NCBI GenBank assembly: GCA_029245905.1
Contig: JAQWOJ010000106.1
Location: 1-57,295 of the forward strand
Direction: 5' to 3'
DNA length: 57,295 nt
Origin: Gammaproteobacteria bacterium
GTDB lineage: Bacteria > Pseudomonadota > Gammaproteobacteria > Pseudomonadales > Pseudohongiellaceae
Positions 1-57,295 of the stretch are shown here, one piece after another. Numbering within the stretch: the stretch's first letter is position 1; every line of letters begins with the position of its first letter. The notes under the pieces were generated by a model. That model did no database searches and was not told where the DNA came from. It worked only from the letters and a program-made list of their open reading frames with translations. The position numbers and the translations under genes were made by a program.

Positions 1-1
1 A

Positions 2-181
2 AGCCTTTTTCGTATCACCATTGAAAATAATCGCTTTATTGAAAAAGAAACACTGTTCGAGGGAGTAGGACGTATTCGGGATGTCGAAAAAGGCTATAAC
101 GGCCAAATTTATTTATTGTTCGAACACAGCACAGGCGGACAAATCGTAGAAATTATTCCAAAGGATGGGCCTGAACCATGA
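2..181 (+). CDS. Glucose/sorbosone dehydrogenase-like protein, C-terminal fragment
   Basis: This open frame enters from the left edge and ends at TGA 179-181, giving about 59 residues. The segment GRIRDVEKGYNGQIYLL, followed by GGQIVEIIP near the end, matches the last beta-propeller blade of soluble glucose/sorbosone dehydrogenases (YliI/Asd family, PQQ-type six-bladed propellers, usually periplasmic). The catalytic residues and any signal peptide lie outside the window, so substrate and cofactor cannot be judged. Its stop codon overlaps the proposed start of the next gene as ATGA (178-181), so the two are probably translationally coupled. The family call is good; the function is open. Confidence 0.7.
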   Translation, partial: SLFRITIENNRFIEKETLFEGVGRIRDVEKGYNGQIYLLFEHSTGGQIVEIIPKDGPEP

Positions 182-789
182 GAAAAATCGAGCTAGACGT
201 ATTTATAGACTATGTTTGACCCTGGTGCTATCTCAATACTGTAAGTATTGAAAAACTGCAGAACAAGTATCCGGTTTCAATTCGATGGATACATTTTCCT
301 TTGCATCCAGAAACTCCAGAGGACGGAATTATTCTCGAAGAGTTATTCCCTGGCCGCGACCTCACTCCCATCAAGAAAAGAATGCAAGAGTTAATGGGGG
401 AGGCTGGTCTCCCTTATGGAGATCGCTCGCGAACCTATAACAGCCGTTTAGCGCAAGAGCTTAGCGCATGGGCAGTTCATCATCCCGGTGGAGAAGCAAT
501 ACATAACTTGCTCTACAAGGCTTATTTTGTGGAGGGCATTAACATCGGAAAGATCGACGAATTAATGAAAATTGCGCAAACGGCGGGCCTCGACCCTGAC
601 TCTGCAAAGAACATTTTAGAAACCAGGAAGTTTAAGTCTGACGTGGATAGAGATTGGCAGCATTCAAGAAGAATGGGGATAACAGGTGTTCCAACCACTT
701 GCAGCGAAGATCTTACCCTCGTTGGGTGTCGTCCATACGAAGAGTATGAACAGTTCGTTAACGATCTAATTAAACTTAAAAAATCTTAA
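178..789 (+). CDS. DsbA/FrnE-like thiol oxidoreductase, probable selenoprotein (U-P-W-C active site)
   Basis: Read from ATG 178, the frame gives 203 residues with a single in-frame TGA at 217-219 (residue 14). The context is D-Y-V-TGA-P-W-C-Y, where FrnE/DsbA-family proteins have the redox motif C-P-W-C after the first beta strand, so TGA replaces exactly the nucleophilic cysteine. The rest of the fold is present: a helical insertion, then GITGVPT with the cis-proline at residue 172. Cysteines 175 and 184 follow the cis-proline, which is unusual. A hairpin at 233-251 fits a bacterial SECIS. A caller treating TGA as stop would start at TTG 301 and lose 41 residues including the active site. 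The start is supported by the ATGA overlap with the upstream gene. Expected role: thiol-disulfide oxidation or isomerisation, or dithiol-dependent reduction. No signal peptide is visible, so a cytoplasmic site is likely. Alternatives are a nonsense-mutated pseudogene or a sequencing error of TGT/TGC. Confidence 0.8.
233..251 (+). promoter_or_regulatory. Putative bacterial SECIS hairpin
   Basis: TCAATACT (233-240) and AGTATTGA (244-251) are perfect reverse complements, giving an 8-bp stem with loop GTA (241-243). If the top pair opens, the loop is TGTAA. The loop starts 21 nt after the TGA at 217-219 and has G in its first position (second in the opened form). This fits the recalled bSECIS rules: loop 16-37 nt after UGA, a short loop, and G among its first two bases. 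The hairpin lies inside the coding frame (residues 19-25), as bacterial SECIS elements must. Confidence 0.65.
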
Positions 790-807
790 CTTTTATCTCT
801 ATATTTT

Positions 808-2403
808 TTACACAATAGAACTACTGCGGCCCTCCCAGAAAGGTTTGCGTAATTCTGTTTTTAAGATTTTATTGATCGGTGAAAGCGGCATCGGCTCCTT
901 TCGGAATGAAACACTAACAGGACATTTATATCCTGCGATTTGATTCTTACAAAATGTTATAAGTTCTCCTTGTGTGACATTGGTTCTCTCTTTCAGAATA
1001 ACGACTGCATGCACAGCTTCGCCCCAAGTTTCATGAGGAATTCCGATAACCGCACACTGATATATCGCGGGGTGGTTTTCCAATACATTCTCGATCTCAA
1101 TTGGATAGACGTTTTCACCTCCGGATACAATCATATCTTTTACCCGGCCCTCCAAGAAAAGAAATCCCTCGTCATCAAGATAACCTGCGTCCCCCGTATG
1201 ATACCAACCCCCTTTCAGCGCTTCTTCAGTTAACTCCGGCATTTGCCAATATTCCTTCATAATATTTGGACCTCTTGCCAAAATTTGACCAGTAGTTTCC
1301 GGTGGCAACGCTTCGTCGTTTTCATCAGCAATGATAAGGTCGACGTGTTTTACCGCACGGCCAACGGAACCCAGTTTGTTCGAATTAGGTCCTTTCAGAA
1401 CATGATATTTCGAATCAAGGCTCGTGAGTATTGGCGATGCTTCCGTCATTCCGTAAGTTTGAAAGAATTCTATCTCAGGAAACGCCTCTACAATACGACC
1501 CAACAGAGCAAGCGACAGAGGTGCTGCGCCCGACGCCAACATTTTTAAAGAAGACAAATTAAATTTTCCTAATTTAGGATAATCCAAAATCATTTGATAC
1601 ATCGTGGGAACTAGGGTTGCTGAATTAATACTGTAATCATCAATCGCTTCTAATAACTGACCGACATCAAATTTTGGCAAGATGACTGCGTGACCGCCGA
1701 GAGCAGTGCTACTAAAAACACGACTTCCCGCGGCGAGGTGAAACAAAGGTCCGACGATAAGGAAGTTCCAGTGCTTCTCCATTCGGTAAAGGGGAATTGA
1801 ACAAGTCGTATTGCATGCGCAATTAATATTACTCAAAACCACTCCCTTTGAACGGCCGGTGGTACCTCCTGTATAAAACATAACTACCGACTCGTCATTT
1901 TTACTCGGGCGCAGCTCACAATATTTTTCCTCAGAAATGACTTCGTAAAGCTCATCCTCATATGAAACCATACCGTTTGGGCACCTCGGACCCCCGAATG
2001 AAATAATCGTTTGCAGGCTTTTGCAGGCATCCCTGAGCTGGCCAGCTTGTTCGATAAAATGCTCATCAACAAGTAACACTGATGGTGCACAATCTTCAAC
2101 ACATTCAATCATTTCTCTGACCGACAAACGATAATTAATAGGTACTAGAATTGCGGCGATAAGCGCAGGAGCAAAATAACTCTCAAAACATACGTTAGAA
2201 TTTAACCCCAAGTATGCAACTCTATCACCACGCCGCACCCCAGCGCGCACTAAAAGTGTAGCAGCAGCGTGGCATCGATTTTTAGTCTCTAGCCAAGTCT
2301 GCGTTTTCCCTAAAAAAGTTATCGCTGGTTTCTGAGGCCAAGAATCCGCTGCGTCAAAAAGCAGACCGGCGATGGAAGTAATTCCATTATTTTCTGAATT
2401 CAT
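808..2403 (-). CDS. AMP-forming acyl-CoA synthetase (FadD-like)
   Basis: A 531-residue adenylate-forming ligase that would activate a carboxylic acid to its CoA thioester using ATP. The P-loop-like motif YTGGTTGRSKG is at 177-187, YGMTE at 317-321, YHTGD at 401-405, the hinge region GRVKDMIVSGGENVYP at about 419-434, and the C-terminal catalytic lysine at about 512 (SPINK). All are intact and the length is normal for medium/long-chain or aryl acyl-CoA ligases. It is the last gene of the eight-gene minus-strand operon, 21 nt after the Mct-like gene. It converges with the DsbA-like gene, whose stop is 18 nt away. It probably supplies the CoA ester consumed by the other operon products. The acid substrate cannot be read from the sequence. 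Confidence 0.85.
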   Translation of the reverse strand: MNSENNGITSIAGLLFDAADSWPQKPAITFLGKTQTWLETKNRCHAAATLLVRAGVRRGDRVAYLGLNSNVCFESYFAPALIAAILVPINYRLSVREMIECVEDCAPSVLLVDEHFIEQAGQLRDACKSLQTIISFGGPRCPNGMVSYEDELYEVISEEKYCELRPSKNDESVVMFYTGGTTGRSKGVVLSNINCACNTTCSIPLYRMEKHWNFLIVGPLFHLAAGSRVFSSTALGGHAVILPKFDVGQLLEAIDDYSINSATLVPTMYQMILDYPKLGKFNLSSLKMLASGAAPLSLALLGRIVEAFPEIEFFQTYGMTEASPILTSLDSKYHVLKGPNSNKLGSVGRAVKHVDLIIADENDEALPPETTGQILARGPNIMKEYWQMPELTEEALKGGWYHTGDAGYLDDEGFLFLEGRVKDMIVSGGENVYPIEIENVLENHPAIYQCAVIGIPHETWGEAVHAVVILKERTNVTQGELITFCKNQIAGYKCPVSVSFRKEPMPLSPINKILKTELRKPFWEGRSSSIV

Positions 2404-2424
2404 TATTTCCCTATATATTTAATT

Positions 2425-3633
2425 TTATGGGCCCGCAATGATTTTCGCGTCATGAAGCTTTCCTATTTCTAGGCTTCCTAGACACAATATTTCTGAAAGT
2501 ATTTCATCGGTATGCTGACCAAGCAGTGGAGCAGGGGCAGGTGGCTTAGAATCCAGTCCCGTAAAATAAATGGGTTGGGAGGGCACTAAATATTCTCCGA
2601 TACCCGGCTGGTCTATTTCCGAAAACAAGGGGTTCTCAGTTGAACAGTCTGGGTCATTACTTACTAAATCTGAGATACTTTGATAAGGACCCCAACAAAC
2701 CCCTCCCTCGTCCAAGGCTCTTTTGACTTCCAGAAAGCTGCTGCTGGCAAACCACAAATAAAAAATTTCTTGTATTCTCTCTCGTGCCTTAAAACGATCT
2801 CCTTCGGTTGAAAAATCAAGCTTTAATTCTTCTTCTAAAGAAACTATCTTGTCTTCAGATTGTGTTACTTTGACTAGCGCTTTCCATTGATTGGGACTGA
2901 CTCCAACCACCATGACTCTGTGGCCGTCTTTGCATTCGAAATCATGACCAAATGTTCCATAAATATGATTCGCTACTGGCTTTCGCGCTTCACTATTTAA
3001 CTGAGCCTCAGCGATAAAGCCAAGATGACCCATAGTTGCGAGAGCAACATCGGCTAATGCTAATTTAACAAATTGCCCCTCTGTCGATTGTCGACGGTGA
3101 CGCTCTGCTGCCAAGAGAGCAATAGCAATCTGCTGCCCCGCAACGACGTCCCAAGCAGGAAACGGATTATTTATTGGTTTGTCTCCGTCTCCCGTTAGGT
3201 AAGGTAAGCCGATCTTGCTGTTAACAGTATAATCTAATGCACTCCCTCCATTTCGATCACCAGTTAGGTTTACATATATAAGATCGTGCCTTTTCGCCCG
3301 CAAATTGTTATCGGATAAAAACCCCTTGGCAGGGAAATTCGTAATAAAAAGGCCGGCATCTTCACCTGAGGCGGTAATGATATTTTGAATCAGCTCACGC
3401 CCTACCGGGCTTTTCAAATCAATGGCAATAGAGCGTTTACCTTTATTGAGCGAGTGCCAATAGAGGCTTTTACCCTCATCCGTGACGGGCCATCTTCGAT
3501 AGTCAATCCCGCCGCCAATCTGGTCAAAGCGAATAACGTCCGCACCTAATTGTGATAAGGTCATCCCGCCAGAAGGTGCTGCGATAAATGCACTACCCTC
3601 TACTACTCGCATCCCTTTGAGAATTTGTTGCAA
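2425..3633 (-). CDS. mct: Family III CoA-transferase, Mct-like (2-methylfumaryl-CoA isomerase candidate)
   Basis: A 402-residue CaiB/BaiF family protein. By memory it resembles mesaconyl-C1-CoA to C4-CoA transferase (Mct) of the 3-hydroxypropionate bicycle over its whole length, including GGMTLSQLGADVIR, NKGKRSIAID, LFITNFPAKG, PAWDVVAGQQIA, LLAAERHRR and CSTENPLF. Mct moves CoA within one molecule between the two carboxylates of mesaconate. The catalytic aspartate of the family is probably D134 (ALDYTVN). The gene sits 13 nt after the MaoC gene and 21 nt before the ligase. A neighbouring Mcd-like dehydrogenase would make the matching substrate, which strengthens the reading. Alternatives are an alpha-methylacyl-CoA racemase or an intermolecular CoA-transferase. 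Confidence 0.72.
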   Translation of the reverse strand: MQQILKGMRVVEGSAFIAAPSGGMTLSQLGADVIRFDQIGGGIDYRRWPVTDEGKSLYWHSLNKGKRSIAIDLKSPVGRELIQNIITASGEDAGLFITNFPAKGFLSDNNLRAKRHDLIYVNLTGDRNGGSALDYTVNSKIGLPYLTGDGDKPINNPFPAWDVVAGQQIAIALLAAERHRRQSTEGQFVKLALADVALATMGHLGFIAEAQLNSEARKPVANHIYGTFGHDFECKDGHRVMVVGVSPNQWKALVKVTQSEDKIVSLEEELKLDFSTEGDRFKARERIQEIFYLWFASSSFLEVKRALDEGGVCWGPYQSISDLVSNDPDCSTENPLFSEIDQPGIGEYLVPSQPIYFTGLDSKPPAPAPLLGQHTDEILSEILCLGSLEIGKLHDAKIIAGP

Positions 3634-3646
3634 CTTCTTTCCCTAA

Positions 3647-4510
3647 TCAATCGCTAACGAGCAAATAACCGTTGTTAATAACAACTTTGCCTTGCTCTAG
3701 GGATCTACAACGAAACGCGATTTCATTGCCATCGCGCCAAATTTCTGTCCGAATTGTATCACCTGGATACACGGGCGCTGAAAATCTCAAGCGCATTCTT
3801 TTGAAACGACTTGGATCATAATCACAGCAAGTTTTAACTAAGGCGTGAGTCATTATCCCAACAGTACAAAGCCCGTGAAGAATCGGGGCGTTAAAACCAG
3901 CATTTCTTGCAACATTTGGCGAAGCATGAAGAGGATTAAAATCTCCCGAAAGTCGATAAAGTAAAGCTTGCTGAGGCAGCGTCGGCAGATCGCAGATAAT
4001 GTCAGGGTCACTCAAAGGTATGACGTCCGGCTTCGAGGCCGAAACTCTTCTATCTCCACCGAAACCGCCGTCACCTCTGGCAAGAATAGTCGTTCCGAGC
4101 GTACAGATGTTAGTATCAGTGTTGACGTCTCTTACTACTCGTTCCGAGTTTATTAGCGCACCTATCTTTTCACCTTTGTCCGTTACCTCGGTTATCCTTG
4201 TTGTGGCCTCAACGGTAGCGGATGTCGGAAGCGGGTTATGGAAAATGATCTCCTGCCCTGCGTGAAGAACTTTTACCCAATTAATCCCAGTGTCTTCCTC
4301 TTTAGCCCAAAACCCTGGATGAGCCATTATCACGGACTGACTTGGGAGAATTTTGAGTTCATCTTCATAAACAAATTTCAGACATTCCTCATCCAGAGGA
4401 TCAAGACCCATACCAACACCCAAGGCATAAAGGATGCAATCTTTCTCGGTGTAGCTATGGCGAATGTTACCAAAGTCACGATTTAATAATTTTTCAGGAT
4501 TGATAGTCAT
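3647..4510 (-). CDS. MaoC-family (hydratase 2) enoyl-CoA hydratase
   Basis: A 287-residue double hot-dog hydratase of the MFE-2 (peroxisomal multifunctional enzyme) type, adding water to a trans-2-enoyl-CoA to give the (R)-3-hydroxyacyl-CoA. The hydratase 2 motif SGDFNPLH has D190, N192 and H195, followed by AGFNAPILHGL. The N-terminal half carries no catalytic motif, which is normal for this fold. ATG 4508-4510 is preferred over a start at 4558, because the longer form adds 16 low-complexity residues running into the SDR gene. It lies 22 nt after the SDR gene, so together they form the two halves of a split MFE-2. With the Mct-like neighbour, mesaconyl-C4-CoA hydration is also possible. Confidence 0.85.
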   Translation of the reverse strand: MTINPEKLLNRDFGNIRHSYTEKDCILYALGVGMGLDPLDEECLKFVYEDELKILPSQSVIMAHPGFWAKEEDTGINWVKVLHAGQEIIFHNPLPTSATVEATTRITEVTDKGEKIGALINSERVVRDVNTDTNICTLGTTILARGDGGFGGDRRVSASKPDVIPLSDPDIICDLPTLPQQALLYRLSGDFNPLHASPNVARNAGFNAPILHGLCTVGIMTHALVKTCCDYDPSRFKRMRLRFSAPVYPGDTIRTEIWRDGNEIAFRCRSLEQGKVVINNGYLLVSD

Positions 4511-4532
4511 GTCTGTCTTCTTTGATTTATTT

Positions 4533-5447
4533 TTACATCGGGTCCCAGCTAAACACATCCCCTGATCGCTCCAGGGGTGTAAAATCCGAAGTAAACGCTG
4601 GAATTACTCGCCCCAGAACTGAATCCGGAGTCCAACCCTCCGCGGTATGAGCGAAGCGAACTGGTCGCGTGTGATTAAATAAAAATATTTCGTTATTGCG
4701 GACTCCAAAAATTTGACCAGAAACATCTTTTGCAGCATCGCTGCATAAAGCAATTGCCAAGGGTGCAATTTTCTCTGGCGTCATCTGTTGGATTTTTGCA
4801 ACACGCGCCTTTTCTTCGTCAGTATTTGTGGGAATAGTTCCGATCAATCTACTCCAAGCAAATGGCGCAATACAATTGGACCGAACCCGGAAGCGCCCCA
4901 TATCAAGAGCCATGGACTTAGACAACCCAACAATACCAAGCTTTGCTGCGGCATAATTTGCCTGCCCAAAATTACCAATCAATCCGGAGGTGGATGTCAT
5001 ATTGACAAAACATCCGCTAGTTTGGGCTCTAAAGTAAGTCGCTGCCGCTCTACTTACGTTGAAAGTCCCTTTCAAATGAACATTTATAACTGAATCGAAA
5101 TCTTCTTCAGTCATCTTATGAAATATTGCGTCACGCAGATTTCCTGCGTTATTAACAACGCAATCAACACGTCCAAAATAATTCACTGCAGTCTCTACAA
5201 TATCATGGGCGGCGTCCCAATCAGTAACGCTCGCATAAGAAGCAATTGCTTCGCCTCCTGCAGCCTTTATTTGCTCAACCACTTCATCTGCCGGAATAGC
5301 ATCAGATCCAGAGCCATCTTCGGAGCCACCAAGATCATTAACTACAACTTTCGCACCGTTCGCCGCCCCCATCAGAGCAATGCCACGACCAATACCGCGA
5401 CCAGCCCCAGTTACGATCAAAACTTTGTCTTGCAGTAAGGCATTCAT
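4533..5447 (-). CDS. SDR 3-hydroxyacyl-CoA dehydrogenase (MFE-2/17beta-HSD4-like)
   Basis: A 304-residue short-chain dehydrogenase expected to oxidise a (3R)-hydroxyacyl-CoA to the 3-ketoacyl-CoA with NAD+. TGAGRGIG (13-20) binds the dinucleotide, NNAG is at 99-102, and the catalytic serine is about 152 with Y165 and K169 (YAAAK). The region after the Rossmann motif (VVNDLGG, then an Asp/Ser/Gly-rich stretch) is typical of the dehydrogenase unit of peroxisomal MFE-2. The protein is longer than a basic SDR because of a C-terminal extension of about 50 residues, which this subfamily also has. It follows the Mcd-like gene by 55 nt and precedes the MaoC gene by 22 nt, consistent with consecutive steps of one oxidation cycle. 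Confidence 0.85.
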   Translation of the reverse strand: MNALLQDKVLIVTGAGRGIGRGIALMGAANGAKVVVNDLGGSEDGSGSDAIPADEVVEQIKAAGGEAIASYASVTDWDAAHDIVETAVNYFGRVDCVVNNAGNLRDAIFHKMTEEDFDSVINVHLKGTFNVSRAAATYFRAQTSGCFVNMTSTSGLIGNFGQANYAAAKLGIVGLSKSMALDMGRFRVRSNCIAPFAWSRLIGTIPTNTDEEKARVAKIQQMTPEKIAPLAIALCSDAAKDVSGQIFGVRNNEIFLFNHTRPVRFAHTAEGWTPDSVLGRVIPAFTSDFTPLERSGDVFSWDPM

Positions 5448-5502
5448 TGCTTTTTTTATCCCTCTTAAAAGATTCTTAGATTGATCCGTCTAATGCGGGC
5501 TA

Positions 5503-7182
5503 TTATGCTTTTTCTACAAGCTCTCTTGCGATTACCTTTAGTGCGAGGACTTCTTCAGCACCCTTAAAAATTGAAAGAACCCGCGCATCTACAAAATAAC
5601 GAGATACCGCACTTTCTTCAGCGTAACCCATGCCCCCATGTATCTGCATAGCCTCACGCGTCAACCATTCGGCAACATGGCAACTAAATAACTTAACCAA
5701 ACTAGCTTCCATCTGACCTTCGCCGACATCCATTAGCTTTGCCACAGCATAACTGAACTGGCGGCAAGCACTTATTGTGGCTAGCATCCGCGCCAATTTA
5801 ATTTGCGTGAGCTGAAACTGACTAAGCGCGTTATTGAACACTTGCCGGTCACAAGCGTAATTGAGTGCCTTCTCAAATGCCGCTTGCATCAGGCCTGTTG
5901 CACGCGCAGCCGTTTGAATTCGCCCTCCAGAGAATCCCGCCATGGTATAATAGAACCCTCGACCTTCACCCGCTTCGCCTCCGACTAAGTTTTCCGCTGG
6001 GACAAAGAAGTCTTCGAAAAATAAATCGAAGGAATGCATACCTCGGTATCCGAGTGTCGAGATAGCCTTACCGGTCAATGTTCCTCCGGCTTCCTGACTA
6101 TGCTCAAACTCGTGGCCTTCGAAGGAGGGCTTCTCAACCAAAAACATACTTAAGCCTTTAAACCCTAGTGAGATATCAGAATTAGTTCGGCATAAAACCA
6201 CAATTAATTCTGATCGTCCCGCAAACGTGCACCAAGTCTTGCTCCCATTAAGTATCCAACCTCCCTCGGTAACTTTTGCTTTAAGCGACACTGCCGCTAC
6301 ATCAGACCCGGTGTTAGGCTCAGTAATAGAAATCGCACAAAGTATTTCTCCTGCAGCAAGTCTTGGCAACCAGCCCAGCTGCTGGCTTTCCGTGCCGCCC
6401 GCGATAAGCGCCCGGGCCGCAATCTCTGGTCGCGTAATCAAGCTACCAGCCGCCCCTAGAGACGCACGCGAAAGTTCTTCCGTTACAACAATCATGCTTA
6501 AGCTATCTGCCCCTTCATCTGGCTGGAGGCCACCAAATCTCTCAGGTATGCATGTCCCAAAACAACCAAGATCCGCGGCAGATCTTATTATTTCTTCCGG
6601 TATATCTTTATCTTCTCGATGAATCTCTTCTGCTAAGGGCGCTACTACTTCATCAGCAAATCGAAGAAAAGTATCACGTACTAATTCTTTTTCCTCATCC
6701 AAACCAGAGGGCAATCGCAATATTTTTTCTTCAGAAATCTGTGCGCCTAATTTAGCAACGCTTTCCGCATTACAGTTTTTTAACAGCGCTCGAGCTAAAA
6801 TACTCCCTTCAAGTTCTGCAAGTTTTTCCCAATCTAGACCTGCGTCACTGGAGACAGATTTCAATCTAGTCATAACAGATTGGAATATATCGCCGGCGAA
6901 TAGCAAGGCCAAATTCTGGTGGAGCGCATCAGGCTCAGATTTTTCTGTGTGGTCTAGGAAACTATTAGCTGCTGAAATTTCTGCTTCACAAAATGCGAGT
7001 TCATAACTCGTCAATTGATGATCGTCTAATAATGCAGGGTCCAGCTTCTTATTTTTTATACAAGCTGATTTTATACTTTCCAGACCAACGTCCAAAAATT
7101 CATGGAGAGATCGAAGGAGTTGCTTAGCGCCGCCTGCACTGATCTCTGCTTCTGTGGCGTAAATTAATTTATTTACGCGCAT
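5503..7182 (-). CDS. Long acyl-CoA dehydrogenase, Mcd-like ((2S)-methylsuccinyl-CoA dehydrogenase family candidate)
   Basis: A 559-residue FAD-dependent acyl-CoA dehydrogenase. Residues 1 to about 165 form a helical N-terminal extension absent from ordinary 380-residue family members. The normal domains follow, with ITEPNTGSDVA, the WILNGSKTWCTFA strand, and IHGGMGYAEE with RYFVDARVLSIF near the end. Extension, length and C-terminal sequence fit methylsuccinyl-CoA dehydrogenase (Mcd), which makes mesaconyl-C1-CoA in the ethylmalonyl-CoA pathway. K540 lies where many relatives have the catalytic Glu of Y-E-G-T (here F-K-G-A-E-E), so the base may sit elsewhere, or activity may be changed. The Mct-like gene in the same operon would use the Mcd product. 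No crotonyl-CoA carboxylase gene is in the window. Electron acceptor: ETF, by family. Confidence 0.7.
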   Translation of the reverse strand: MRVNKLIYATEAEISAGGAKQLLRSLHEFLDVGLESIKSACIKNKKLDPALLDDHQLTSYELAFCEAEISAANSFLDHTEKSEPDALHQNLALLFAGDIFQSVMTRLKSVSSDAGLDWEKLAELEGSILARALLKNCNAESVAKLGAQISEEKILRLPSGLDEEKELVRDTFLRFADEVVAPLAEEIHREDKDIPEEIIRSAADLGCFGTCIPERFGGLQPDEGADSLSMIVVTEELSRASLGAAGSLITRPEIAARALIAGGTESQQLGWLPRLAAGEILCAISITEPNTGSDVAAVSLKAKVTEGGWILNGSKTWCTFAGRSELIVVLCRTNSDISLGFKGLSMFLVEKPSFEGHEFEHSQEAGGTLTGKAISTLGYRGMHSFDLFFEDFFVPAENLVGGEAGEGRGFYYTMAGFSGGRIQTAARATGLMQAAFEKALNYACDRQVFNNALSQFQLTQIKLARMLATISACRQFSYAVAKLMDVGEGQMEASLVKLFSCHVAEWLTREAMQIHGGMGYAEESAVSRYFVDARVLSIFKGAEEVLALKVIARELVEKA

Positions 7183-7244
7183 TTTAACGAATAGCGTTAG
7201 TAAATTTCATACTGATCCTAAAAAAACGTTTTGTTTAGCAATAT

Positions 7245-8444
7245 TTAGTCGTAAGGTCCCACAATAGAAATTGAACAGATATTCTGGTGCGGAAAGCCTC
7301 CCAAGTTATGATTTAAGCCCAACTTAGGATTCGATAGTTGCCGCGCACCAGCCCTTCCATTTAGCTGCAGATAATTTTCATAAATCATTCTTAATCCAGA
7401 TGCTCCGATCGGATGCCCAAAACACTTAAGACCCCCATCTATTTGACAAGGAGTTTTACCATCGGCATCGAAATTTCCATCCAATACGTCGTTTACTCCT
7501 TTACCTTCCTCTGCTAGCTGCAGATCTTCCATGGTAACCAACTCTGTAATCGAAAAACAATCGTGCACTTCTGTCATGGTGATTTCTTCTTTTGGCTTTC
7601 TTATACCTGCCTCATCATACGCCCTTTGCGATGCAATACGCGTAGTCTTCAAATAGGATCCATCCCAGCTGTCATGGCTCGATTCTGTGCCATTCGAAAC
7701 CGCTAATTGCAAAGCTTTTACAGACACAAGGTTTTCTTTGCCGAGAGTTTTAGCGATCTCAGGCGTAGTAACGATGGCGCAAGCAGACCCGTCACTAACC
7801 CCACAACAATCAAAAAGACCTATCGGCTCCGCAATATAAGGAGCATTCAACGCTTGATCTGAGGTAATTTCTCGTTGGAGGTGGGCTTTGGGATTTTTAA
7901 CACCGTTCGCATGGCTCTTCACAGAGACATGGGCCATTGCCCTCTTTAAATCTTCCTTGTTGTGATTGTGTTTTGCGCGATAGCCCGTGGCCAACTGAGC
8001 AAATGCTCCTGGTGCTGATAAATTGGGCCAGTACATATCGTTTTCCAAGCCCCTAGATCTTTGCGGTAGTCCCCCGTATCCAGTGTCCTTAAGCTTCTCA
8101 ACACCCAGAGCCAGAGCAATATCACAGGCCCCAGAAGCAACTGCGTAAACAGCGCCACGGAAAGCTTCAGTTCCTGTGGCGCACATGTTTTCAACTTTCG
8201 TAACAGGGATATAATTGAGGCGCAAGGCAATCGCTAAAGGCATCGCGGAAGCACCAACATTAAATGCATCTATGCCAGCGCCAAACCAAGCTGCCTCAAT
8301 TTGATTTCTCTCTACCCCCGCATCTTTAATACACTCCTCAAATGCCTCCACCATAAGATCGGAAGGGCTTGAATCCCAACGCTCACCAAATTTACTGCAA
8401 CCCATTCCTAAAATGACAACCTTATCTTTAATTCCACTCGCCAT
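7245..8444 (-). CDS. SCP2-type thiolase
   Basis: A 399-residue thiolase of the SCP-x/lipid-transfer type, without the C-terminal sterol-carrier domain. The nucleophile is C88 in ENMCATGTEAF, the histidines are H294 (VHDCF) and H344 (CFGHPIGASG), and all are intact, so it should be active in cleaving (or forming) a 3-ketoacyl-CoA. ATG 8444 gives a normal N-terminus (DKVVILGMGCSKFGE). It is preceded by the HMG-CoA-synthase-like/DUF35 fusion gene 85 nt away. Thiolases of this subfamily often need a DUF35 partner to fold or to channel substrate, and the fusion probably provides it. In eukaryotes the related SCPx thiolase handles 2-methyl-branched 3-ketoacyl-CoAs. Confidence 0.85.
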   Translation of the reverse strand: MASGIKDKVVILGMGCSKFGERWDSSPSDLMVEAFEECIKDAGVERNQIEAAWFGAGIDAFNVGASAMPLAIALRLNYIPVTKVENMCATGTEAFRGAVYAVASGACDIALALGVEKLKDTGYGGLPQRSRGLENDMYWPNLSAPGAFAQLATGYRAKHNHNKEDLKRAMAHVSVKSHANGVKNPKAHLQREITSDQALNAPYIAEPIGLFDCCGVSDGSACAIVTTPEIAKTLGKENLVSVKALQLAVSNGTESSHDSWDGSYLKTTRIASQRAYDEAGIRKPKEEITMTEVHDCFSITELVTMEDLQLAEEGKGVNDVLDGNFDADGKTPCQIDGGLKCFGHPIGASGLRMIYENYLQLNGRAGARQLSNPKLGLNHNLGGFPHQNICSISIVGPYD

Positions 8445-8529
8445 TTCTAATCACCCACTTTTTATCGTTAGTTACTATAACTTATCCCTGCGGCTAAGTT
8501 TGTTTGGTTTTCGTATGAAAACCGTATGT

Positions 8530-9969
8530 CTAATCTTCAATAACTGCCTTCCAAAAATACTTTTTAAACCCTCGAACCGCGTCAAACTGACGAACACGAA
8601 AATGGACAGATAAAATTGAGCCGGTATCAATTTTGCCGTCTTCTACTTCTGTAAAGTCCATCATGATTTTACCCCCGCCATCAAACTCAACCATGCCGAA
8701 ATAAGCAGGAGGGCTCCAATCAAAAGTAAGCCTGTCAGCCGTCCAAGTGGCTACTCTGCCTTTTTTATCGGAGAAGTAATATTCATCTTGGCTATCAAGC
8801 ATATTGCATTCCGGGTTAACGCAGTATTTTTCCCGAGGAATCTGGACAGTTCCACATTCTCTACATTTCCCACCAATAAACCCAGTTAGTAAATCTTTTC
8901 TTCGGTTATACCCCGATAGAAAGGTCTGTTTGTCGACCTCCCCTCGCTTACCAATATCTTTTTCCAACAGATTATTAAAGCTCAGGAATTTATTATAATT
9001 GGTTTCTTCGCGACGATTCTTAATCGCCGCATCAACCCCAATAACCGGCTTATAATTTACGATCGCGTCCGTTGCTTTAAAAAGAATTGCATCACAACCT
9101 TGCCCGAAGCCAACTAGTAAGATGTGCTCTCCGGGCGATGCTAGTTCTAATGCTTTAACCAACAACAAGAGTGGTTGAGCTGCCCCCGCTACGCCTATAT
9201 TCTGGATCTGGTTATCCACCACCATTTCACTGTCAATTCCTAGCCTTTTTGCTAAAACACCGGGGGTCCTGGGCTGATCGCTAGGGACAATGAAATGTTT
9301 AATGTCGCCAATATTAACGTCGGTTGCGGTTAATAATTTGTTAACCGTATGCGGAATAGCTTTCATATATCCTTCGTCTCGGATCCATCGCTCTTCCCAG
9401 TCGTAGTCAAAATCAGAGTCCTCCCCTCGATAATGATCCACGAAATCGCTAGCATAGGTTTCGATGGCAAGACATTCTGCGACTACATCTTTTGAACCGA
9501 TTAGCACCGAGGCGGCAGCATCACCCCACAGCATCTCTGATCGAGAGCCTGCCTTGGTCCTGCGATGCTCTGACGCAACAAGAAGTGTGTCACTTTCAGC
9601 ATTCGACTCGAGTAAAGAGATGAGCGATGAAGTTCCCGCCCTCTGTGAACCACCGACATCCATCGTTCGGATCGTCCTATTAAGATTCAAAGCCTCGGAT
9701 ACTACAACAGAGTTTTGTCGATCGGTAAAAGGGAACGTCGTTGATGCGAGATAGAGAGCGTTTATCTTTGCATCCTTTTGCGAGACTAGACAGTTAGTAG
9801 CCGCCTCAACTGCCATAGTTATAGAGTCCTCATCCCAATTACACATAGCTCGTTCGCCCTTAGCCAGTGAGTTTAAACTTGAATCAAACCAAGCATTGGC
9901 CTCAGCGATCGTTTTTTTATTTAACCTCGCGCGCGGTATATATGCACCGTAGGCAGTAATTCCGACCAT
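8530..9969 (-). CDS. HMG-CoA synthase-like protein fused to a DUF35 zinc-ribbon/OB domain
   Basis: A 479-residue fusion. Residues 1 to about 305 have the ketosynthase III/HMG-CoA-synthase thiolase fold (GWGD-type LWGDAAASVLIG at about 147-158). From about 355 to the end lies a DUF35 domain with a zinc ribbon (C369, C372, C383, C388) and an OB fold. The catalytic positions look replaced: Q109 for the cysteine (GGSQRAGTSSL), S230 for the histidine (FIVPSDQP) and V260 for the asparagine (NIGVAGAAQP). It therefore may be a scaffold or acyl-CoA binding partner, not a condensing enzyme. In archaea, thiolase, HMG-CoA synthase and DUF35 form one complex. Here the last two are fused and the thiolase gene is next. 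It is 10 nt downstream of an acyl-CoA dehydrogenase gene. Confidence 0.82.
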   Translation of the reverse strand: MVGITAYGAYIPRARLNKKTIAEANAWFDSSLNSLAKGERAMCNWDEDSITMAVEAATNCLVSQKDAKINALYLASTTFPFTDRQNSVVVSEALNLNRTIRTMDVGGSQRAGTSSLISLLESNAESDTLLVASEHRRTKAGSRSEMLWGDAAASVLIGSKDVVAECLAIETYASDFVDHYRGEDSDFDYDWEERWIRDEGYMKAIPHTVNKLLTATDVNIGDIKHFIVPSDQPRTPGVLAKRLGIDSEMVVDNQIQNIGVAGAAQPLLLLVKALELASPGEHILLVGFGQGCDAILFKATDAIVNYKPVIGVDAAIKNRREETNYNKFLSFNNLLEKDIGKRGEVDKQTFLSGYNRRKDLLTGFIGGKCRECGTVQIPREKYCVNPECNMLDSQDEYYFSDKKGRVATWTADRLTFDWSPPAYFGMVEFDGGGKIMMDFTEVEDGKIDTGSILSVHFRVRQFDAVRGFKKYFWKAVIED

Positions 9970-9979
9970 ATCCGTCCTC

Positions 9980-11119
9980 TTAAACAGTTCTTCCTATTAC
10001 TAATTTCATTATCTCAGATGTACCGCCGTAAATTCTCCTTACGCGAGAATCAACAAACAGTCGCGAAATAGGATACTCATTCATGTAACCGTACCCACCA
10101 AATAGTTGCAAGCATCCATCCACAATTTTATTGCCAGCTTCCGTAGTCCATAGCTTAGCCATAGCGCCCTCTTCTGGAGTTAACCGACCCTCTAGAATTT
10201 TTACTAAGCATTGATCGATATAAGACCAGCCTACAGCTAGGTCAGTTTTCATCTCAGCTAATTTGAACTGAGTATTCTGAAACTCATAGACTTTGATCCC
10301 GAATGCCTGTCTTTCCTTTACATAATTTACCGTCAGCTCATAAGCGCGCTGCGCTTCAGCTAAAGCACGACAAGCTATAGTAATTCGCTCCCTTGGGAGC
10401 TCATTCATTAGCACCGCAAAGCCACCGCCTGCTTTGCCAAGGAGGTTACTCACAGGGACATGCACGTCCGAAAAAAACATTTCTGAAGTGTCCGCAGCTT
10501 TCTGCCCAATTTTCTCCAAATTCCTGCCGCGGCTGAATCCATCTCGATCAGCTTCTACAATGATTAGGCTCACCCCTTTAGCACCAGCTTCAGGATCTGT
10601 CGAGCACGCCAATAGAACGAAATCGCAGCTCTGGCCATTAGTTATAAAAGTCTTCTGGCCGTTGATTATATATTCATCTCCTTTTTGTACAGCAGTTGTT
10701 CGCATAGCCTTAAGATCACTGCCACAACCAGGCTCTGTCATCCCAATCGCAGCAATCGCCTCTCCTGTCACCATTTTAGGTAACCACCTGCGCTTTTGCT
10801 CATCCTCACCGTTATGCAGCAAGTAGTAGGCAACGATATCTGAAGAGACCGAAAAGCCCACGCTAGCACCACCGATGGCGAACCCAACCTCTTCTGAGAG
10901 CACCATGTTATAAAGAAAATCAGCGCCAGGTCCTCCATATTCTTCAGGTACACCGCAGCAATGAAATCCATTTTCTCCAGCCTTCAGCCAAAACTCTCTG
11001 GGCAAGCAACCTTCTTTTTCCCACTGATCTATGTTTGGCTCTAATTCCTCTCGAAAGAAGCGTCGCGCGTTAGCGCGAAAAAGTTCATGATCAGTATTGT
11101 AGATTGCTCGGTCATGCAT
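9980..11119 (-). CDS. Acyl-CoA dehydrogenase (long-chain/isovaleryl-like)
   Basis: A 379-residue acyl-CoA dehydrogenase of standard length, the first gene of the eight-gene operon. FAD-binding segments IGMTEPGCGSDL and YIINGQKTFITNG are present, as are ELPRERITIA, RQAFG and LFGGYGYMNEYPISR. The C-terminal motif is IYGGTSEIMK, with Gly where medium-chain enzymes have Glu. This is normal for LCAD-like enzymes, whose base sits in an earlier helix, possibly the Glu in AYELTVNYV. It would make the first alpha,beta double bond in the cycle. A second dehydrogenase (5503-7182) in the same operon suggests two desaturations on different intermediates. The 135 nt upstream, after the cysQ stop, should hold the operon promoter, but no clear boxes are seen. 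Confidence 0.87.
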   Translation of the reverse strand: MHDRAIYNTDHELFRANARRFFREELEPNIDQWEKEGCLPREFWLKAGENGFHCCGVPEEYGGPGADFLYNMVLSEEVGFAIGGASVGFSVSSDIVAYYLLHNGEDEQKRRWLPKMVTGEAIAAIGMTEPGCGSDLKAMRTTAVQKGDEYIINGQKTFITNGQSCDFVLLACSTDPEAGAKGVSLIIVEADRDGFSRGRNLEKIGQKAADTSEMFFSDVHVPVSNLLGKAGGGFAVLMNELPRERITIACRALAEAQRAYELTVNYVKERQAFGIKVYEFQNTQFKLAEMKTDLAVGWSYIDQCLVKILEGRLTPEEGAMAKLWTTEAGNKIVDGCLQLFGGYGYMNEYPISRLFVDSRVRRIYGGTSEIMKLVIGRTV

Positions 11120-11254
11120 TTTTTCGTGTTTCCTGATGAATGATAATTGAAAATTTAACTCGCCGATTTTAGTCGAAATGGGGCCTGATTGCGACGTCAG
11201 GAATGCTTTTTTGGATTCTTTAAATCATAGTTGCATCAAACTGAGTCGTGAGCA

Positions 11255-12118
11255 TTAGTCGGTAGATTGGACCATGCTCGGAGTCAGAAGTTCTTGCCAT
11301 CCATAAGCTTTGTCCGCAATAGCAATAAAATGCGGATTTATTAGGTCTGATTTGCCGTTGTATCTTAGACTTTGAAACGAAGTATCAAAAATATCGCCGC
11401 CAGCTGCCAGCAGAATTGCATGCGCGGCCCCCGTGTCCCACTCGCATGTCGGCGCAAACCTTGGGTAGATATCTGCTTCGCCTTCGGCTAGAAGGCATAT
11501 TTTCAATGAGCTTCCCATACTCACTACTTCAACCTTATCGAATTTCGCTCCTATTGCTTGAATAGCCTGATCCACTAGCCGATCTCGATGGCTCCGGCTA
11601 GCTATGACCCGAGCGACATTGCCACGTTCTCGGCATTTAGACACTTTAATTGCCGCAACCGAGTCGTTGTCGTCTATCTTCCAAGCCCCGACTCCCAACT
11701 TGCCCAAATAAGTAGTCCCGGTAACGGGCACATGAACTACTCCCATATCCGGCACACCATTTCGAATATGAGCGATATTTACCGTAAACTCTCCGTTGCG
11801 ACTTATAAACTCTTTCGTACCATCCAAAGGATCGACCAGCCAATAATTCAACCACGACGAACGCGTCTTGAAAGGAGGTATCTTTTCGATCTCTTCTGAA
11901 AGAACTGGAATCTCCGGGGTCCACTCCTTTAATTCTTCGACAATAACAAAGTTGGACCGTTGGTCCGCTTCCGTTAGCGGCGAATCATCTCGCTTATAAG
12001 TAACATCGAATCCTCGCTCTCGCGCGTAAACGTCAAGTATTTCAGATCCCGCCGATCGCGCTATTGTCAGCAACCTAGATAGTTGCGCGTCACTCCAAAT
12101 TAGTGAATTTTTCTGCAT
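11255..12118 (-). CDS. cysQ: 3'(2'),5'-bisphosphate nucleotidase CysQ
   Basis: A 287-residue member of the inositol monophosphatase superfamily that hydrolyses 3'-phosphoadenosine 5'-phosphate to AMP, clearing a by-product of sulfate assimilation. Metal-binding residues are visible: EE at 75-76 in VLSEEIE, DPLDGTKEF at 96-104, and WDTGAAHAI near 225. The length is slightly above the usual 246-275. It is divergent from yrfG with a 95-nt gap containing a 17-bp palindrome. The cysQ-yrfG neighbourhood is common in gammaproteobacteria (often with nudE, not seen here). Confidence 0.92.
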   Translation of the reverse strand: MQKNSLIWSDAQLSRLLTIARSAGSEILDVYARERGFDVTYKRDDSPLTEADQRSNFVIVEELKEWTPEIPVLSEEIEKIPPFKTRSSWLNYWLVDPLDGTKEFISRNGEFTVNIAHIRNGVPDMGVVHVPVTGTTYLGKLGVGAWKIDDNDSVAAIKVSKCRERGNVARVIASRSHRDRLVDQAIQAIGAKFDKVEVVSMGSSLKICLLAEGEADIYPRFAPTCEWDTGAAHAILLAAGGDIFDTSFQSLRYNGKSDLINPHFIAIADKAYGWQELLTPSMVQSTD

Positions 12119-12159
12119 GAAATTTTAATATTGATAAATGTTTGCTTTACGATACGATT

Positions 12160-12176
12160 AGTCATGTTGCATGACT
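12160..12176. promoter_or_regulatory. 17-bp palindrome between divergent cysQ and yrfG
   Basis: AGTCATG (12160-12166), a 3-nt spacer TTG, then CATGACT (12170-12176) form a perfect inverted repeat in the short divergent intergenic region. It may be an operator for a dimeric regulator controlling one or both genes. No regulator gene is adjacent and the binder is not recognised. Confidence 0.3.
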
Positions 12177-12213
12177 CTCGCTGAGTTGCCAAGAAAAAAT
12201 TGATGAGCAGAAA

Positions 12214-12873
12214 ATGCCTCCTTGGTCAAAAATCGATACAATTATGTTTGATATGGATGGGACCCTATTGGATCTTCATTTCGACAACTATTTTTGGCTA
12301 GTTCTGATCCCAAAGATCTATTCTGAAAAACATGGTATCTCAAAGCAATCAGCGCTCGAGATAATTTTAACGAAAACTGAAAAAGTTCGCGGCACGTTAA
12401 AATGGTATTGTTTGGACTACTGGAGAAAAGAACTAAAGATTGATATTTTAAATTTAAAAATGAGTATCACCCATAAAATTGCGATTCGCCCTAACGCAGG
12501 ATCATTTCTGTCAGCGCTCAAGGAGAGAAATAAAAATCTACTGCTAGTTACCAATGCCCACCCAGCGAGTCTAGATATTAAAATGAAGCATGCAGCGATT
12601 TTTCACTATTTCGACCAACTGATTAGCTCTCATAACTTAAGGTTAGCGAAAGAAAACCAAGGCTTTTGGAATCAATTACAGAAGGTAGAATCCTTCGAAC
12701 CTAGCCGCACAATACTTTTTGACGATTCTTTGCCCGTTCTTTATCAAGCTCAACGAGAAGGGATTAAGTACTTGTACGGGATTCGGAAACCGGACAGTCA
12801 AAAACCAAAGATAATAAGCAGCGAGTTTCCTTTGGTCGAAGATTTTAAAGACCTTTTGCCTATAGCGATCTAA
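12214..12873 (+). CDS. yrfG: GMP/IMP 5'-nucleotidase YrfG-like (HAD superfamily)
   Basis: A 219-residue haloacid-dehalogenase-type phosphatase. Motif I FDMDGTLLD holds D13 (nucleophile) and D15. Motif II is LLVTNAHPAS, and motif IV is ILFDDSLPVL with the acidic pair. The early LHFDNYFWLVLIP and the WYCLDYWRKEL segment are characteristic of the YrfG subfamily, which in E. coli acts on GMP and IMP. Context agrees: divergent cysQ, and hslR downstream after one base. ATG 12214 is used; a nearby ATG at 12203 is out of frame. Confidence 0.85.
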   Translation: MPPWSKIDTIMFDMDGTLLDLHFDNYFWLVLIPKIYSEKHGISKQSALEIILTKTEKVRGTLKWYCLDYWRKELKIDILNLKMSITHKIAIRPNAGSFLSALKERNKNLLLVTNAHPASLDIKMKHAAIFHYFDQLISSHNLRLAKENQGFWNQLQKVESFEPSRTILFDDSLPVLYQAQREGIKYLYGIRKPDSQKPKIISSEFPLVEDFKDLLPIAI

Positions 12874-12874
12874 C

Positions 12875-13279
12875 ATGACTTCAGAGAGCAACATCATAAA
12901 TCCAAACCGCATACGTATTGACAAATGGTTGTGGGCAGCAAGATTTTATAAGACCCGTGCTATGGCAAAGCAAGCGATTGACGGGGGGAAGGTACATATT
13001 GGTGGGAGCCGACCAAAACCCAGCAAGGAAATTGAACCAGGAGAAAAGATTCGGTTGCGACAAGGGTTTGACGAAAAAACCGTAATAGTAAAAGCATTGT
13101 CGAACCAAAGGCGCGGCGCGAAAGACGCGCAGGAGCTTTATCAAGAAACTAAAGAAAGCGCCGAAAATAGAGAAAAACTTTCACAGCAGCGCAAAGCACA
13201 GCCGAAGCATTGGGCATCGCCTGAAAAACCCAATAAGAAACAAAGGCGTCAAATACAGCAATTCAAACAACAAAATTAA
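12875..13279 (+). CDS. hslR: Heat shock protein 15 (S4-domain RNA-binding HslR)
   Basis: A 134-residue protein with an S4 RNA-binding domain (RIDKWLWAARFYKTRAMAKQAI, residues about 13-35, continuing to about 75) and a basic, Gln/Lys-rich tail ending QQFKQQN. Hsp15 binds free 50S subunits that still carry a peptidyl-tRNA after an aborted round of translation, helping to recycle them after heat shock. Length and tail match E. coli HslR (133 residues). The start follows the yrfG stop by one base, so the two are coupled. Confidence 0.92.
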   Translation: MTSESNIINPNRIRIDKWLWAARFYKTRAMAKQAIDGGKVHIGGSRPKPSKEIEPGEKIRLRQGFDEKTVIVKALSNQRRGAKDAQELYQETKESAENREKLSQQRKAQPKHWASPEKPNKKQRRQIQQFKQQN

Positions 13280-13401
13280 AGAGATTCTGCAAAGGCATAA
13301 GATATTCGCAACCAAGAGGTATATTTGTCATAATGCTGCTCTCTTGCCAGTCAGCGAGCGGAAATTAGAAGAATCAAGGCACAGCTTGATTAGGGGTTAA
13401 T

Positions 13402-14970
13402 TTGACAAAGCAACTCAGTGACTGTCTGCATCGATATCGCTTTCCAAGGTTTGAAAAAAGTTGGGGAGATATACGGCGCGGAATCGAAAAAGAAAGTCTT
13501 CGCGTATCATCTGATGGCCAGCTCTCGGTAACCCCACATCCTATTGCCTTAGGATCTGCTCTTACTAATCCCTTCATTACTACAGATTTTTCTGAAGCTC
13601 TGCTCGAGCTGATTACTCCCGTCTCCGATAGCATAACTGAGTGCCTGCAGGTTCTTGGAAACATTCATCGGTTTACATCCCAAAATATCAAGGAAGGCGA
13701 GATGCTTTGGGCAACGAGTATGCCATGCCCACTCAAAAACAACGAAGAAATTCCTATCGCAAAATATGGCAACTCTAATATTGGGAAGTTAAAAACACTT
13801 TATAGGAATGGCTTGCACCACAGGTATGGAAGCACCATGCAAACTGTCGCTGGCATACACTATAATTTTTCTATGCCAGAGGCTTTCTGGAAATCGTATA
13901 AAAATATCTGTAACTTCGATGGCCCAATAAAAGAATTTCGTACAAAGAAGTATCTGCATCTCATAAGAAATTTTCATCGGAATTCGTGGCTTCTTATTTA
14001 TTTATTTGGGGCGTCTCCAGCAGCTTGCAAGAGCTTTGTAACCGGAAGAAAGCACGATCTGGAAGAATTAGACGAATCGACTTTGTTCAAACCTTATGCG
14101 ACGTGTTTACGAATGAGTAGTTTAGGATACAGAAGCGAGGCGCAAAAATCTCTATTTGTTTGCTATAACGATCTCAAGACTTATGTAGACTGCCTTTATG
14201 AAGCAATGAATACCACTTACGGAGATTATGATGCTATAAGTCAATTGCCCGGTGGTGAATATAAACAAATAAATACGAATCTTTTACAGCTCGAAAATGA
14301 ATTTTACTCAACTATTCGCCCAAAGCGAAATGTTGAACATGGCGAGAGACCCTTAGAATCATTAACCCAATCTGGCATTGAATATATAGAGGTTCGAGCT
14401 CTAGATCTTGACCCATATTCGGCACTTGGGATTAATGAGGAGCAAATTCGCTTCCTGGATGCTTTTTTATTGCATTGCCTGTTAGCAGATAGCCCTGACT
14501 GTACCGAGAGTGAATTCTTCGAAGTAGCAAATAATGTCAACAAAGTAGTTGAAAGTGGCAGGGATCCCACTTTGATATTAGAAAAGGAAAGGAGTCCTAA
14601 GAGTATGCAGGAGTGGGCTCTCGAACTGATTGAGGACATAAGCCACAGCGCCTGCCTCTTAGACAATGCGCACCAGTCAGGCTGTTACTATTCATCGGTA
14701 CTGAGCCAATCCAAAAAAATAAAAAATCCGGAGCTCACTACTTCTGGACGCATCTTAGCGGAAATGGAGAAAAACAGATTTTCTTTTTTTGAATTTTCGA
14801 TGAAGCAATCTAAACTCCATCATCAGACTTTAATTAAAGAAACATTAGATGAAAAAATATCGCACACTTTGAGTAAGACTAGCAACGACTCATTAACGGA
14901 GCAAAAGAAGATAGAAGAATTAGATAAAATAAGTTTCGACGAATTTTTACAGAACTGGAATAAAAAGTAG
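13402..14970 (+). CDS. gshA: Glutamate-cysteine ligase (class I GshA)
   Basis: A 522-residue ATP-dependent ligase making gamma-glutamylcysteine, the first step of glutathione synthesis in the cytoplasm. RRGIEKESLRV near residue 28, TDFSEALLELITP near 60, AGIHYNFSMP near 151 and YIEVRALDLDP near 330 are signature segments of the gammaproteobacterial class. Length is close to E. coli GshA (518). The start is TTG 13402; no ATG gives a complete N-terminus. The second pathway enzyme, gshB, is at 45701. The gene converges with a flavoprotein gene, with stops 14 nt apart. Confidence 0.94.
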   Translation: MTKQLSDCLHRYRFPRFEKSWGDIRRGIEKESLRVSSDGQLSVTPHPIALGSALTNPFITTDFSEALLELITPVSDSITECLQVLGNIHRFTSQNIKEGEMLWATSMPCPLKNNEEIPIAKYGNSNIGKLKTLYRNGLHHRYGSTMQTVAGIHYNFSMPEAFWKSYKNICNFDGPIKEFRTKKYLHLIRNFHRNSWLLIYLFGASPAACKSFVTGRKHDLEELDESTLFKPYATCLRMSSLGYRSEAQKSLFVCYNDLKTYVDCLYEAMNTTYGDYDAISQLPGGEYKQINTNLLQLENEFYSTIRPKRNVEHGERPLESLTQSGIEYIEVRALDLDPYSALGINEEQIRFLDAFLLHCLLADSPDCTESEFFEVANNVNKVVESGRDPTLILEKERSPKSMQEWALELIEDISHSACLLDNAHQSGCYYSSVLSQSKKIKNPELTTSGRILAEMEKNRFSFFEFSMKQSKLHHQTLIKETLDEKISHTLSKTSNDSLTEQKKIEELDKISFDEFLQNWNKK

Positions 14971-14983
14971 TTGCCTCAAGTAT

Positions 14984-16444
14984 TTATTCTCCTCTCGTCC
15001 ACCGGAAAAATTTTTTTAGTAATGGTAAATATTTTTTTGGAAGTCTATCTTTTCTCCACATATTAGCAGCAATTTTATTAGCTTCAGATAAGGTTGGGTA
15101 TATGTGTGTGACCGCGGAAATTTTTTTAAGGCCCATCCCATGAGTCATAGCAAAAATAAATTCTCCTATAAGTTCACCGGCGTGCGGTCCTACTATGGTT
15201 ACTCCAAGGATTTTATCTTTTCTTGGCTGCGTCAATATTTTTATGAACCCGCCAGCGTTACCATCTGTTACCGATCTATCCAATTCATCCATATCAAAGA
15301 AGGTAATTTCATATTCAACGTCTAACGACTCCGCCTGCTGTTCATTCAAGCCGGCTCGGGCAATCTCTGGGCTCGTGAATGTAGCAGACGGGACAATGGA
15401 GTCACTGGCTTTAGAGCGCCAAAACCCGCTTAGCATGGCGTTGAGAGAAGCAAAAAAAGCCTGATATGATGCCGTGTGTGTAAATTGATGAGGGCTCGCA
15501 ACATCACCACAGGCGAATATGTTTGGATACGCCGTTTGCATAGCCGCATTCACCGCAATATTTCCATTCGAAGTCAGCGGCAAATCTAAATTTTCGAGTC
15601 CAAATCCGGAGGTATTTGCAATTCGACCCACCGCAATTAAAACTTCATCAAATTCAATCCTGATAGTCTGCTCCTTGTTTTTCACATTAGCATAGCTTTG
15701 CACGTCATTTTGACCAAACTCGACAACCTCATGGTCAGTCAAGACACTAATGCCATCTCTAGCAAATTGGTCTTCGAGTAGAAACGAAACTTCAGAATCC
15801 TCTCGACCCATTATTCTCGACGCCGAATCAATTTGAGTTACCGTCGAGCCTAGGCTTCCGAATGCCTGAGCTAGTTCACAACCGATCGGTCCCCCTCCAA
15901 TAACGAGGAATCGCTTCGGCAACTCGGTCAAGCCCCAAACTGTATCGGACGTCAAATAGCGGATATTTTGAATACCCGGAATATCCGGCACTAGGGGACT
16001 TGCGCCAGTGGCCAAAATTATTGATCGAGTAGTAATATTTCTGCCATTGACAGAAACTAAAAAAGGACTCTCTATTTTAGCTTCGCCTTTTATGCATTCG
16101 ACTCCAAGCGAAGTATAACGCGCAACAGAATCATGAGGAGCTATAGTTCCGATTACAGCTCTTATCCTATCCATCACTTTCGCAAAATTAATTTCACCAG
16201 AGAAATTATCTATACCAAATTGCTCAGCATGCCGAAAATCAGAAATCATTCGAGAACTTCGAATTAGCGCTTTGCTAGGAACGCAGCCTGTATTAAGGCA
16301 ATCCCCTCCCATTTTATCCTTCTCTATCAGTATGACTTTGGCCTGCGCTCCGCTAGCGATTATGGACGAAACCAGACCGGCTGAACCGGCCCCGATAACT
16401 ACCACATTTGCTTCAAATTGCTTTGGCTTAGCAAATTTTTTCAT
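14984..16444 (-). CDS. Pyridine nucleotide-disulfide oxidoreductase, mercuric reductase-like
   Basis: A 486-residue flavoprotein from ATG 16444. FAD-binding VVIGAGSAG is at 15-23, the redox disulfide is C49/C54 in GGDCLNTGCVPSKAL, an NAD(P)-binding VIGGGPIGCELAQAFGSLG segment is near 185, and a C-terminal HIYPTLSEANKIA gives the active-site His of the dimer partner. It lacks an N-terminal HMA domain and the C-terminal Cys pair of true MerA, so mercury reduction is not supported. The start codon lies inside the end of the upstream TVP38 gene (17-nt overlap), a pairing common in proteobacteria. The substrate is unknown. A longer start at 16483 would add 13 residues and is less likely. Confidence 0.85.
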   Translation of the reverse strand: MKKFAKPKQFEANVVVIGAGSAGLVSSIIASGAQAKVILIEKDKMGGDCLNTGCVPSKALIRSSRMISDFRHAEQFGIDNFSGEINFAKVMDRIRAVIGTIAPHDSVARYTSLGVECIKGEAKIESPFLVSVNGRNITTRSIILATGASPLVPDIPGIQNIRYLTSDTVWGLTELPKRFLVIGGGPIGCELAQAFGSLGSTVTQIDSASRIMGREDSEVSFLLEDQFARDGISVLTDHEVVEFGQNDVQSYANVKNKEQTIRIEFDEVLIAVGRIANTSGFGLENLDLPLTSNGNIAVNAAMQTAYPNIFACGDVASPHQFTHTASYQAFFASLNAMLSGFWRSKASDSIVPSATFTSPEIARAGLNEQQAESLDVEYEITFFDMDELDRSVTDGNAGGFIKILTQPRKDKILGVTIVGPHAGELIGEFIFAMTHGMGLKKISAVTHIYPTLSEANKIAANMWRKDRLPKKYLPLLKKFFRWTRGE

Positions 16445-17111
16445 GGCTTCTCCGTCGCATATAAGAGATTGTATATTTAGCAATTAACGGTAGAAGCCCA
16501 AGAAAAATTAACGACATAATTATTGGAATACTAATTAATCCGGATAAAGAAGTGATTTGAGATAGTTCTGAGCCCGCGTTGACATAGGCCATAGTGCCAA
16601 GAAGCATCCCGGCCTGACTTACCAAGTAAAATGAGCGGGTAGAAATAGATGTCAAGCCCATCAAAAGATTCACGGCAAAAAAAGGAAACAAAGGAATCAT
16701 CCGAATACTAAAAAGATAGAATAATCCTTCTTTTTCTAAACCTTTATTAACGAGCGCCAGGTACCTTTTAAATTTTTTTTCAACCCAGTCTCGCAACAGG
16801 AAGCGAGAAAATAAGAATGCCAGAGTAGCACCAAAACTGCTTGCAAAAGAAGCAATTATGACCCCCCAAAATAACCCAAAAACAGCTCCACTCGTAAGGG
16901 TAAGAATTATTGCGCCCGGGATAGAAAGAGCGATGACTGCCGCATAGGAGAGAGAAAATATTAGCGTGAAAATCCCAAAATGGTCACTCCTATAAGATCT
17001 CAAGATCTCTAGTTGTGACTGAACATACTCTAGATTTAAGAATTTTTCTAAGTCGAAATAAAAGTAGGCCCCAAATGCAAGCAACGTGAGCAAAGTAAGG
17101 AACATTTTCAT
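16428..17111 (-). CDS. TVP38/TMEM64 (VTT domain) membrane protein
   Basis: About 227 residues from ATG 17111. The longer frame to 17234 adds 41 residues without homologous character and would run close to hemB. A first membrane helix is at residues 2-18. The VTT/SNARE-associated core has SIPGAIILTLTSGAVFGLFWG and a later FSIRMIPLFPFFAVNLLMG segment, with a final helix near the end and a basic tail. DedA-like relatives are lipid scramblases or transporters, but the function of bacterial TVP38 proteins is not settled. Coupling to the disulfide oxidoreductase gene suggests a joint membrane redox or lipid role. Confidence 0.8.
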   Translation of the reverse strand: MKMFLTLLTLLAFGAYFYFDLEKFLNLEYVQSQLEILRSYRSDHFGIFTLIFSLSYAAVIALSIPGAIILTLTSGAVFGLFWGVIIASFASSFGATLAFLFSRFLLRDWVEKKFKRYLALVNKGLEKEGLFYLFSIRMIPLFPFFAVNLLMGLTSISTRSFYLVSQAGMLLGTMAYVNAGSELSQITSLSGLISIPIIMSLIFLGLLPLIAKYTISYMRRRSHEKIC

Positions 17112-17267
17112 TTTTTTGTCAATAGTCTCTAGTCGACGCGCATTAACATGTATTAAAGCCAAAACCGACCAAGGCCATTCTATCCTCCTGATTTTAAGCT
17201 TTGATATAAATAAATTGCTTGCAATAAAACACACTCAAGCCCAAGATTATCAGGTTTATTAATATAA

Positions 17268-18314
<1,047 letters not shown>

Positions 18315-18366
18315 AAATTCTTCGCCTAGGATTCGTCCGTAAGTTTAAATTTAATACTCCGGCGCC

Positions 18367-18394
18367 TTGAATCCTGAATAATTCTCTTTATTAT
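18367..18394 (+). promoter_or_regulatory. Putative sigma-70 promoter of trxA
   Basis: TTGAAT (18367-18372) and TATTAT (18389-18394) are separated by 16 bp, close to the -35/-10 consensus. Transcription would start near 18401 and leave a leader of about 65 nt. An AAGGA sequence about 8 nt before ATG 18466 is a good ribosome binding site. Confidence 0.45.
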
Positions 18395-18465
18395 ATGCAA
18401 ATCGGTCACACAGCTTTTTCGAACACCGCTGAATCAAGTACACATTTATTATAAGGAATTATTTT

Positions 18466-18792
18466 ATGAGCGAAAATATCGTTCACATCTCAGACGGTAG
18501 TTTTGATGAAGACGTTTTGAAGGCGGAGGGCCTGGTTCTAGTCGACTTTTGGGCCGAATGGTGCGGCCCTTGTAAGATGATAGCTCCCGTTTTAGAGGAG
18601 CTATCCGTCGAATATGGGGAGAAACTCAAAGTATGCAAAATGGATGTTGACGCAAATCCGGACACAGCGCCGAAATATGGCATTCGAGGCATCCCGACAT
18701 TAATCCTATTTAATAATGGCGAGCCAGCTGGGACGAAAGTAGGCGCACTGTCAAAATCGCAGCTTGCTGAGTTTATTGACAGCGCGATTTAA
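18466..18792 (+). CDS. trxA: Thioredoxin 1 TrxA
   Basis: A 108-residue thioredoxin, the cytoplasmic dithiol reductant of ribonucleotide reductase and other enzymes. The active site is WCGPC at 32-36, and the cis-proline is P77 in GIRGIPT. Length and motifs are exactly those of the E. coli protein. It sits 412 nt upstream of rho in the conserved trxA-rho arrangement and has its own promoter-like sequence and strong ribosome binding site. Confidence 0.97.
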
Positions 18793-19204
18793 ATTGCGTT
18801 TAATATGTGGTCTCGCTGGTCTGCAGGGCGTCCAGAAGACCCTAAGTGCCTGTAAACAAAAGAAAAATATAGATTTGCGATACGAAGCAGATGGCGAGCT
18901 TGGTCAATAAAGTGCCCTAAATACCCCAAAATGTTAAAACCCAATTAATGGGGCATGTTTAGGGCCGAAAGGTATAGTTATATTTGAAGCTTTCTAAGTG
19001 AGTAGAAAATTAGATCTTTTAAATTTAAAGGTAGCCTCCAGAGTTTATCTAAGCTCTGCAAAATTAATAATTCACTGAAATTTTTTATTCAACAATAAAT
19101 TCTTACAACTGTTTCTATTTTATGTCTCGCCATAGCCGCAAAAGGCGACCCATTCCTAACCAACATCAAGTATTACTAACTTCCCACTAAGTAGAACTTC
19201 TAAT
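18793..19204 (+). other. trxA-rho intergenic / rho leader region
   Basis: This is 412 nt without a convincing gene. A 16-codon frame (18805-18855) directly after trxA has no ribosome binding site. The region contains one clear secondary structure (18914-18965) and an AT-rich 3' half. A long leader is expected because rho is autoregulated through its leader in E. coli; whether that holds here is inference. No promoter could be fixed. Confidence 0.4.
18914..18965 (+). promoter_or_regulatory. Two-part hairpin in the rho leader
   Basis: GCCCTAAA (18914-18921) pairs with TTTAGGGC (18958-18965). After a small asymmetric internal loop, CCCCA (18924-18928) pairs with TGGGG (18949-18953), closing a 20-nt AT-rich loop. 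No T-tract follows, so it is not a standard intrinsic terminator. It could be a regulatory leader structure or an RNA-stabilising hairpin downstream of trxA. Confidence 0.4.
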
Positions 19205-20464
19205 ATGAACTTAACAGAACTTAAACAAAAACCGATCGCAGAACTACTCGAAACTGCTCACGCCATAGGGTTAGAAAACATTTCTCGTTCGAGAAAACAG
19301 GACATTATCTTTGTCATTTTGAAAAAGCATGCAAAAAATGGAGAGGATATATACGGGGACGGGGTGTTAGAAATTCTTCAAGATGGCTTCGGCTTCTTGC
19401 GCTCGGCAGATTCGTCATACTTGGCGGGCCCAGACGACATTTATGTTTCACCAAGTCAAATTCGAAGATTTAACCTGAGAACAGGTGATACGGTGGCGGG
19501 AAAAATCAGACCACCAAAAGACGGGGAGCGATATTTCGCCCTTCTCAAAATAAGCGAAATTAATTTTAGTAAACCAGAGAACTCAAAGAATAAAATCCTC
19601 TTCGAAAATTTGACTCCGCTTTTCCCCCAGGATCGATTAGAGCTGCAATTGGGCAATGGAAGCACAGAGGATCTGAGTGCCCGGGTAATTGATTTAACAG
19701 CACCGATCGGGAAAGGTCAAAGAGGTCTGATTGTATCGCCTCCGAAAGCAGGTAAGACTCTGATTCTTCAAAATGTTGCCCAATCTATAACCAGAAATAA
19801 TCCCGAAGTGAGACTTATTGTTTTACTTATCGATGAAAGACCCGAAGAAGTCACAGAAATGCAACGATCGGTTCGAGGGGAAGTAGTTGCGAGCACATTT
19901 GATGAGCCCCCTTCACGCCATGTGCAAGTAGCAGACATGGTAATAGAAAAAGCCAAACGATTGGTGGAGCATAAGGAAGACGTAGTAATTCTCCTAGATT
20001 CGATAACGCGACTAGCGCGAGCTTATAACACAGTAATACCCTCTTCCGGCAAAGTCTTAACCGGTGGTGTTGATGCTCATGCCCTAGAAAGACCAAAGCG
20101 ATTCTTCGGCGCAGCTCGAAATCTTGAAGAAGGAGGGTCATTAACCATTATAGCAACTGCATTAGTCGAGACCGGCTCTAAAATGGACGAGGTCATCTAT
20201 GAGGAGTTTAAAGGAACTGGAAATATGGAGTTACACCTCGACCGCAAGGTCGCGGAGAAACGTATTTATCCAGCCATAAATGTGCGTAAATCTGGAACCA
20301 GAAGAGAAGATTTACTCACTTCTGAGGAAGAACTTCAACGCATGTGGATACTACGTAAACTTCTAAGTTCTATGGAAGACGTACAAGCGACCGAGTTTAT
20401 TCTGGATAAGCTGAAAGACACTAAAACTAATGATGAATTTTTCAACTCTATGAAAAGAAATTAG
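19205..20464 (+). CDS. rho: Transcription termination factor Rho
   Basis: A 419-residue hexameric RNA helicase that releases RNA polymerase at Rho-dependent terminators. The N-terminal cold-shock-like RNA-binding domain shows GFGFLRS (61-67), with [13 protein letters not shown] at about 78-90. The Walker A is PPKAGKT at 179-185, the Walker B region is [16 protein letters not shown], and the secondary RNA site (Q/R loops) follows. Length matches E. coli Rho (419). It follows trxA and precedes ubiD by 53 nt. Confidence 0.98.
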
Positions 20465-20517
20465 GCCTGATCAAACTATCTATCTTCATCTAAAAATTTA
20501 CTCGCTTAAAAACTAAA

Positions 20518-21981
20518 ATGGCATTTAAAGACCTACGTGATTTCATTGACCTCCTTGAGAAAGAAGGCGAATTAAAAAGAATTAAAACGGAGGTCTGTGC
20601 GGAATTGGAGATCACCGAAATCTCTGATCGAACATTACGAAATGGCGGGCCTGCACTTCTCTTTGAAAATGTCAAAGGATCAACTCTCCCATTATTAGCA
20701 AATTTATTTGGTAGTACTAGACGTATTGCGATGGCTATGGGCCAAGAGGACTTAGAAGGCCTGCGGGACGTAGGCAATTTACTGGCATTCCTAAAAGAGC
20801 CAACGCCTCCTAGTGGCTGGAGAGATCTCTGGCAGAGCCTTCCAAGCTATAAGAGTGTTCTAAATATCTCTCCAAATATAAAGCGAAAAGCTCTTTGTCA
20901 GGAAATTTCGATTGAGGAAAAAGATGTAGATCTTACGATGCTGCCAATCCAAACTTCATGGCCAGAAGATGCCGCTCCCCTAGTAACTTGGCCGCTGGTA
21001 ATAACTAAAGGTCCCGAAAAAGAAAGACAAAACTTAGGGATCTACCGAATGCAGCTGCTTGGGCGAAACAAACTGATAATGCGCTGGCTTTCCCATCGAG
21101 GCGGCGCATTAGACTTTCAAGACTGGAAAGCAAAGTATCCAAACAAACCGTTCCCTGTTTCAGTTGCCTTAGGAGCGGACCCGGCAACGATACTGGCTAC
21201 CGTGACACCGGTCCCGGACACCCTTTCAGAATACGCTTTTGCAGGATTACTCCGAGGAAGCAAAACCGACGTCGTTAAGTCTCAAACTAATGAGTTACAA
21301 GTTCCAGCAAGTGCCGAAATTGTTTTAGAGGGGCATATTGAAGCTAGCGAACTCGCTAAGGAAGGACCGTTTGGCGACCACACTGGCTACTATAATGAGG
21401 TCGAAACGTTCCCTGTATTTACTGTACAGCGCATTACCCATCGAAAAAATCCAATTTATCACAGCACATATACGGGTCGACCTCCAGACGAACCTGCAAT
21501 GCTAGGTGTCGCATTGAATGAAGTTTTCGTACCACTGTTACAAAAGCAATTCCCCGAAGTACAAGACTTTTATCTGCCTCCGGAAGGATGCTCATATCGG
21601 ATGGCACTGGTTAGCATGAAAAAAAAATACCCAGGTCACGCAAAGCGAGTCATGATGGGAATCTGGTCTTTTCTTAGACAATTCATGTACACCAAGTTTA
21701 TCGTGGTAGTCGACGAAGATATCGATATTAGGCAGTGGGAAGATGTTATATGGGCAATCACAACCCGAATGGATCCAAGCCGCGATACAGTATTGGTTGA
21801 GAATACTCCCATCGATTATTTGGATTTTGCTTCACCTGTCTCTGGCCTCGGCTCTAAAATGGGCTTAGATGCCACAAATAAATATGAAGGAGAAACAAAG
21901 CGCGCGTGGGGCAAGCCGATAGAAATGAGTGCTGAGGTTAAACAGAGGGTTGACGAACTTTGGGATGACCTCGGAATCTAA
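20518..21981 (+). CDS. ubiD: 3-polyprenyl-4-hydroxybenzoate decarboxylase UbiD
   Basis: A 487-residue prenylated-FMN-dependent decarboxylase of ubiquinone synthesis, removing the carboxylate from 3-polyprenyl-4-hydroxybenzoate. Family segments include [14 protein letters not shown] (about 41-54), [22 protein letters not shown] with the catalytic-region acidic residues, and [13 protein letters not shown]. Length matches E. coli UbiD (497). The rho-ubiD order is common in Pseudomonas relatives. It needs UbiX to make its cofactor; no ubiX is in the window. It converges with hemY, stops 4 nt apart. Confidence 0.95.
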
Positions 21982-21984
21982 TAA

Positions 21985-23238
21985 CTAACTCTCTTTCTCT
22001 CTCGCGGGAGAGATTTCTGACAACTGGGCGCCAATATGATTAAAGTAGCTTTGCATATAAGACCCGCTTTTCTCGCTATCACCGAGATAATCAAACAATC
22101 TACTAAGCTCACCATACCCCTCGGCAGAAGGCAAAATATTTATACTCCGCTCTAGATAGCTTTTCGCTTTTATCCACAACTTATTCTTTATAGAAATCCG
22201 ACCGAGACATAGCAGCAAGTTTGAGTCATCGGGTCTTTTCTTTATCCACTTTTCAGCAATCGCCAATTGATGCGCTTCTTCTTTAAAATCTTGCTTACCG
22301 TAATCAGTTATTAAAGCATCGCTCCATTTCTTATTTATTGCTAACTCTAATATCTTAAGAGCATCCGCCTGAGCATTCGCTTTAATCAATAGGCTGACAT
22401 AATTCTTAACTAATTGTTCATTAAATCGGAATTCTTTGGGCACTGTTTTCCATAGATCTTTCAAATTTAGCTGGATAGCTTCCTCGCTTTCCCCCTTTCT
22501 CTCACTCCATATCTTATCGAGCTGATCTATTAAAATCTGTACTCGAATTTGATCTTCTTCCCCCGAAGTAATGATTTTAGCTTTTTTAAGCCTAGGAAGC
22601 AGGTCTCCCATCTCCCTCCAGCTCTTCAATTCTAGCAGTACGTATTTTGCCAATACCAAGAAATCCAAATCATTCGGCGACACTTTCTGAATCTTGGCTA
22701 AGACTAAAGCAGCCTCCTCGGCTTGCCCAGAGTCATACAAAAGTCTGGATTTAACCAGATTAATTGTGAAATTTTTCTCTGGATATCTCCTTTCAGCTTC
22801 TTCCAAACATTTCAGGCTATCTTGAAACTGATCAGCTCTATAAGCTGCATATGCCGCTGCCAAATAATTTACAATACCCTCCTCTTCATTCGTAATGCTC
22901 TTAGTTAAGAGACTGTAACTGGATCGCCAGTTACCACGCGCGAAATAGAGCAAGCCACTTAAAGTATCCCTTTTATTGTTAGCTTTGATTCGTTTATCAA
23001 ATGACTGCGCCAACCGTAGAAAGCGTCCAGGATTTATCCAAACAAAAATCATAACCACTAATTTTATTAACAGACAAAAGATAAGGATCAAAATCAGGAA
23101 TGCCAATAAACTTGTTTCAAACGTATGCTTTCCAAAAGCGATTAGCAAATAACCTGGATCGCTAGGAAAGCCGAGAACTAGCGTTGACCAAAGCGCACCG
23201 GCTATGATGAAGAGACTTAAGCTAAATAACCGAATCAT
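21985..23238 (-). CDS. hemY: HemY, TPR-containing membrane protein of the hem operon
   Basis: A 417-residue protein with two N-terminal membrane helices (about 4-22 and 40-66) and a long helical repeat domain (TPR-like: FARGNWRSSYSLL, AAAYAAYRADQFQDSLKCLEEAE, LCLGRISIKNKLWIKAKSYLERS). It is not the protoporphyrinogen oxidase of the same name in Bacillus. The role of proteobacterial HemY is not firmly established; an assembly or regulatory role in haem synthesis has been proposed. It overlaps hemX by 4 nt and ends the hemCDXY operon. Confidence 0.92.
   Translation of the reverse strand: MIRLFSLSLFIIAGALWSTLVLGFPSDPGYLLIAFGKHTFETSLLAFLILILIFCLLIKLVVMIFVWINPGRFLRLAQSFDKRIKANNKRDTLSGLLYFARGNWRSSYSLLTKSITNEEEGIVNYLAAAYAAYRADQFQDSLKCLEEAERRYPEKNFTINLVKSRLLYDSGQAEEAALVLAKIQKVSPNDLDFLVLAKYVLLELKSWREMGDLLPRLKKAKIITSGEEDQIRVQILIDQLDKIWSERKGESEEAIQLNLKDLWKTVPKEFRFNEQLVKNYVSLLIKANAQADALKILELAINKKWSDALITDYGKQDFKEEAHQLAIAEKWIKKRPDDSNLLLCLGRISIKNKLWIKAKSYLERSINILPSAEGYGELSRLFDYLGDSEKSGSYMQSYFNHIGAQLSEISPAREKES
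21998..22016 (+). terminator. Weak intrinsic terminator candidate after ubiD
   Basis: TCTCTC (21998-22003) pairs with GAGAGA (22008-22013) around a 4-nt loop GCGG and is followed by TTT. The 6-bp stem is short and the T-tract is brief. It overlaps the 3' end of hemY on the other strand. Confidence 0.3.
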
Positions 23239-24329
23239 CGCACGGCTTCTACCGCAGACCTAAAAGAGTTTAGGATGACTAATGATTCAGTAAGGTCGGG
23301 TAGCGACGGATTGATGTCGACCAACATCAACGATGATATTTCTTCTGAAAACGAAAGCTCCGAACTAAAGTTCGACGATACATATGTTTCGAACCATTTT
23401 CTACTATTTAGTAAGCTTTGTTGATAGAGCGTCTTGTTCTTTGTAATTACGGCAAAACGCGCTTGCTCCAACATCAAATATAAATTCTGACGGATTAATT
23501 CCGGATGGCCGCCTGCTAGAATAAATTCCGATTTATCTTCCCAGTCCCGCAGAACGAAAACGGAAGATAAAAATCCTATCATCAAATCGAAAGTACTTTT
23601 CGTCTCGCCTTCCAGTTCGATCGAGGCTGTTGTAGCTTCAATTTTATTACTAAAGATTCCATTCTGCTCGCTCATTAATTTGATGTCTCCTGCTCGCTTA
23701 CGCAAGTCTCCGAGTCGAATAAAAATTCCCTCTCTGTCAATCACCTCTGTTCCGCGAAGCTCAGACAAACTCTCAGCCAAAGCTTGCCTCACGGGGAAAG
23801 TACCACTGAGCCCAGAATCTAACAAAGCGATATCTGCGCTTTCAATCAAAGAAATGGTGGAAATAATATCTCCTTGCATTTGCAGTTTTTGATTAGCCAT
23901 TCTGAGGAAAAACATAGCCTCATCCAACTTCCACGCAAGGTTAGGCTCAGACCTTGGCCTCGATTGCTGAACGCTTAAATCTTCAAATTGTTGTTGTAGG
24001 CTCGCTAATTCATCCTTAAAAATTTGATCAGTTTTTTCAGAATTAGAGAACCGCGAAATACTCTCCTGCAATCCAAAAATTTGGCTGCTTTGACTCTCAA
24101 CCAACAAGCCCATCTCTTGGTTTTCTTGATAAAGGTTGTCTAGCACCTGCTTAAAATTGCTTTGTTGCCACCCGAGATAGCTAACGGCGCCCAGAAACGA
24201 TAGAAATAATACTGCCACGATAGTAAATCGGCGCCTGGCCTTTTTTTGGTTGCTCGGACGAGCATCTGCCTTGGCATTTGCTTTCGAAATTTCTTCAAGT
24301 ATTTTTGGTGTTTCTGTTCTTTCTACCAC
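23235..24329 (-). CDS. hemX: HemX, membrane-anchored uroporphyrinogen-III methyltransferase-like protein
   Basis: A 364-residue protein with a cytoplasmic N-terminal tail, one membrane helix (about 35-53), a coiled coil (about 60-125, with LGWQQSNF and repeated Q/E/S heptads) and a C-terminal helical domain including NLAWKLDEAMFFLRMANQKL and NLYLMLEQARFAVI. These are HemX family marks. Despite the older methyltransferase label it lacks the SAM-binding fold of CobA/CysG. It may regulate haem precursor flux. It lies between hemD (40 nt away) and hemY (4-nt overlap). Confidence 0.9.
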   Translation of the reverse strand: MVERTETPKILEEISKANAKADARPSNQKKARRRFTIVAVLFLSFLGAVSYLGWQQSNFKQVLDNLYQENQEMGLLVESQSSQIFGLQESISRFSNSEKTDQIFKDELASLQQQFEDLSVQQSRPRSEPNLAWKLDEAMFFLRMANQKLQMQGDIISTISLIESADIALLDSGLSGTFPVRQALAESLSELRGTEVIDREGIFIRLGDLRKRAGDIKLMSEQNGIFSNKIEATTASIELEGETKSTFDLMIGFLSSVFVLRDWEDKSEFILAGGHPELIRQNLYLMLEQARFAVITKNKTLYQQSLLNSRKWFETYVSSNFSSELSFSEEISSLMLVDINPSLPDLTESLVILNSFRSAVEAVR

Positions 24330-24369
24330 TAATCAACCTTAAGCCTTCGCTAGTTATTGAAGTAAGTGT

Positions 24370-25194
24370 TTAGTTGTACCATTTGCTACTATCCAGCTTG
24401 TCGACTTCGATGGCAAGTTCTTCTAGTGCAAGAATTGTGGATTCGACATCTGCCCCTTTAGCTAGTCTAATATTTTTAAAACCAAACTGCTGCGCAATAT
24501 TAAAAATTCTCTTGGACGGCACAATAACGGGAATACTGTGCCACTTTTGTGGCCGGTTCTTATCCTCTAGAAATAATCTATTCAGCCTCTCCAAGGAATC
24601 CCCGCTAGTGATTGAGACAACATTCACCTTGAATTTTTGCATGACTTGAAGAAGGTGCGCTGCGGATTGTTTAATAGGATTGCGGCGATAAACTTCTAAG
24701 TAATCAACCTGCGCACCTCGATGTCGCAAAGTATTGGCAAGTAGTTCGCGACCACCAAGGCCCCGTACTATCGCAATTTTTCGCTGCTTAACGTTAAGCA
24801 GTTGTGGCAATAACAAAAGATCTTCACTACTGGAGCCGGCTTTAGAATAAATCGCCTGGCATGCAAGCCCTTTTGAAACAACTTGAGCGGTAGTGGCGCC
24901 TATGGCTATAACTTCTATACCTGCAGGCAATCGCGGCCAGTAATCATTTATTAGCCTCGTTCCATACACTCCAGCATTAACACTCAGGAAAATAAGGCAA
25001 TGGTATTGACCCAGACTTGAAATTTTCACTTCCAGAGACTCTAAAAAGAGTTTCTCTCTTAATGGCTCTATCTCAATAAGCGGAAACGACGATGCAATTC
25101 CTCCTTGAATTTCGATGGAAGACTGGAGCGATTCTTGTTGCAGCGCTGGCCGCGTTACTAGTACATTCAACCCGTTCAGTGATTTTGAACTCAT
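24370..25194 (-). CDS. hemD: Uroporphyrinogen-III synthase HemD
   Basis: A 274-residue enzyme that closes hydroxymethylbilane with inversion of ring D to give uroporphyrinogen III. The family is weakly conserved. The recognisable parts are VLVTRPALQQESL (11-23), FLSVNAGVYG near 76, AIGATTAQ, IVRGLGGRELLANTLRHRGAQVDYLEVYRR near 142, and SITSGDSLERL. Position after hemC (14 nt) is strong support. Length is normal (about 250). Confidence 0.93.
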   Translation of the reverse strand: MSSKSLNGLNVLVTRPALQQESLQSSIEIQGGIASSFPLIEIEPLREKLFLESLEVKISSLGQYHCLIFLSVNAGVYGTRLINDYWPRLPAGIEVIAIGATTAQVVSKGLACQAIYSKAGSSSEDLLLLPQLLNVKQRKIAIVRGLGGRELLANTLRHRGAQVDYLEVYRRNPIKQSAAHLLQVMQKFKVNVVSITSGDSLERLNRLFLEDKNRPQKWHSIPVIVPSKRIFNIAQQFGFKNIRLAKGADVESTILALEELAIEVDKLDSSKWYN

Positions 25195-25208
25195 AGTATT
25201 TAACTGTC

Positions 25209-26138
25209 CTACCGAGCCCCCAAAGCTTCCAATATTTCTTCAGCCCCTTGGAAAAGTAAATTCTCAGCAACCTTGAGGCCTATCTCTTTCGATCGACCAG
25301 GGTGGTCAGTATATTCACTTCGGATTATATGACTACCATCAAGTGTTCCTACCAAGGCTCGTAGCCATAAACGGTCGTCGTGTAATTCTGCATAACTCGC
25401 AATCGGTACCTGACAACCGCCTTGCAATACTTTGTTAACCACTCTTTCCGCGGAGACACGGATCGCCGTTGATTTATGATGTAGATCATTGACAATACTT
25501 ATAGTTTTAACGTCATCAGTTCGACACTCGATACCGATTGCTCCTTGTCCTCCGGCTGGCAGAGATAGTTCAAAAGGCAAGCGACTCCTTATTCGCTCAT
25601 CCAGCCGCAAACGAATTAAACCTGCGCTGGCCAGAATGATAGCGTCATATTCGCCTTTATCCAGCTTCTCTAAACGAGTACCAACATTCCCTCGAAGATC
25701 GCATATGTTTAGGTCAGACCTCAAATTTTTAAGCTGACATTGCCGACGAAAACTTGAAGTCCCCACCTTAGCTTGGTTTGGAAGGTCTCCGATTTTTTCA
25801 TAATTATTTGAAACAAAAGCATCACTCGGATCTTCCCGCTCACAAATCGCCGCCAATGCCAATCCTTCGGGAAGATCCATAGGAACATCTTTCATCGAAT
25901 GAACCGCAATATCTGCATGATCACTCAAAATAGCGTTCTCCAGTTCTTTTACAAATAACGCCTTACCCCCAATTTTACTAAGAGGACTATCCAGAAGTTT
26001 GTCTCCTCTAGTGCTCATAGGGATCAGCTCTACTCTAATCTCGGTATGAGCTGATTCGACAGCTTGTTTCACAAAATTTGCTTGCCATAGGGCAAGGGGG
26101 CTCTTTCGTGTAGCGATCCTCAGTTTGGATTTTACCAT
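25209..26138 (-). CDS. hemC: Porphobilinogen deaminase (hydroxymethylbilane synthase) HemC
   Basis: A 309-residue enzyme polymerising four porphobilinogens. [14 protein letters not shown] opens the protein, D85 in SMKDVP is the catalytic aspartate, [10 protein letters not shown] (131-140) contacts substrate carboxylates, and C242 in [10 protein letters not shown] carries the dipyrromethane cofactor. First gene of hemC-hemD-hemX-hemY. It is divergent from argH across 178 nt; the algZ/algR genes often found between them in Pseudomonas are absent. Confidence 0.97.
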
Positions 26139-26248
26139 CGGTTTACTTCTTTTAATTTTTCTATGATTCTTCTTATTCTATGTGAAATAGAAGTTTTTGT
26201 CCGAACTTTGAGGACAAGAGCAAAGTTTTCAACCTCTTACAATCTTCT

Positions 26249-26277
26249 TAATTTAGGGATCACTATGCTGTTATAAT
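26249..26277 (+). promoter_or_regulatory. Putative argH promoter
   Basis: A perfect -10 box TATAAT lies at 26272-26277, in the hemC-argH divergent gap, about 40 nt before ATG 26317. The -35 region at about 26249-26254 (TAATTT) is poor, so an activator may be needed or the spacing may differ. Confidence 0.4.
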
Positions 26278-26316
26278 GATTAGTCCTTCAGGTAAAAAGA
26301 TTTCAAAATTATTAAA

Positions 26317-27720
26317 ATGGCACATAAGAAAACACAAGACGACGGCAAAATTTGGGGCGGCAGATTTTCTGAGGGCACAAACGCTTTTGTTGAGCGGTTC
26401 ACAGCATCTATCTCATTCGATAAGCGCCTATATCAGCACGATATTGATGGCTCTATCGCGCACGCGAAAATGCTAGCCAAAGGTGGAATAATAACGGATA
26501 TAGAAGAATCCGAAATCCTGGCAGGACTAGAAGACATCCGCAAAGAAATTGCGGACGATAATTTTGAGTGGTCCGTTAAATTGGAAGATATTCATATGAA
26601 TATCGAATCGGCCCTTACTAAGAAAATCGGCGAAATAGGGAAAAAATTACATACTGGAAGGTCCCGAAATGATCAGATCGCTACGGATATCCGTCTGTAC
26701 GCAAGAGATCAATTAGATCAGATATCTAACATTATCACCTTGGTTCAAAGGAACCTGCTAGACTTAGCCGAGCGCGAGTCAAATACAATAATTCCGGGAT
26801 TTACGCATCTTCAAGTGGCTCAGCCGATAACCTTTGGGCATCACATGATGGCATGGTTTGAAATGCTTAATAGGGATTTTGAACGCTTTCAAGATTGTCG
26901 AAAAAGATTAAACCGTTCTCCGTTGGGTAGTGCAGCATTAGCTGGCACTACATTTCCGATTGATCGACAATATACTGCTGATTTGTTGGGCTTTGATTCA
27001 CCAATTCCAAACTCTCTTGATGCCGTGAGTGATCGAGACTTCATTATCGAGATAGCTGCAGCAGGAAGTTTGTTGATGACTCACTTATCTCGGTTTTCAG
27101 AGGAGATTGTTCTTTGGACCTCTGCACAATTTAACTTCATTGAATTGCCGGACGAGTACTGCACTGGATCATCAATTATGCCTCAGAAGAAGAATCCTGA
27201 TGTACCGGAACTTGTTCGAGGAAAGTCAGGAAGAGTGCTTGGTCATTTAGTCTCATTGATTACTTTAATGAAATCTCAGCCCCTAGATTATAATAAAGAT
27301 AACCAAGAGGATAAGGAGCCATTATTTGATCTCATTGACACAATCAAAGATTGTTTGTATGCGTACAGTCAAATAATACCGGCAATAAAATGCAATAAAA
27401 TTTCCATGCGCTTATCAGCTACAAAAGGATTTTCTACTGCTACAGACCTGGCCGACTATATAGTCAAAAAGGGTCTAGCGTTTCGTGATGCTCATGAAAT
27501 CGTTGGAAAAACCGTGGCTTATGCGATTCGAGAAGGTATAGATTTAGCAGAAATTCCACTTGACAAATTTTCAGAGTTTTCGCCATTGATTGAAGATGAC
27601 GTTTTTAAGGTTCTTACCCTTGAGGGCTCTGTGAATGCTCGTAGTCACTTTGGCGGCACAGCTCCCAATCAAGTTCTAACGTCGATTGAGATCGCGCGAT
27701 CTAATTTAGAAATGAGGTAG
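26317..27720 (+). CDS. argH: Argininosuccinate lyase ArgH
   Basis: A 467-residue lyase that splits argininosuccinate into arginine and fumarate, the last step of arginine synthesis. [20 protein letters not shown] is at the N-terminus, HTGRSRNDQ near 107, and the superfamily signature [12 protein letters not shown] near 287 contains the catalytic serine loop. Length equals relatives (about 460). It is divergent from hemC and converges with a DegS-like gene, stops 12 nt apart. argE is at 54276. Confidence 0.97.
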
Positions 27721-27731
27721 AGGTTCCCTAA

Positions 27732-28802
27732 CTATCGAGTCAGAGGGGCCTTTAACTCTATATCGTATTTCATAATACGATTATCACGCCTCGTTTTTAT
27801 ACTCACAACATCGCCAGCGCGGTGTTGCTCCAACACATTCGCATAGTCATCTTCATTCTTAACAGATTCGCCATCTATCTCAAAAATTACATCACCAAGC
27901 TGAATTCGGCCTCTCTGCACTCTTTCTAACCCGCGCATTCCGACCCGCGCCGGATCCGCGCCGGGGACAACATCCATCACGATCACTCCTTCGATACCCC
28001 AAAGCTCCCTGTAATAATCCGGCTGTGGGATATGAGTAATGCCCAGAATTGGCGTTTGAACTCGCCCGAACGTAATTAGCTCTGGAACAATGCGCTTTAC
28101 GGTATTAACTGGTATCGCAAACCCAATGCCTGAGTTAGCCCCACTGGGACTATAAATCGCTGTATTGACCCCTATCAATTGACCTAAAGAATTTAACAAA
28201 GGTCCTCCAGAATTCCCCGGATTAATAGCCGCATCAGTTTGAATAACATCTCTTATTTTACGGCGACTAATAGAATCTATTTCTCTGCCAAGAGCACTGA
28301 CCACACCAACCGTCATAGTTGTGTCTAGGCCAAATGGATTGCCGATCGCTATAACCTTTCTACCGACCTCCAAGAGAGAAGAATCTCCCAGAATTACTGG
28401 ACTTAATTCCGATTCAGGCACGCTAATTTTTAAGACTGCCAAATCCTTATCTGGGTCAGAGCCGACAGGAACCGCTTCGTAACTTGTCCCATCCTGCAGC
28501 GTCACGGTGACAATATTTGCTTGCTGAACCACATGAAAATTCGTGACAATATAACCTTCCTCATTCCAAATAAAGCCCGTACCAGTGCCTTGGGGCACTT
28601 CTTGAGGATTTAGGGAGTAAAACGAGCGAACTAGACGAGAGTTAGTAATATGCACGACCGAAGGACTGGATCGTTTGAAAATTTCAATGTTGTTCTCTTC
28701 ATCGCTCGTCTTAAATGCTGCGTAATCTAGATCTTGGGAATTACAAAAAAAAGACGAGATACCCAAAAAGACAAAACTCATAGAAAACTCAAGAAATCTC
28801 AT
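27732..28802 (-). CDS. degS: DegS/AlgW-like HtrA serine protease with one PDZ domain
   Basis: A 356-residue trypsin-fold protease. Residues 1-20 form a hydrophobic signal or anchor segment. The catalytic triad is H90 (TNFHVV), D120 (DKDLAVL) and S198 (GNSGGPL). One PDZ domain covers about 250-350 (GVIVMDVVPGADPA, GDVIFEIDG). One PDZ domain plus an N-terminal anchor suits DegS/AlgW, which cut an anti-sigma factor to start the envelope stress response; DegP/DegQ have two PDZ domains. The substrate link is inference, since no rpoE/rseA genes are here. It is alone on minus between argH and the ABC-F gene. Confidence 0.85.
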   Translation of the reverse strand: MRFLEFSMSFVFLGISSFFCNSQDLDYAAFKTSDEENNIEIFKRSSPSVVHITNSRLVRSFYSLNPQEVPQGTGTGFIWNEEGYIVTNFHVVQQANIVTVTLQDGTSYEAVPVGSDPDKDLAVLKISVPESELSPVILGDSSLLEVGRKVIAIGNPFGLDTTMTVGVVSALGREIDSISRRKIRDVIQTDAAINPGNSGGPLLNSLGQLIGVNTAIYSPSGANSGIGFAIPVNTVKRIVPELITFGRVQTPILGITHIPQPDYYRELWGIEGVIVMDVVPGADPARVGMRGLERVQRGRIQLGDVIFEIDGESVKNEDDYANVLEQHRAGDVVSIKTRRDNRIMKYDIELKAPLTR

Positions 28803-28920
28803 GATCCAAACCCTCTAGAACATTAAAACCAAAACCCTTGTCGTATAAAATAAGTTCAATTCCAAATTTTTCAAGCCAGAAAATAATTAAATATTTCAAA
28901 ATGCCGTGAGTTTAAGTAGC

Positions 28921-30828
28921 CTAAACGTCATCCAACTTTACCTGAATTTCCAACCATTTAGTTTCTGCTTTCTTTAACTCAATGTTTAACTTTCCCTCCG
29001 CTTTCAGTAGTTCGCTTAAATGGGCTTTATTCTTCGCTTGATATAGGCTCTCACCCAGGAGCTCTTCTTTAATTTTTTCGAGTTGATTTTCTTTTTCTTG
29101 AATGGCTCTTTCGAGTAATCGCACTTCGGCCTTGAGCGGCGCTAGCATCTGGCGCTTCGCAGCCGATGATTTCCTTATCGCCTTTCTATCAGGCTTAAGG
29201 ATTTCCGATCGTCGAGGCAAGTCAACGTTAACGGTATTCCCTCCATTAAATTTCTTTACCCCTGACTCATAGTCATGAATCGAGTCAGGATATTTCGCGA
29301 AAATACCAGCATGTATCGAATAAAACTCGTCGATAGTACTTGCAAGTAGATGCCTATCATGGGAAACGATAATCAATCCCCCTTCATAAGCTTGGAGTGC
29401 GACTTCAAGCGCATGACACATATCAATATCCAAATGGTTAGTCGGCTCATCCATTAATAATAGATTTGGCCTTGACCAAACAATTAGTGCTAGCGCTAAT
29501 CTGGCTTTTTCTCCTCCAGAAAAATTACTAACAGTTTCATTTACCCGTTCTCCGTGGAAATCAAATCCTCCTAAGAAGTTTTTCATTTTTTGTTCTGTCA
29601 CTTTCCTTTCCAATCCGCTGATTTTTGACATTTTTACAATAAGGTTAAGTGGGGTTAATTCTGTTTGCAGCGCGTCCACTTGATGTTGTGCGTAATAACC
29701 CACCCTGAGTTTTTTTGACCTGATTATTTCTCCAGACAGCTTTTCAAGCTGTCCCGCCAAAACTTTTAAGAAGGTAGATTTACCGCTTCCATTAAAGCCC
29801 AACAACCCAATCCGGGATCCCGAAGTAACTACTAAGTTAATTTCATCTACTAACGATTCCTCAAAACCTATAGATAATTTCTTTATATGTAAAAGATGAT
29901 CGGGTAGAGAGCTGGAAGATGGGAAATTGAATTTGAATGGCGAATCTATATGAGCAGGAGCAATTTCTTTCATTTTGGCTAATTCTTTTAACCTCGACTG
30001 CGCTTGTTTTGCCTTAGACGCTTTCACGCGGAAACGCCTTACGAACTGCTCTATTTCCTCTCGCCTACGCTTTTGCTTTTCAAATAAAGATTCTTCCAAC
30101 GCCATCTTCTCGGCACGCAGTTTTTCATAACCACTGTAGTTACCTGTATAGATGTTAAGTCTCTCATTTTCGAAGCTAATGACGTGATTGATGGTTGAAT
30201 CAAGAAAATTACGGTCATGCGAAATTAATAACAACGTTCCAGAGTAACGACGCAACCATTGTTCCAGCCAAACTGATGCCTCAAGATCTAGGTGATTTGT
30301 CGGTTCATCTAACATTAACAGGTCTGAGGGGCATATTAACGCCGCAGCGAGATTTAACCTAACGCGCCATCCACCAGAAAATTTTTTTATCGAACGATTA
30401 AACTCATTTTTATTAAATCCGAGTCCTGACAACAATTTTTCTGCTAAATTTCTTACCTCGTAACCTCCAATAGCCTCAAGCTCACCATAAATTCTTGCAA
30501 GATCGCTCCCATTTCCGCTTTCTTCGGCTTCAAGAAGTTGTTTTTCTAACTTTCGATATTCTTTATGGGCGTCGAGTACAAAATCAATAGCCGCTCTGTC
30601 AACGCCGGGCGTTTCTTGCGACATCGCAGACAAACGCAGGCCTGAAGGAAGGAAAAACTCTCCTTGTTCGAATGATATGTCACCAGACAAAGCCTTGAAT
30701 AAACTAGTTTTCCCGCACCCGTTTCGACCAATAATACCCATTCTCTGACCTTTGTGGATCGCAAGATTAGCGTCTTTTAAAAGGGTCTGGCGACCACGCA
30801 TTAGGGTCACGTTTTTTAAGGAAATCAT
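28921..30828 (-). CDS. yheS: ABC-F family ATPase (YheS-like)
   Basis: A soluble protein of 635 residues with two ABC ATPase domains and no membrane part. Walker A motifs are GRNGCGKTS (about 33-41) and GFNGSGKST (about 342). Signatures are KKFSGGWRVRLNLA and SNFSGGEKARLALAL, and Walker B plus LMLDEPTNHLDLE and LLMDEPTNHLDID. The linker (about 240-320, rich in Arg/Lys/Glu) and the C-terminal coiled coil (about 560-635) match YheS (Uup/EF-3 group), a ribosome-associated translation factor. ATG 30828 is preferred over an upstream TTG at 30837. It is divergent from the response regulator. Confidence 0.9.
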   Translation of the reverse strand: MISLKNVTLMRGRQTLLKDANLAIHKGQRMGIIGRNGCGKTSLFKALSGDISFEQGEFFLPSGLRLSAMSQETPGVDRAAIDFVLDAHKEYRKLEKQLLEAEESGNGSDLARIYGELEAIGGYEVRNLAEKLLSGLGFNKNEFNRSIKKFSGGWRVRLNLAAALICPSDLLMLDEPTNHLDLEASVWLEQWLRRYSGTLLLISHDRNFLDSTINHVISFENERLNIYTGNYSGYEKLRAEKMALEESLFEKQKRRREEIEQFVRRFRVKASKAKQAQSRLKELAKMKEIAPAHIDSPFKFNFPSSSSLPDHLLHIKKLSIGFEESLVDEINLVVTSGSRIGLLGFNGSGKSTFLKVLAGQLEKLSGEIIRSKKLRVGYYAQHQVDALQTELTPLNLIVKMSKISGLERKVTEQKMKNFLGGFDFHGERVNETVSNFSGGEKARLALALIVWSRPNLLLMDEPTNHLDIDMCHALEVALQAYEGGLIIVSHDRHLLASTIDEFYSIHAGIFAKYPDSIHDYESGVKKFNGGNTVNVDLPRRSEILKPDRKAIRKSSAAKRQMLAPLKAEVRLLERAIQEKENQLEKIKEELLGESLYQAKNKAHLSELLKAEGKLNIELKKAETKWLEIQVKLDDV

Positions 30829-30942
30829 AGAAAACAACGCGAATTTAATTGTTTGGGATACTACTACATAATTGATTTCGCGAGAGCAAATTCGTACTAT
30901 TAATCCCCCCCCTGCCTATTTGATTCTTATGAAGCATTGAAA

Positions 30943-31641
30943 ATGAAACAGATTTTAATTATCGACGATGATGAGAAACTGGGTGATTTATTGACCCAAT
31001 ACCTAAAACGGTATGATATGAAAGTGCACGTAGCGCTGACGCCAACGAAAGGGTTTGAATTACTAAAAAAAATTAAGCCAGCCCTATTGATTCTCGACGT
31101 TATGTTACCTGAAAAAGACGGTTTCGAGATATGCCGCGAAATACGCGCGAAATCGACAATGTACGGGCAGCTTCCTATATTGATGCTAACGGCGCATGCA
31201 GAAGTTACTGACCGCATAGTGGGATTAGAATTAGGGGCAGATGATTATTTGCCGAAACCTTTTGAACCGAGAGAGCTAGTCGCGCGCATTCATAACATCC
31301 TTAGACGAACTAGTGATAGCAACACTATCCGAGAAATTCGATCCATCGTCGGATTGGAGGTAGAAATCCAGCGCCGAGAAGTAAAATTAGATGATGAAAT
31401 CTTAGAGTTAACTACTATGGAATATGAGCTGCTTGTGTTGTTCATGCAATACCCTAACAAAACTTTTTCTCGCGATGAACTTATGAATCGACTACGCGGC
31501 ATTGATGCAGAGTTGTTTTCGCGGGCCGTTGATACCTTAGTAAGCCGGCTCCGTCATAAATTAAAAGATACTTCTAAAACACCTAGGTTTATAAAGACGG
31601 TTTGGGGTCGTGGGTATATCTTTGTAGGCGAACAGCTGTGA
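30943..31641 (+). CDS. OmpR-family response regulator
   Basis: A 232-residue regulator. The receiver domain has acidic residues D8-D10, phosphoacceptor D52 (LILDVMLP), T83 and K105 (YLPKPF). The C-terminal winged helix (about 135-230) has TTMEYELLVLF, DELMNRLRG and the recognition segment RAVDTLVSRLRHKL, then VWGRGYIF. It controls transcription once phosphorylated, probably by the kinase encoded next with a GTGA overlap. Targets are unknown. The convergent ABC operon is a candidate by position only. ATG 30943 is preferred over TTG 30937. Confidence 0.9.
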   Translation: MKQILIIDDDEKLGDLLTQYLKRYDMKVHVALTPTKGFELLKKIKPALLILDVMLPEKDGFEICREIRAKSTMYGQLPILMLTAHAEVTDRIVGLELGADDYLPKPFEPRELVARIHNILRRTSDSNTIREIRSIVGLEVEIQRREVKLDDEILELTTMEYELLVLFMQYPNKTFSRDELMNRLRGIDAELFSRAVDTLVSRLRHKLKDTSKTPRFIKTVWGRGYIFVGEQL

Positions 31642-32993
31642 GCACCCTAATTAAAAATGTTCGTAGATCTCTTTTTTTTAGGTTGATGGCAATATTTGGA
31701 ACTACCGTAGTTCTTTTTCTCGTAATTATCTTAATTTCACTGCAAGTTATCAGTAGTAATGATGACACGATAGAAGCGATTCCCGATTATTTCACTCGCC
31801 ACGTAGAATCAATAATAGAGGATATTGGAACCCCACCCAATCTTTCTAACGCGATGCGCCTAGCTTCCGAATTAGATTGGACAATAAATATCCGCAATCC
31901 TATTATGGAATGGAGCTCAAACTCACAGAATCGTTTAGATGTTGACCTATCAGAATATGAAGAATCACTTACACCTGATGCAGAAAGAAGAACAATACTT
32001 GGCGAAGATATAATTCGAGTAGTGCGCGGCGGTTATGATTTCTACATGTACCAGAGCGCGCAAGAAAACGGACAATTTAATTACTTTGTTCTATATATCG
32101 CTATGACACTCGCGTCCATTATTCTATTCCTCAACTACCTCATGGTAAACAAGATGCTGAACCCTGTTCGCCTATTGAAACGAGGCGCGGAGAGAATTCG
32201 GCAAGGTGACTTAAGCTACAGAGTAAGAAGTAATCTTCAGGATGAGCTCGGAGAGCTCACTGACAGCATAAATCATATGGCTGACTCTCTTCAGTCAATG
32301 CTTGAGGCAAAACGGCAACTATTATTGGCAATCAGTCATGAGCTCCGTACGCCAATTACAAAAGCAAAATTGCGTTTGGAGTTCATGCCAGATAGCATAG
32401 AAAAGAGTCAGCTTAAAGAAGATATTGATGAAATTGATTTATTGATTTCTGATCTTCTAGAAGCAGAACGATTGAATAATGATCATTCTGTCCTCGTCTC
32501 TGAGACTGTTAGGTTTGCCGAGTTCGTAAGGCCTATAGTAGAGCCATTTGGTTCATATGAAGGAGGAGTCGTAATAGAAACTCCGGATAACGACTTTGAC
32601 CTTGAAATTGACAAACTAAGAGTAAGGCTTCTAATCACGAATTTAATGAATAACGCGATCCGCCACGGAGAGGCTAATTTGGTTAATGTTAAAGTAAGCT
32701 CTACAAGGGAAAGCGGCATTATACAGGTTAAAGATAACGGTGAAGGAATTTCACCGGAGCATCTCAGTCAAATTTGCGAGCCCTTTTATCGCGCAGACAG
32801 TTCTCGTCGACGAAATACCGGTGGCTTTGGTCTAGGGTTATATCTTTGTCGTTTGATTGCTGAAGCCCACGGAGGCCAGCTCACTATCAAAAGCGAGGTT
32901 GCCAAGGGCACTCATATTTCCGTGAGCCTACCGCGCGAAGCTCCCAAAAATTCCTTGCATCCACAGAATCAAGCAGAAAGTCTGCGTCTCTGA
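31638..32993 (+). CDS. EnvZ/CpxA-like sensor histidine kinase
   Basis: A 451-residue inner-membrane kinase starting at GTG 31638, overlapping the regulator stop by 4 nt. Membrane helix 1 is about 14-38, a periplasmic sensor of about 110 residues follows, helix 2 is about 148-170 and a HAMP domain is about 172-222. The phospho-acceptor is H234 in AISHELRTP. The ATPase domain has NLMNNAIRHG (N box), DNGEGI (G1) and GGFGLGLYLC (G2). The periplasmic domain is not recognised. The last 25 nt overlap the 3' end of the convergent GldG-like gene. Confidence 0.9.
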   Translation: MSTLIKNVRRSLFFRLMAIFGTTVVLFLVIILISLQVISSNDDTIEAIPDYFTRHVESIIEDIGTPPNLSNAMRLASELDWTINIRNPIMEWSSNSQNRLDVDLSEYEESLTPDAERRTILGEDIIRVVRGGYDFYMYQSAQENGQFNYFVLYIAMTLASIILFLNYLMVNKMLNPVRLLKRGAERIRQGDLSYRVRSNLQDELGELTDSINHMADSLQSMLEAKRQLLLAISHELRTPITKAKLRLEFMPDSIEKSQLKEDIDEIDLLISDLLEAERLNNDHSVLVSETVRFAEFVRPIVEPFGSYEGGVVIETPDNDFDLEIDKLRVRLLITNLMNNAIRHGEANLVNVKVSSTRESGIIQVKDNGEGISPEHLSQICEPFYRADSSRRRNTGGFGLGLYLCRLIAEAHGGQLTIKSEVAKGTHISVSLPREAPKNSLHPQNQAESLRL

Positions 32994-34924
32994 CTCCTTA
33001 CGTAATATCTAGCTAATAATACGATCGTCAATAAAATTGGTATTAAAATAGTATTTGCCGCCTTTAACCTCGTACCCAATTGCTCAATATCCTCTGTAAG
33101 CTGAAATCTCACCTCTCTAAGGCTTCTTCTAGTTTCTATCAACTCGTCGTTAAACCTATCGATTTCGGCCTCAATCTCAGGGGTTAACTGACCTATCGGA
33201 TTACCCTCTTCGTCTAAGTTAAGCTCAGCTAATGAGGCTTCGGTTTCTGAAACCCGACTAAGTAACACTGCCTCCTCTTCACGCAAACGGTCATCTGCTT
33301 GACGCTGAAGGTCTAAAACTCGAGAAAACGGCCTTGAGTATCGCCCTCGACTCCGCATACTTGAAAGGTCTGCTCCCCCACTCAAGTTATCTAACGCGTT
33401 GATTACAATATCGCCATTGTTGGCGAAAGGTTGGGGAATACGCTGACCAAAGAACTGACTAACCTGTACCCACAATCTATCTGTTAAAATATCAGTATCT
33501 GCAAATGCAACTATGGTAACTGGGCTAGCAGAAGTTTCGATATGCTCTATCGATGCTTCAATCTCTACTATTTGATCAATGTCTTCGTTTCCTAAATCCT
33601 CTGGCTCTGCCGATTCATTCGGCTCCAAAGCAATTTCTGGCTTACCATTAGGAAAAGCGCTATTTAACACACCGCTCACTCTCGCCCCAATCACAAAACT
33701 TTCATCTTGAGATTCAAATTCATCAAACAATAAGGAAGGATCCGTAACACTTTCAACGAACGTGCGATCCATAAGCATTGCTTCAGCCGAAGAAACGATG
33801 AGCGGTTCGAAAATCGTGTCGGAGCCGTCCAACTGACTAATTGATCCGGCAGAGGAAAGGTTAATGGTTTCTAGACGGTTTGTGATTATATCGCCTTGAG
33901 TCAAAAAATCACCTTGCACCCCAAGCATACCGAGATGCGGAACCGGCCTTTGGCCCTGCCCCATCATGACACGGAGCGCTAACTGATTATCCGTTAGCAC
34001 TTTCGTATTATCAAAACTAATACCCCATGCCTCAAGCAAACCAGGCAATTCTGAACTCATGCCCGCCGGAATTAAATTCCCTTCCGGCGATCGAGACACC
34101 ATGGAGTCGGCGTTAGGGTCAAGGAAAACAAGGGCCTCACCGCCCCGCATTAGGTGTTGATCAACGGCATATAAAATCTGTTGGGAAAGACCTTCTGGGT
34201 GCACAATCATAAGCACATCTATATCCGCATCAATTGAGTCCCCGTTTAGTTCCACCCGACGAACTTCATAAAGTTGGCGAATAAGGTCCATTATCATCCA
34301 TGGCTGAGTGCTCTGACCACTCATTGGATCAAATCCACCGTCGATATCAAGTTCAGTAAGTAACCCTACTACCACTCTCTCCGGGTTGTTAACTTGGCTA
34401 ATTAATTTCATTACCTCATATTCTAGAAACTCTTCTTGATCTGGCCGGATTAAAGGGATAGCTTCTATAGGCCTCAGGCTTTCAGGAATCTGATCATTTT
34501 CTTGGGCAGCAACTAATCCAAAATAAACCCCTTCACCACCTTGCGTAACCGGGACGGCCCTAATGCCATATTGGGTTGCTAGATCTTCATCTTCTGAAAA
34601 CGGCTCAGGGTCTATAACTCTAAGACGTAGGTTGCCATTGCTGGCTATTACGATCTCTCTCAATAGCTCTTGAACACGATTTCCATAACTGCGGATTTGC
34701 GGAATGTCTTCTGTCGCCGAGACTGAGTAGAAAAACAAAAGCTCTATCGGTTCGTCCAAACTCCCAACAATGTTCCTAGTTCCATCGGAAAGCGAATATA
34801 GCTTATCCTCGGTCAAATCTATTCGAAAGCCGGGCAAAAAACTAATAACCAAAACTCCAGTCAGTAAAGTTATCCCGATTCCTGATAATCCAAAAGAGGA
34901 ATAAAGTGATTTCCTATCCATCAA
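32969..34924 (-). CDS. GldG-like ABC-type auxiliary transport protein
   Basis: A 651-residue protein. One N-terminal membrane helix (about 13-33) is followed by a large extracytoplasmic part (about 35-610) of the ABC_transp_aux/GldG type, with LTEDKLYSLSDGTRNI and PIELLFFYS early and VLMIVHPEGL and GGEALVFLDPNADSM in the middle. A coiled coil at about 545-615 (LDLQRQADDRLREEEAV and on) leads to a second helix near 620-640 and a basic tail. With the permease and ATPase genes before it, it forms a GldA-F-G-like exporter system. This is named for Bacteroidetes gliding but is also found in other phyla with unknown cargo. It is 9 nt downstream of the permease gene. Confidence 0.85.
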   Translation of the reverse strand: MMDRKSLYSSFGLSGIGITLLTGVLVISFLPGFRIDLTEDKLYSLSDGTRNIVGSLDEPIELLFFYSVSATEDIPQIRSYGNRVQELLREIVIASNGNLRLRVIDPEPFSEDEDLATQYGIRAVPVTQGGEGVYFGLVAAQENDQIPESLRPIEAIPLIRPDQEEFLEYEVMKLISQVNNPERVVVGLLTELDIDGGFDPMSGQSTQPWMIMDLIRQLYEVRRVELNGDSIDADIDVLMIVHPEGLSQQILYAVDQHLMRGGEALVFLDPNADSMVSRSPEGNLIPAGMSSELPGLLEAWGISFDNTKVLTDNQLALRVMMGQGQRPVPHLGMLGVQGDFLTQGDIITNRLETINLSSAGSISQLDGSDTIFEPLIVSSAEAMLMDRTFVESVTDPSLLFDEFESQDESFVIGARVSGVLNSAFPNGKPEIALEPNESAEPEDLGNEDIDQIVEIEASIEHIETSASPVTIVAFADTDILTDRLWVQVSQFFGQRIPQPFANNGDIVINALDNLSGGADLSSMRSRGRYSRPFSRVLDLQRQADDRLREEEAVLLSRVSETEASLAELNLDEEGNPIGQLTPEIEAEIDRFNDELIETRRSLREVRFQLTEDIEQLGTRLKAANTILIPILLTIVLLARYYVRSQRRRLSA

Positions 34925-34933
34925 AATTCTCCA

Positions 34934-35668
34934 CTAATTTGCTTTCTTAATTTCAATCACTACAGCGCTAGCTAAGAGCCAGGCTGTAATGAAAATAGTA
35001 AAATACAAAAAATCTCGGATATCCAAAACTCCTTTCGAGATCGAATCAAAATGCGGCAAAAACCCAAGTGTCGAAAACGCATCCACTAAATACTGAGGTA
35101 CCCACTCAGGAAAAATATTTAAAAGAATTGGAGACCCCATGATTACAAATGTAAAGCATAAGGAAACGGTAAGGATAAAGGCTATGACTGCATTTTTTGT
35201 GCAAGCCGACATACAAGATCCAATCGCAAGAAAGCCTCCCGCCATAAACCAGCTCCCTAAATAAGCAGCAAAGATTATGCCGTTATCGGGATCACCTAGG
35301 TAATTTACGGTAATCCAAATGGGGAAAGTTAGAACGAGAGCAATTCCAATTAGCACCCATGCTGCTAGAAATTTTCCCAACACCGCTTCAGATAATTTAA
35401 TAGGCAACGTCAACAACAACTCGATTGTCCCAGTTTTTCTCTCATCAGCCCAAAGCGCCATAGCGATGGCCGGCACCATAAATAAATACAACCAAGGGTG
35501 GAAACTAAAAAATGGTAATAGATCGGCTTGGCCTCGCAAGTAAAAACCTCCCAGATCAAAAGTAAAGACTCCGTTGGTTATAAGAAAAATAACGATAAAG
35601 ATATAGGCCAACGGAGTCGCAAAATAACTTAGCAATTCTCTGCGAAATATTATGCTCAGATTATTCAT
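34934..35668 (-). CDS. ABC-2 type permease (GldF-like)
   Basis: A 244-residue integral membrane protein with about six helices (YFATPLAYIFIVIFLITNG, FFSFHPWLYLFMVPAIAMALWA, AAWVLIGIALVLTFPIW and more). The motif ADERKTGTIELLLTLPIKLSEAVLGKF, with a cytoplasmic coupling loop, is typical of ABC-2 permeases next to GldG-like proteins. ATG 35668 is chosen because it overlaps the ATPase stop as TGATG. The longer frame to 35755 would run 87 nt into that gene. It probably works with the ATPase as the membrane part of an exporter. Confidence 0.88.
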   Translation of the reverse strand: MNNLSIIFRRELLSYFATPLAYIFIVIFLITNGVFTFDLGGFYLRGQADLLPFFSFHPWLYLFMVPAIAMALWADERKTGTIELLLTLPIKLSEAVLGKFLAAWVLIGIALVLTFPIWITVNYLGDPDNGIIFAAYLGSWFMAGGFLAIGSCMSACTKNAVIAFILTVSLCFTFVIMGSPILLNIFPEWVPQYLVDAFSTLGFLPHFDSISKGVLDIRDFLYFTIFITAWLLASAVVIEIKKAN

Positions 35669-36597
35669 CAATCGCCCTCCCTCATTTGACTCGTAACTAC
35701 GCGAAAAACATCTTCCAATTGGCCTCGATTCACATGCATCTCTGATATAGGCCAATTTTTGATCTGGGCGATTTCTGAAATTCTATTGAATATCGGCGAC
35801 TTGTTGCTTGATAAAATCGTAAACGATGCATTCCCATTTTCTTCAACCACAACGAGTTCGGATAATTCAGATAAATCGCTCTGAGGATTATAAGATTCAG
35901 AAAAACTCACCACTACTGCATGATGGTATTTTGATCTTGCCTCCAACTCATTTGGCGTTCCATCAGCAACTATTTCTCCGGAATTGATTATGATCGCTCG
36001 ACTGCATACGGCAGTAACTTCTTCTAGAATATGAGTCGAGATAATCACAATCTTATCTTTTGCCAAATTCTTTATTAACTCTCTAACATGATGCTTTTGA
36101 TTGGGGTCTAAGCCATCGGTAGGTTCATCAAGAATCAAAACCTTCGGGTCATGAATGATTGCCTGCGCTAGGCCAACTCTTCGTTTAAAGCCTTTAGATA
36201 GAGTATCAATAGATTGCTGACACACGGTTTGAAGGTCGACGAGGTCAAGCACATTTTGAACACGCGCAACCGCGTCTTCGTTTCGGAAGCCGCGAATTTC
36301 AGCTATAAAGCTCAAAAACTCCAAAACGGACATGTCCTCATAACAAGGAGCACCCTCTGGTAGATAGCCTGTTAGCGCCTTTGCCTTTATCGGATCTTCG
36401 ATAATATCGTACCCGTCGATTTCTACCGTGCCTGCTGAGGGAGACAGGAAGCCAGTTATTAACTTCATAGTCGTGGATTTACCTGCACCATTCGGTCCGA
36501 GAAAGCCCAACACTTCCCCCTCTGACACCTCAAAATTTAGATCGCTTACAGCTTTAAACTGATCAAATTTTTTCGTCAAATTTTTTATCTTTATCAT
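35668..36597 (-). CDS. ABC transporter ATP-binding protein (GldA-like)
   Basis: A 309-residue ATPase. Walker A GPNGAGKST is about 34-42, signature LSKGFKRRVGLAQA about 133, Walker B VLILDEPTDGLDP about 152, and the switch H in IISTHILEEV. The C-terminal part (about 220-309) is an accessory domain typical of exporter ATPases of the GldA/NodI type. First gene of the three-gene ABC operon, TGATG-coupled to the permease. Substrate unknown. Confidence 0.9.
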   Translation of the reverse strand: MIKIKNLTKKFDQFKAVSDLNFEVSEGEVLGFLGPNGAGKSTTMKLITGFLSPSAGTVEIDGYDIIEDPIKAKALTGYLPEGAPCYEDMSVLEFLSFIAEIRGFRNEDAVARVQNVLDLVDLQTVCQQSIDTLSKGFKRRVGLAQAIIHDPKVLILDEPTDGLDPNQKHHVRELIKNLAKDKIVIISTHILEEVTAVCSRAIIINSGEIVADGTPNELEARSKYHHAVVVSFSESYNPQSDLSELSELVVVEENGNASFTILSSNKSPIFNRISEIAQIKNWPISEMHVNRGQLEDVFRVVTSQMREGD

Positions 36598-36866
36598 GTA
36601 ACTGCTTACCTTTCTGACATCATGTCAATTATGTGACCGGAAATAAGCCTCGCGTAAACGCCTATGCCCCTTTCCCCTTAATCCTGCGTACCGGGAGGGA
36701 AATATATTCTCACTGTGGACAATTTTCAAGACAGTACGCTTATCTTGAAGCCGTTCAAATTGGAAAGTTAGTGCTTTTGGACTTAAAAGGGCTATTAAAT
36801 AGGGTGGGTTTATGCAAATCTCAACTGTATAATTAGGATTAATCGATCAGAAATTATCCTAACAAT

Positions 36867-36998
36867 ATGAAAGAAATTCTATTTTTAACTTTTATCTTAA
36901 TGACGGTTGCATTAGTTACTCAATGTGGCCAAAAAGGCGGCCTAACTCGCCCTGAGCAAACCGATTTAACCGCATTTATGAAAATTTCGCCCACCTAA
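36867..36998 (+). CDS. lptM: LptM (YifL/LppL-like) small lipoprotein
   Basis: A 43-residue frame. Residues 1-19 form a hydrophobic lipoprotein signal, the lipid-carrying cysteine is C20 (V-T-Q-C), and CGQKGG follows, matching the conserved CGQKGPL start of LptM (YifL) proteins. In E. coli LptM helps mature the LptD/LptE outer-membrane LPS translocon. The gene lies just upstream of lysA-dapF, its usual place, and is easy to miss because of its size. The tail after residue 25 is poorly conserved. Confidence 0.85.
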   Translation: MKEILFLTFILMTVALVTQCGQKGGLTRPEQTDLTAFMKISPT

Positions 36999-37030
36999 AA
37001 AGATTATCAACCTATAGGTTTACCTAGCTC

Positions 37031-38287
37031 ATGGGCTATTTTAACTATCAAGATGGTCAATTATTTGCGGAAGAAGTATCGGTGGCTTCTTTAGCAAAAC
37101 AATTTGGTACACCTTGTTTTATTTATTCGAAAGCGGCTATAGAGGAGCAATATAAGGCTTATGAAAAGGCTTTCAACGGCCATCCCAGTTTGATTTGTTA
37201 TGCAGTCAAGGCCAACTCGAATCTCGCCGTTTTAAATGTTTTATCCAAATTAGGCGCAGGTTTTGACATAGTTTCCGGCGGGGAATTAGATAGAGTGCTA
37301 GCGGCAGGCGGAAATCCTCAGAAAGTTATCTTTTCAGGACTAGGGAAAACAAAAGATGAAATAATTAGTGGGCTAGAAGCTAAAATCCACTGTTTCAATA
37401 TCGAATCCGAGGCAGAACTTCACCGAATTAACGAAGTTGCGAAAACTCAAAATCAGATTGCACCTATATCTATAAGAGTTAACCCTGACGTAGACGCTGA
37501 AACTCATCCATATATATCTACTGGACTAAAAGAAAACAAATTTGGCGTCCCTATCGCTTCTGCGTTAAGTTTATACAAGCAAGCCGCAGATATGACAGGA
37601 GTACACATTATTGGTATTGACGCTCATATAGGTTCGCAACTCACAAGCATCAAGCCTTTTTTAAACTCAATAGATTGTTTATTCGTATTACTTGATCAGC
37701 TAAAAACTGAAGGCATCAGCCTTTCTCACGTAGATATAGGCGGGGGATTAGGAATCAAGTATGACCAAGAGGAACCCCCAGAGCCCTCAGATTTAATAAA
37801 TTCCGTTAGAGAGAAATTCGCTGATCGAAATTTAAAAATAGTAATCGAGCCTGGACGATCAATAGCCGCAAATGCTGGAATTTTTGTTACGCGTATTGAA
37901 TATCTCAAAAGTAATAATACCAAAAGCTTCGCGATAGTTGATGGGGCGATGAATGATCTAATTCGTCCCGCGCTATATAGCGCCTGGCAGGATATAATCC
38001 CAGTGAAGCGATCAACCAATACAGAGCTAAAAAGATACGACATCGTTGGCCCAATATGCGAGTCAGCCGACTTCCTTGGCAAAGACCGTCAGTTGGATGT
38101 TAAATCTGGCGACTTGCTTGCAGTCCGCTCTGCTGGTGCTTATGGGTTTGTTATGAGCTCTAATTATAACTCACGCCCTAGAGCTCCCGAACTAATGGTC
38201 GAGGGGTATAACACTCACCTCGTGAGAGACAGAGAAACTGTTTCAGACCTGTACCGAAACGAACATCTATTGCCTAGCGAAGAATAG
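37031..38287 (+). CDS. lysA: Diaminopimelate decarboxylase LysA
   Basis: A 418-residue PLP enzyme making lysine from meso-diaminopimelate. The PLP lysine is K60 in ICYAVKANSN, HIGSQ is near 202, GGGLGIKYDQE near 239, EPGRSIAANAG near 276, and GPICESADFLGKDR contains the active-site Cys contributed across the dimer. Length is standard (about 415). It sits 32 nt after lptM and 7 nt before dapF; the pair covers the last two lysine steps. Confidence 0.97.
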   Translation: MGYFNYQDGQLFAEEVSVASLAKQFGTPCFIYSKAAIEEQYKAYEKAFNGHPSLICYAVKANSNLAVLNVLSKLGAGFDIVSGGELDRVLAAGGNPQKVIFSGLGKTKDEIISGLEAKIHCFNIESEAELHRINEVAKTQNQIAPISIRVNPDVDAETHPYISTGLKENKFGVPIASALSLYKQAADMTGVHIIGIDAHIGSQLTSIKPFLNSIDCLFVLLDQLKTEGISLSHVDIGGGLGIKYDQEEPPEPSDLINSVREKFADRNLKIVIEPGRSIAANAGIFVTRIEYLKSNNTKSFAIVDGAMNDLIRPALYSAWQDIIPVKRSTNTELKRYDIVGPICESADFLGKDRQLDVKSGDLLAVRSAGAYGFVMSSNYNSRPRAPELMVEGYNTHLVRDRETVSDLYRNEHLLPSEE

Positions 38288-38294
38288 CAGATTC

Positions 38295-39134
38295 ATGAAA
38301 ATTCCATTTACAAAAATGCATGGGCTCGGTAACGATTTCGTCGTTTTAGATCTCACGGAGAGAAAGGTCAAGCTTTCCCCGGAACAAATTTGCGGCCTCG
38401 CCGATCGTAATTTTGGTATAGGATTTGATCAACTCCTTCAGATCGAAACAGCCAGTTCGGCTGAAGTAGATTTCCACTATCGAATTTTTAACACTGACGG
38501 ATCGGAAGTAGAACATTGCGGCAATGGCGCTCGTTGTTTCGCAACTTATATTCGTGAGAAGAACTTATCAGATCGCAATCCAATTAGAGTAAAGACCATG
38601 AACCGCACGCTATCTCTAAAAATTAACAAGAATGGCAATGTTAGCGTTGACATGGGGATTCCTGAATTCAATCCAAGAAATATTCCGTTCAGAGCAGAAA
38701 CAGAGAAAATTCTTTATAGGAGAGAAGTTGAAATCGAGGGAGTCACACGAGAATTAGAGTTTATTCCCTTGTCTATTGGCAATCCTCACGCGGTAATTTT
38801 TGTTGAAGACCTGGCGAATACTGCCGTAAAAGTTATTGGAGAGGCATTAGGAGCCCATTCCGACTTCCCTAACGGTGTAAATGTGGGGTTTGCGGAAATA
38901 CATTCCGGAAATGAAGTGGGTTTGCGAGTATTTGAGCGGGGTGCGGGAGAAACGCTAGCCTGCGGCACCGGAGCATGTGCTGCTGTCATTGCAGGTAGGC
39001 TGCTACATAGATTGGACACTAAGGTCAAAGTCATCCTCACCGGTGGAGAGTTAGAAATAGAGTGGGAGAAGGGAATGTCCGTTCTGATGACGGGCCCGAC
39101 AAAAATAGTTTACGAAGGGACAATCGAGTTATGA
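38295..39134 (+). CDS. dapF: Diaminopimelate epimerase DapF
   Basis: A 279-residue cofactor-free epimerase converting LL- to meso-diaminopimelate for peptidoglycan and lysine. The two catalytic cysteines are C75 (EHCGNGARC) and C223 (LACGTGACA). KMHGLGNDFVV opens the protein. It follows lysA by 7 nt and overlaps the DUF484 gene as ATGA. Confidence 0.97.
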   Translation: MKIPFTKMHGLGNDFVVLDLTERKVKLSPEQICGLADRNFGIGFDQLLQIETASSAEVDFHYRIFNTDGSEVEHCGNGARCFATYIREKNLSDRNPIRVKTMNRTLSLKINKNGNVSVDMGIPEFNPRNIPFRAETEKILYRREVEIEGVTRELEFIPLSIGNPHAVIFVEDLANTAVKVIGEALGAHSDFPNGVNVGFAEIHSGNEVGLRVFERGAGETLACGTGACAAVIAGRLLHRLDTKVKVILTGGELEIEWEKGMSVLMTGPTKIVYEGTIEL

Positions 39135-39856
39135 ATAAGAATTCTTCGGCCGCAGAATCTATAAAGTGTTCTGCTGAAAGTGAATTGACGAGCGAGCAAG
39201 TTGCTCAATATCTTCGCTCTAACAAGGATTTCTTCCACAAGCAAGAAGAACTCCTTTCAGACTTATCTTTCCCCCATGAGAGCGGGCAAGCGATCTCTTT
39301 ATTAGAGAAACAAGTATCTGTGTTAAGGCATCGGGGGCAAGATGCAAGAGAGAAACTAAACGACTTACTTCAAAACGCAGGAAAAAATGATCAATTATTT
39401 GATACTACGAAAAGCCTGGTATTGGCGTTATTGAAAGCTCAAAATATTCCTGAAATCGTCGCCGTTACACAAGATCAATTCTCTAGTCATGAAAATATCG
39501 ACACTTGCGAAGTAATTTTACTGAAGCAAGCAAATCTAAGCGCTCCATCTTCTGTCAGAACTGAGTCATTAGCCAAGCTTAAAAGCGATTTTAGCGACGT
39601 ATTTCGGTTAAGACGCACTCATTGCGGGCCGCTGAGCCCAGAACAAATATCCTATCTATTCGCAATTTCTCGGGAACAAATCCACTCTACCGCCATTTGT
39701 CCAGTCGTTAATAACGGCGAGATACTTGGTCTTATCGCATTCGGCAACCAAACCAGAAATTATTTCAATATACATTTGGACACTCTTTTCCTAGATTTCA
39801 TAGGAAATGTTGTCGGTGCTGTAATGACCTCTCTGCTGTCTGCAACGCGTTCCTAA
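39131..39856 (+). CDS. DUF484 family protein
   Basis: About 241 residues from ATG 39131, overlapping the dapF stop. The N-terminus has QVAQYLRSNKDFFHKQEELLSDLSFPHESGQAISL-type helices (about 23-60), and the C-terminal half is GAF-like (STAICPVVNNGEILGLIAFGN). DUF484 genes stand between dapF and xerC in many gammaproteobacteria, and the role is unknown. Here no xerC follows: the next gene is a glycosyltransferase. The longer in-frame start at 39062 lies inside dapF and is rejected. Confidence 0.88.
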   Translation: MNKNSSAAESIKCSAESELTSEQVAQYLRSNKDFFHKQEELLSDLSFPHESGQAISLLEKQVSVLRHRGQDAREKLNDLLQNAGKNDQLFDTTKSLVLALLKAQNIPEIVAVTQDQFSSHENIDTCEVILLKQANLSAPSSVRTESLAKLKSDFSDVFRLRRTHCGPLSPEQISYLFAISREQIHSTAICPVVNNGEILGLIAFGNQTRNYFNIHLDTLFLDFIGNVVGAVMTSLLSATRS

Positions 39857-39901
39857 ATTTCACTCTTAACGAAAGCGCTATAAAGCAGTATGCTCTAGGT
39901 C

Positions 39902-42900
39902 ATGTCGATTGAACAATTTGCTAGTCCTATGAATCTAGTTTCCATTATTTGCCGAACGATAGGCCGCCCCGAACTAAAGCAAGCACTGGAATCAGCGCTG
40001 AATCAATCTTATCCGGCTATAGAAATTATAGTGGTTAATGCTTCCAAAGCAGACCTTAGTAGAGCTAATGTCGGCCAAGCAAGCATAATAGTGCTTAGCC
40101 CTGGAAACTTGTTATCAAGGGCTGAAGCCGCCAACAGTGGCCTTGACGCCGCTAACGGCGATTACATAATGTTCCTTGATGATGACGATTGGATTTCTAG
40201 TGATCATGTCCAAAATCTAGTGACCGCTCTTAAAACAAATGTGGACGTAAAAGCAGCCTACGCTAGCACCCAAAAAATGACTCACGAAGGATTGCCGTTA
40301 CCCCATGTTTTTGACACAGAATTTGATCCTTACCTTTTAATGCGGGACAACTATATCCCTATTCATGCTGTATTATTTGAAAAAAACTTAGTTAAGCAAG
40401 GTTGTCGATTCGATAACACATTCGAAATCTATGAAGATTGGGACTTCTGGCTTCAGCTTTCTCGACACACGGATTTTAAACATATACACAATATCACTGC
40501 ATTTTATAGGGTCGGGGGTGACTCTGGTACAGACATTAAAGATGACGCCATCCGTTTTAATCCTAATAGTAAGTTCGGTAAAGCACGAGCCCATATTTAT
40601 GACAAATGGCGCAAAAAATGGAATGGTAACCAGATTAATTTGCTTCTTGGCAACATCTTAAAGCATCACCTTTCTAAAGATTTACAACAACTTAAAACCC
40701 GTTTCAAAAAGGAGCTTATAAAAACAGCAAAACTGAGTGACGAAATCACAGCGATTAATGAAAAAACTACAGAACTTGAAACAAGAAATTTAAAGTTAAA
40801 AAGAAGGTTAGATAGTGCGTCTAAGATAATTGACGAAAAAGATAAATACACCAAAGCAATTGAAAGTAATTTAACGCAGAAAATTGACGTTGAAAAACAT
40901 CTACAACTGCATGTGAACCAACTTGAGCACGCATATGAAGCAGTTATTAGATCAAGAACTTGGCGTTTGCTTGGCCCTTTAAGACGAACTGGAAGATTCT
41001 TAAAAGCGTTCGTTAAGAAATTAATTCCTACTATCGAGACAAAACTCTTGATCAAGGAACAAAATTTCAGCATGGACAGCCAGCAAAAACCCCAACTAAT
41101 AATGGACAATAAAGTTAGCGCCAACCCACGCAAAGCCATAGATCCCAAGATAATTTACAGCAATAAAGCGAAGGAAGAACTATCGTTATTCTTAAGCTCT
41201 GATCGTAATCTTGTCTTTACTCAATCAAAATTTCCAAAAGTCTCTATAGTCATAGTCTTTTATAACCAACCGCACTTAGGACTTCTGTGCCTGCAGTCGA
41301 TATTAACGAAAGCGGAGGTCTCGCACGAGCTAATAATTATTGATAACGCGTCTGACAAGGAGACTGACGCGCTTCTTGACCGCATTAGAAATGCAAAAAT
41401 CATCCGGAACCAAATGAATCTCGGATTCATAAAAGCCGTTAATCAAGGCGCTGAAGCAGCTCGGGGGAAGTTTATTTTATTATTGAATAATGATGCGCTA
41501 ATCGAAAAAGACACATTATCTAACGCCCTAAAGAGCATGAGCGAAAAGGACGACATTGGGGCGGTCGGGGGCAAAATTAAACTTATTGACGGGACACTCC
41601 AAGAAGCCGGCAGCATTATCTGGAGAGATGGATCGACCCAAGGCTATGGACGCGGGCAGGACCCTTGTGCGCCAGCGTTTATGTTTAAAAGAGAAGTTGA
41701 TTATTGCTCCGGAGCTTTTTTATTATTTCGCAAAACTCAATTTATCGATCTTTCGGGCTTTGATCTGGATTATTCCCCAGCGTACTACGAAGAAACCGAT
41801 TTCTGCATTCGACTACAAAAAAAAGGGCTAAAAATCATATATGATCCAAGTGTGCGGATAACACATTATGAGTTCGGGAGCTCTGAGGGGTATAAAGAAG
41901 CCTCAGTATTACAGGAGAAAAATCGAGAAATATTACGTGAAAAACATAAAGACTGGCTATCCGAGAAGTACCAAGCGGATCCGCAAAATCTATTATCTGC
42001 CAGAACATCAAATAATTTTACCAACGTTCTTTTCATAGATGACCGCGTGCCTCACATCAGCCTTGGCTCTGGTTATCCTCGTTCAGCACACCTCTTGAAT
42101 ACACTCTCAAAATTTAAGCTGAATGTAACTTTTTATCCATTACAATTTCCTATCGACGATTGGCATGCCGCTTATAGAACCCTGAATAATAACATCGAAA
42201 TTATCCTCAATGAAGGCAGGGCGGGGCTGGAGGATTTTCTAAAGGATCGAAAAGGTTACTTTAGCCACATCATAATTAGTCGTGCCCATAATATGGCATT
42301 CTTTAAAAGTGTTATAGAAAAAAGCGACCGACTAATAACAAGAGAAAATATAATTTATGACGCGGAAGCGTTGACTGCCAACCGTGAAATCATGAGGATG
42401 AAGTTGCAGAACCAATCTTTAACAGAATCGGAAGAAAAAGAGTTGGTCGAAGAAGAAATTAACCATGCTCGAATAGCAAACTCTGTAATAGCAGTTTCAA
42501 AGCAAGAAGCCGGAATTTACCAAGCAAACGGCATTGAAAATGTTCACGTTCTTGGTCATGCTGTTGAACCCAACCCAGGAGAGAACACATTTAGGGAACG
42601 TGAAGGATTATTATTTGTTGGAGCGCTTCGAGACGAAGGCTCGCCTAACGTGGACTCTCTTTTATGGTTTGTCGTTAATGTATTACCGCTAATTGAAATT
42701 CAGATTCCGTCGATTAATCTTTACGTTGTTGGCGAACTTGGTGCCGCATCTCTTTTTACTATTAATAAAAGAAATGTCGTCTTCAAAGGAAGGCTTGAAT
42801 CAATAAATGAAATATATAATAACTGCCGAGTATTTATCGCGCCGACCCGCTTTGCGGCCGGCATACCCCACAAAATTCACGAAGCGGCGTCCGCTGGAAT

Positions 42901-43120
42901 TCCCAGCGTGACGACTGAACTGCTATCGAAACAACTCCGATGGAAAAACGGAGAAGAGATCCTAGTAGGAACTAATGCAGCAGAATTTGCGCAGCAATGC
43001 GTTCGATTGTACAAAGAATCTAGGACATGGGCGAAAATCAGGGAAGGCGGACTAGAGGCAGTTTATAAAGACTGCTCTGATTTCACGTTTAAGAAAACGT
43101 TAAAATTGCTAGTTAGCTAA
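39902..43120 (+). CDS. Three-domain glycosyltransferase (GT2-GT2-GT4)
   Basis: A 1072-residue soluble protein with three catalytic modules. Residues about 10-250 are a GT2 (A-fold) domain with DDDD at 93-96. About 258-353 is a coiled coil ending in a SRTWRLLGPLRR motif seen in multi-domain surface-polysaccharide transferases. About 440-680 is a second GT2 domain (VSIVIVFYN, LLLNNDALI near 527, YEETDFCIRL). About 705-1072 is a GT4-type domain (FVGALRDEGSPNVD, APTRFAAGIPHKIHEAASAGIP with the GT4 sugar-nucleotide acidic/His region). It probably builds several linkages of a surface glycan. Its stop overlaps the convergent GT2 gene stop by 4 nt. Sugars are unknown. Confidence 0.85.
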   Translation: MSIEQFASPMNLVSIICRTIGRPELKQALESALNQSYPAIEIIVVNASKADLSRANVGQASIIVLSPGNLLSRAEAANSGLDAANGDYIMFLDDDDWISSDHVQNLVTALKTNVDVKAAYASTQKMTHEGLPLPHVFDTEFDPYLLMRDNYIPIHAVLFEKNLVKQGCRFDNTFEIYEDWDFWLQLSRHTDFKHIHNITAFYRVGGDSGTDIKDDAIRFNPNSKFGKARAHIYDKWRKKWNGNQINLLLGNILKHHLSKDLQQLKTRFKKELIKTAKLSDEITAINEKTTELETRNLKLKRRLDSASKIIDEKDKYTKAIESNLTQKIDVEKHLQLHVNQLEHAYEAVIRSRTWRLLGPLRRTGRFLKAFVKKLIPTIETKLLIKEQNFSMDSQQKPQLIMDNKVSANPRKAIDPKIIYSNKAKEELSLFLSSDRNLVFTQSKFPKVSIVIVFYNQPHLGLLCLQSILTKAEVSHELIIIDNASDKETDALLDRIRNAKIIRNQMNLGFIKAVNQGAEAARGKFILLLNNDALIEKDTLSNALKSMSEKDDIGAVGGKIKLIDGTLQEAGSIIWRDGSTQGYGRGQDPCAPAFMFKREVDYCSGAFLLFRKTQFIDLSGFDLDYSPAYYEETDFCIRLQKKGLKIIYDPSVRITHYEFGSSEGYKEASVLQEKNREILREKHKDWLSEKYQADPQNLLSARTSNNFTNVLFIDDRVPHISLGSGYPRSAHLLNTLSKFKLNVTFYPLQFPIDDWHAAYRTLNNNIEIILNEGRAGLEDFLKDRKGYFSHIIISRAHNMAFFKSVIEKSDRLITRENIIYDAEALTANREIMRMKLQNQSLTESEEKELVEEEINHARIANSVIAVSKQEAGIYQANGIENVHVLGHAVEPNPGENTFREREGLLFVGALRDEGSPNVDSLLWFVVNVLPLIEIQIPSINLYVVGELGAASLFTINKRNVVFKGRLESINEIYNNCRVFIAPTRFAAGIPHKIHEAASAGIPSVTTELLSKQLRWKNGEEILVGTNAAEFAQQCVRLYKESRTWAKIREGGLEAVYKDCSDFTFKKTLKLLVS

Positions 43121-44049
43121 AGTGCACGGGCAATACGGTAGATCAACCTCTGTAAAGGACCGATATTGACAGACATAAAGGTGGATACCAAAAGACTGAA
43201 ATTTTTTCTTAAGTTCAGCTCCGGTCCGTGAACTTTTCTAAATTCTCGAGCTTGTGCCGCGACCTCAAAAAGGTGTTGATTAGGCTCCGTCTTTAGGAGA
43301 CGTTGCCAGAGAGACCGTGAGCTTATAGAACCTTTAGTAAATTTTCTTGCGCCAATAGTGTTGCGTCCATGCTGCCGGTAATAGACCAAAGGTGTTTTCA
43401 GAAATATAACTTCACCCGCAGCGGATGCTACTAGAGCTAACCACCAATCGTGCATTATTGCTTTTTCAGGGATTGGTATTGCATTCTTTGCTAATTTTTC
43501 ATTAATGAGCGCTGTACACCCGGTTACCAAATTACTTATTACCATATTGGTAAATTCATTACGATTGATCTCTAGGCCTTGGTATTTGATAAATGATTCT
43601 GCGATTAATTGATTTGTTGCAGATACAACATGTAAGTCAGAATGGATAAGAATAGGTCGCGTCGGAATTCGTCTTTCAGCAATCAACATTTGTTGCACTT
43701 GTATTTCAACTTTTTCTGGAAACCAAATATCATCTTGGTCACACAGCATCATATAGGCGCTGGCAAGGCCTAATAGCTCTTTTTCTCGCAACACATATTC
43801 AATCAAAGAAGAAAAACTCCTTGAAGGACCAAGATTGTACTTATCTCCATAAATTCGATGAATCCTTTCCTTATAACGCATCGAGTAGTCGTCAAGGATA
43901 AGACTCGTATCATCATCAGAATTGTCATCTCTCAGAACGATAACTAAATTCGAGTAAGTTTGCTCTAACAATGAGTCTAGCTGTTCTGGCAGAAACTTTT
44001 CCCCATTATAAGTCGATAGAAGAATTGCGATTTTAGGATAATTAGTCAT
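43117..44049 (-). CDS. GT2 glycosyltransferase
   Basis: A 310-residue inverting glycosyltransferase. IAILLSTYNGEKFLPEQLDSLLEQT opens the A-fold, DDNSDDD is at 41-47 and the metal-binding DQDD is at 104-107 (CDQDDIWFP). The region AIMHDWWLALVAS near 198 is a typical acceptor-side motif. The family includes rhamnosyl and other O-antigen transferases. It follows the next GT2 gene by 0 nt (stop and start abut at 44049/44050) and converges with the three-domain enzyme. Confidence 0.82.
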   Translation of the reverse strand: MTNYPKIAILLSTYNGEKFLPEQLDSLLEQTYSNLVIVLRDDNSDDDTSLILDDYSMRYKERIHRIYGDKYNLGPSRSFSSLIEYVLREKELLGLASAYMMLCDQDDIWFPEKVEIQVQQMLIAERRIPTRPILIHSDLHVVSATNQLIAESFIKYQGLEINRNEFTNMVISNLVTGCTALINEKLAKNAIPIPEKAIMHDWWLALVASAAGEVIFLKTPLVYYRQHGRNTIGARKFTKGSISSRSLWQRLLKTEPNQHLFEVAAQAREFRKVHGPELNLRKNFSLLVSTFMSVNIGPLQRLIYRIARAL

Positions 44050-44958
44050 CTAATTTAAAGTGCTCGCGTCTCTGATTCCCGAACTTATATAACGCAAGTA
44101 TATTTTTCTTTCTCTTGACGCAATAAGCAGCCACAAGGACTTGAGGGTAAATCTTACCAAATCACGGATTTTCCAGCCAATCGGAGAATAATCTGCCCTA
44201 TAAAGGTGAACCCTGTTTCTAGACGAATAATATGTGCGCGCAGGGTTATGCTGGGCCATAATTCCGCGACGGACTAAAAGGCTTTTACTCCTTTCGCCTA
44301 TTGCGTGGTATAAAACCGCCTGGTCGGTTCCAATCAAATCATAGCCTTTTGACTTTGCTCTAAAACACCATTCTAAATCAACATTATCAATAAAGTAGCT
44401 TTCCTTCATGAATCCAACTTCTTTGATGCAGTCAAGATTTAACATCGTCCCGGAAGTAATCAGAAAATCTGCAATATAAAGGGTTGAGCTTTCTAAAAAA
44501 GTACGGTCAGCCCGAAAGAATAGGCTATTGAATACTTTAAAGCGTGTTTGGTGCATCGTTTGCGGATTAATAATTCTTGGACCAACTGCTGCTAATCCTT
44601 TATTGGTTTTCTGATACGCATCAAGGTACGCATTAGTCATCCTGCTAACAAACAAATCGCATAGGCTACTATCCTGATCAAATAAGAACGCAAATTTAGC
44701 ACCATTAGTTAGAGCCCAATCTATTCCAATATTTAAAGCCTTTGCTAAACCCTCATTTTCTTCCAGACAGATAACATCCTTGCAACTCTTATAAACAGAG
44801 ATCGACTTTATAAGCTTTTTTATATTAGGCGATCCATTGTCAATTACAACGAATTCAGTTTCTTTATTTAATTGCGCAAGCAGCTTTAATAAGGCGGTGA
44901 TATCTGGTTTGAAAGTTACCACAATAGCGCAGCTGTGTTTTTGTAGGTCCATGCTCAT
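44050..44958 (-). CDS. GT2 glycosyltransferase, rhamnosyltransferase-like
   Basis: A 302-residue GT2 enzyme. AIVVTFKPD is at about 11-19, VVIDNGSPN at 37-45, and the DQD metal motif at 94-96 (FLFDQDSS). NVDLEWCFRAKSKGY near 198 and the tail FTLKSLWLL are those of WbbL/RfbN-like rhamnosyltransferases. ATG 44958 or the second Met (44952) are both possible. First transferase gene of the minus-strand pair, 30 nt after the unknown membrane protein gene. Confidence 0.82.
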   Translation of the reverse strand: MSMDLQKHSCAIVVTFKPDITALLKLLAQLNKETEFVVIDNGSPNIKKLIKSISVYKSCKDVICLEENEGLAKALNIGIDWALTNGAKFAFLFDQDSSLCDLFVSRMTNAYLDAYQKTNKGLAAVGPRIINPQTMHQTRFKVFNSLFFRADRTFLESSTLYIADFLITSGTMLNLDCIKEVGFMKESYFIDNVDLEWCFRAKSKGYDLIGTDQAVLYHAIGERSKSLLVRRGIMAQHNPARTYYSSRNRVHLYRADYSPIGWKIRDLVRFTLKSLWLLIASRERKIYLRYISSGIRDASTLN

Positions 44959-44988
44959 AATATAAGAGTAAAAATTTATCCGATCTAT

Positions 44989-45519
44989 TCAGTTTGATTC
45001 GAGCTTATTATCATAATCGGGAATATCCGCAGAAACAGTAATTTCGTCGAGGTTATGGGTTGCTAAATAAATAAAATATAAAATGGACGCACATCCCATC
45101 GTTAAGCCAACCACTACCCCAGTATCTAGAATGCCTCGCCATGGCTGAGGCAAAAGCCTGACTAAAAATACAAATCCAATAATCATTATCGCTAATCCAA
45201 ATGAGATTAACTGCCTTCTCCTAGTGGAATGAATGTAGCCCATACAAAATAAAGGAGCTAATACTATATGTATAAACTTAGGGTTTTGAGTTAAATACTG
45301 CGCCCGCGTCACTACTCGAGGAGCGAAGCTCAAATGAAACCCTTTGTAACCTTCAGCATAAGCCATGTAAATAATACTAAATATTAATGACACCCAATGC
45401 AGAAATTCTAATGGGATGTCAAATAAGGCGAGTGCCATAGGCGACAACCGGTATATGGCGAACAGTAAAATTAGCAAAACTCCACTGATTCCCCAGAAAT
45501 ATCCGAACTTTTGCACCAT
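44989..45519 (-). CDS. Conserved membrane protein of unknown function
   Basis: I do not recognise the family. From ATG 45519 it has 176 residues with about five hydrophobic stretches: near 7-25, 35-52, 80-100, 109-126 and 138-158. A hydrophilic C-terminal tail of about 18 residues follows, rich in acidic residues. Between helices 2 and 3 the segment HLSFAPRVVTRAQYLTQN is amphipathic and may be conserved. The 45543 start adds 8 residues and is less likely. It is divergent from gshB with a 181-nt gap and upstream of the two GT2 genes, so a cell-envelope role is possible but unproven. Confidence 0.55.
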   Translation of the reverse strand: MVQKFGYFWGISGVLLILLFAIYRLSPMALALFDIPLEFLHWVSLIFSIIYMAYAEGYKGFHLSFAPRVVTRAQYLTQNPKFIHIVLAPLFCMGYIHSTRRRQLISFGLAIMIIGFVFLVRLLPQPWRGILDTGVVVGLTMGCASILYFIYLATHNLDEITVSADIPDYDNKLESN

Positions 45520-45540
45520 AGTGCCCTCGCTATTAAATAG

Positions 45541-45560
45541 CACATTATAAGCGGAATGTG
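45541..45560. promoter_or_regulatory. Imperfect operator-like inverted repeat upstream of gshB
   Basis: CACATT (45541-45546) and AATGTG (45555-45560) form a 6-bp inverted repeat separated by 8 nt, in the gap between the divergent membrane-protein gene and gshB. It could be an operator but is short enough to be chance. Confidence 0.2.
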
Positions 45561-45700
45561 CGAAAGCAAAAAACTTGTTTAAGAACCGAAGCTTACAACC
45601 ATTAACATCGATAATAATACTAAAGTGAGATATTATCCGGCCAGAAGCTCTCGTGGCTTATTCTCAAGTAAAGATTATAGACTTAATTTAGGTGTGACAA

Positions 45701-46651
45701 ATGACCGTAAAACTTGGAGTGGTGATGGACCCAATCGAAAATATCACCGTCAAAAAAGACACCACATTAGCGATATTGTTAGAGGCGCAGGACCGTGGAT
45801 GGGATATTTTCTACATGCTACAAACGGATTTATACTCAGATCAAGGTTGTCCAAAAGCCAAAATGCGATCCTTATCAGTCAAGGATGATGCTGCTGATTG
45901 GTTCGAATTTGGTGCAGTTGCCGATCAAACCTTATCGGAGCTAGACGTAATTTTAATGAGAAAAGACCCTCCGTTCGATCTTGACTACATTTACTCAACA
46001 TACCTGTTAGAAGAAGCAAAAACCGGAGGCGCACTCATCTTAAACGACCCGCAAAGTCTTCGCGACTGCAATGAAAAGCTATTTGCCACCCAATTTTCGC
46101 AGTGCTGTCCCCCGGTCTTGGTAGCAAGTTCTCCCGAAAAATTGAGAGCATTTCACAAAATCCATGAAGACGTAATATACAAGCCCCTCGATGGCATGGG
46201 GGGCACTTCCATTTTTAGAGCTAAAATTGATGACCCAAACCTGAGCGTTATTATCGAAACCCTTACAGATAACGGCCAGCGCAAGATAATGGCACAGAAA
46301 TATATTCCAGCCATTAAAAATGGAGATAAACGCATAATACTTATAAACGGCGTTCCAGTAGAGTATGCCCTGGCACGCGTCCCTTCCATAGGCGAGACAA
46401 GGGGCAATCTTGCCGCAGGAGGCAACGGAGTAGTTCAAAAACTGAGCGATAGAGACCATTGGATTTGCCAGCAAGTCGGTCCAATCCTTAGGAAAAAAGG
46501 ATTAATATTTGTCGGACTTGATGTGATTGGCGACTATCTAACAGAAATTAATGTAACCAGCCCAACTTGCGTTAGAGAAATAGAAAGAGAGAAAAATATA
46601 GGTATTCCAGGAAAGTTGTTAGATTACGTAGAAAACGAACTAAGCGCATAG
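45701..46651 (+). CDS. gshB: Glutathione synthetase GshB
   Basis: A 316-residue ATP-grasp enzyme adding glycine to gamma-glutamylcysteine. VVMDPIENITVKKDTTLAILLEAQ opens the protein, MRKDPPFDLDYIYSTYLLE is near 86, YKPLDGMGGTSIFR near 160 is the ATP-binding loop, and LTEINVTSPTC near 284 holds the metal-binding Asn. Length equals E. coli GshB (315). Second enzyme of glutathione synthesis, complementing gshA at 13402. Confidence 0.97.
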   Translation: MTVKLGVVMDPIENITVKKDTTLAILLEAQDRGWDIFYMLQTDLYSDQGCPKAKMRSLSVKDDAADWFEFGAVADQTLSELDVILMRKDPPFDLDYIYSTYLLEEAKTGGALILNDPQSLRDCNEKLFATQFSQCCPPVLVASSPEKLRAFHKIHEDVIYKPLDGMGGTSIFRAKIDDPNLSVIIETLTDNGQRKIMAQKYIPAIKNGDKRIILINGVPVEYALARVPSIGETRGNLAAGGNGVVQKLSDRDHWICQQVGPILRKKGLIFVGLDVIGDYLTEINVTSPTCVREIEREKNIGIPGKLLDYVENELSA

Positions 46652-46956
46652 AAGAGGACAAACCCCATTACTAGTATCCAAGCATGCAAATAGGAATTAG
46701 CTATATTTTCAGCTCTAAAGATTAATGCACGAATAATCTGAGTTTGTTATATTGTCAAATGATATTTATGAGAGATTAACGCACTTCGTAAGCCTTGAGT
46801 TCATGTGCTATCTAACGCGATTATGTTGGTCACTAATCTAGTGGCCTTATATGCTTACAAGAGGAAATTCATTTAAAAACTGATATAGTGCTCAAGGAAG
46901 GAAACCCTGCAATGGGACTATATCTCTAAATCCTTACTAATAATTCGAATTCATCT
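46652..46956. other. gshB-yqgE intergenic region
   Basis: About 305 nt without a gene. tonB, which lies here in Pseudomonas, is absent. The stretch is AT-rich and holds a few possible -10-like sequences (around 46740-46770) but no pair of boxes with good spacing, no hairpin-T-tract terminator and no RNA gene I can recognise. Confidence 0.4.
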
Positions 46957-47535
46957 ATGCCAAAACCAAAGCTCAATGGCTACTTAGAAAATCAATTCCT
47001 TATCGCAATGCCACAACTCTCAGGGTCATACTTTGAAAGAAGTATGACCTACCTTTGGAAGCATAACGAGGATGGCGCTCTTGGGATAGTCATAAACAAA
47101 CCCTTAAAAGCCAGTGTTGCCGATATTTTTGAAGAATTAGGAATAATCTACGATATCAGCAAAGATATCGCCAAAAAAAAACAATTACTTGCGGGGGGAC
47201 CGGTAGAAAAAGATAAGGGCTTTATAATACATGATTCAGGTACTTGTTGGGAATCGTCAATATCAGTCACACCTGAACTAACGATCTGTACCTCCAAAAA
47301 CATCTTAAAAGATATCGCAAATGGCTCTGGTCCTGAAAATTATCTAATAGCTCTCGGGTGCGCAGGGTGGAGCCCTGGGCAACTTGAAGAAGAGATAAGT
47401 GCAAATGCGTGGCTCACGGTTCCGGCGAATCCAGAACTTATTTTTTCAGATAACCATTCCTCTAAAGCAATTGAAGCCGCAGCCATTCTCGGCATTGATC
47501 TTCAAAAGATATCGCCTGAAATCGGGCATTCCTAA
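46957..47535 (+). CDS. yqgE: YqgE/AlgH family protein (UPF0301)
   Basis: A 192-residue protein. NQFLIAMPQLSGSYFERSMTYLWKHNEDGALGIVINKP (about 11-48) and LLAGGPVEKDKGFIIH near 80, with ALGCAGWSPGQLEEEI near 130, are family signatures. The biochemical role is unknown; the Pseudomonas homologue AlgH is linked to alginate control. It precedes ruvX by 17 nt, a conserved pair. Confidence 0.93.
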   Translation: MPKPKLNGYLENQFLIAMPQLSGSYFERSMTYLWKHNEDGALGIVINKPLKASVADIFEELGIIYDISKDIAKKKQLLAGGPVEKDKGFIIHDSGTCWESSISVTPELTICTSKNILKDIANGSGPENYLIALGCAGWSPGQLEEEISANAWLTVPANPELIFSDNHSSKAIEAAAILGIDLQKISPEIGHS

Positions 47536-47552
47536 TGGTTTAGTGATATTTC

Positions 47553-48014
47553 ATGGCGATTAATACTTTCCCTGATGATTGTTCTATTCCAGTTTCGGCG
47601 TTATCTTTTGATTACGGCACACAGAGAATTGGGGTAGCGTTCGGCCAAAGTGTCTCTGCAACGGCGCTACCAATTACGATACTTAAAGCAATAGATGGAG
47701 TCCCAAACTGGAACTCAATAAAAAAGCTTATCGAGGAGTGGCAGCCAGATCTTTTCATCGTAGGAATGCCTTACCATGTAGACGGAACGGATAGCAAATT
47801 CCTTCCGCGGGCTATAAAATTTGCGAACAGACTAAATGGCCGATTCAACCTGCCCACATTTGGTATGGATGAGCGCTTATCCTCAAAGGCCGCAATCGAA
47901 AAAATTAACGACAACAATAGCGGCGTTAAAAAAACTTTAGAGATCGATGATATTGCAGCTCAGATTATTCTTGAAAACTGGTTTAATGGTTACAAGGAAA
48001 AATCCTCAGCATAA
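47553..48014 (+). CDS. ruvX: RuvX/YqgF Holliday-junction resolvase-like nuclease
   Basis: A 153-residue RNase H-fold protein. The first acidic position lies in SFDYGTQRIGVAFG (D20), the second in DLFIVGMPYHVDGTDS (about 68-83), and the third in ERLSSKAA (near 110) with a later Asp pair DDIAAQIIL. The family processes pre-16S rRNA 5' ends in bacteria (YqgF). Usual length is about 140-150. It follows yqgE. The pyrRBC and pilT genes found nearby in Pseudomonas are missing; yggS is next after 106 nt. Confidence 0.93.
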   Translation: MAINTFPDDCSIPVSALSFDYGTQRIGVAFGQSVSATALPITILKAIDGVPNWNSIKKLIEEWQPDLFIVGMPYHVDGTDSKFLPRAIKFANRLNGRFNLPTFGMDERLSSKAAIEKINDNNSGVKKTLEIDDIAAQIILENWFNGYKEKSSA

Positions 48015-48120
48015 TGCCAAAGTTTTCAGCAGATTTAGCCATAATATATCGTAAGAGGCAAATTTAAGGCGAAGCACGGTTGTAAGAATTATCTAATCCA
48101 ATCGCCACAAATAATTTAAC

Positions 48121-48804
48121 ATGACACGAATAAAAAATAGCATTACATACTCAAAAGCGAAGATCCAAGAATACGAGGCTAAATATAGCCGTCCAATTGG
48201 TAGCGTTAATCTACTAGCCGTCAGCAAGAAGCATTCAGCAGACAGTATTCGCGAAGCTGCGAAGAATGGAGTCATTAATTTTGGAGAAAACTACCTGCAA
48301 GAAGCATGTAAAAAAATAGACTCTTTGAAAAGTCTTGGTCTTATCTGGCATTTTATTGGGCCAATTCAGTCAAACAAAACTCTAAAGATTGCGACTAATT
48401 TTGATTGGGTACAGAGTATTGATCGGGAAAAGATTGCCACCAAGCTGAATGAACATCGCCAAGAACATCGCACCCCGCTTAAAGTTTGCGTGCAAATCAA
48501 TCTTTCTAATGAAGACTCGAAATCTGGTATTTCTTTAGAAAAAGCAGAGGAGCTATGCCTCACCGTAAACAACCTCGCTAATCTAGAATTGCGGGGAGTT
48601 ATGTCAATTCCGACTCCAGAATTGGATTTCGAGAAACAAAGAGCTAACTTTGCGGAACTAAAAAACAAGTTCTTAGAGTTACAGAAGAAATTCCCGGGTA
48701 TGGATACTTTGTCAATGGGCATGAGTGGAGACTTTAAAGCTGCAATTGCCGAAGGCTCTACGATGATTCGATTGGGTACCGCGGTTTTTGGACCAAGAGC
48801 ATAA
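48121..48804 (+). CDS. yggS: PLP homeostasis protein YggS (PLPBP)
   Basis: A 227-residue PLP-binding single-domain TIM-barrel protein. The PLP lysine is K36 in LLAVSKKHS, NFGENYLQEA is near 57, WHFIGPIQSNKTL near 79, and MSMGMSGDFKAAIAEGSTMIRLGTAVFG ends the fold. It controls free PLP and vitamin B6 vitamers. Length matches E. coli YggS (234). It precedes proC by 74 nt. Confidence 0.95.
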   Translation: MTRIKNSITYSKAKIQEYEAKYSRPIGSVNLLAVSKKHSADSIREAAKNGVINFGENYLQEACKKIDSLKSLGLIWHFIGPIQSNKTLKIATNFDWVQSIDREKIATKLNEHRQEHRTPLKVCVQINLSNEDSKSGISLEKAEELCLTVNNLANLELRGVMSIPTPELDFEKQRANFAELKNKFLELQKKFPGMDTLSMGMSGDFKAAIAEGSTMIRLGTAVFGPRA

Positions 48805-48878
48805 ATTCTGATTATCCACCCAGACTTGAATGAGATAGAATAATGGCAAATACAGGATAGAATCAAAAAGGCAAGCTC

Positions 48879-49706
48879 GTGAGACTTACCCTAGATAGTA
48901 CCATTATTGGCTTCATTGGTGCCGGCAATATGGCTAATAGTTTGATTAGAGGCTTGCTGACAAAGGGAAAGCCCCCTTCCACAATTCTTGCTTCTGATAT
49001 CGATCCGGTAAAGCTCGAGTCTCTGAAAAAAGAGACAAAAATAGAGACTATGTCAAATCAGGAAACTATCGATCGCGCGGACGTAATCGTTCTGGCTATT
49101 AAACCTCAAATAATGAAATCGGTATGCTTAGATCTAGATCTCTCAGATCCTTCCAAGCTTGTTATTTCGATCGCGGCCGGCACCACACTGACTCAGCTGG
49201 AGAAATGGCTAGGTAACGGTAGGGCTATTGTAAGATGTATGCCCAATACTCCGGCACTGATTGGCAAAGGGGCAACAGGCATGTTTGGCAATAGGCATGT
49301 AAGAGAAAATCAGAGAACATTGACACAAGAAATCATAGGGACGGTGGGCATTAGCGTTTGGGTGGAAAGCGAATCAGATATTGATATCGTAACAGCAGTC
49401 TCTGGTAGCGGGCCCGCGTATTTTTTCCTTTTTATGGAAGCAATGGAAGGAGCGGCACAAGAACTTGGTTTAAGTAAAGAACTGGCAAGATCTTTAATTT
49501 ATAGTACGGCGGTTGGCGCAGCTGAGCTCGCAAACAATGGTGAAGATAGCGCAGCAGAATTAAGAAAAAAAGTGACATCGCCGGGTGGAACGACTCAACA
49601 TGCAATACGCGTATTTGAATCTCACGATTTTAAAAATCTTATTCATAAAGCAATTGCAGCGGCAAGAAATCGATCTGTAGAACTAGCAAAAGAGTCAAGT
49701 AACTAG
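48879..49706 (+). CDS. proC: Pyrroline-5-carboxylate reductase ProC
   Basis: A 275-residue NAD(P)H-dependent reductase, last step of proline synthesis. The Rossmann loop is IGFIGAGNMA (9-18), RCMPNTPALIGKG is near 118, and SGSGPAYFFLFMEAM near 172 plus SPGGTTQHAIRVFE near 233 are the ProC signature. The start is GTG 48879. It is followed by yggT after 12 nt. Confidence 0.96.
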   Translation: MRLTLDSTIIGFIGAGNMANSLIRGLLTKGKPPSTILASDIDPVKLESLKKETKIETMSNQETIDRADVIVLAIKPQIMKSVCLDLDLSDPSKLVISIAAGTTLTQLEKWLGNGRAIVRCMPNTPALIGKGATGMFGNRHVRENQRTLTQEIIGTVGISVWVESESDIDIVTAVSGSGPAYFFLFMEAMEGAAQELGLSKELARSLIYSTAVGAAELANNGEDSAAELRKKVTSPGGTTQHAIRVFESHDFKNLIHKAIAAARNRSVELAKESSN

Positions 49707-49718
49707 CGAGTACACGTA

Positions 49719-50318
49719 ATGGAAGTAATTGGAAATTCAGCTGCACTAATCTTTAGCACGGTCGTTGGCATTTATTTATTCTTCATCGTTTTGCGTTTTC
49801 TTTTACAATTAGCTCGCGCAGATTTTTATAACCCTATCTCCCAATCAGTTTTTAAGATAACCGATCCCATGATCAAGGTATTTCGCAATTTTATACCAGG
49901 TTATAAAGGAATTGATTTCTCGACCCTCGCGCTTGCTTTTTGCATTGAGTGTATTGCGATCGTGTGTTTAATAACTTTATATGGAGGTGCTATTCCTTCG
50001 ATTAATTTTGTCATAACGTGGGGTTTCTTGGGCGTTCTCCATTTTATCGTTACCGCTTATTACTATGCACTAATTGGGTCGATTGTGATGTCTTTTGTGA
50101 TGATGTTCTCTGGCAATATGAATCCGCATCCAATCTTGCAATTAGTAGTGCAGATTACCGAGCCCATAATGGCCCCTGTGAGAAAAATAATACCCCCTAT
50201 GGGTAGTATAGACTTTTCTCCCATCTTTATATTTCTTTTCATCGGTTTGATTAGAGATATTATATATAATTCATTCGGTGTTACGAATCAAATTGCTTTA
50301 GTCGTGATCGGCCTCTAG
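49719..50318 (+). CDS. yggT: YggT family membrane protein
   Basis: A 199-residue integral membrane protein made of two YggT repeats, each with two helices and the sequence NPISQSVFKITDPMIKVFR (first, about 39-57) or HPILQLVVQITEPIMAPVRK (second, about 137-156). It has about four to five membrane helices. Function is unsettled; homologues are linked to osmotic shock and cell-division positioning. The proC-yggT pair is conserved. Confidence 0.93.
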   Translation: MEVIGNSAALIFSTVVGIYLFFIVLRFLLQLARADFYNPISQSVFKITDPMIKVFRNFIPGYKGIDFSTLALAFCIECIAIVCLITLYGGAIPSINFVITWGFLGVLHFIVTAYYYALIGSIVMSFVMMFSGNMNPHPILQLVVQITEPIMAPVRKIIPPMGSIDFSPIFIFLFIGLIRDIIYNSFGVTNQIALVVIGL

Positions 50319-50377
50319 TATGCTCCGGCAAGCATAAAAATATCGTATATTAAATATAAAATTTGTAGCAATCACAT

Positions 50378-51577
50378 ATGATTAATTCAGTTCCAAGTGA
50401 TTCCGTCGGTATCATAAAGCCCAAAGAATTTCACTTTGATAATCCGTTGGAGTTAGCAAGCGGGAGACAATTACCTTTCTTTGATTTGATCGTTGAAACT
50501 TATGGTGAGCTCAACGTCAATAAATCAAATGCGGTGCTAGTTTGCCATGCTCTAAGCGGAGACCATCATGCCGCTGGATATCATGCCGCAAATGACAGAA
50601 AAGCTGGCTGGTGGGATGCCTGCATTGGTCCTGGGAAAGCGATAGACACCGATCTTTTTTTTGTGGTGAGCCTCAATAACATAGGAGGTTGCAGCGGCAG
50701 CACCGGCCCAACCTCAACTAATCCCGAAACGGGTAAATATTATGGTCCCGACTTCCCGGTAGTAACGGTAAAAGATTGGGTAAATACTCAGTTTATATTA
50801 ATGAAGAGACTCGAGATCCCCAAATGGGCTGCCGTCATCGGAGGCAGTCTGGGCGGAATGCAGGCCATACAGTGGGCTATCAGTTATTCGGAAAAATTAC
50901 ACAGCGCTATCTGTATAGCAGGCGCTCCAAAACTCTCTGCTCAGAATATTGCATTTAACGAAGTCGCGCGACAATCGATTACTAGCGATCCAAATTTTTT
51001 CGAGGGCCGCTATTTGGAAAAGAATACATCGCCCAAAAAGGGTCTTACGCTGGCGAGGATGGTTGGTCACATCACCTATCTTTCAGACAATGCCATGCGC
51101 TTAAAGTTTGGTAAAACGGTCATGGATTTCGAAAAGGAAGGAAACAATTTTGGTCGCGACTTGCGATCGGGGAAACTGAGCTTTGGATTTAATGTTGATT
51201 TTCAAGTAGAGAGTTATTTGCATTACCAAGGAGAACGCTTTTCGGAAAATTTTGATGCGAATACTTATTTATTAATGACAAAAGCACTCGATTATTTTGA
51301 CCCCTCGGTTGATTATGGCGGCGATTTAAGCCGAGGATTTTCAGAAAGCAACTGCGATTTTTTGCTCATATCTTTTAGCACTGACTGGCGGTTCCCTCCC
51401 GAGCGTTCGCGTGAAATAGTTGAAGATTTACTGAAAACAAATAAGGAAGTCACCTACCTAGAAATTGAAGCGGATCAAGGGCATGATGCTTTTCTACTTC
51501 CAATACCTCGCTATGTCGCGGCGCTCAAATCTTATTTAAATCGTATTTATAATGAGATCACGACAAATGCGTCCTGA
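50378..51577 (+). CDS. metX: Homoserine O-acyltransferase MetX
   Basis: A 399-residue alpha/beta hydrolase-fold transferase. The nucleophile is S157 in [11 protein letters not shown]. The acid and His are in the C-terminal part ([26 protein letters not shown] near 374). [12 protein letters not shown] near 100 forms the oxyanion region. It makes O-acetyl- or O-succinylhomoserine; the MetX-MetW pair in Pseudomonas uses succinyl-CoA, but the donor cannot be read safely here. Its end overlaps metW. Confidence 0.95.
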
Positions 51578-52160
51578 TTTGGATTTAATTCAGAGTTGGA
51601 TTGAACCGGGAAGCCGAGTTCTTGACCTGGGTTGTGGTGGCGGGACTCTCTTGAAGTATTTAAAAACATCAAAAAATGCGAGAGGAATTGGCCTTGAAAT
51701 TAACGAGAAGAACATTCAAAACTGCATCGAAAAAGGAGTAAGGGTCATCGAGCAGAACCTTGATAAGGGCCTTGGAAATTTCCAATCAGATAGCTTCGAT
51801 ACTGTACTTCTTACACAAACGCTGCAAGCTTTACATAAACCAGATCTGTTGGTTGACGAAATGCTCCGAATTGGAACCAAAGGTATTGTAACGTTTCCTA
51901 ATTTTGGTAATTGGAAGAGTCGGCTCTATCTTGCCACAAAGGGTAAAATGCCTATATCTAAGTTTATGCCGCACCAATGGTATAACACACCAAATATTCA
52001 CTTTTGTACTGTCAAAGATTTTGACGCATTGTGCGCAGCTAAGAACATTAAAGTGCTTGCCCGTACGGTCGTAAACTCAAAACATCAGGGGAATTGGGCC
52101 ATGAAGCTTTGGCCAAATTTTTTTGGTGAAACGGCGATTTACCACCTCTCCCGAAACTAG
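51567..52160 (+). CDS. metW: Methionine biosynthesis protein MetW
   Basis: About 197 residues from ATG 51567 (an in-frame ATG at 51552 would give 202). The SAM-type fold has [17 protein letters not shown] (about 14-30) and [22 protein letters not shown], and [12 protein letters not shown] near 112 is the MetW signature. It acts with MetX in gammaproteobacteria, where it is needed for full activity. It overlaps metX by 11 nt, so the two are translated together. Confidence 0.93.
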
Positions 52161-52171
52161 AAAAAAAGCCT

Positions 52172-52774
52172 ATGCAACGTATCGTGCTCGCAAGTGGAAA
52201 TAAAGGCAAACTCAAGGAATTCAGCTCAATTCTGAGCTCAAATGAGATAACATTAATCCCGCAGTCAGTATTCAACGTCACTGAAGTTGCTGAGACTGGT
52301 CTAAGTTTTGTAGAGAATGCTCTAATAAAAGCCAGGAATGCTTGCTTTAAGACAGGCCTGCCAAGTATTGCCGACGACTCAGGACTCGAAGTCGACGCAC
52401 TTAACGGTGAGCCTGGCATCTATTCTGCTCGCTATGCAAAAATCACAGGACCAAAAGCAGACGCCGAGAATAATATCAAGCTATTACGAAATCTCAAGCA
52501 CGTACCTGAACCAGAACGAACTGCGCGCTTTCAATGTGCTATTGTATATTTGAGACATGCAAAAGACCCAGTGCCACTAGTTTTTCAAGGGTCTTGGGAA
52601 GGGAGAATTTTGTTTGAAGAAGCAGGTAAAAATGGCTTTGGTTATGATCCTCTTTTTTATGTTCCTAACCACTCTTGTTCATCCGCTGAGCTTGATCCAG
52701 ATATCAAAAATAGCCTGAGCCATCGCCGCAAGGCTATAGACCAACTCTCTCTATGCTTGAAAAACCGCCTCTAA
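52172..52774 (+). CDS. rdgB: XTP/dITP diphosphatase RdgB
   Basis: A 200-residue housecleaning pyrophosphatase removing non-canonical purine triphosphates such as dITP and XTP. RIVLASGNKGKLKEFSSIL opens the protein, ADDSGLEVDALNGEPGIYSARYA is near 68, and FGYDPLFYVP near 157 plus SHRRKAI near 188 are family motifs. Its 3' end overlaps hemW by 22 nt. Confidence 0.96.
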   Translation: MQRIVLASGNKGKLKEFSSILSSNEITLIPQSVFNVTEVAETGLSFVENALIKARNACFKTGLPSIADDSGLEVDALNGEPGIYSARYAKITGPKADAENNIKLLRNLKHVPEPERTARFQCAIVYLRHAKDPVPLVFQGSWEGRILFEEAGKNGFGYDPLFYVPNHSCSSAELDPDIKNSLSHRRKAIDQLSLCLKNRL

Positions 52775-53910
52775 GCCTCTACATTCACGTCCCTTGGTGC
52801 GTTCGTAAGTGTCCGTACTGTGACTTCAATTCACATGAGTCAAACAAACCCCTTCCTGAAAAAGAATACATAGCTGCTCTCTATTCAGACTTTCTCTATG
52901 AGTTTTCCAAACTACCTGACCAGGAAATTGAGTTGCAGTCAATTTTTATAGGTGGAGGCACGCCAAGCCTATTAACAGGCGATTCCTATCGATTTCTTTT
53001 AGACAGCATAAAAAGTCATCTGCATTTTAGCAACGATATTGAGATTACTCTTGAGGCAAATCCTAGCTCTTCTGATATAAGACATTTTAGCGCATATAGA
53101 GAAGCAGGAGTAAATCGATTATCACTAGGTATTCAAAGTTTTGATGATAAAAAACTAAAAAAACTCGGGCGTATTCATGACAAAGAACAATCGGTTGATG
53201 CAATCAAAATCGCAAAACAAGCAGGATTCAGAAATTTGAATTTGGATTTAATGCATGGGCTACCAGAACAAAACACCGAGGAAGCGTTAAAAGATTTACA
53301 ACTAGCTATTGATACTAAACCCAATCATATTAGTTGGTACCAATTAACAATCGAACCGAATACCTTTTTTTACAGCCATACGCCAGTCCTTCCGAGCGAA
53401 AAGAAGCTTATAGCTATTCAAGAAAACGGCAGCGCACTACTAGAAGCGAACGGATACACGCAATATGAGATTTCAGCGTTTGCGACGGATGATAAAAATT
53501 CCCTTCATAATTGTAATTATTGGTCTTTTGGCGATTACATCGGAATCGGAGCGGGCGCACACGGCAAATTAACGTCAGTCAATGAGCAAAAAATAATTAG
53601 GACAAGAAAGGTAAGGCAGCCTGATGAATACATTAAAAGAGCTAAAAATAGGGATGCCGAAATCAAGGAGGTATCGACTGAAGAGCGAGCCTTAGAATTC
53701 TTAATGAATGCACTGCGATTTAAAGCAGGGTTTAGCAAGGAGCTATTCGAAAAACGAACTGGCATCCCATTTATTGATATTTCGCACAAGGTGCTTACCC
53801 AAATAGAAAAAGGCCTCATGTATAGAAAAATAACAGAGAAAGGCGAATTTTATGCTACAACCCAGAAAGGTTATCGATTTTTAAATAGCGTATTAGAGGA
53901 ATTTTTATAA
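52753..53910 (+). CDS. hemW: HemW, radical SAM haem chaperone-like protein
   Basis: A 385-residue radical SAM protein. The 4Fe-4S cysteines are C16, C20 and C23 in HVPWCVRKCPYCDFNSH. GGGTPSLL is near 73, EANPSS near 101, GIQSFDDKKLKKLGR near 125, and a C-terminal HemN-C region follows. The CDF after the cysteines and the short length separate it from the coproporphyrinogen oxidase HemN. It is thought to deliver haem, not to make it. It is directly followed by a pterin dehydratase gene (TAATG). Confidence 0.93.
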   Translation: MLEKPPLSLYIHVPWCVRKCPYCDFNSHESNKPLPEKEYIAALYSDFLYEFSKLPDQEIELQSIFIGGGTPSLLTGDSYRFLLDSIKSHLHFSNDIEITLEANPSSSDIRHFSAYREAGVNRLSLGIQSFDDKKLKKLGRIHDKEQSVDAIKIAKQAGFRNLNLDLMHGLPEQNTEEALKDLQLAIDTKPNHISWYQLTIEPNTFFYSHTPVLPSEKKLIAIQENGSALLEANGYTQYEISAFATDDKNSLHNCNYWSFGDYIGIGAGAHGKLTSVNEQKIIRTRKVRQPDEYIKRAKNRDAEIKEVSTEERALEFLMNALRFKAGFSKELFEKRTGIPFIDISHKVLTQIEKGLMYRKITEKGEFYATTQKGYRFLNSVLEEFL

Positions 53911-54269
53911 TGGCAGCTTTACATCAGCGACACTGCAGAACTTACTCAAAAGGGGAATCGTCGATCGACGAAAATACGAGGGACGAGTTAATTTTCGAAA
54001 TACCTTTATGGAAGATTATAGCACATCAAGGAGTCGAGGCGCTTATACAAGAATTCCGATTACTTGGATTTGAAGAAGCGTTTAACTTCACTTCACAAAT
54101 TGCTAGTCTAGCGGAACAGCAAAATCATCATCCAAAGATTATTACTGAATGGGGAAAAGTTACGATATATTGGTGGTCACATGAAATAAAAGGCCTACAC
54201 CTAAATGATTTTATAATGGCAGCAAAAACGGACTTAGCATTTAAACTCCTTACCGAAACAAGAAATTAA
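53910..54269 (+). CDS. phhB: Pterin-4a-carbinolamine dehydratase (PhhB-like)
   Basis: A 119-residue protein. The core has IIAHQGVEALIQEFRLLGFEEAFNFTSQIASLAEQQNHHPKI (about 36-80) with the HHP catalytic motif, WGKVTIYWWSHEIKGLHLNDFIMAAKTD following. PhhB recycles the 4a-hydroxy-tetrahydrobiopterin formed by phenylalanine hydroxylase, and the same fold also serves as a transcription cofactor or in molybdopterin-related roles. No phenylalanine hydroxylase gene is in the window. Its start overlaps the hemW stop by one base. Confidence 0.88.
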   Translation: MAALHQRHCRTYSKGESSIDENTRDELIFEIPLWKIIAHQGVEALIQEFRLLGFEEAFNFTSQIASLAEQQNHHPKIITEWGKVTIYWWSHEIKGLHLNDFIMAAKTDLAFKLLTETRN

Positions 54270-54275
54270 TAATCT

Positions 54276-55430
54276 ATGCCGAGAATAATTCCTAATCTAT
54301 TTTCACAGCTTGAAAAAATCATTAGCTTGCCAAGCGTCAGCTCAACGAACCTTGAATTAGACATGGGCAACAAGAGAGTAATTGATTTTTTAGCTGAGTC
54401 TTTCGAATCTCTAGGCTTTTCATGCGAGATAATAACGTCTAATACGAATGTAAAAAAATGTAATCTAATCGCGACCCTAGGATCTGGCCCCGGAGGATTA
54501 GTCTTAGCGGGCCATACGGATACCGTCCCTTTCGACGAAGAGCTATGGTCTTTTGATCCTCTTCGACTTTTAGAAAGCGAAGGAAAAATGTATGGCTTAG
54601 GTGTTACCGATATGAAAGGCTTCTTTCCTATCATAATGGAAGCCATAAAGCCCTTGATGGATAACGATTTCAAGGAACCGCTTATTGTACTCGCTACCGC
54701 CGATGAGGAAACATCGATGCAAGGCGCGAGAACGATCGCAGAACTGGGTCGCCCTAAAGCAAGAGCAGCTGTTATCGGTGAGCCAACTGGCTTACAACCA
54801 GTTAAGGCACACAAAGGAATGATGATGGATTGTATCCGCTTATTAGGTAAGAGTGGTCACTCATCTGATCCGTCGCTAGGAAATAATGCACTAGATGCGA
54901 TGCATAAGATCATTGAGGAATTAATCTGCTTTAGGAATGAACTAAAAAAGAAATACACGTCTGAAATCTTCTCGATTCCCTACCCAACCCTTAATTTAGG
55001 AAGCATTCATGGTGGAGATAACCCAAATCGAATTTGTGGACAATGTGAACTAAAATTTGATGTCCGCCTAACGCCTGGAATGAACGTAGCAACGGTTCGC
55101 GCAGAAATCCAAGAACGCGTGGAACGAGTGACTACTCCCTTAGGAATCGAATATAAGATGGAAAAAATCTTTGACGGAATTCCGGCGTTCTTCGCGGAAG
55201 AAAATAGCGCGTTATTGAAGACCGCCGAAAAACTTACAGGGCATAAGGGAATTAGTGTCGCGTTCGGAACCGAGGGGCCTTTTCTTCGCGAATTAGGCAT
55301 GGATACTATTATACTTGGGCCTGGCAACATTGACCAAGCTCACCAACCTAACGAATACATGTCCATGGATATGATCAATCCATCAATCGAAATCATCAGA
55401 AAATTGGTTTCACACTATTGCCTAACCTGA
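54276..55430 (+). CDS. argE: Acetylornithine deacetylase ArgE
   Basis: A 384-residue M20-family zinc amidohydrolase. GHTDTVPFD near 78 gives the first metal His and Asp, ATADEETSMQGA near 130 the Glu pair, VIGEPTGLQPVKAHKG near 157, and AHQPNEYMSMD near the end the last metal His. It would release ornithine from N-acetylornithine for arginine synthesis; argH is at 26317. A succinyldiaminopimelate desuccinylase (DapE) is the main alternative, but the length and final motif fit ArgE. Confidence 0.88.
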   Translation: MPRIIPNLFSQLEKIISLPSVSSTNLELDMGNKRVIDFLAESFESLGFSCEIITSNTNVKKCNLIATLGSGPGGLVLAGHTDTVPFDEELWSFDPLRLLESEGKMYGLGVTDMKGFFPIIMEAIKPLMDNDFKEPLIVLATADEETSMQGARTIAELGRPKARAAVIGEPTGLQPVKAHKGMMMDCIRLLGKSGHSSDPSLGNNALDAMHKIIEELICFRNELKKKYTSEIFSIPYPTLNLGSIHGGDNPNRICGQCELKFDVRLTPGMNVATVRAEIQERVERVTTPLGIEYKMEKIFDGIPAFFAEENSALLKTAEKLTGHKGISVAFGTEGPFLRELGMDTIILGPGNIDQAHQPNEYMSMDMINPSIEIIRKLVSHYCLT

Positions 55431-55546
55431 ACTGGAAAATAGAGGCTAGCTCAAGCTCTTAACTTAATAAAAGTTATATCTAGCAGCTGGAATATTTTGA
55501 TAATTTCTTTAGTCCTTCTAAAACAAGTTCAATTAGGCAAATAGAG

Positions 55547-56053
55547 TTATTTTTTTTTGTCTAAAATACAAATGCTGTAATCTAGGGGGTTTATATCTGA
55601 CTTTATATAATCTTTACGGGAAATTTCTTGCCACGCAGCTTCATCAAATGACTGAAGAAAAGTATCCCCCTCTACCTCTGCATGTACTCTGGTTAAGTAA
55701 AATCTCGCGGCAAAAGGCATTGCTTCTGAATAAAGTTCCGCGCCGCCAATTATAAAAGCCTCTTCCGAACCGTCTATGAAGGCGGTCTGTTCAGCTAATT
55801 CTATTGCCTCCCGCACGGAGTGGGCTATTTTCACTCCCTTTATTTTCAGAGCGGGACTTCTGGTTACAATAATATTTGTTCTACCTGGCAAAACTTTTCC
55901 GATAGAGTCCCAGGTTTTTCTTCCCATAATGACAGCGCTACCCATAGTAGTTCTCTTAAAATACTTAAGATCTTCGGGAAGGCGCCACGGTAAAGTATTA
56001 TTCCTTCCTATAACCCTGTTTTCCGACATCGCACAAATTAACGCTAGCTTCAT
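55547..56053 (-). CDS. folA: Dihydrofolate reductase FolA
   Basis: A 168-residue reductase. LICAMSENRVIGRNNTLPWRLPEDLKYFK (about 5-33) holds the folate site with acidic E27 of LPEDL; IMGRKTWDSIG is near 43, the NADPH loop IIGGAELYSEAMPFA is near 105. Regenerates tetrahydrofolate after thymidylate synthase. It follows thyA by 9 nt, a common pair. Confidence 0.95.
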   Translation of the reverse strand: MKLALICAMSENRVIGRNNTLPWRLPEDLKYFKRTTMGSAVIMGRKTWDSIGKVLPGRTNIIVTRSPALKIKGVKIAHSVREAIELAEQTAFIDGSEEAFIIGGAELYSEAMPFAARFYLTRVHAEVEGDTFLQSFDEAAWQEISRKDYIKSDINPLDYSICILDKKK

Positions 56054-56062
56054 TTTCTTTAT

Positions 56063-56917
56063 TCACACAGCAAACGGATAAGCAATAGGCTCATGGTGCT
56101 GGTATCCTTCCACCGAGAAATCATCAAGAGTGACCCAGGTTTCTATATCTCTGAGGGATTTAATTTCTGGATTAATACGTAGCTGGGGCGATGAAAAAGG
56201 CCTTCGCTTAAGCTGCACGTCGCGCATGAGATCAATTTGGTCCTCATAAATGTGCGCGTTTACAATCTTATGATAGGCTTTAGCAGCCTTCTTACCGGTA
56301 ATCTGCGCCATAAGTGCCAAAAAAGTAAATACCTGAATTTGATTAAAATTCAATCCAAGCGGAACATCGCATGACCGCTGATAGCTCGTGAGAAAGAGCC
56401 TGTCACCTAACAACGAAAAATTATGGGTGTGCATGCAAGGTCGAAGGCACCCAAGGTCAAATTCTCCTGGATTGTAAAAAGAGACTATTTCTCCTCTATC
56501 ATCTAGCCCCGAAGACAGATTATCCACGACCTTCTGTAGCTGGTCCAATACTGTGCCATCAGGTTTTTTCCAACTCCGCCCCTGCACGCCATATACCCGA
56601 CCCATATCATCTCTACCAGCTCGGGCCGGATTATTTAACCAAAGTGTATTCTCGTTAGCGTTGGCGTCCCACGTTTTGGTCCCGATAGCTCGAAAGTCCG
56701 CAGCATTGCTGTAGCCCCGAAGATAACCTAGGAATTCCGCTATAGCTGACTTCCAAAAACTCTTGCGGGTAGTTATTAACGGAAATTCGTTGGAATCCAC
56801 GTTATAAACTAAATCAACATCTATGACCGTAAGGCATCTTTTCCCGGTGCGCGCATTTTTTACCCATTCTCCCTGATCAATGATTTTCTGACAAAGTGTT
56901 AAGTATTGCCGCATCAA
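56063..56917 (-). CDS. thyA: Thymidylate synthase ThyA
   Basis: A 284-residue enzyme converting dUMP to dTMP with methylene-tetrahydrofolate. The dUMP-binding RxT-like N-terminal ARTGKR and [11 protein letters not shown] (about 46-56) are present, the catalytic Cys is in RPCMHTHNF near 160, and [15 protein letters not shown] near 178 binds the nucleotide. It is slightly longer than E. coli ThyA (264). Between lgt and folA, on minus. Confidence 0.95.
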
Positions 56918-56937
56918 AAATTATCCTTCAATTTTTC

Positions 56938-57295
56938 CTACCTGGTTAAACTTTTGTTATTATACGCGAATACTACTAGGGAAAAGCCGACTATAACCAT
57001 TGGCAAAGACAGTAGTTGTCCCATTGTCAACCAATCAAAAGCGATAAATCCAATATGTAAATCTGGCTCTCGAAAAAATTCTACAAAAAATCGAAAGGAG
57101 CCATAAAAAATTGCAAACATTCCTGACACAGCCATTCTTGGCTTTGTAACGGAAGAGAACCACCAGATAATGATAAACAAGACGATACCTTCGAGCGCTA
57201 TTTCATAGAGTTGAGACGGATGCCTAGGCAAATTATCCACATGAGGAAAGATCATGCCCCAACCAGCATCCGTCGGTCGACCCCAGAGCTCTCCT
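56938..57295 (-). CDS. lgt: Prolipoprotein diacylglyceryl transferase Lgt, 3' part
   Basis: The C-terminal 118 or so residues of Lgt, running off the right edge; the 5' end is outside. GELWGRPTD near the edge is the Lgt signature with the essential Arg, [12 protein letters not shown] follows, and two membrane helices plus [16 protein letters not shown] and GQLLSLPM complete the family pattern. It attaches diacylglycerol to lipoprotein Cys residues in the inner membrane. lgt-thyA-folA is a conserved order. Confidence 0.94.

Follow-up and report, generated by a model that had tools for sequence, protein, structure and literature searches.

The window, that is, the whole stretch of 57,295 nucleotides that was analyzed, is contig C106 of an assembly (G000) that is 86% complete. 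Two overlapping genes lie at its start, the second of which carries a TGA codon in frame. The features considered here, all on the plus strand, are the following.

2 to 181, plus strand: 3' end of the upstream gene, a glucose/sorbosone dehydrogenase, which overlaps the start of the selenoprotein gene as ATGA
178 to 789, plus strand: predicted selenoprotein gene encoding a 203-amino-acid FrnE/DsbA-like oxidoreductase with a U14-P-W-C17 active site (from the frame, Pfam DSBA, and the match to Deinococcus FrnE)
217 to 219, plus strand: in-frame TGA, read as selenocysteine (U14) (homologue codons: TGA in 68 and Cys in 32 of 100 distinct sequences)
226 to 228, plus strand: Cys17, second residue of U-P-W-C and putative resolving residue (Cys in 97 of 97 close sequences)
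233 to 251, plus strand: predicted bacterial SECIS hairpin, with an 8-bp stem (233-240/244-251) and a GUA loop (241-243) (from the fold, pairing, and codon constraint)
727 to 729, plus strand: Cys184, third cysteine, part of a V-G-C motif located beyond the strand downstream of the GVP motif (clade-specific in homologues)

When its TGA is read as selenocysteine (U), the frame at 178-789 encodes 203 residues, MRKIELDVFIDYV-U-PWC..., with this single TGA and no other internal stop. The frame had been described as open for 190 codons on both sides of the TGA; it is indeed open on both sides, but 13 codons precede the TGA and 189 follow it. The ATG at 178-180 shares bases with the stop codon of the upstream gene (TGA, 179-181), and the standard ORF listing begins instead at a TTG at position 301, yielding a 162-amino-acid product that has lost the active site. 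Both the ATGA overlap and this truncation had been anticipated from the sequence and were confirmed. A glucose/sorbosone dehydrogenase homologue also lies directly upstream in the nearest relative (G035, locus L175).

The downstream side of the gene differs between genomes. A short-chain dehydrogenase gene follows on the same strand, often 18 to 30 bases away, in 30 of 85 stretches (duplicates included; loci L068-L092, L095, L097, L137, and L175-L178). No match to this dehydrogenase was obtained in the window at 790-2403 (E of 1e-15), where an AMP-binding CoA ligase faces the selenoprotein gene instead. This ligase belongs to a minus-strand run of acyl-CoA metabolism genes at 808-8444 (CoA ligase, CoA-transferase III, MaoC hydratase, short-chain dehydrogenase, acyl-CoA dehydrogenase, and thiolase). 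The nine other single-TGA frames listed in the window, judged by reading, gave no sign of being Sec genes.

The active-site codon across homologues

We read the codon at position 14 in 110 loci: 30, counting the window, were taken from genome relatives, and the other 80 came from genome contigs. Before duplicates were removed, the codon was TGA in 78 loci, TGC in 20, and TGT in 12. Removal of 10 duplicates left 100 distinct sequences, again including the window, with TGA in 68, TGC in 20, TGT in 12, and no other codon, a Sec/Cys ratio that leans toward the near relatives because the contig loci were the best 80 of 162 confirmed and near relatives are therefore over-represented. The alignment of homologues at the TGA that the original prediction had proposed as a check thus gave only TGA or Cys codons opposite it. 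Since TGA stands at this one position in 68 of the 100 distinct sequences, with Cys codons in the remaining 32, the TGA is conserved far beyond chance.

The TGA form was present in 26 of 36 same-genus relatives, at 56 to 69% identity, and a close TGA form was found in none of the 21 same-order relatives, nine of which had distant matches. A plasmid search of 638 records returned only relatives below 60% identity, the ten listed being at ~29 to 31%. Five or more changes between Sec and Cys were counted on a quick tree, two of them as independent contrasts when well-supported branches alone were used, a count that is rough given that 27 of 97 inner branches were well supported.

These data bear on two other ways of explaining the TGA. 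A TGA is one base away from TGC and TGT in the genetic code, so a nonsense mutation or a sequencing error in a Cys-form gene could produce it; however, 67 other distinct sequences share the same TGA, down to ~48% identity, with a conserved hairpin behind it, and we consider such an accident very improbable. Even more remote is a genome-wide reassignment of TGA to Trp or Cys. The frame would be open under such a code, but TGA terminates 12 of 50 long ORFs in the window taken as genes as well as the upstream gene, Trp16 and Cys17 of the selenoprotein frame are encoded by TGG and TGC, and the genus possesses tRNA-Sec together with SelA and SelB.

A separate observation concerns G039, a sel-positive member of the same order, whose distant FrnE homologue (L180, G039:C20:3001-4800, at ~675-1175; 25% identity) has an in-frame TGA at the Trp of CPWC rather than at a Cys (C-P-TGA-C). 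Mutation, error, and an unusual Sec site are all conceivable explanations.

A hairpin behind the TGA

The window hairpin at 233-251, UCAAUACU-GUA-AGUAUUGA, is a perfect 8-bp version that folds as drawn. Taken alone, it was not exceptional against shuffles (z of -1.29, with 25 of 200 shuffles as good). A generic folding-energy test, in which the 48 bases downstream of the TGA were compared with synonymous shuffles, likewise gave a mean z of -0.75 for TGA forms (n = 67, one row with an ambiguous base having been dropped) versus -0.68 for Cys forms (n = 32, including the distant rows L041-L043). Since this test did not separate TGA from Cys forms, codon constraint and pair counts were used instead; the three distant Cys rows were left out of the Cys figures for codon constraint, pairing, and cysteine counts.

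The pair counts distinguished the two groups. For the equivalent 7-bp stem, derived from the window's own fold, 474 of 476 cells were paired in the 68 TGA forms, and the stem was complete in 66 of these; in the 29 close Cys forms, 112 of 203 cells were paired and no stem was complete. When one arm was slid by 1 to 3 bases as a control, paired cells fell within 128 to 208 in the TGA forms and 49 to 100 in the Cys forms. Two stem pairs showed one double-sided compensatory change each (A-U to G-C and U-A to C-G), and the window stem has A-U at a pair where 64 of 68 TGA forms have G-U. In all 68 TGA forms, G occupied the second position of the five-base loop region, the loop in the window being GUA.

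Codon choice over the same region was also constrained. The majority codons at +5 to +11 in the 68 TGA forms were CTC AGT ACC GTG AGT ATT GAA, and codon identity among rows with the same residue reached 0.94 to 1.00 at +5, +6, +9, and +10, compared to 0.67 to 0.79 at +7, +8, and +11. Over alignment columns 4 to 12 after the TGA, mean codon identity in the TGA forms was 0.778 versus 0.414 in the rest, and the best nine-column stretch elsewhere reached 0.509. In the 29 close Cys forms, the same columns gave 0.457 versus 0.496 in the rest, and the best stretch elsewhere reached 0.656. By these comparative measures of sequence, the hairpin behind the TGA is a bacterial SECIS; the eukaryotic SECIS is an element of a different kind. 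The original prediction of a selenoprotein is thus supported both by an alignment that places only TGA and Cys codons at the site and by a hairpin that is conserved in TGA forms and not in close Cys forms.

Selenium machinery in the genus and in the assembly

Genes for Sec synthesis and insertion were sought in 58 genomes, comprising the window's own assembly, 36 relatives from the same genus, and 21 from the same order. Matches above cut-off were found for selA in 36 genomes, selB in 34, tRNA-Sec (selC) in 34, with the match in G042 being marginal at 49.9 bits, and selD in 46. Among the 36 genus relatives, selA was above cut-off in 32, selB in 30, and tRNA-Sec in 29, and 25 of the 26 relatives with the TGA form had at least one of selA, selB, and selC above cut-off. 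The remaining one, G008 (65% complete), had the TGA form and none of these three above cut-off. ARAGORN called tRNA-SeC in all 22 candidate loci checked (20 of 20 and then 2 of 2 more). Near or inside selB, ARAGORN found no tRNA-Sec in 13 loci and Rfam found none in 7 of those; in those genus genomes in which the two genes shared a contig, the genome-wide search placed it ~3 to 48 kb from selB. The genus therefore has tRNA-Sec, selA, selB, and selD.

Six relatives (G006, G011, G012, G014, G022, and G026) carry selA, selB, selC, and selD on one contig within ~64 to 127 kb. In G024, a single contig, selA, selB, and selC lie within ~86 kb and selD is ~2 Mb away, and selD is on a different contig from selA/selB/selC in several other relatives. 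The selD genes of the genus showed two further features. One match (G027:C40:116-1042) has a single in-frame TGA and is possibly a Sec-containing SelD, and most of the other genus matches above cut-off are in TGA-free open frames of ~750 to 870 amino acids, suggestive of a fusion.

The window's own incomplete assembly gave no sel gene above cut-off. It had no match to selA and eight matches to selB, all below cut-off and probably other GTPases; its best tRNA-Sec candidate was below cut-off and is called tRNA-Ser by ARAGORN; and its sole selD match scored 60 bits against a cut-off of 125 and is probably PurM, going by a name that we infer. The window itself contains no tRNA and no Rfam match at the gathering score. 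Formally, this is the absence of selB and selC that the original prediction had named as evidence against itself.

The content of neighboring DNA offers another account of this absence. An 11.1-kb sel-locus block from G035 found a partial or fuller match in all 14 genus genomes tried, itself included (hand-picked from the 36 relatives), and no match in G000. This block also carries pyruvate phosphate dikinase, lactate permease, 2-hydroxyacid dehydrogenase, and transporter genes. A 19.9-kb sel query, run without a control, also found nothing in G000. A 15-kb selD flank from G012 matched nine other genomes tried, likewise hand-picked, and in G000 only one of its edges was found (query 12125-13678 at C75:388-1962, near the start of C75), along with a second short match at query 14025-14365. 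The first bases of C75 showed no obvious continuation into the neighboring gene of the relatives, and we do not claim an exact gap edge.

These observations have to be weighed against a true loss of the selenium machinery, which would leave the gene as a recent relic, with its UGA acting as a stop. Consistent with a loss, selA, selB, tRNA-Sec, and selD are all below cut-off or absent in an assembly that is 86% complete, and selD need not adjoin the other sel genes, given its distance from them in G024; if the window's genome were laid out like G024, two gaps would be needed because selD lies so far from selA/selB/selC there. In contrast, the 11.1-kb block with its non-selenium genes is missing from G000 and was matched at least in part in each of the 13 other genus genomes tried, six relatives keep all four sel genes close together on one contig, and the window has an intact frame and a perfect 8-bp hairpin stem with an A-U pair of its own. 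We regard a loss as improbable and a gap as likelier, since the non-selenium genes of the block are missing along with the sel genes. Our best reading, although not proven, is that one or two assembly or binning gaps explain the absent sel genes, as judged from what the contigs contain.

The protein and its known relatives

The read-through protein matched Pfam DSBA (PF01323) with an E value of 1.5e-29, and its closest solved relative by sequence is FrnE of Deinococcus radiodurans (E of 1.1e-19; PDB 5cnw/5co3). The TGA falls on the first Cys of the FrnE CPWC motif, in agreement with the claim that it occupies the position of the nucleophilic Cys. The predicted fold (pLDDT of 94.9) also matched Deinococcus FrnE best (5co3, TM of 0.90 on the query, E of 1.5e-15), such that sequence and fold both support the earlier assignment to DsbA/FrnE-like oxidoreductases. 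The Pro of the GVP motif (P172) was conserved in 97 of 97 close sequences. A DsbG-like selenoprotein model (NCBIfam NF041057) was considered and rejected, as it scored 22.8 bits, far below its cut-off of 190. The short N terminus and membership in the FrnE family suggest that the protein is probably cytoplasmic.

Although alike in sequence and fold, the window protein differs from Deinococcus FrnE in having Sec in place of the first Cys and in lacking the C-terminal CX4C tail, its only cysteines besides U14 being Cys17, Cys175, and Cys184. In excerpts of PMC8945050, the CX4C tail of D. radiodurans FrnE (DrFrnE) is described as helping to regenerate the active site and as absent from some FrnE proteins. 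In the sequences compared here, position 184 was Cys in 52 of 68 TGA forms versus 0 of 29 close Cys forms. This residue follows the V-G of what we take to be the loop that borders the active site in thioredoxin. We nevertheless rejected a Sec-linked Cys184, since only three changes were seen on the tree and independent pairs are too few for a test; Cys184 is a clade trait, and its dependence on Sec is unsupported. That Cys184, in the loop after the GVP strand, is in this genus a third redox residue replacing the CX4C of DrFrnE, with the short-chain dehydrogenase found downstream in many relatives, but not in the window, as the partner or electron source of the enzyme, is a speculative idea that we think unlikely to be right.

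Given that a SECIS is conserved behind the UGA and that relatives own tRNA-Sec, SelA, SelB, and SelD, we read the UGA as a Sec codon. On the strength of these sequence comparisons, the gene very probably encodes a Sec-containing FrnE-type thiol/disulfide oxidoreductase, probably cytoplasmic, in which the UGA at 217-219 is decoded as Sec. SelB would bring Sec-tRNA to this UGA, so that Sec would take the place of the nucleophilic, N-terminal Cys in CPWC, a change that may raise reactivity, as the original prediction proposed. Its selenolate would then attack a substrate disulfide, and Cys17 would resolve the mixed selenenylsulfide. The enzyme would most likely serve as a reductase or isomerase of oxidized cytoplasmic proteins.

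Proteins answering to this description have been reported before, as excerpts of several surveys indicate. A survey of the Sargasso Sea (2005) lists a "DsbA-like protein" (COG2761, UXXC, nine sequences) with a SECIS drawn for one member, and the GOS survey (2008) lists "DsbA 1" (pfam01323, UxxC, 63 sequences) as commoner in marine samples. Four DsbA-like selenoproteins appear in a 2006 survey and 45, from 41 organisms, in a 2016 survey, and a 2026 review names a "DsbA-like protein form 1" (PF01323, UxxC). The statement in the original prediction that marine selenoproteome surveys include DsbA-like proteins agrees with the Sargasso Sea and GOS excerpts; the label "unannotatable" was overstated, since these same excerpts already describe a UxxC DsbA-like family. 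Judged by such descriptions, the window protein and the DsbA-like selenoprotein (COG2761/PF01323) share the Pfam family, UxxC, and Cys homologues. To these, the present analysis adds a gammaproteobacterial genus with sel genes, a SECIS test across the family, and a third Cys specific to one clade. A Sec-containing oxidoreductase (FrnE) is also described in Mamiellophyceae green algae in an excerpt of PMC6627142; as described there, it is likewise a Sec-containing FrnE, but a eukaryotic one. Literature searches on selenocysteine and COG2761 turned up the 2005 paper alone, those on Pseudohongiella and selenocysteine turned up nothing, and those on selenoprotein and FrnE turned up the algal paper but none on bacterial selenoproteomes.

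The gene is a further member of a selenoprotein family that is already known from marine bacteria, and it leaves the understanding of the DsbA-like selenoprotein family unchanged. It does provide a clean case of truncation by standard calling, with the active site lost from the called product, and this in most of the genomes sampled from one marine-type genus. Moreover, the 68 Sec and 29 close Cys sequences are well suited to a study of what a disulfide reductase gains from selenium.
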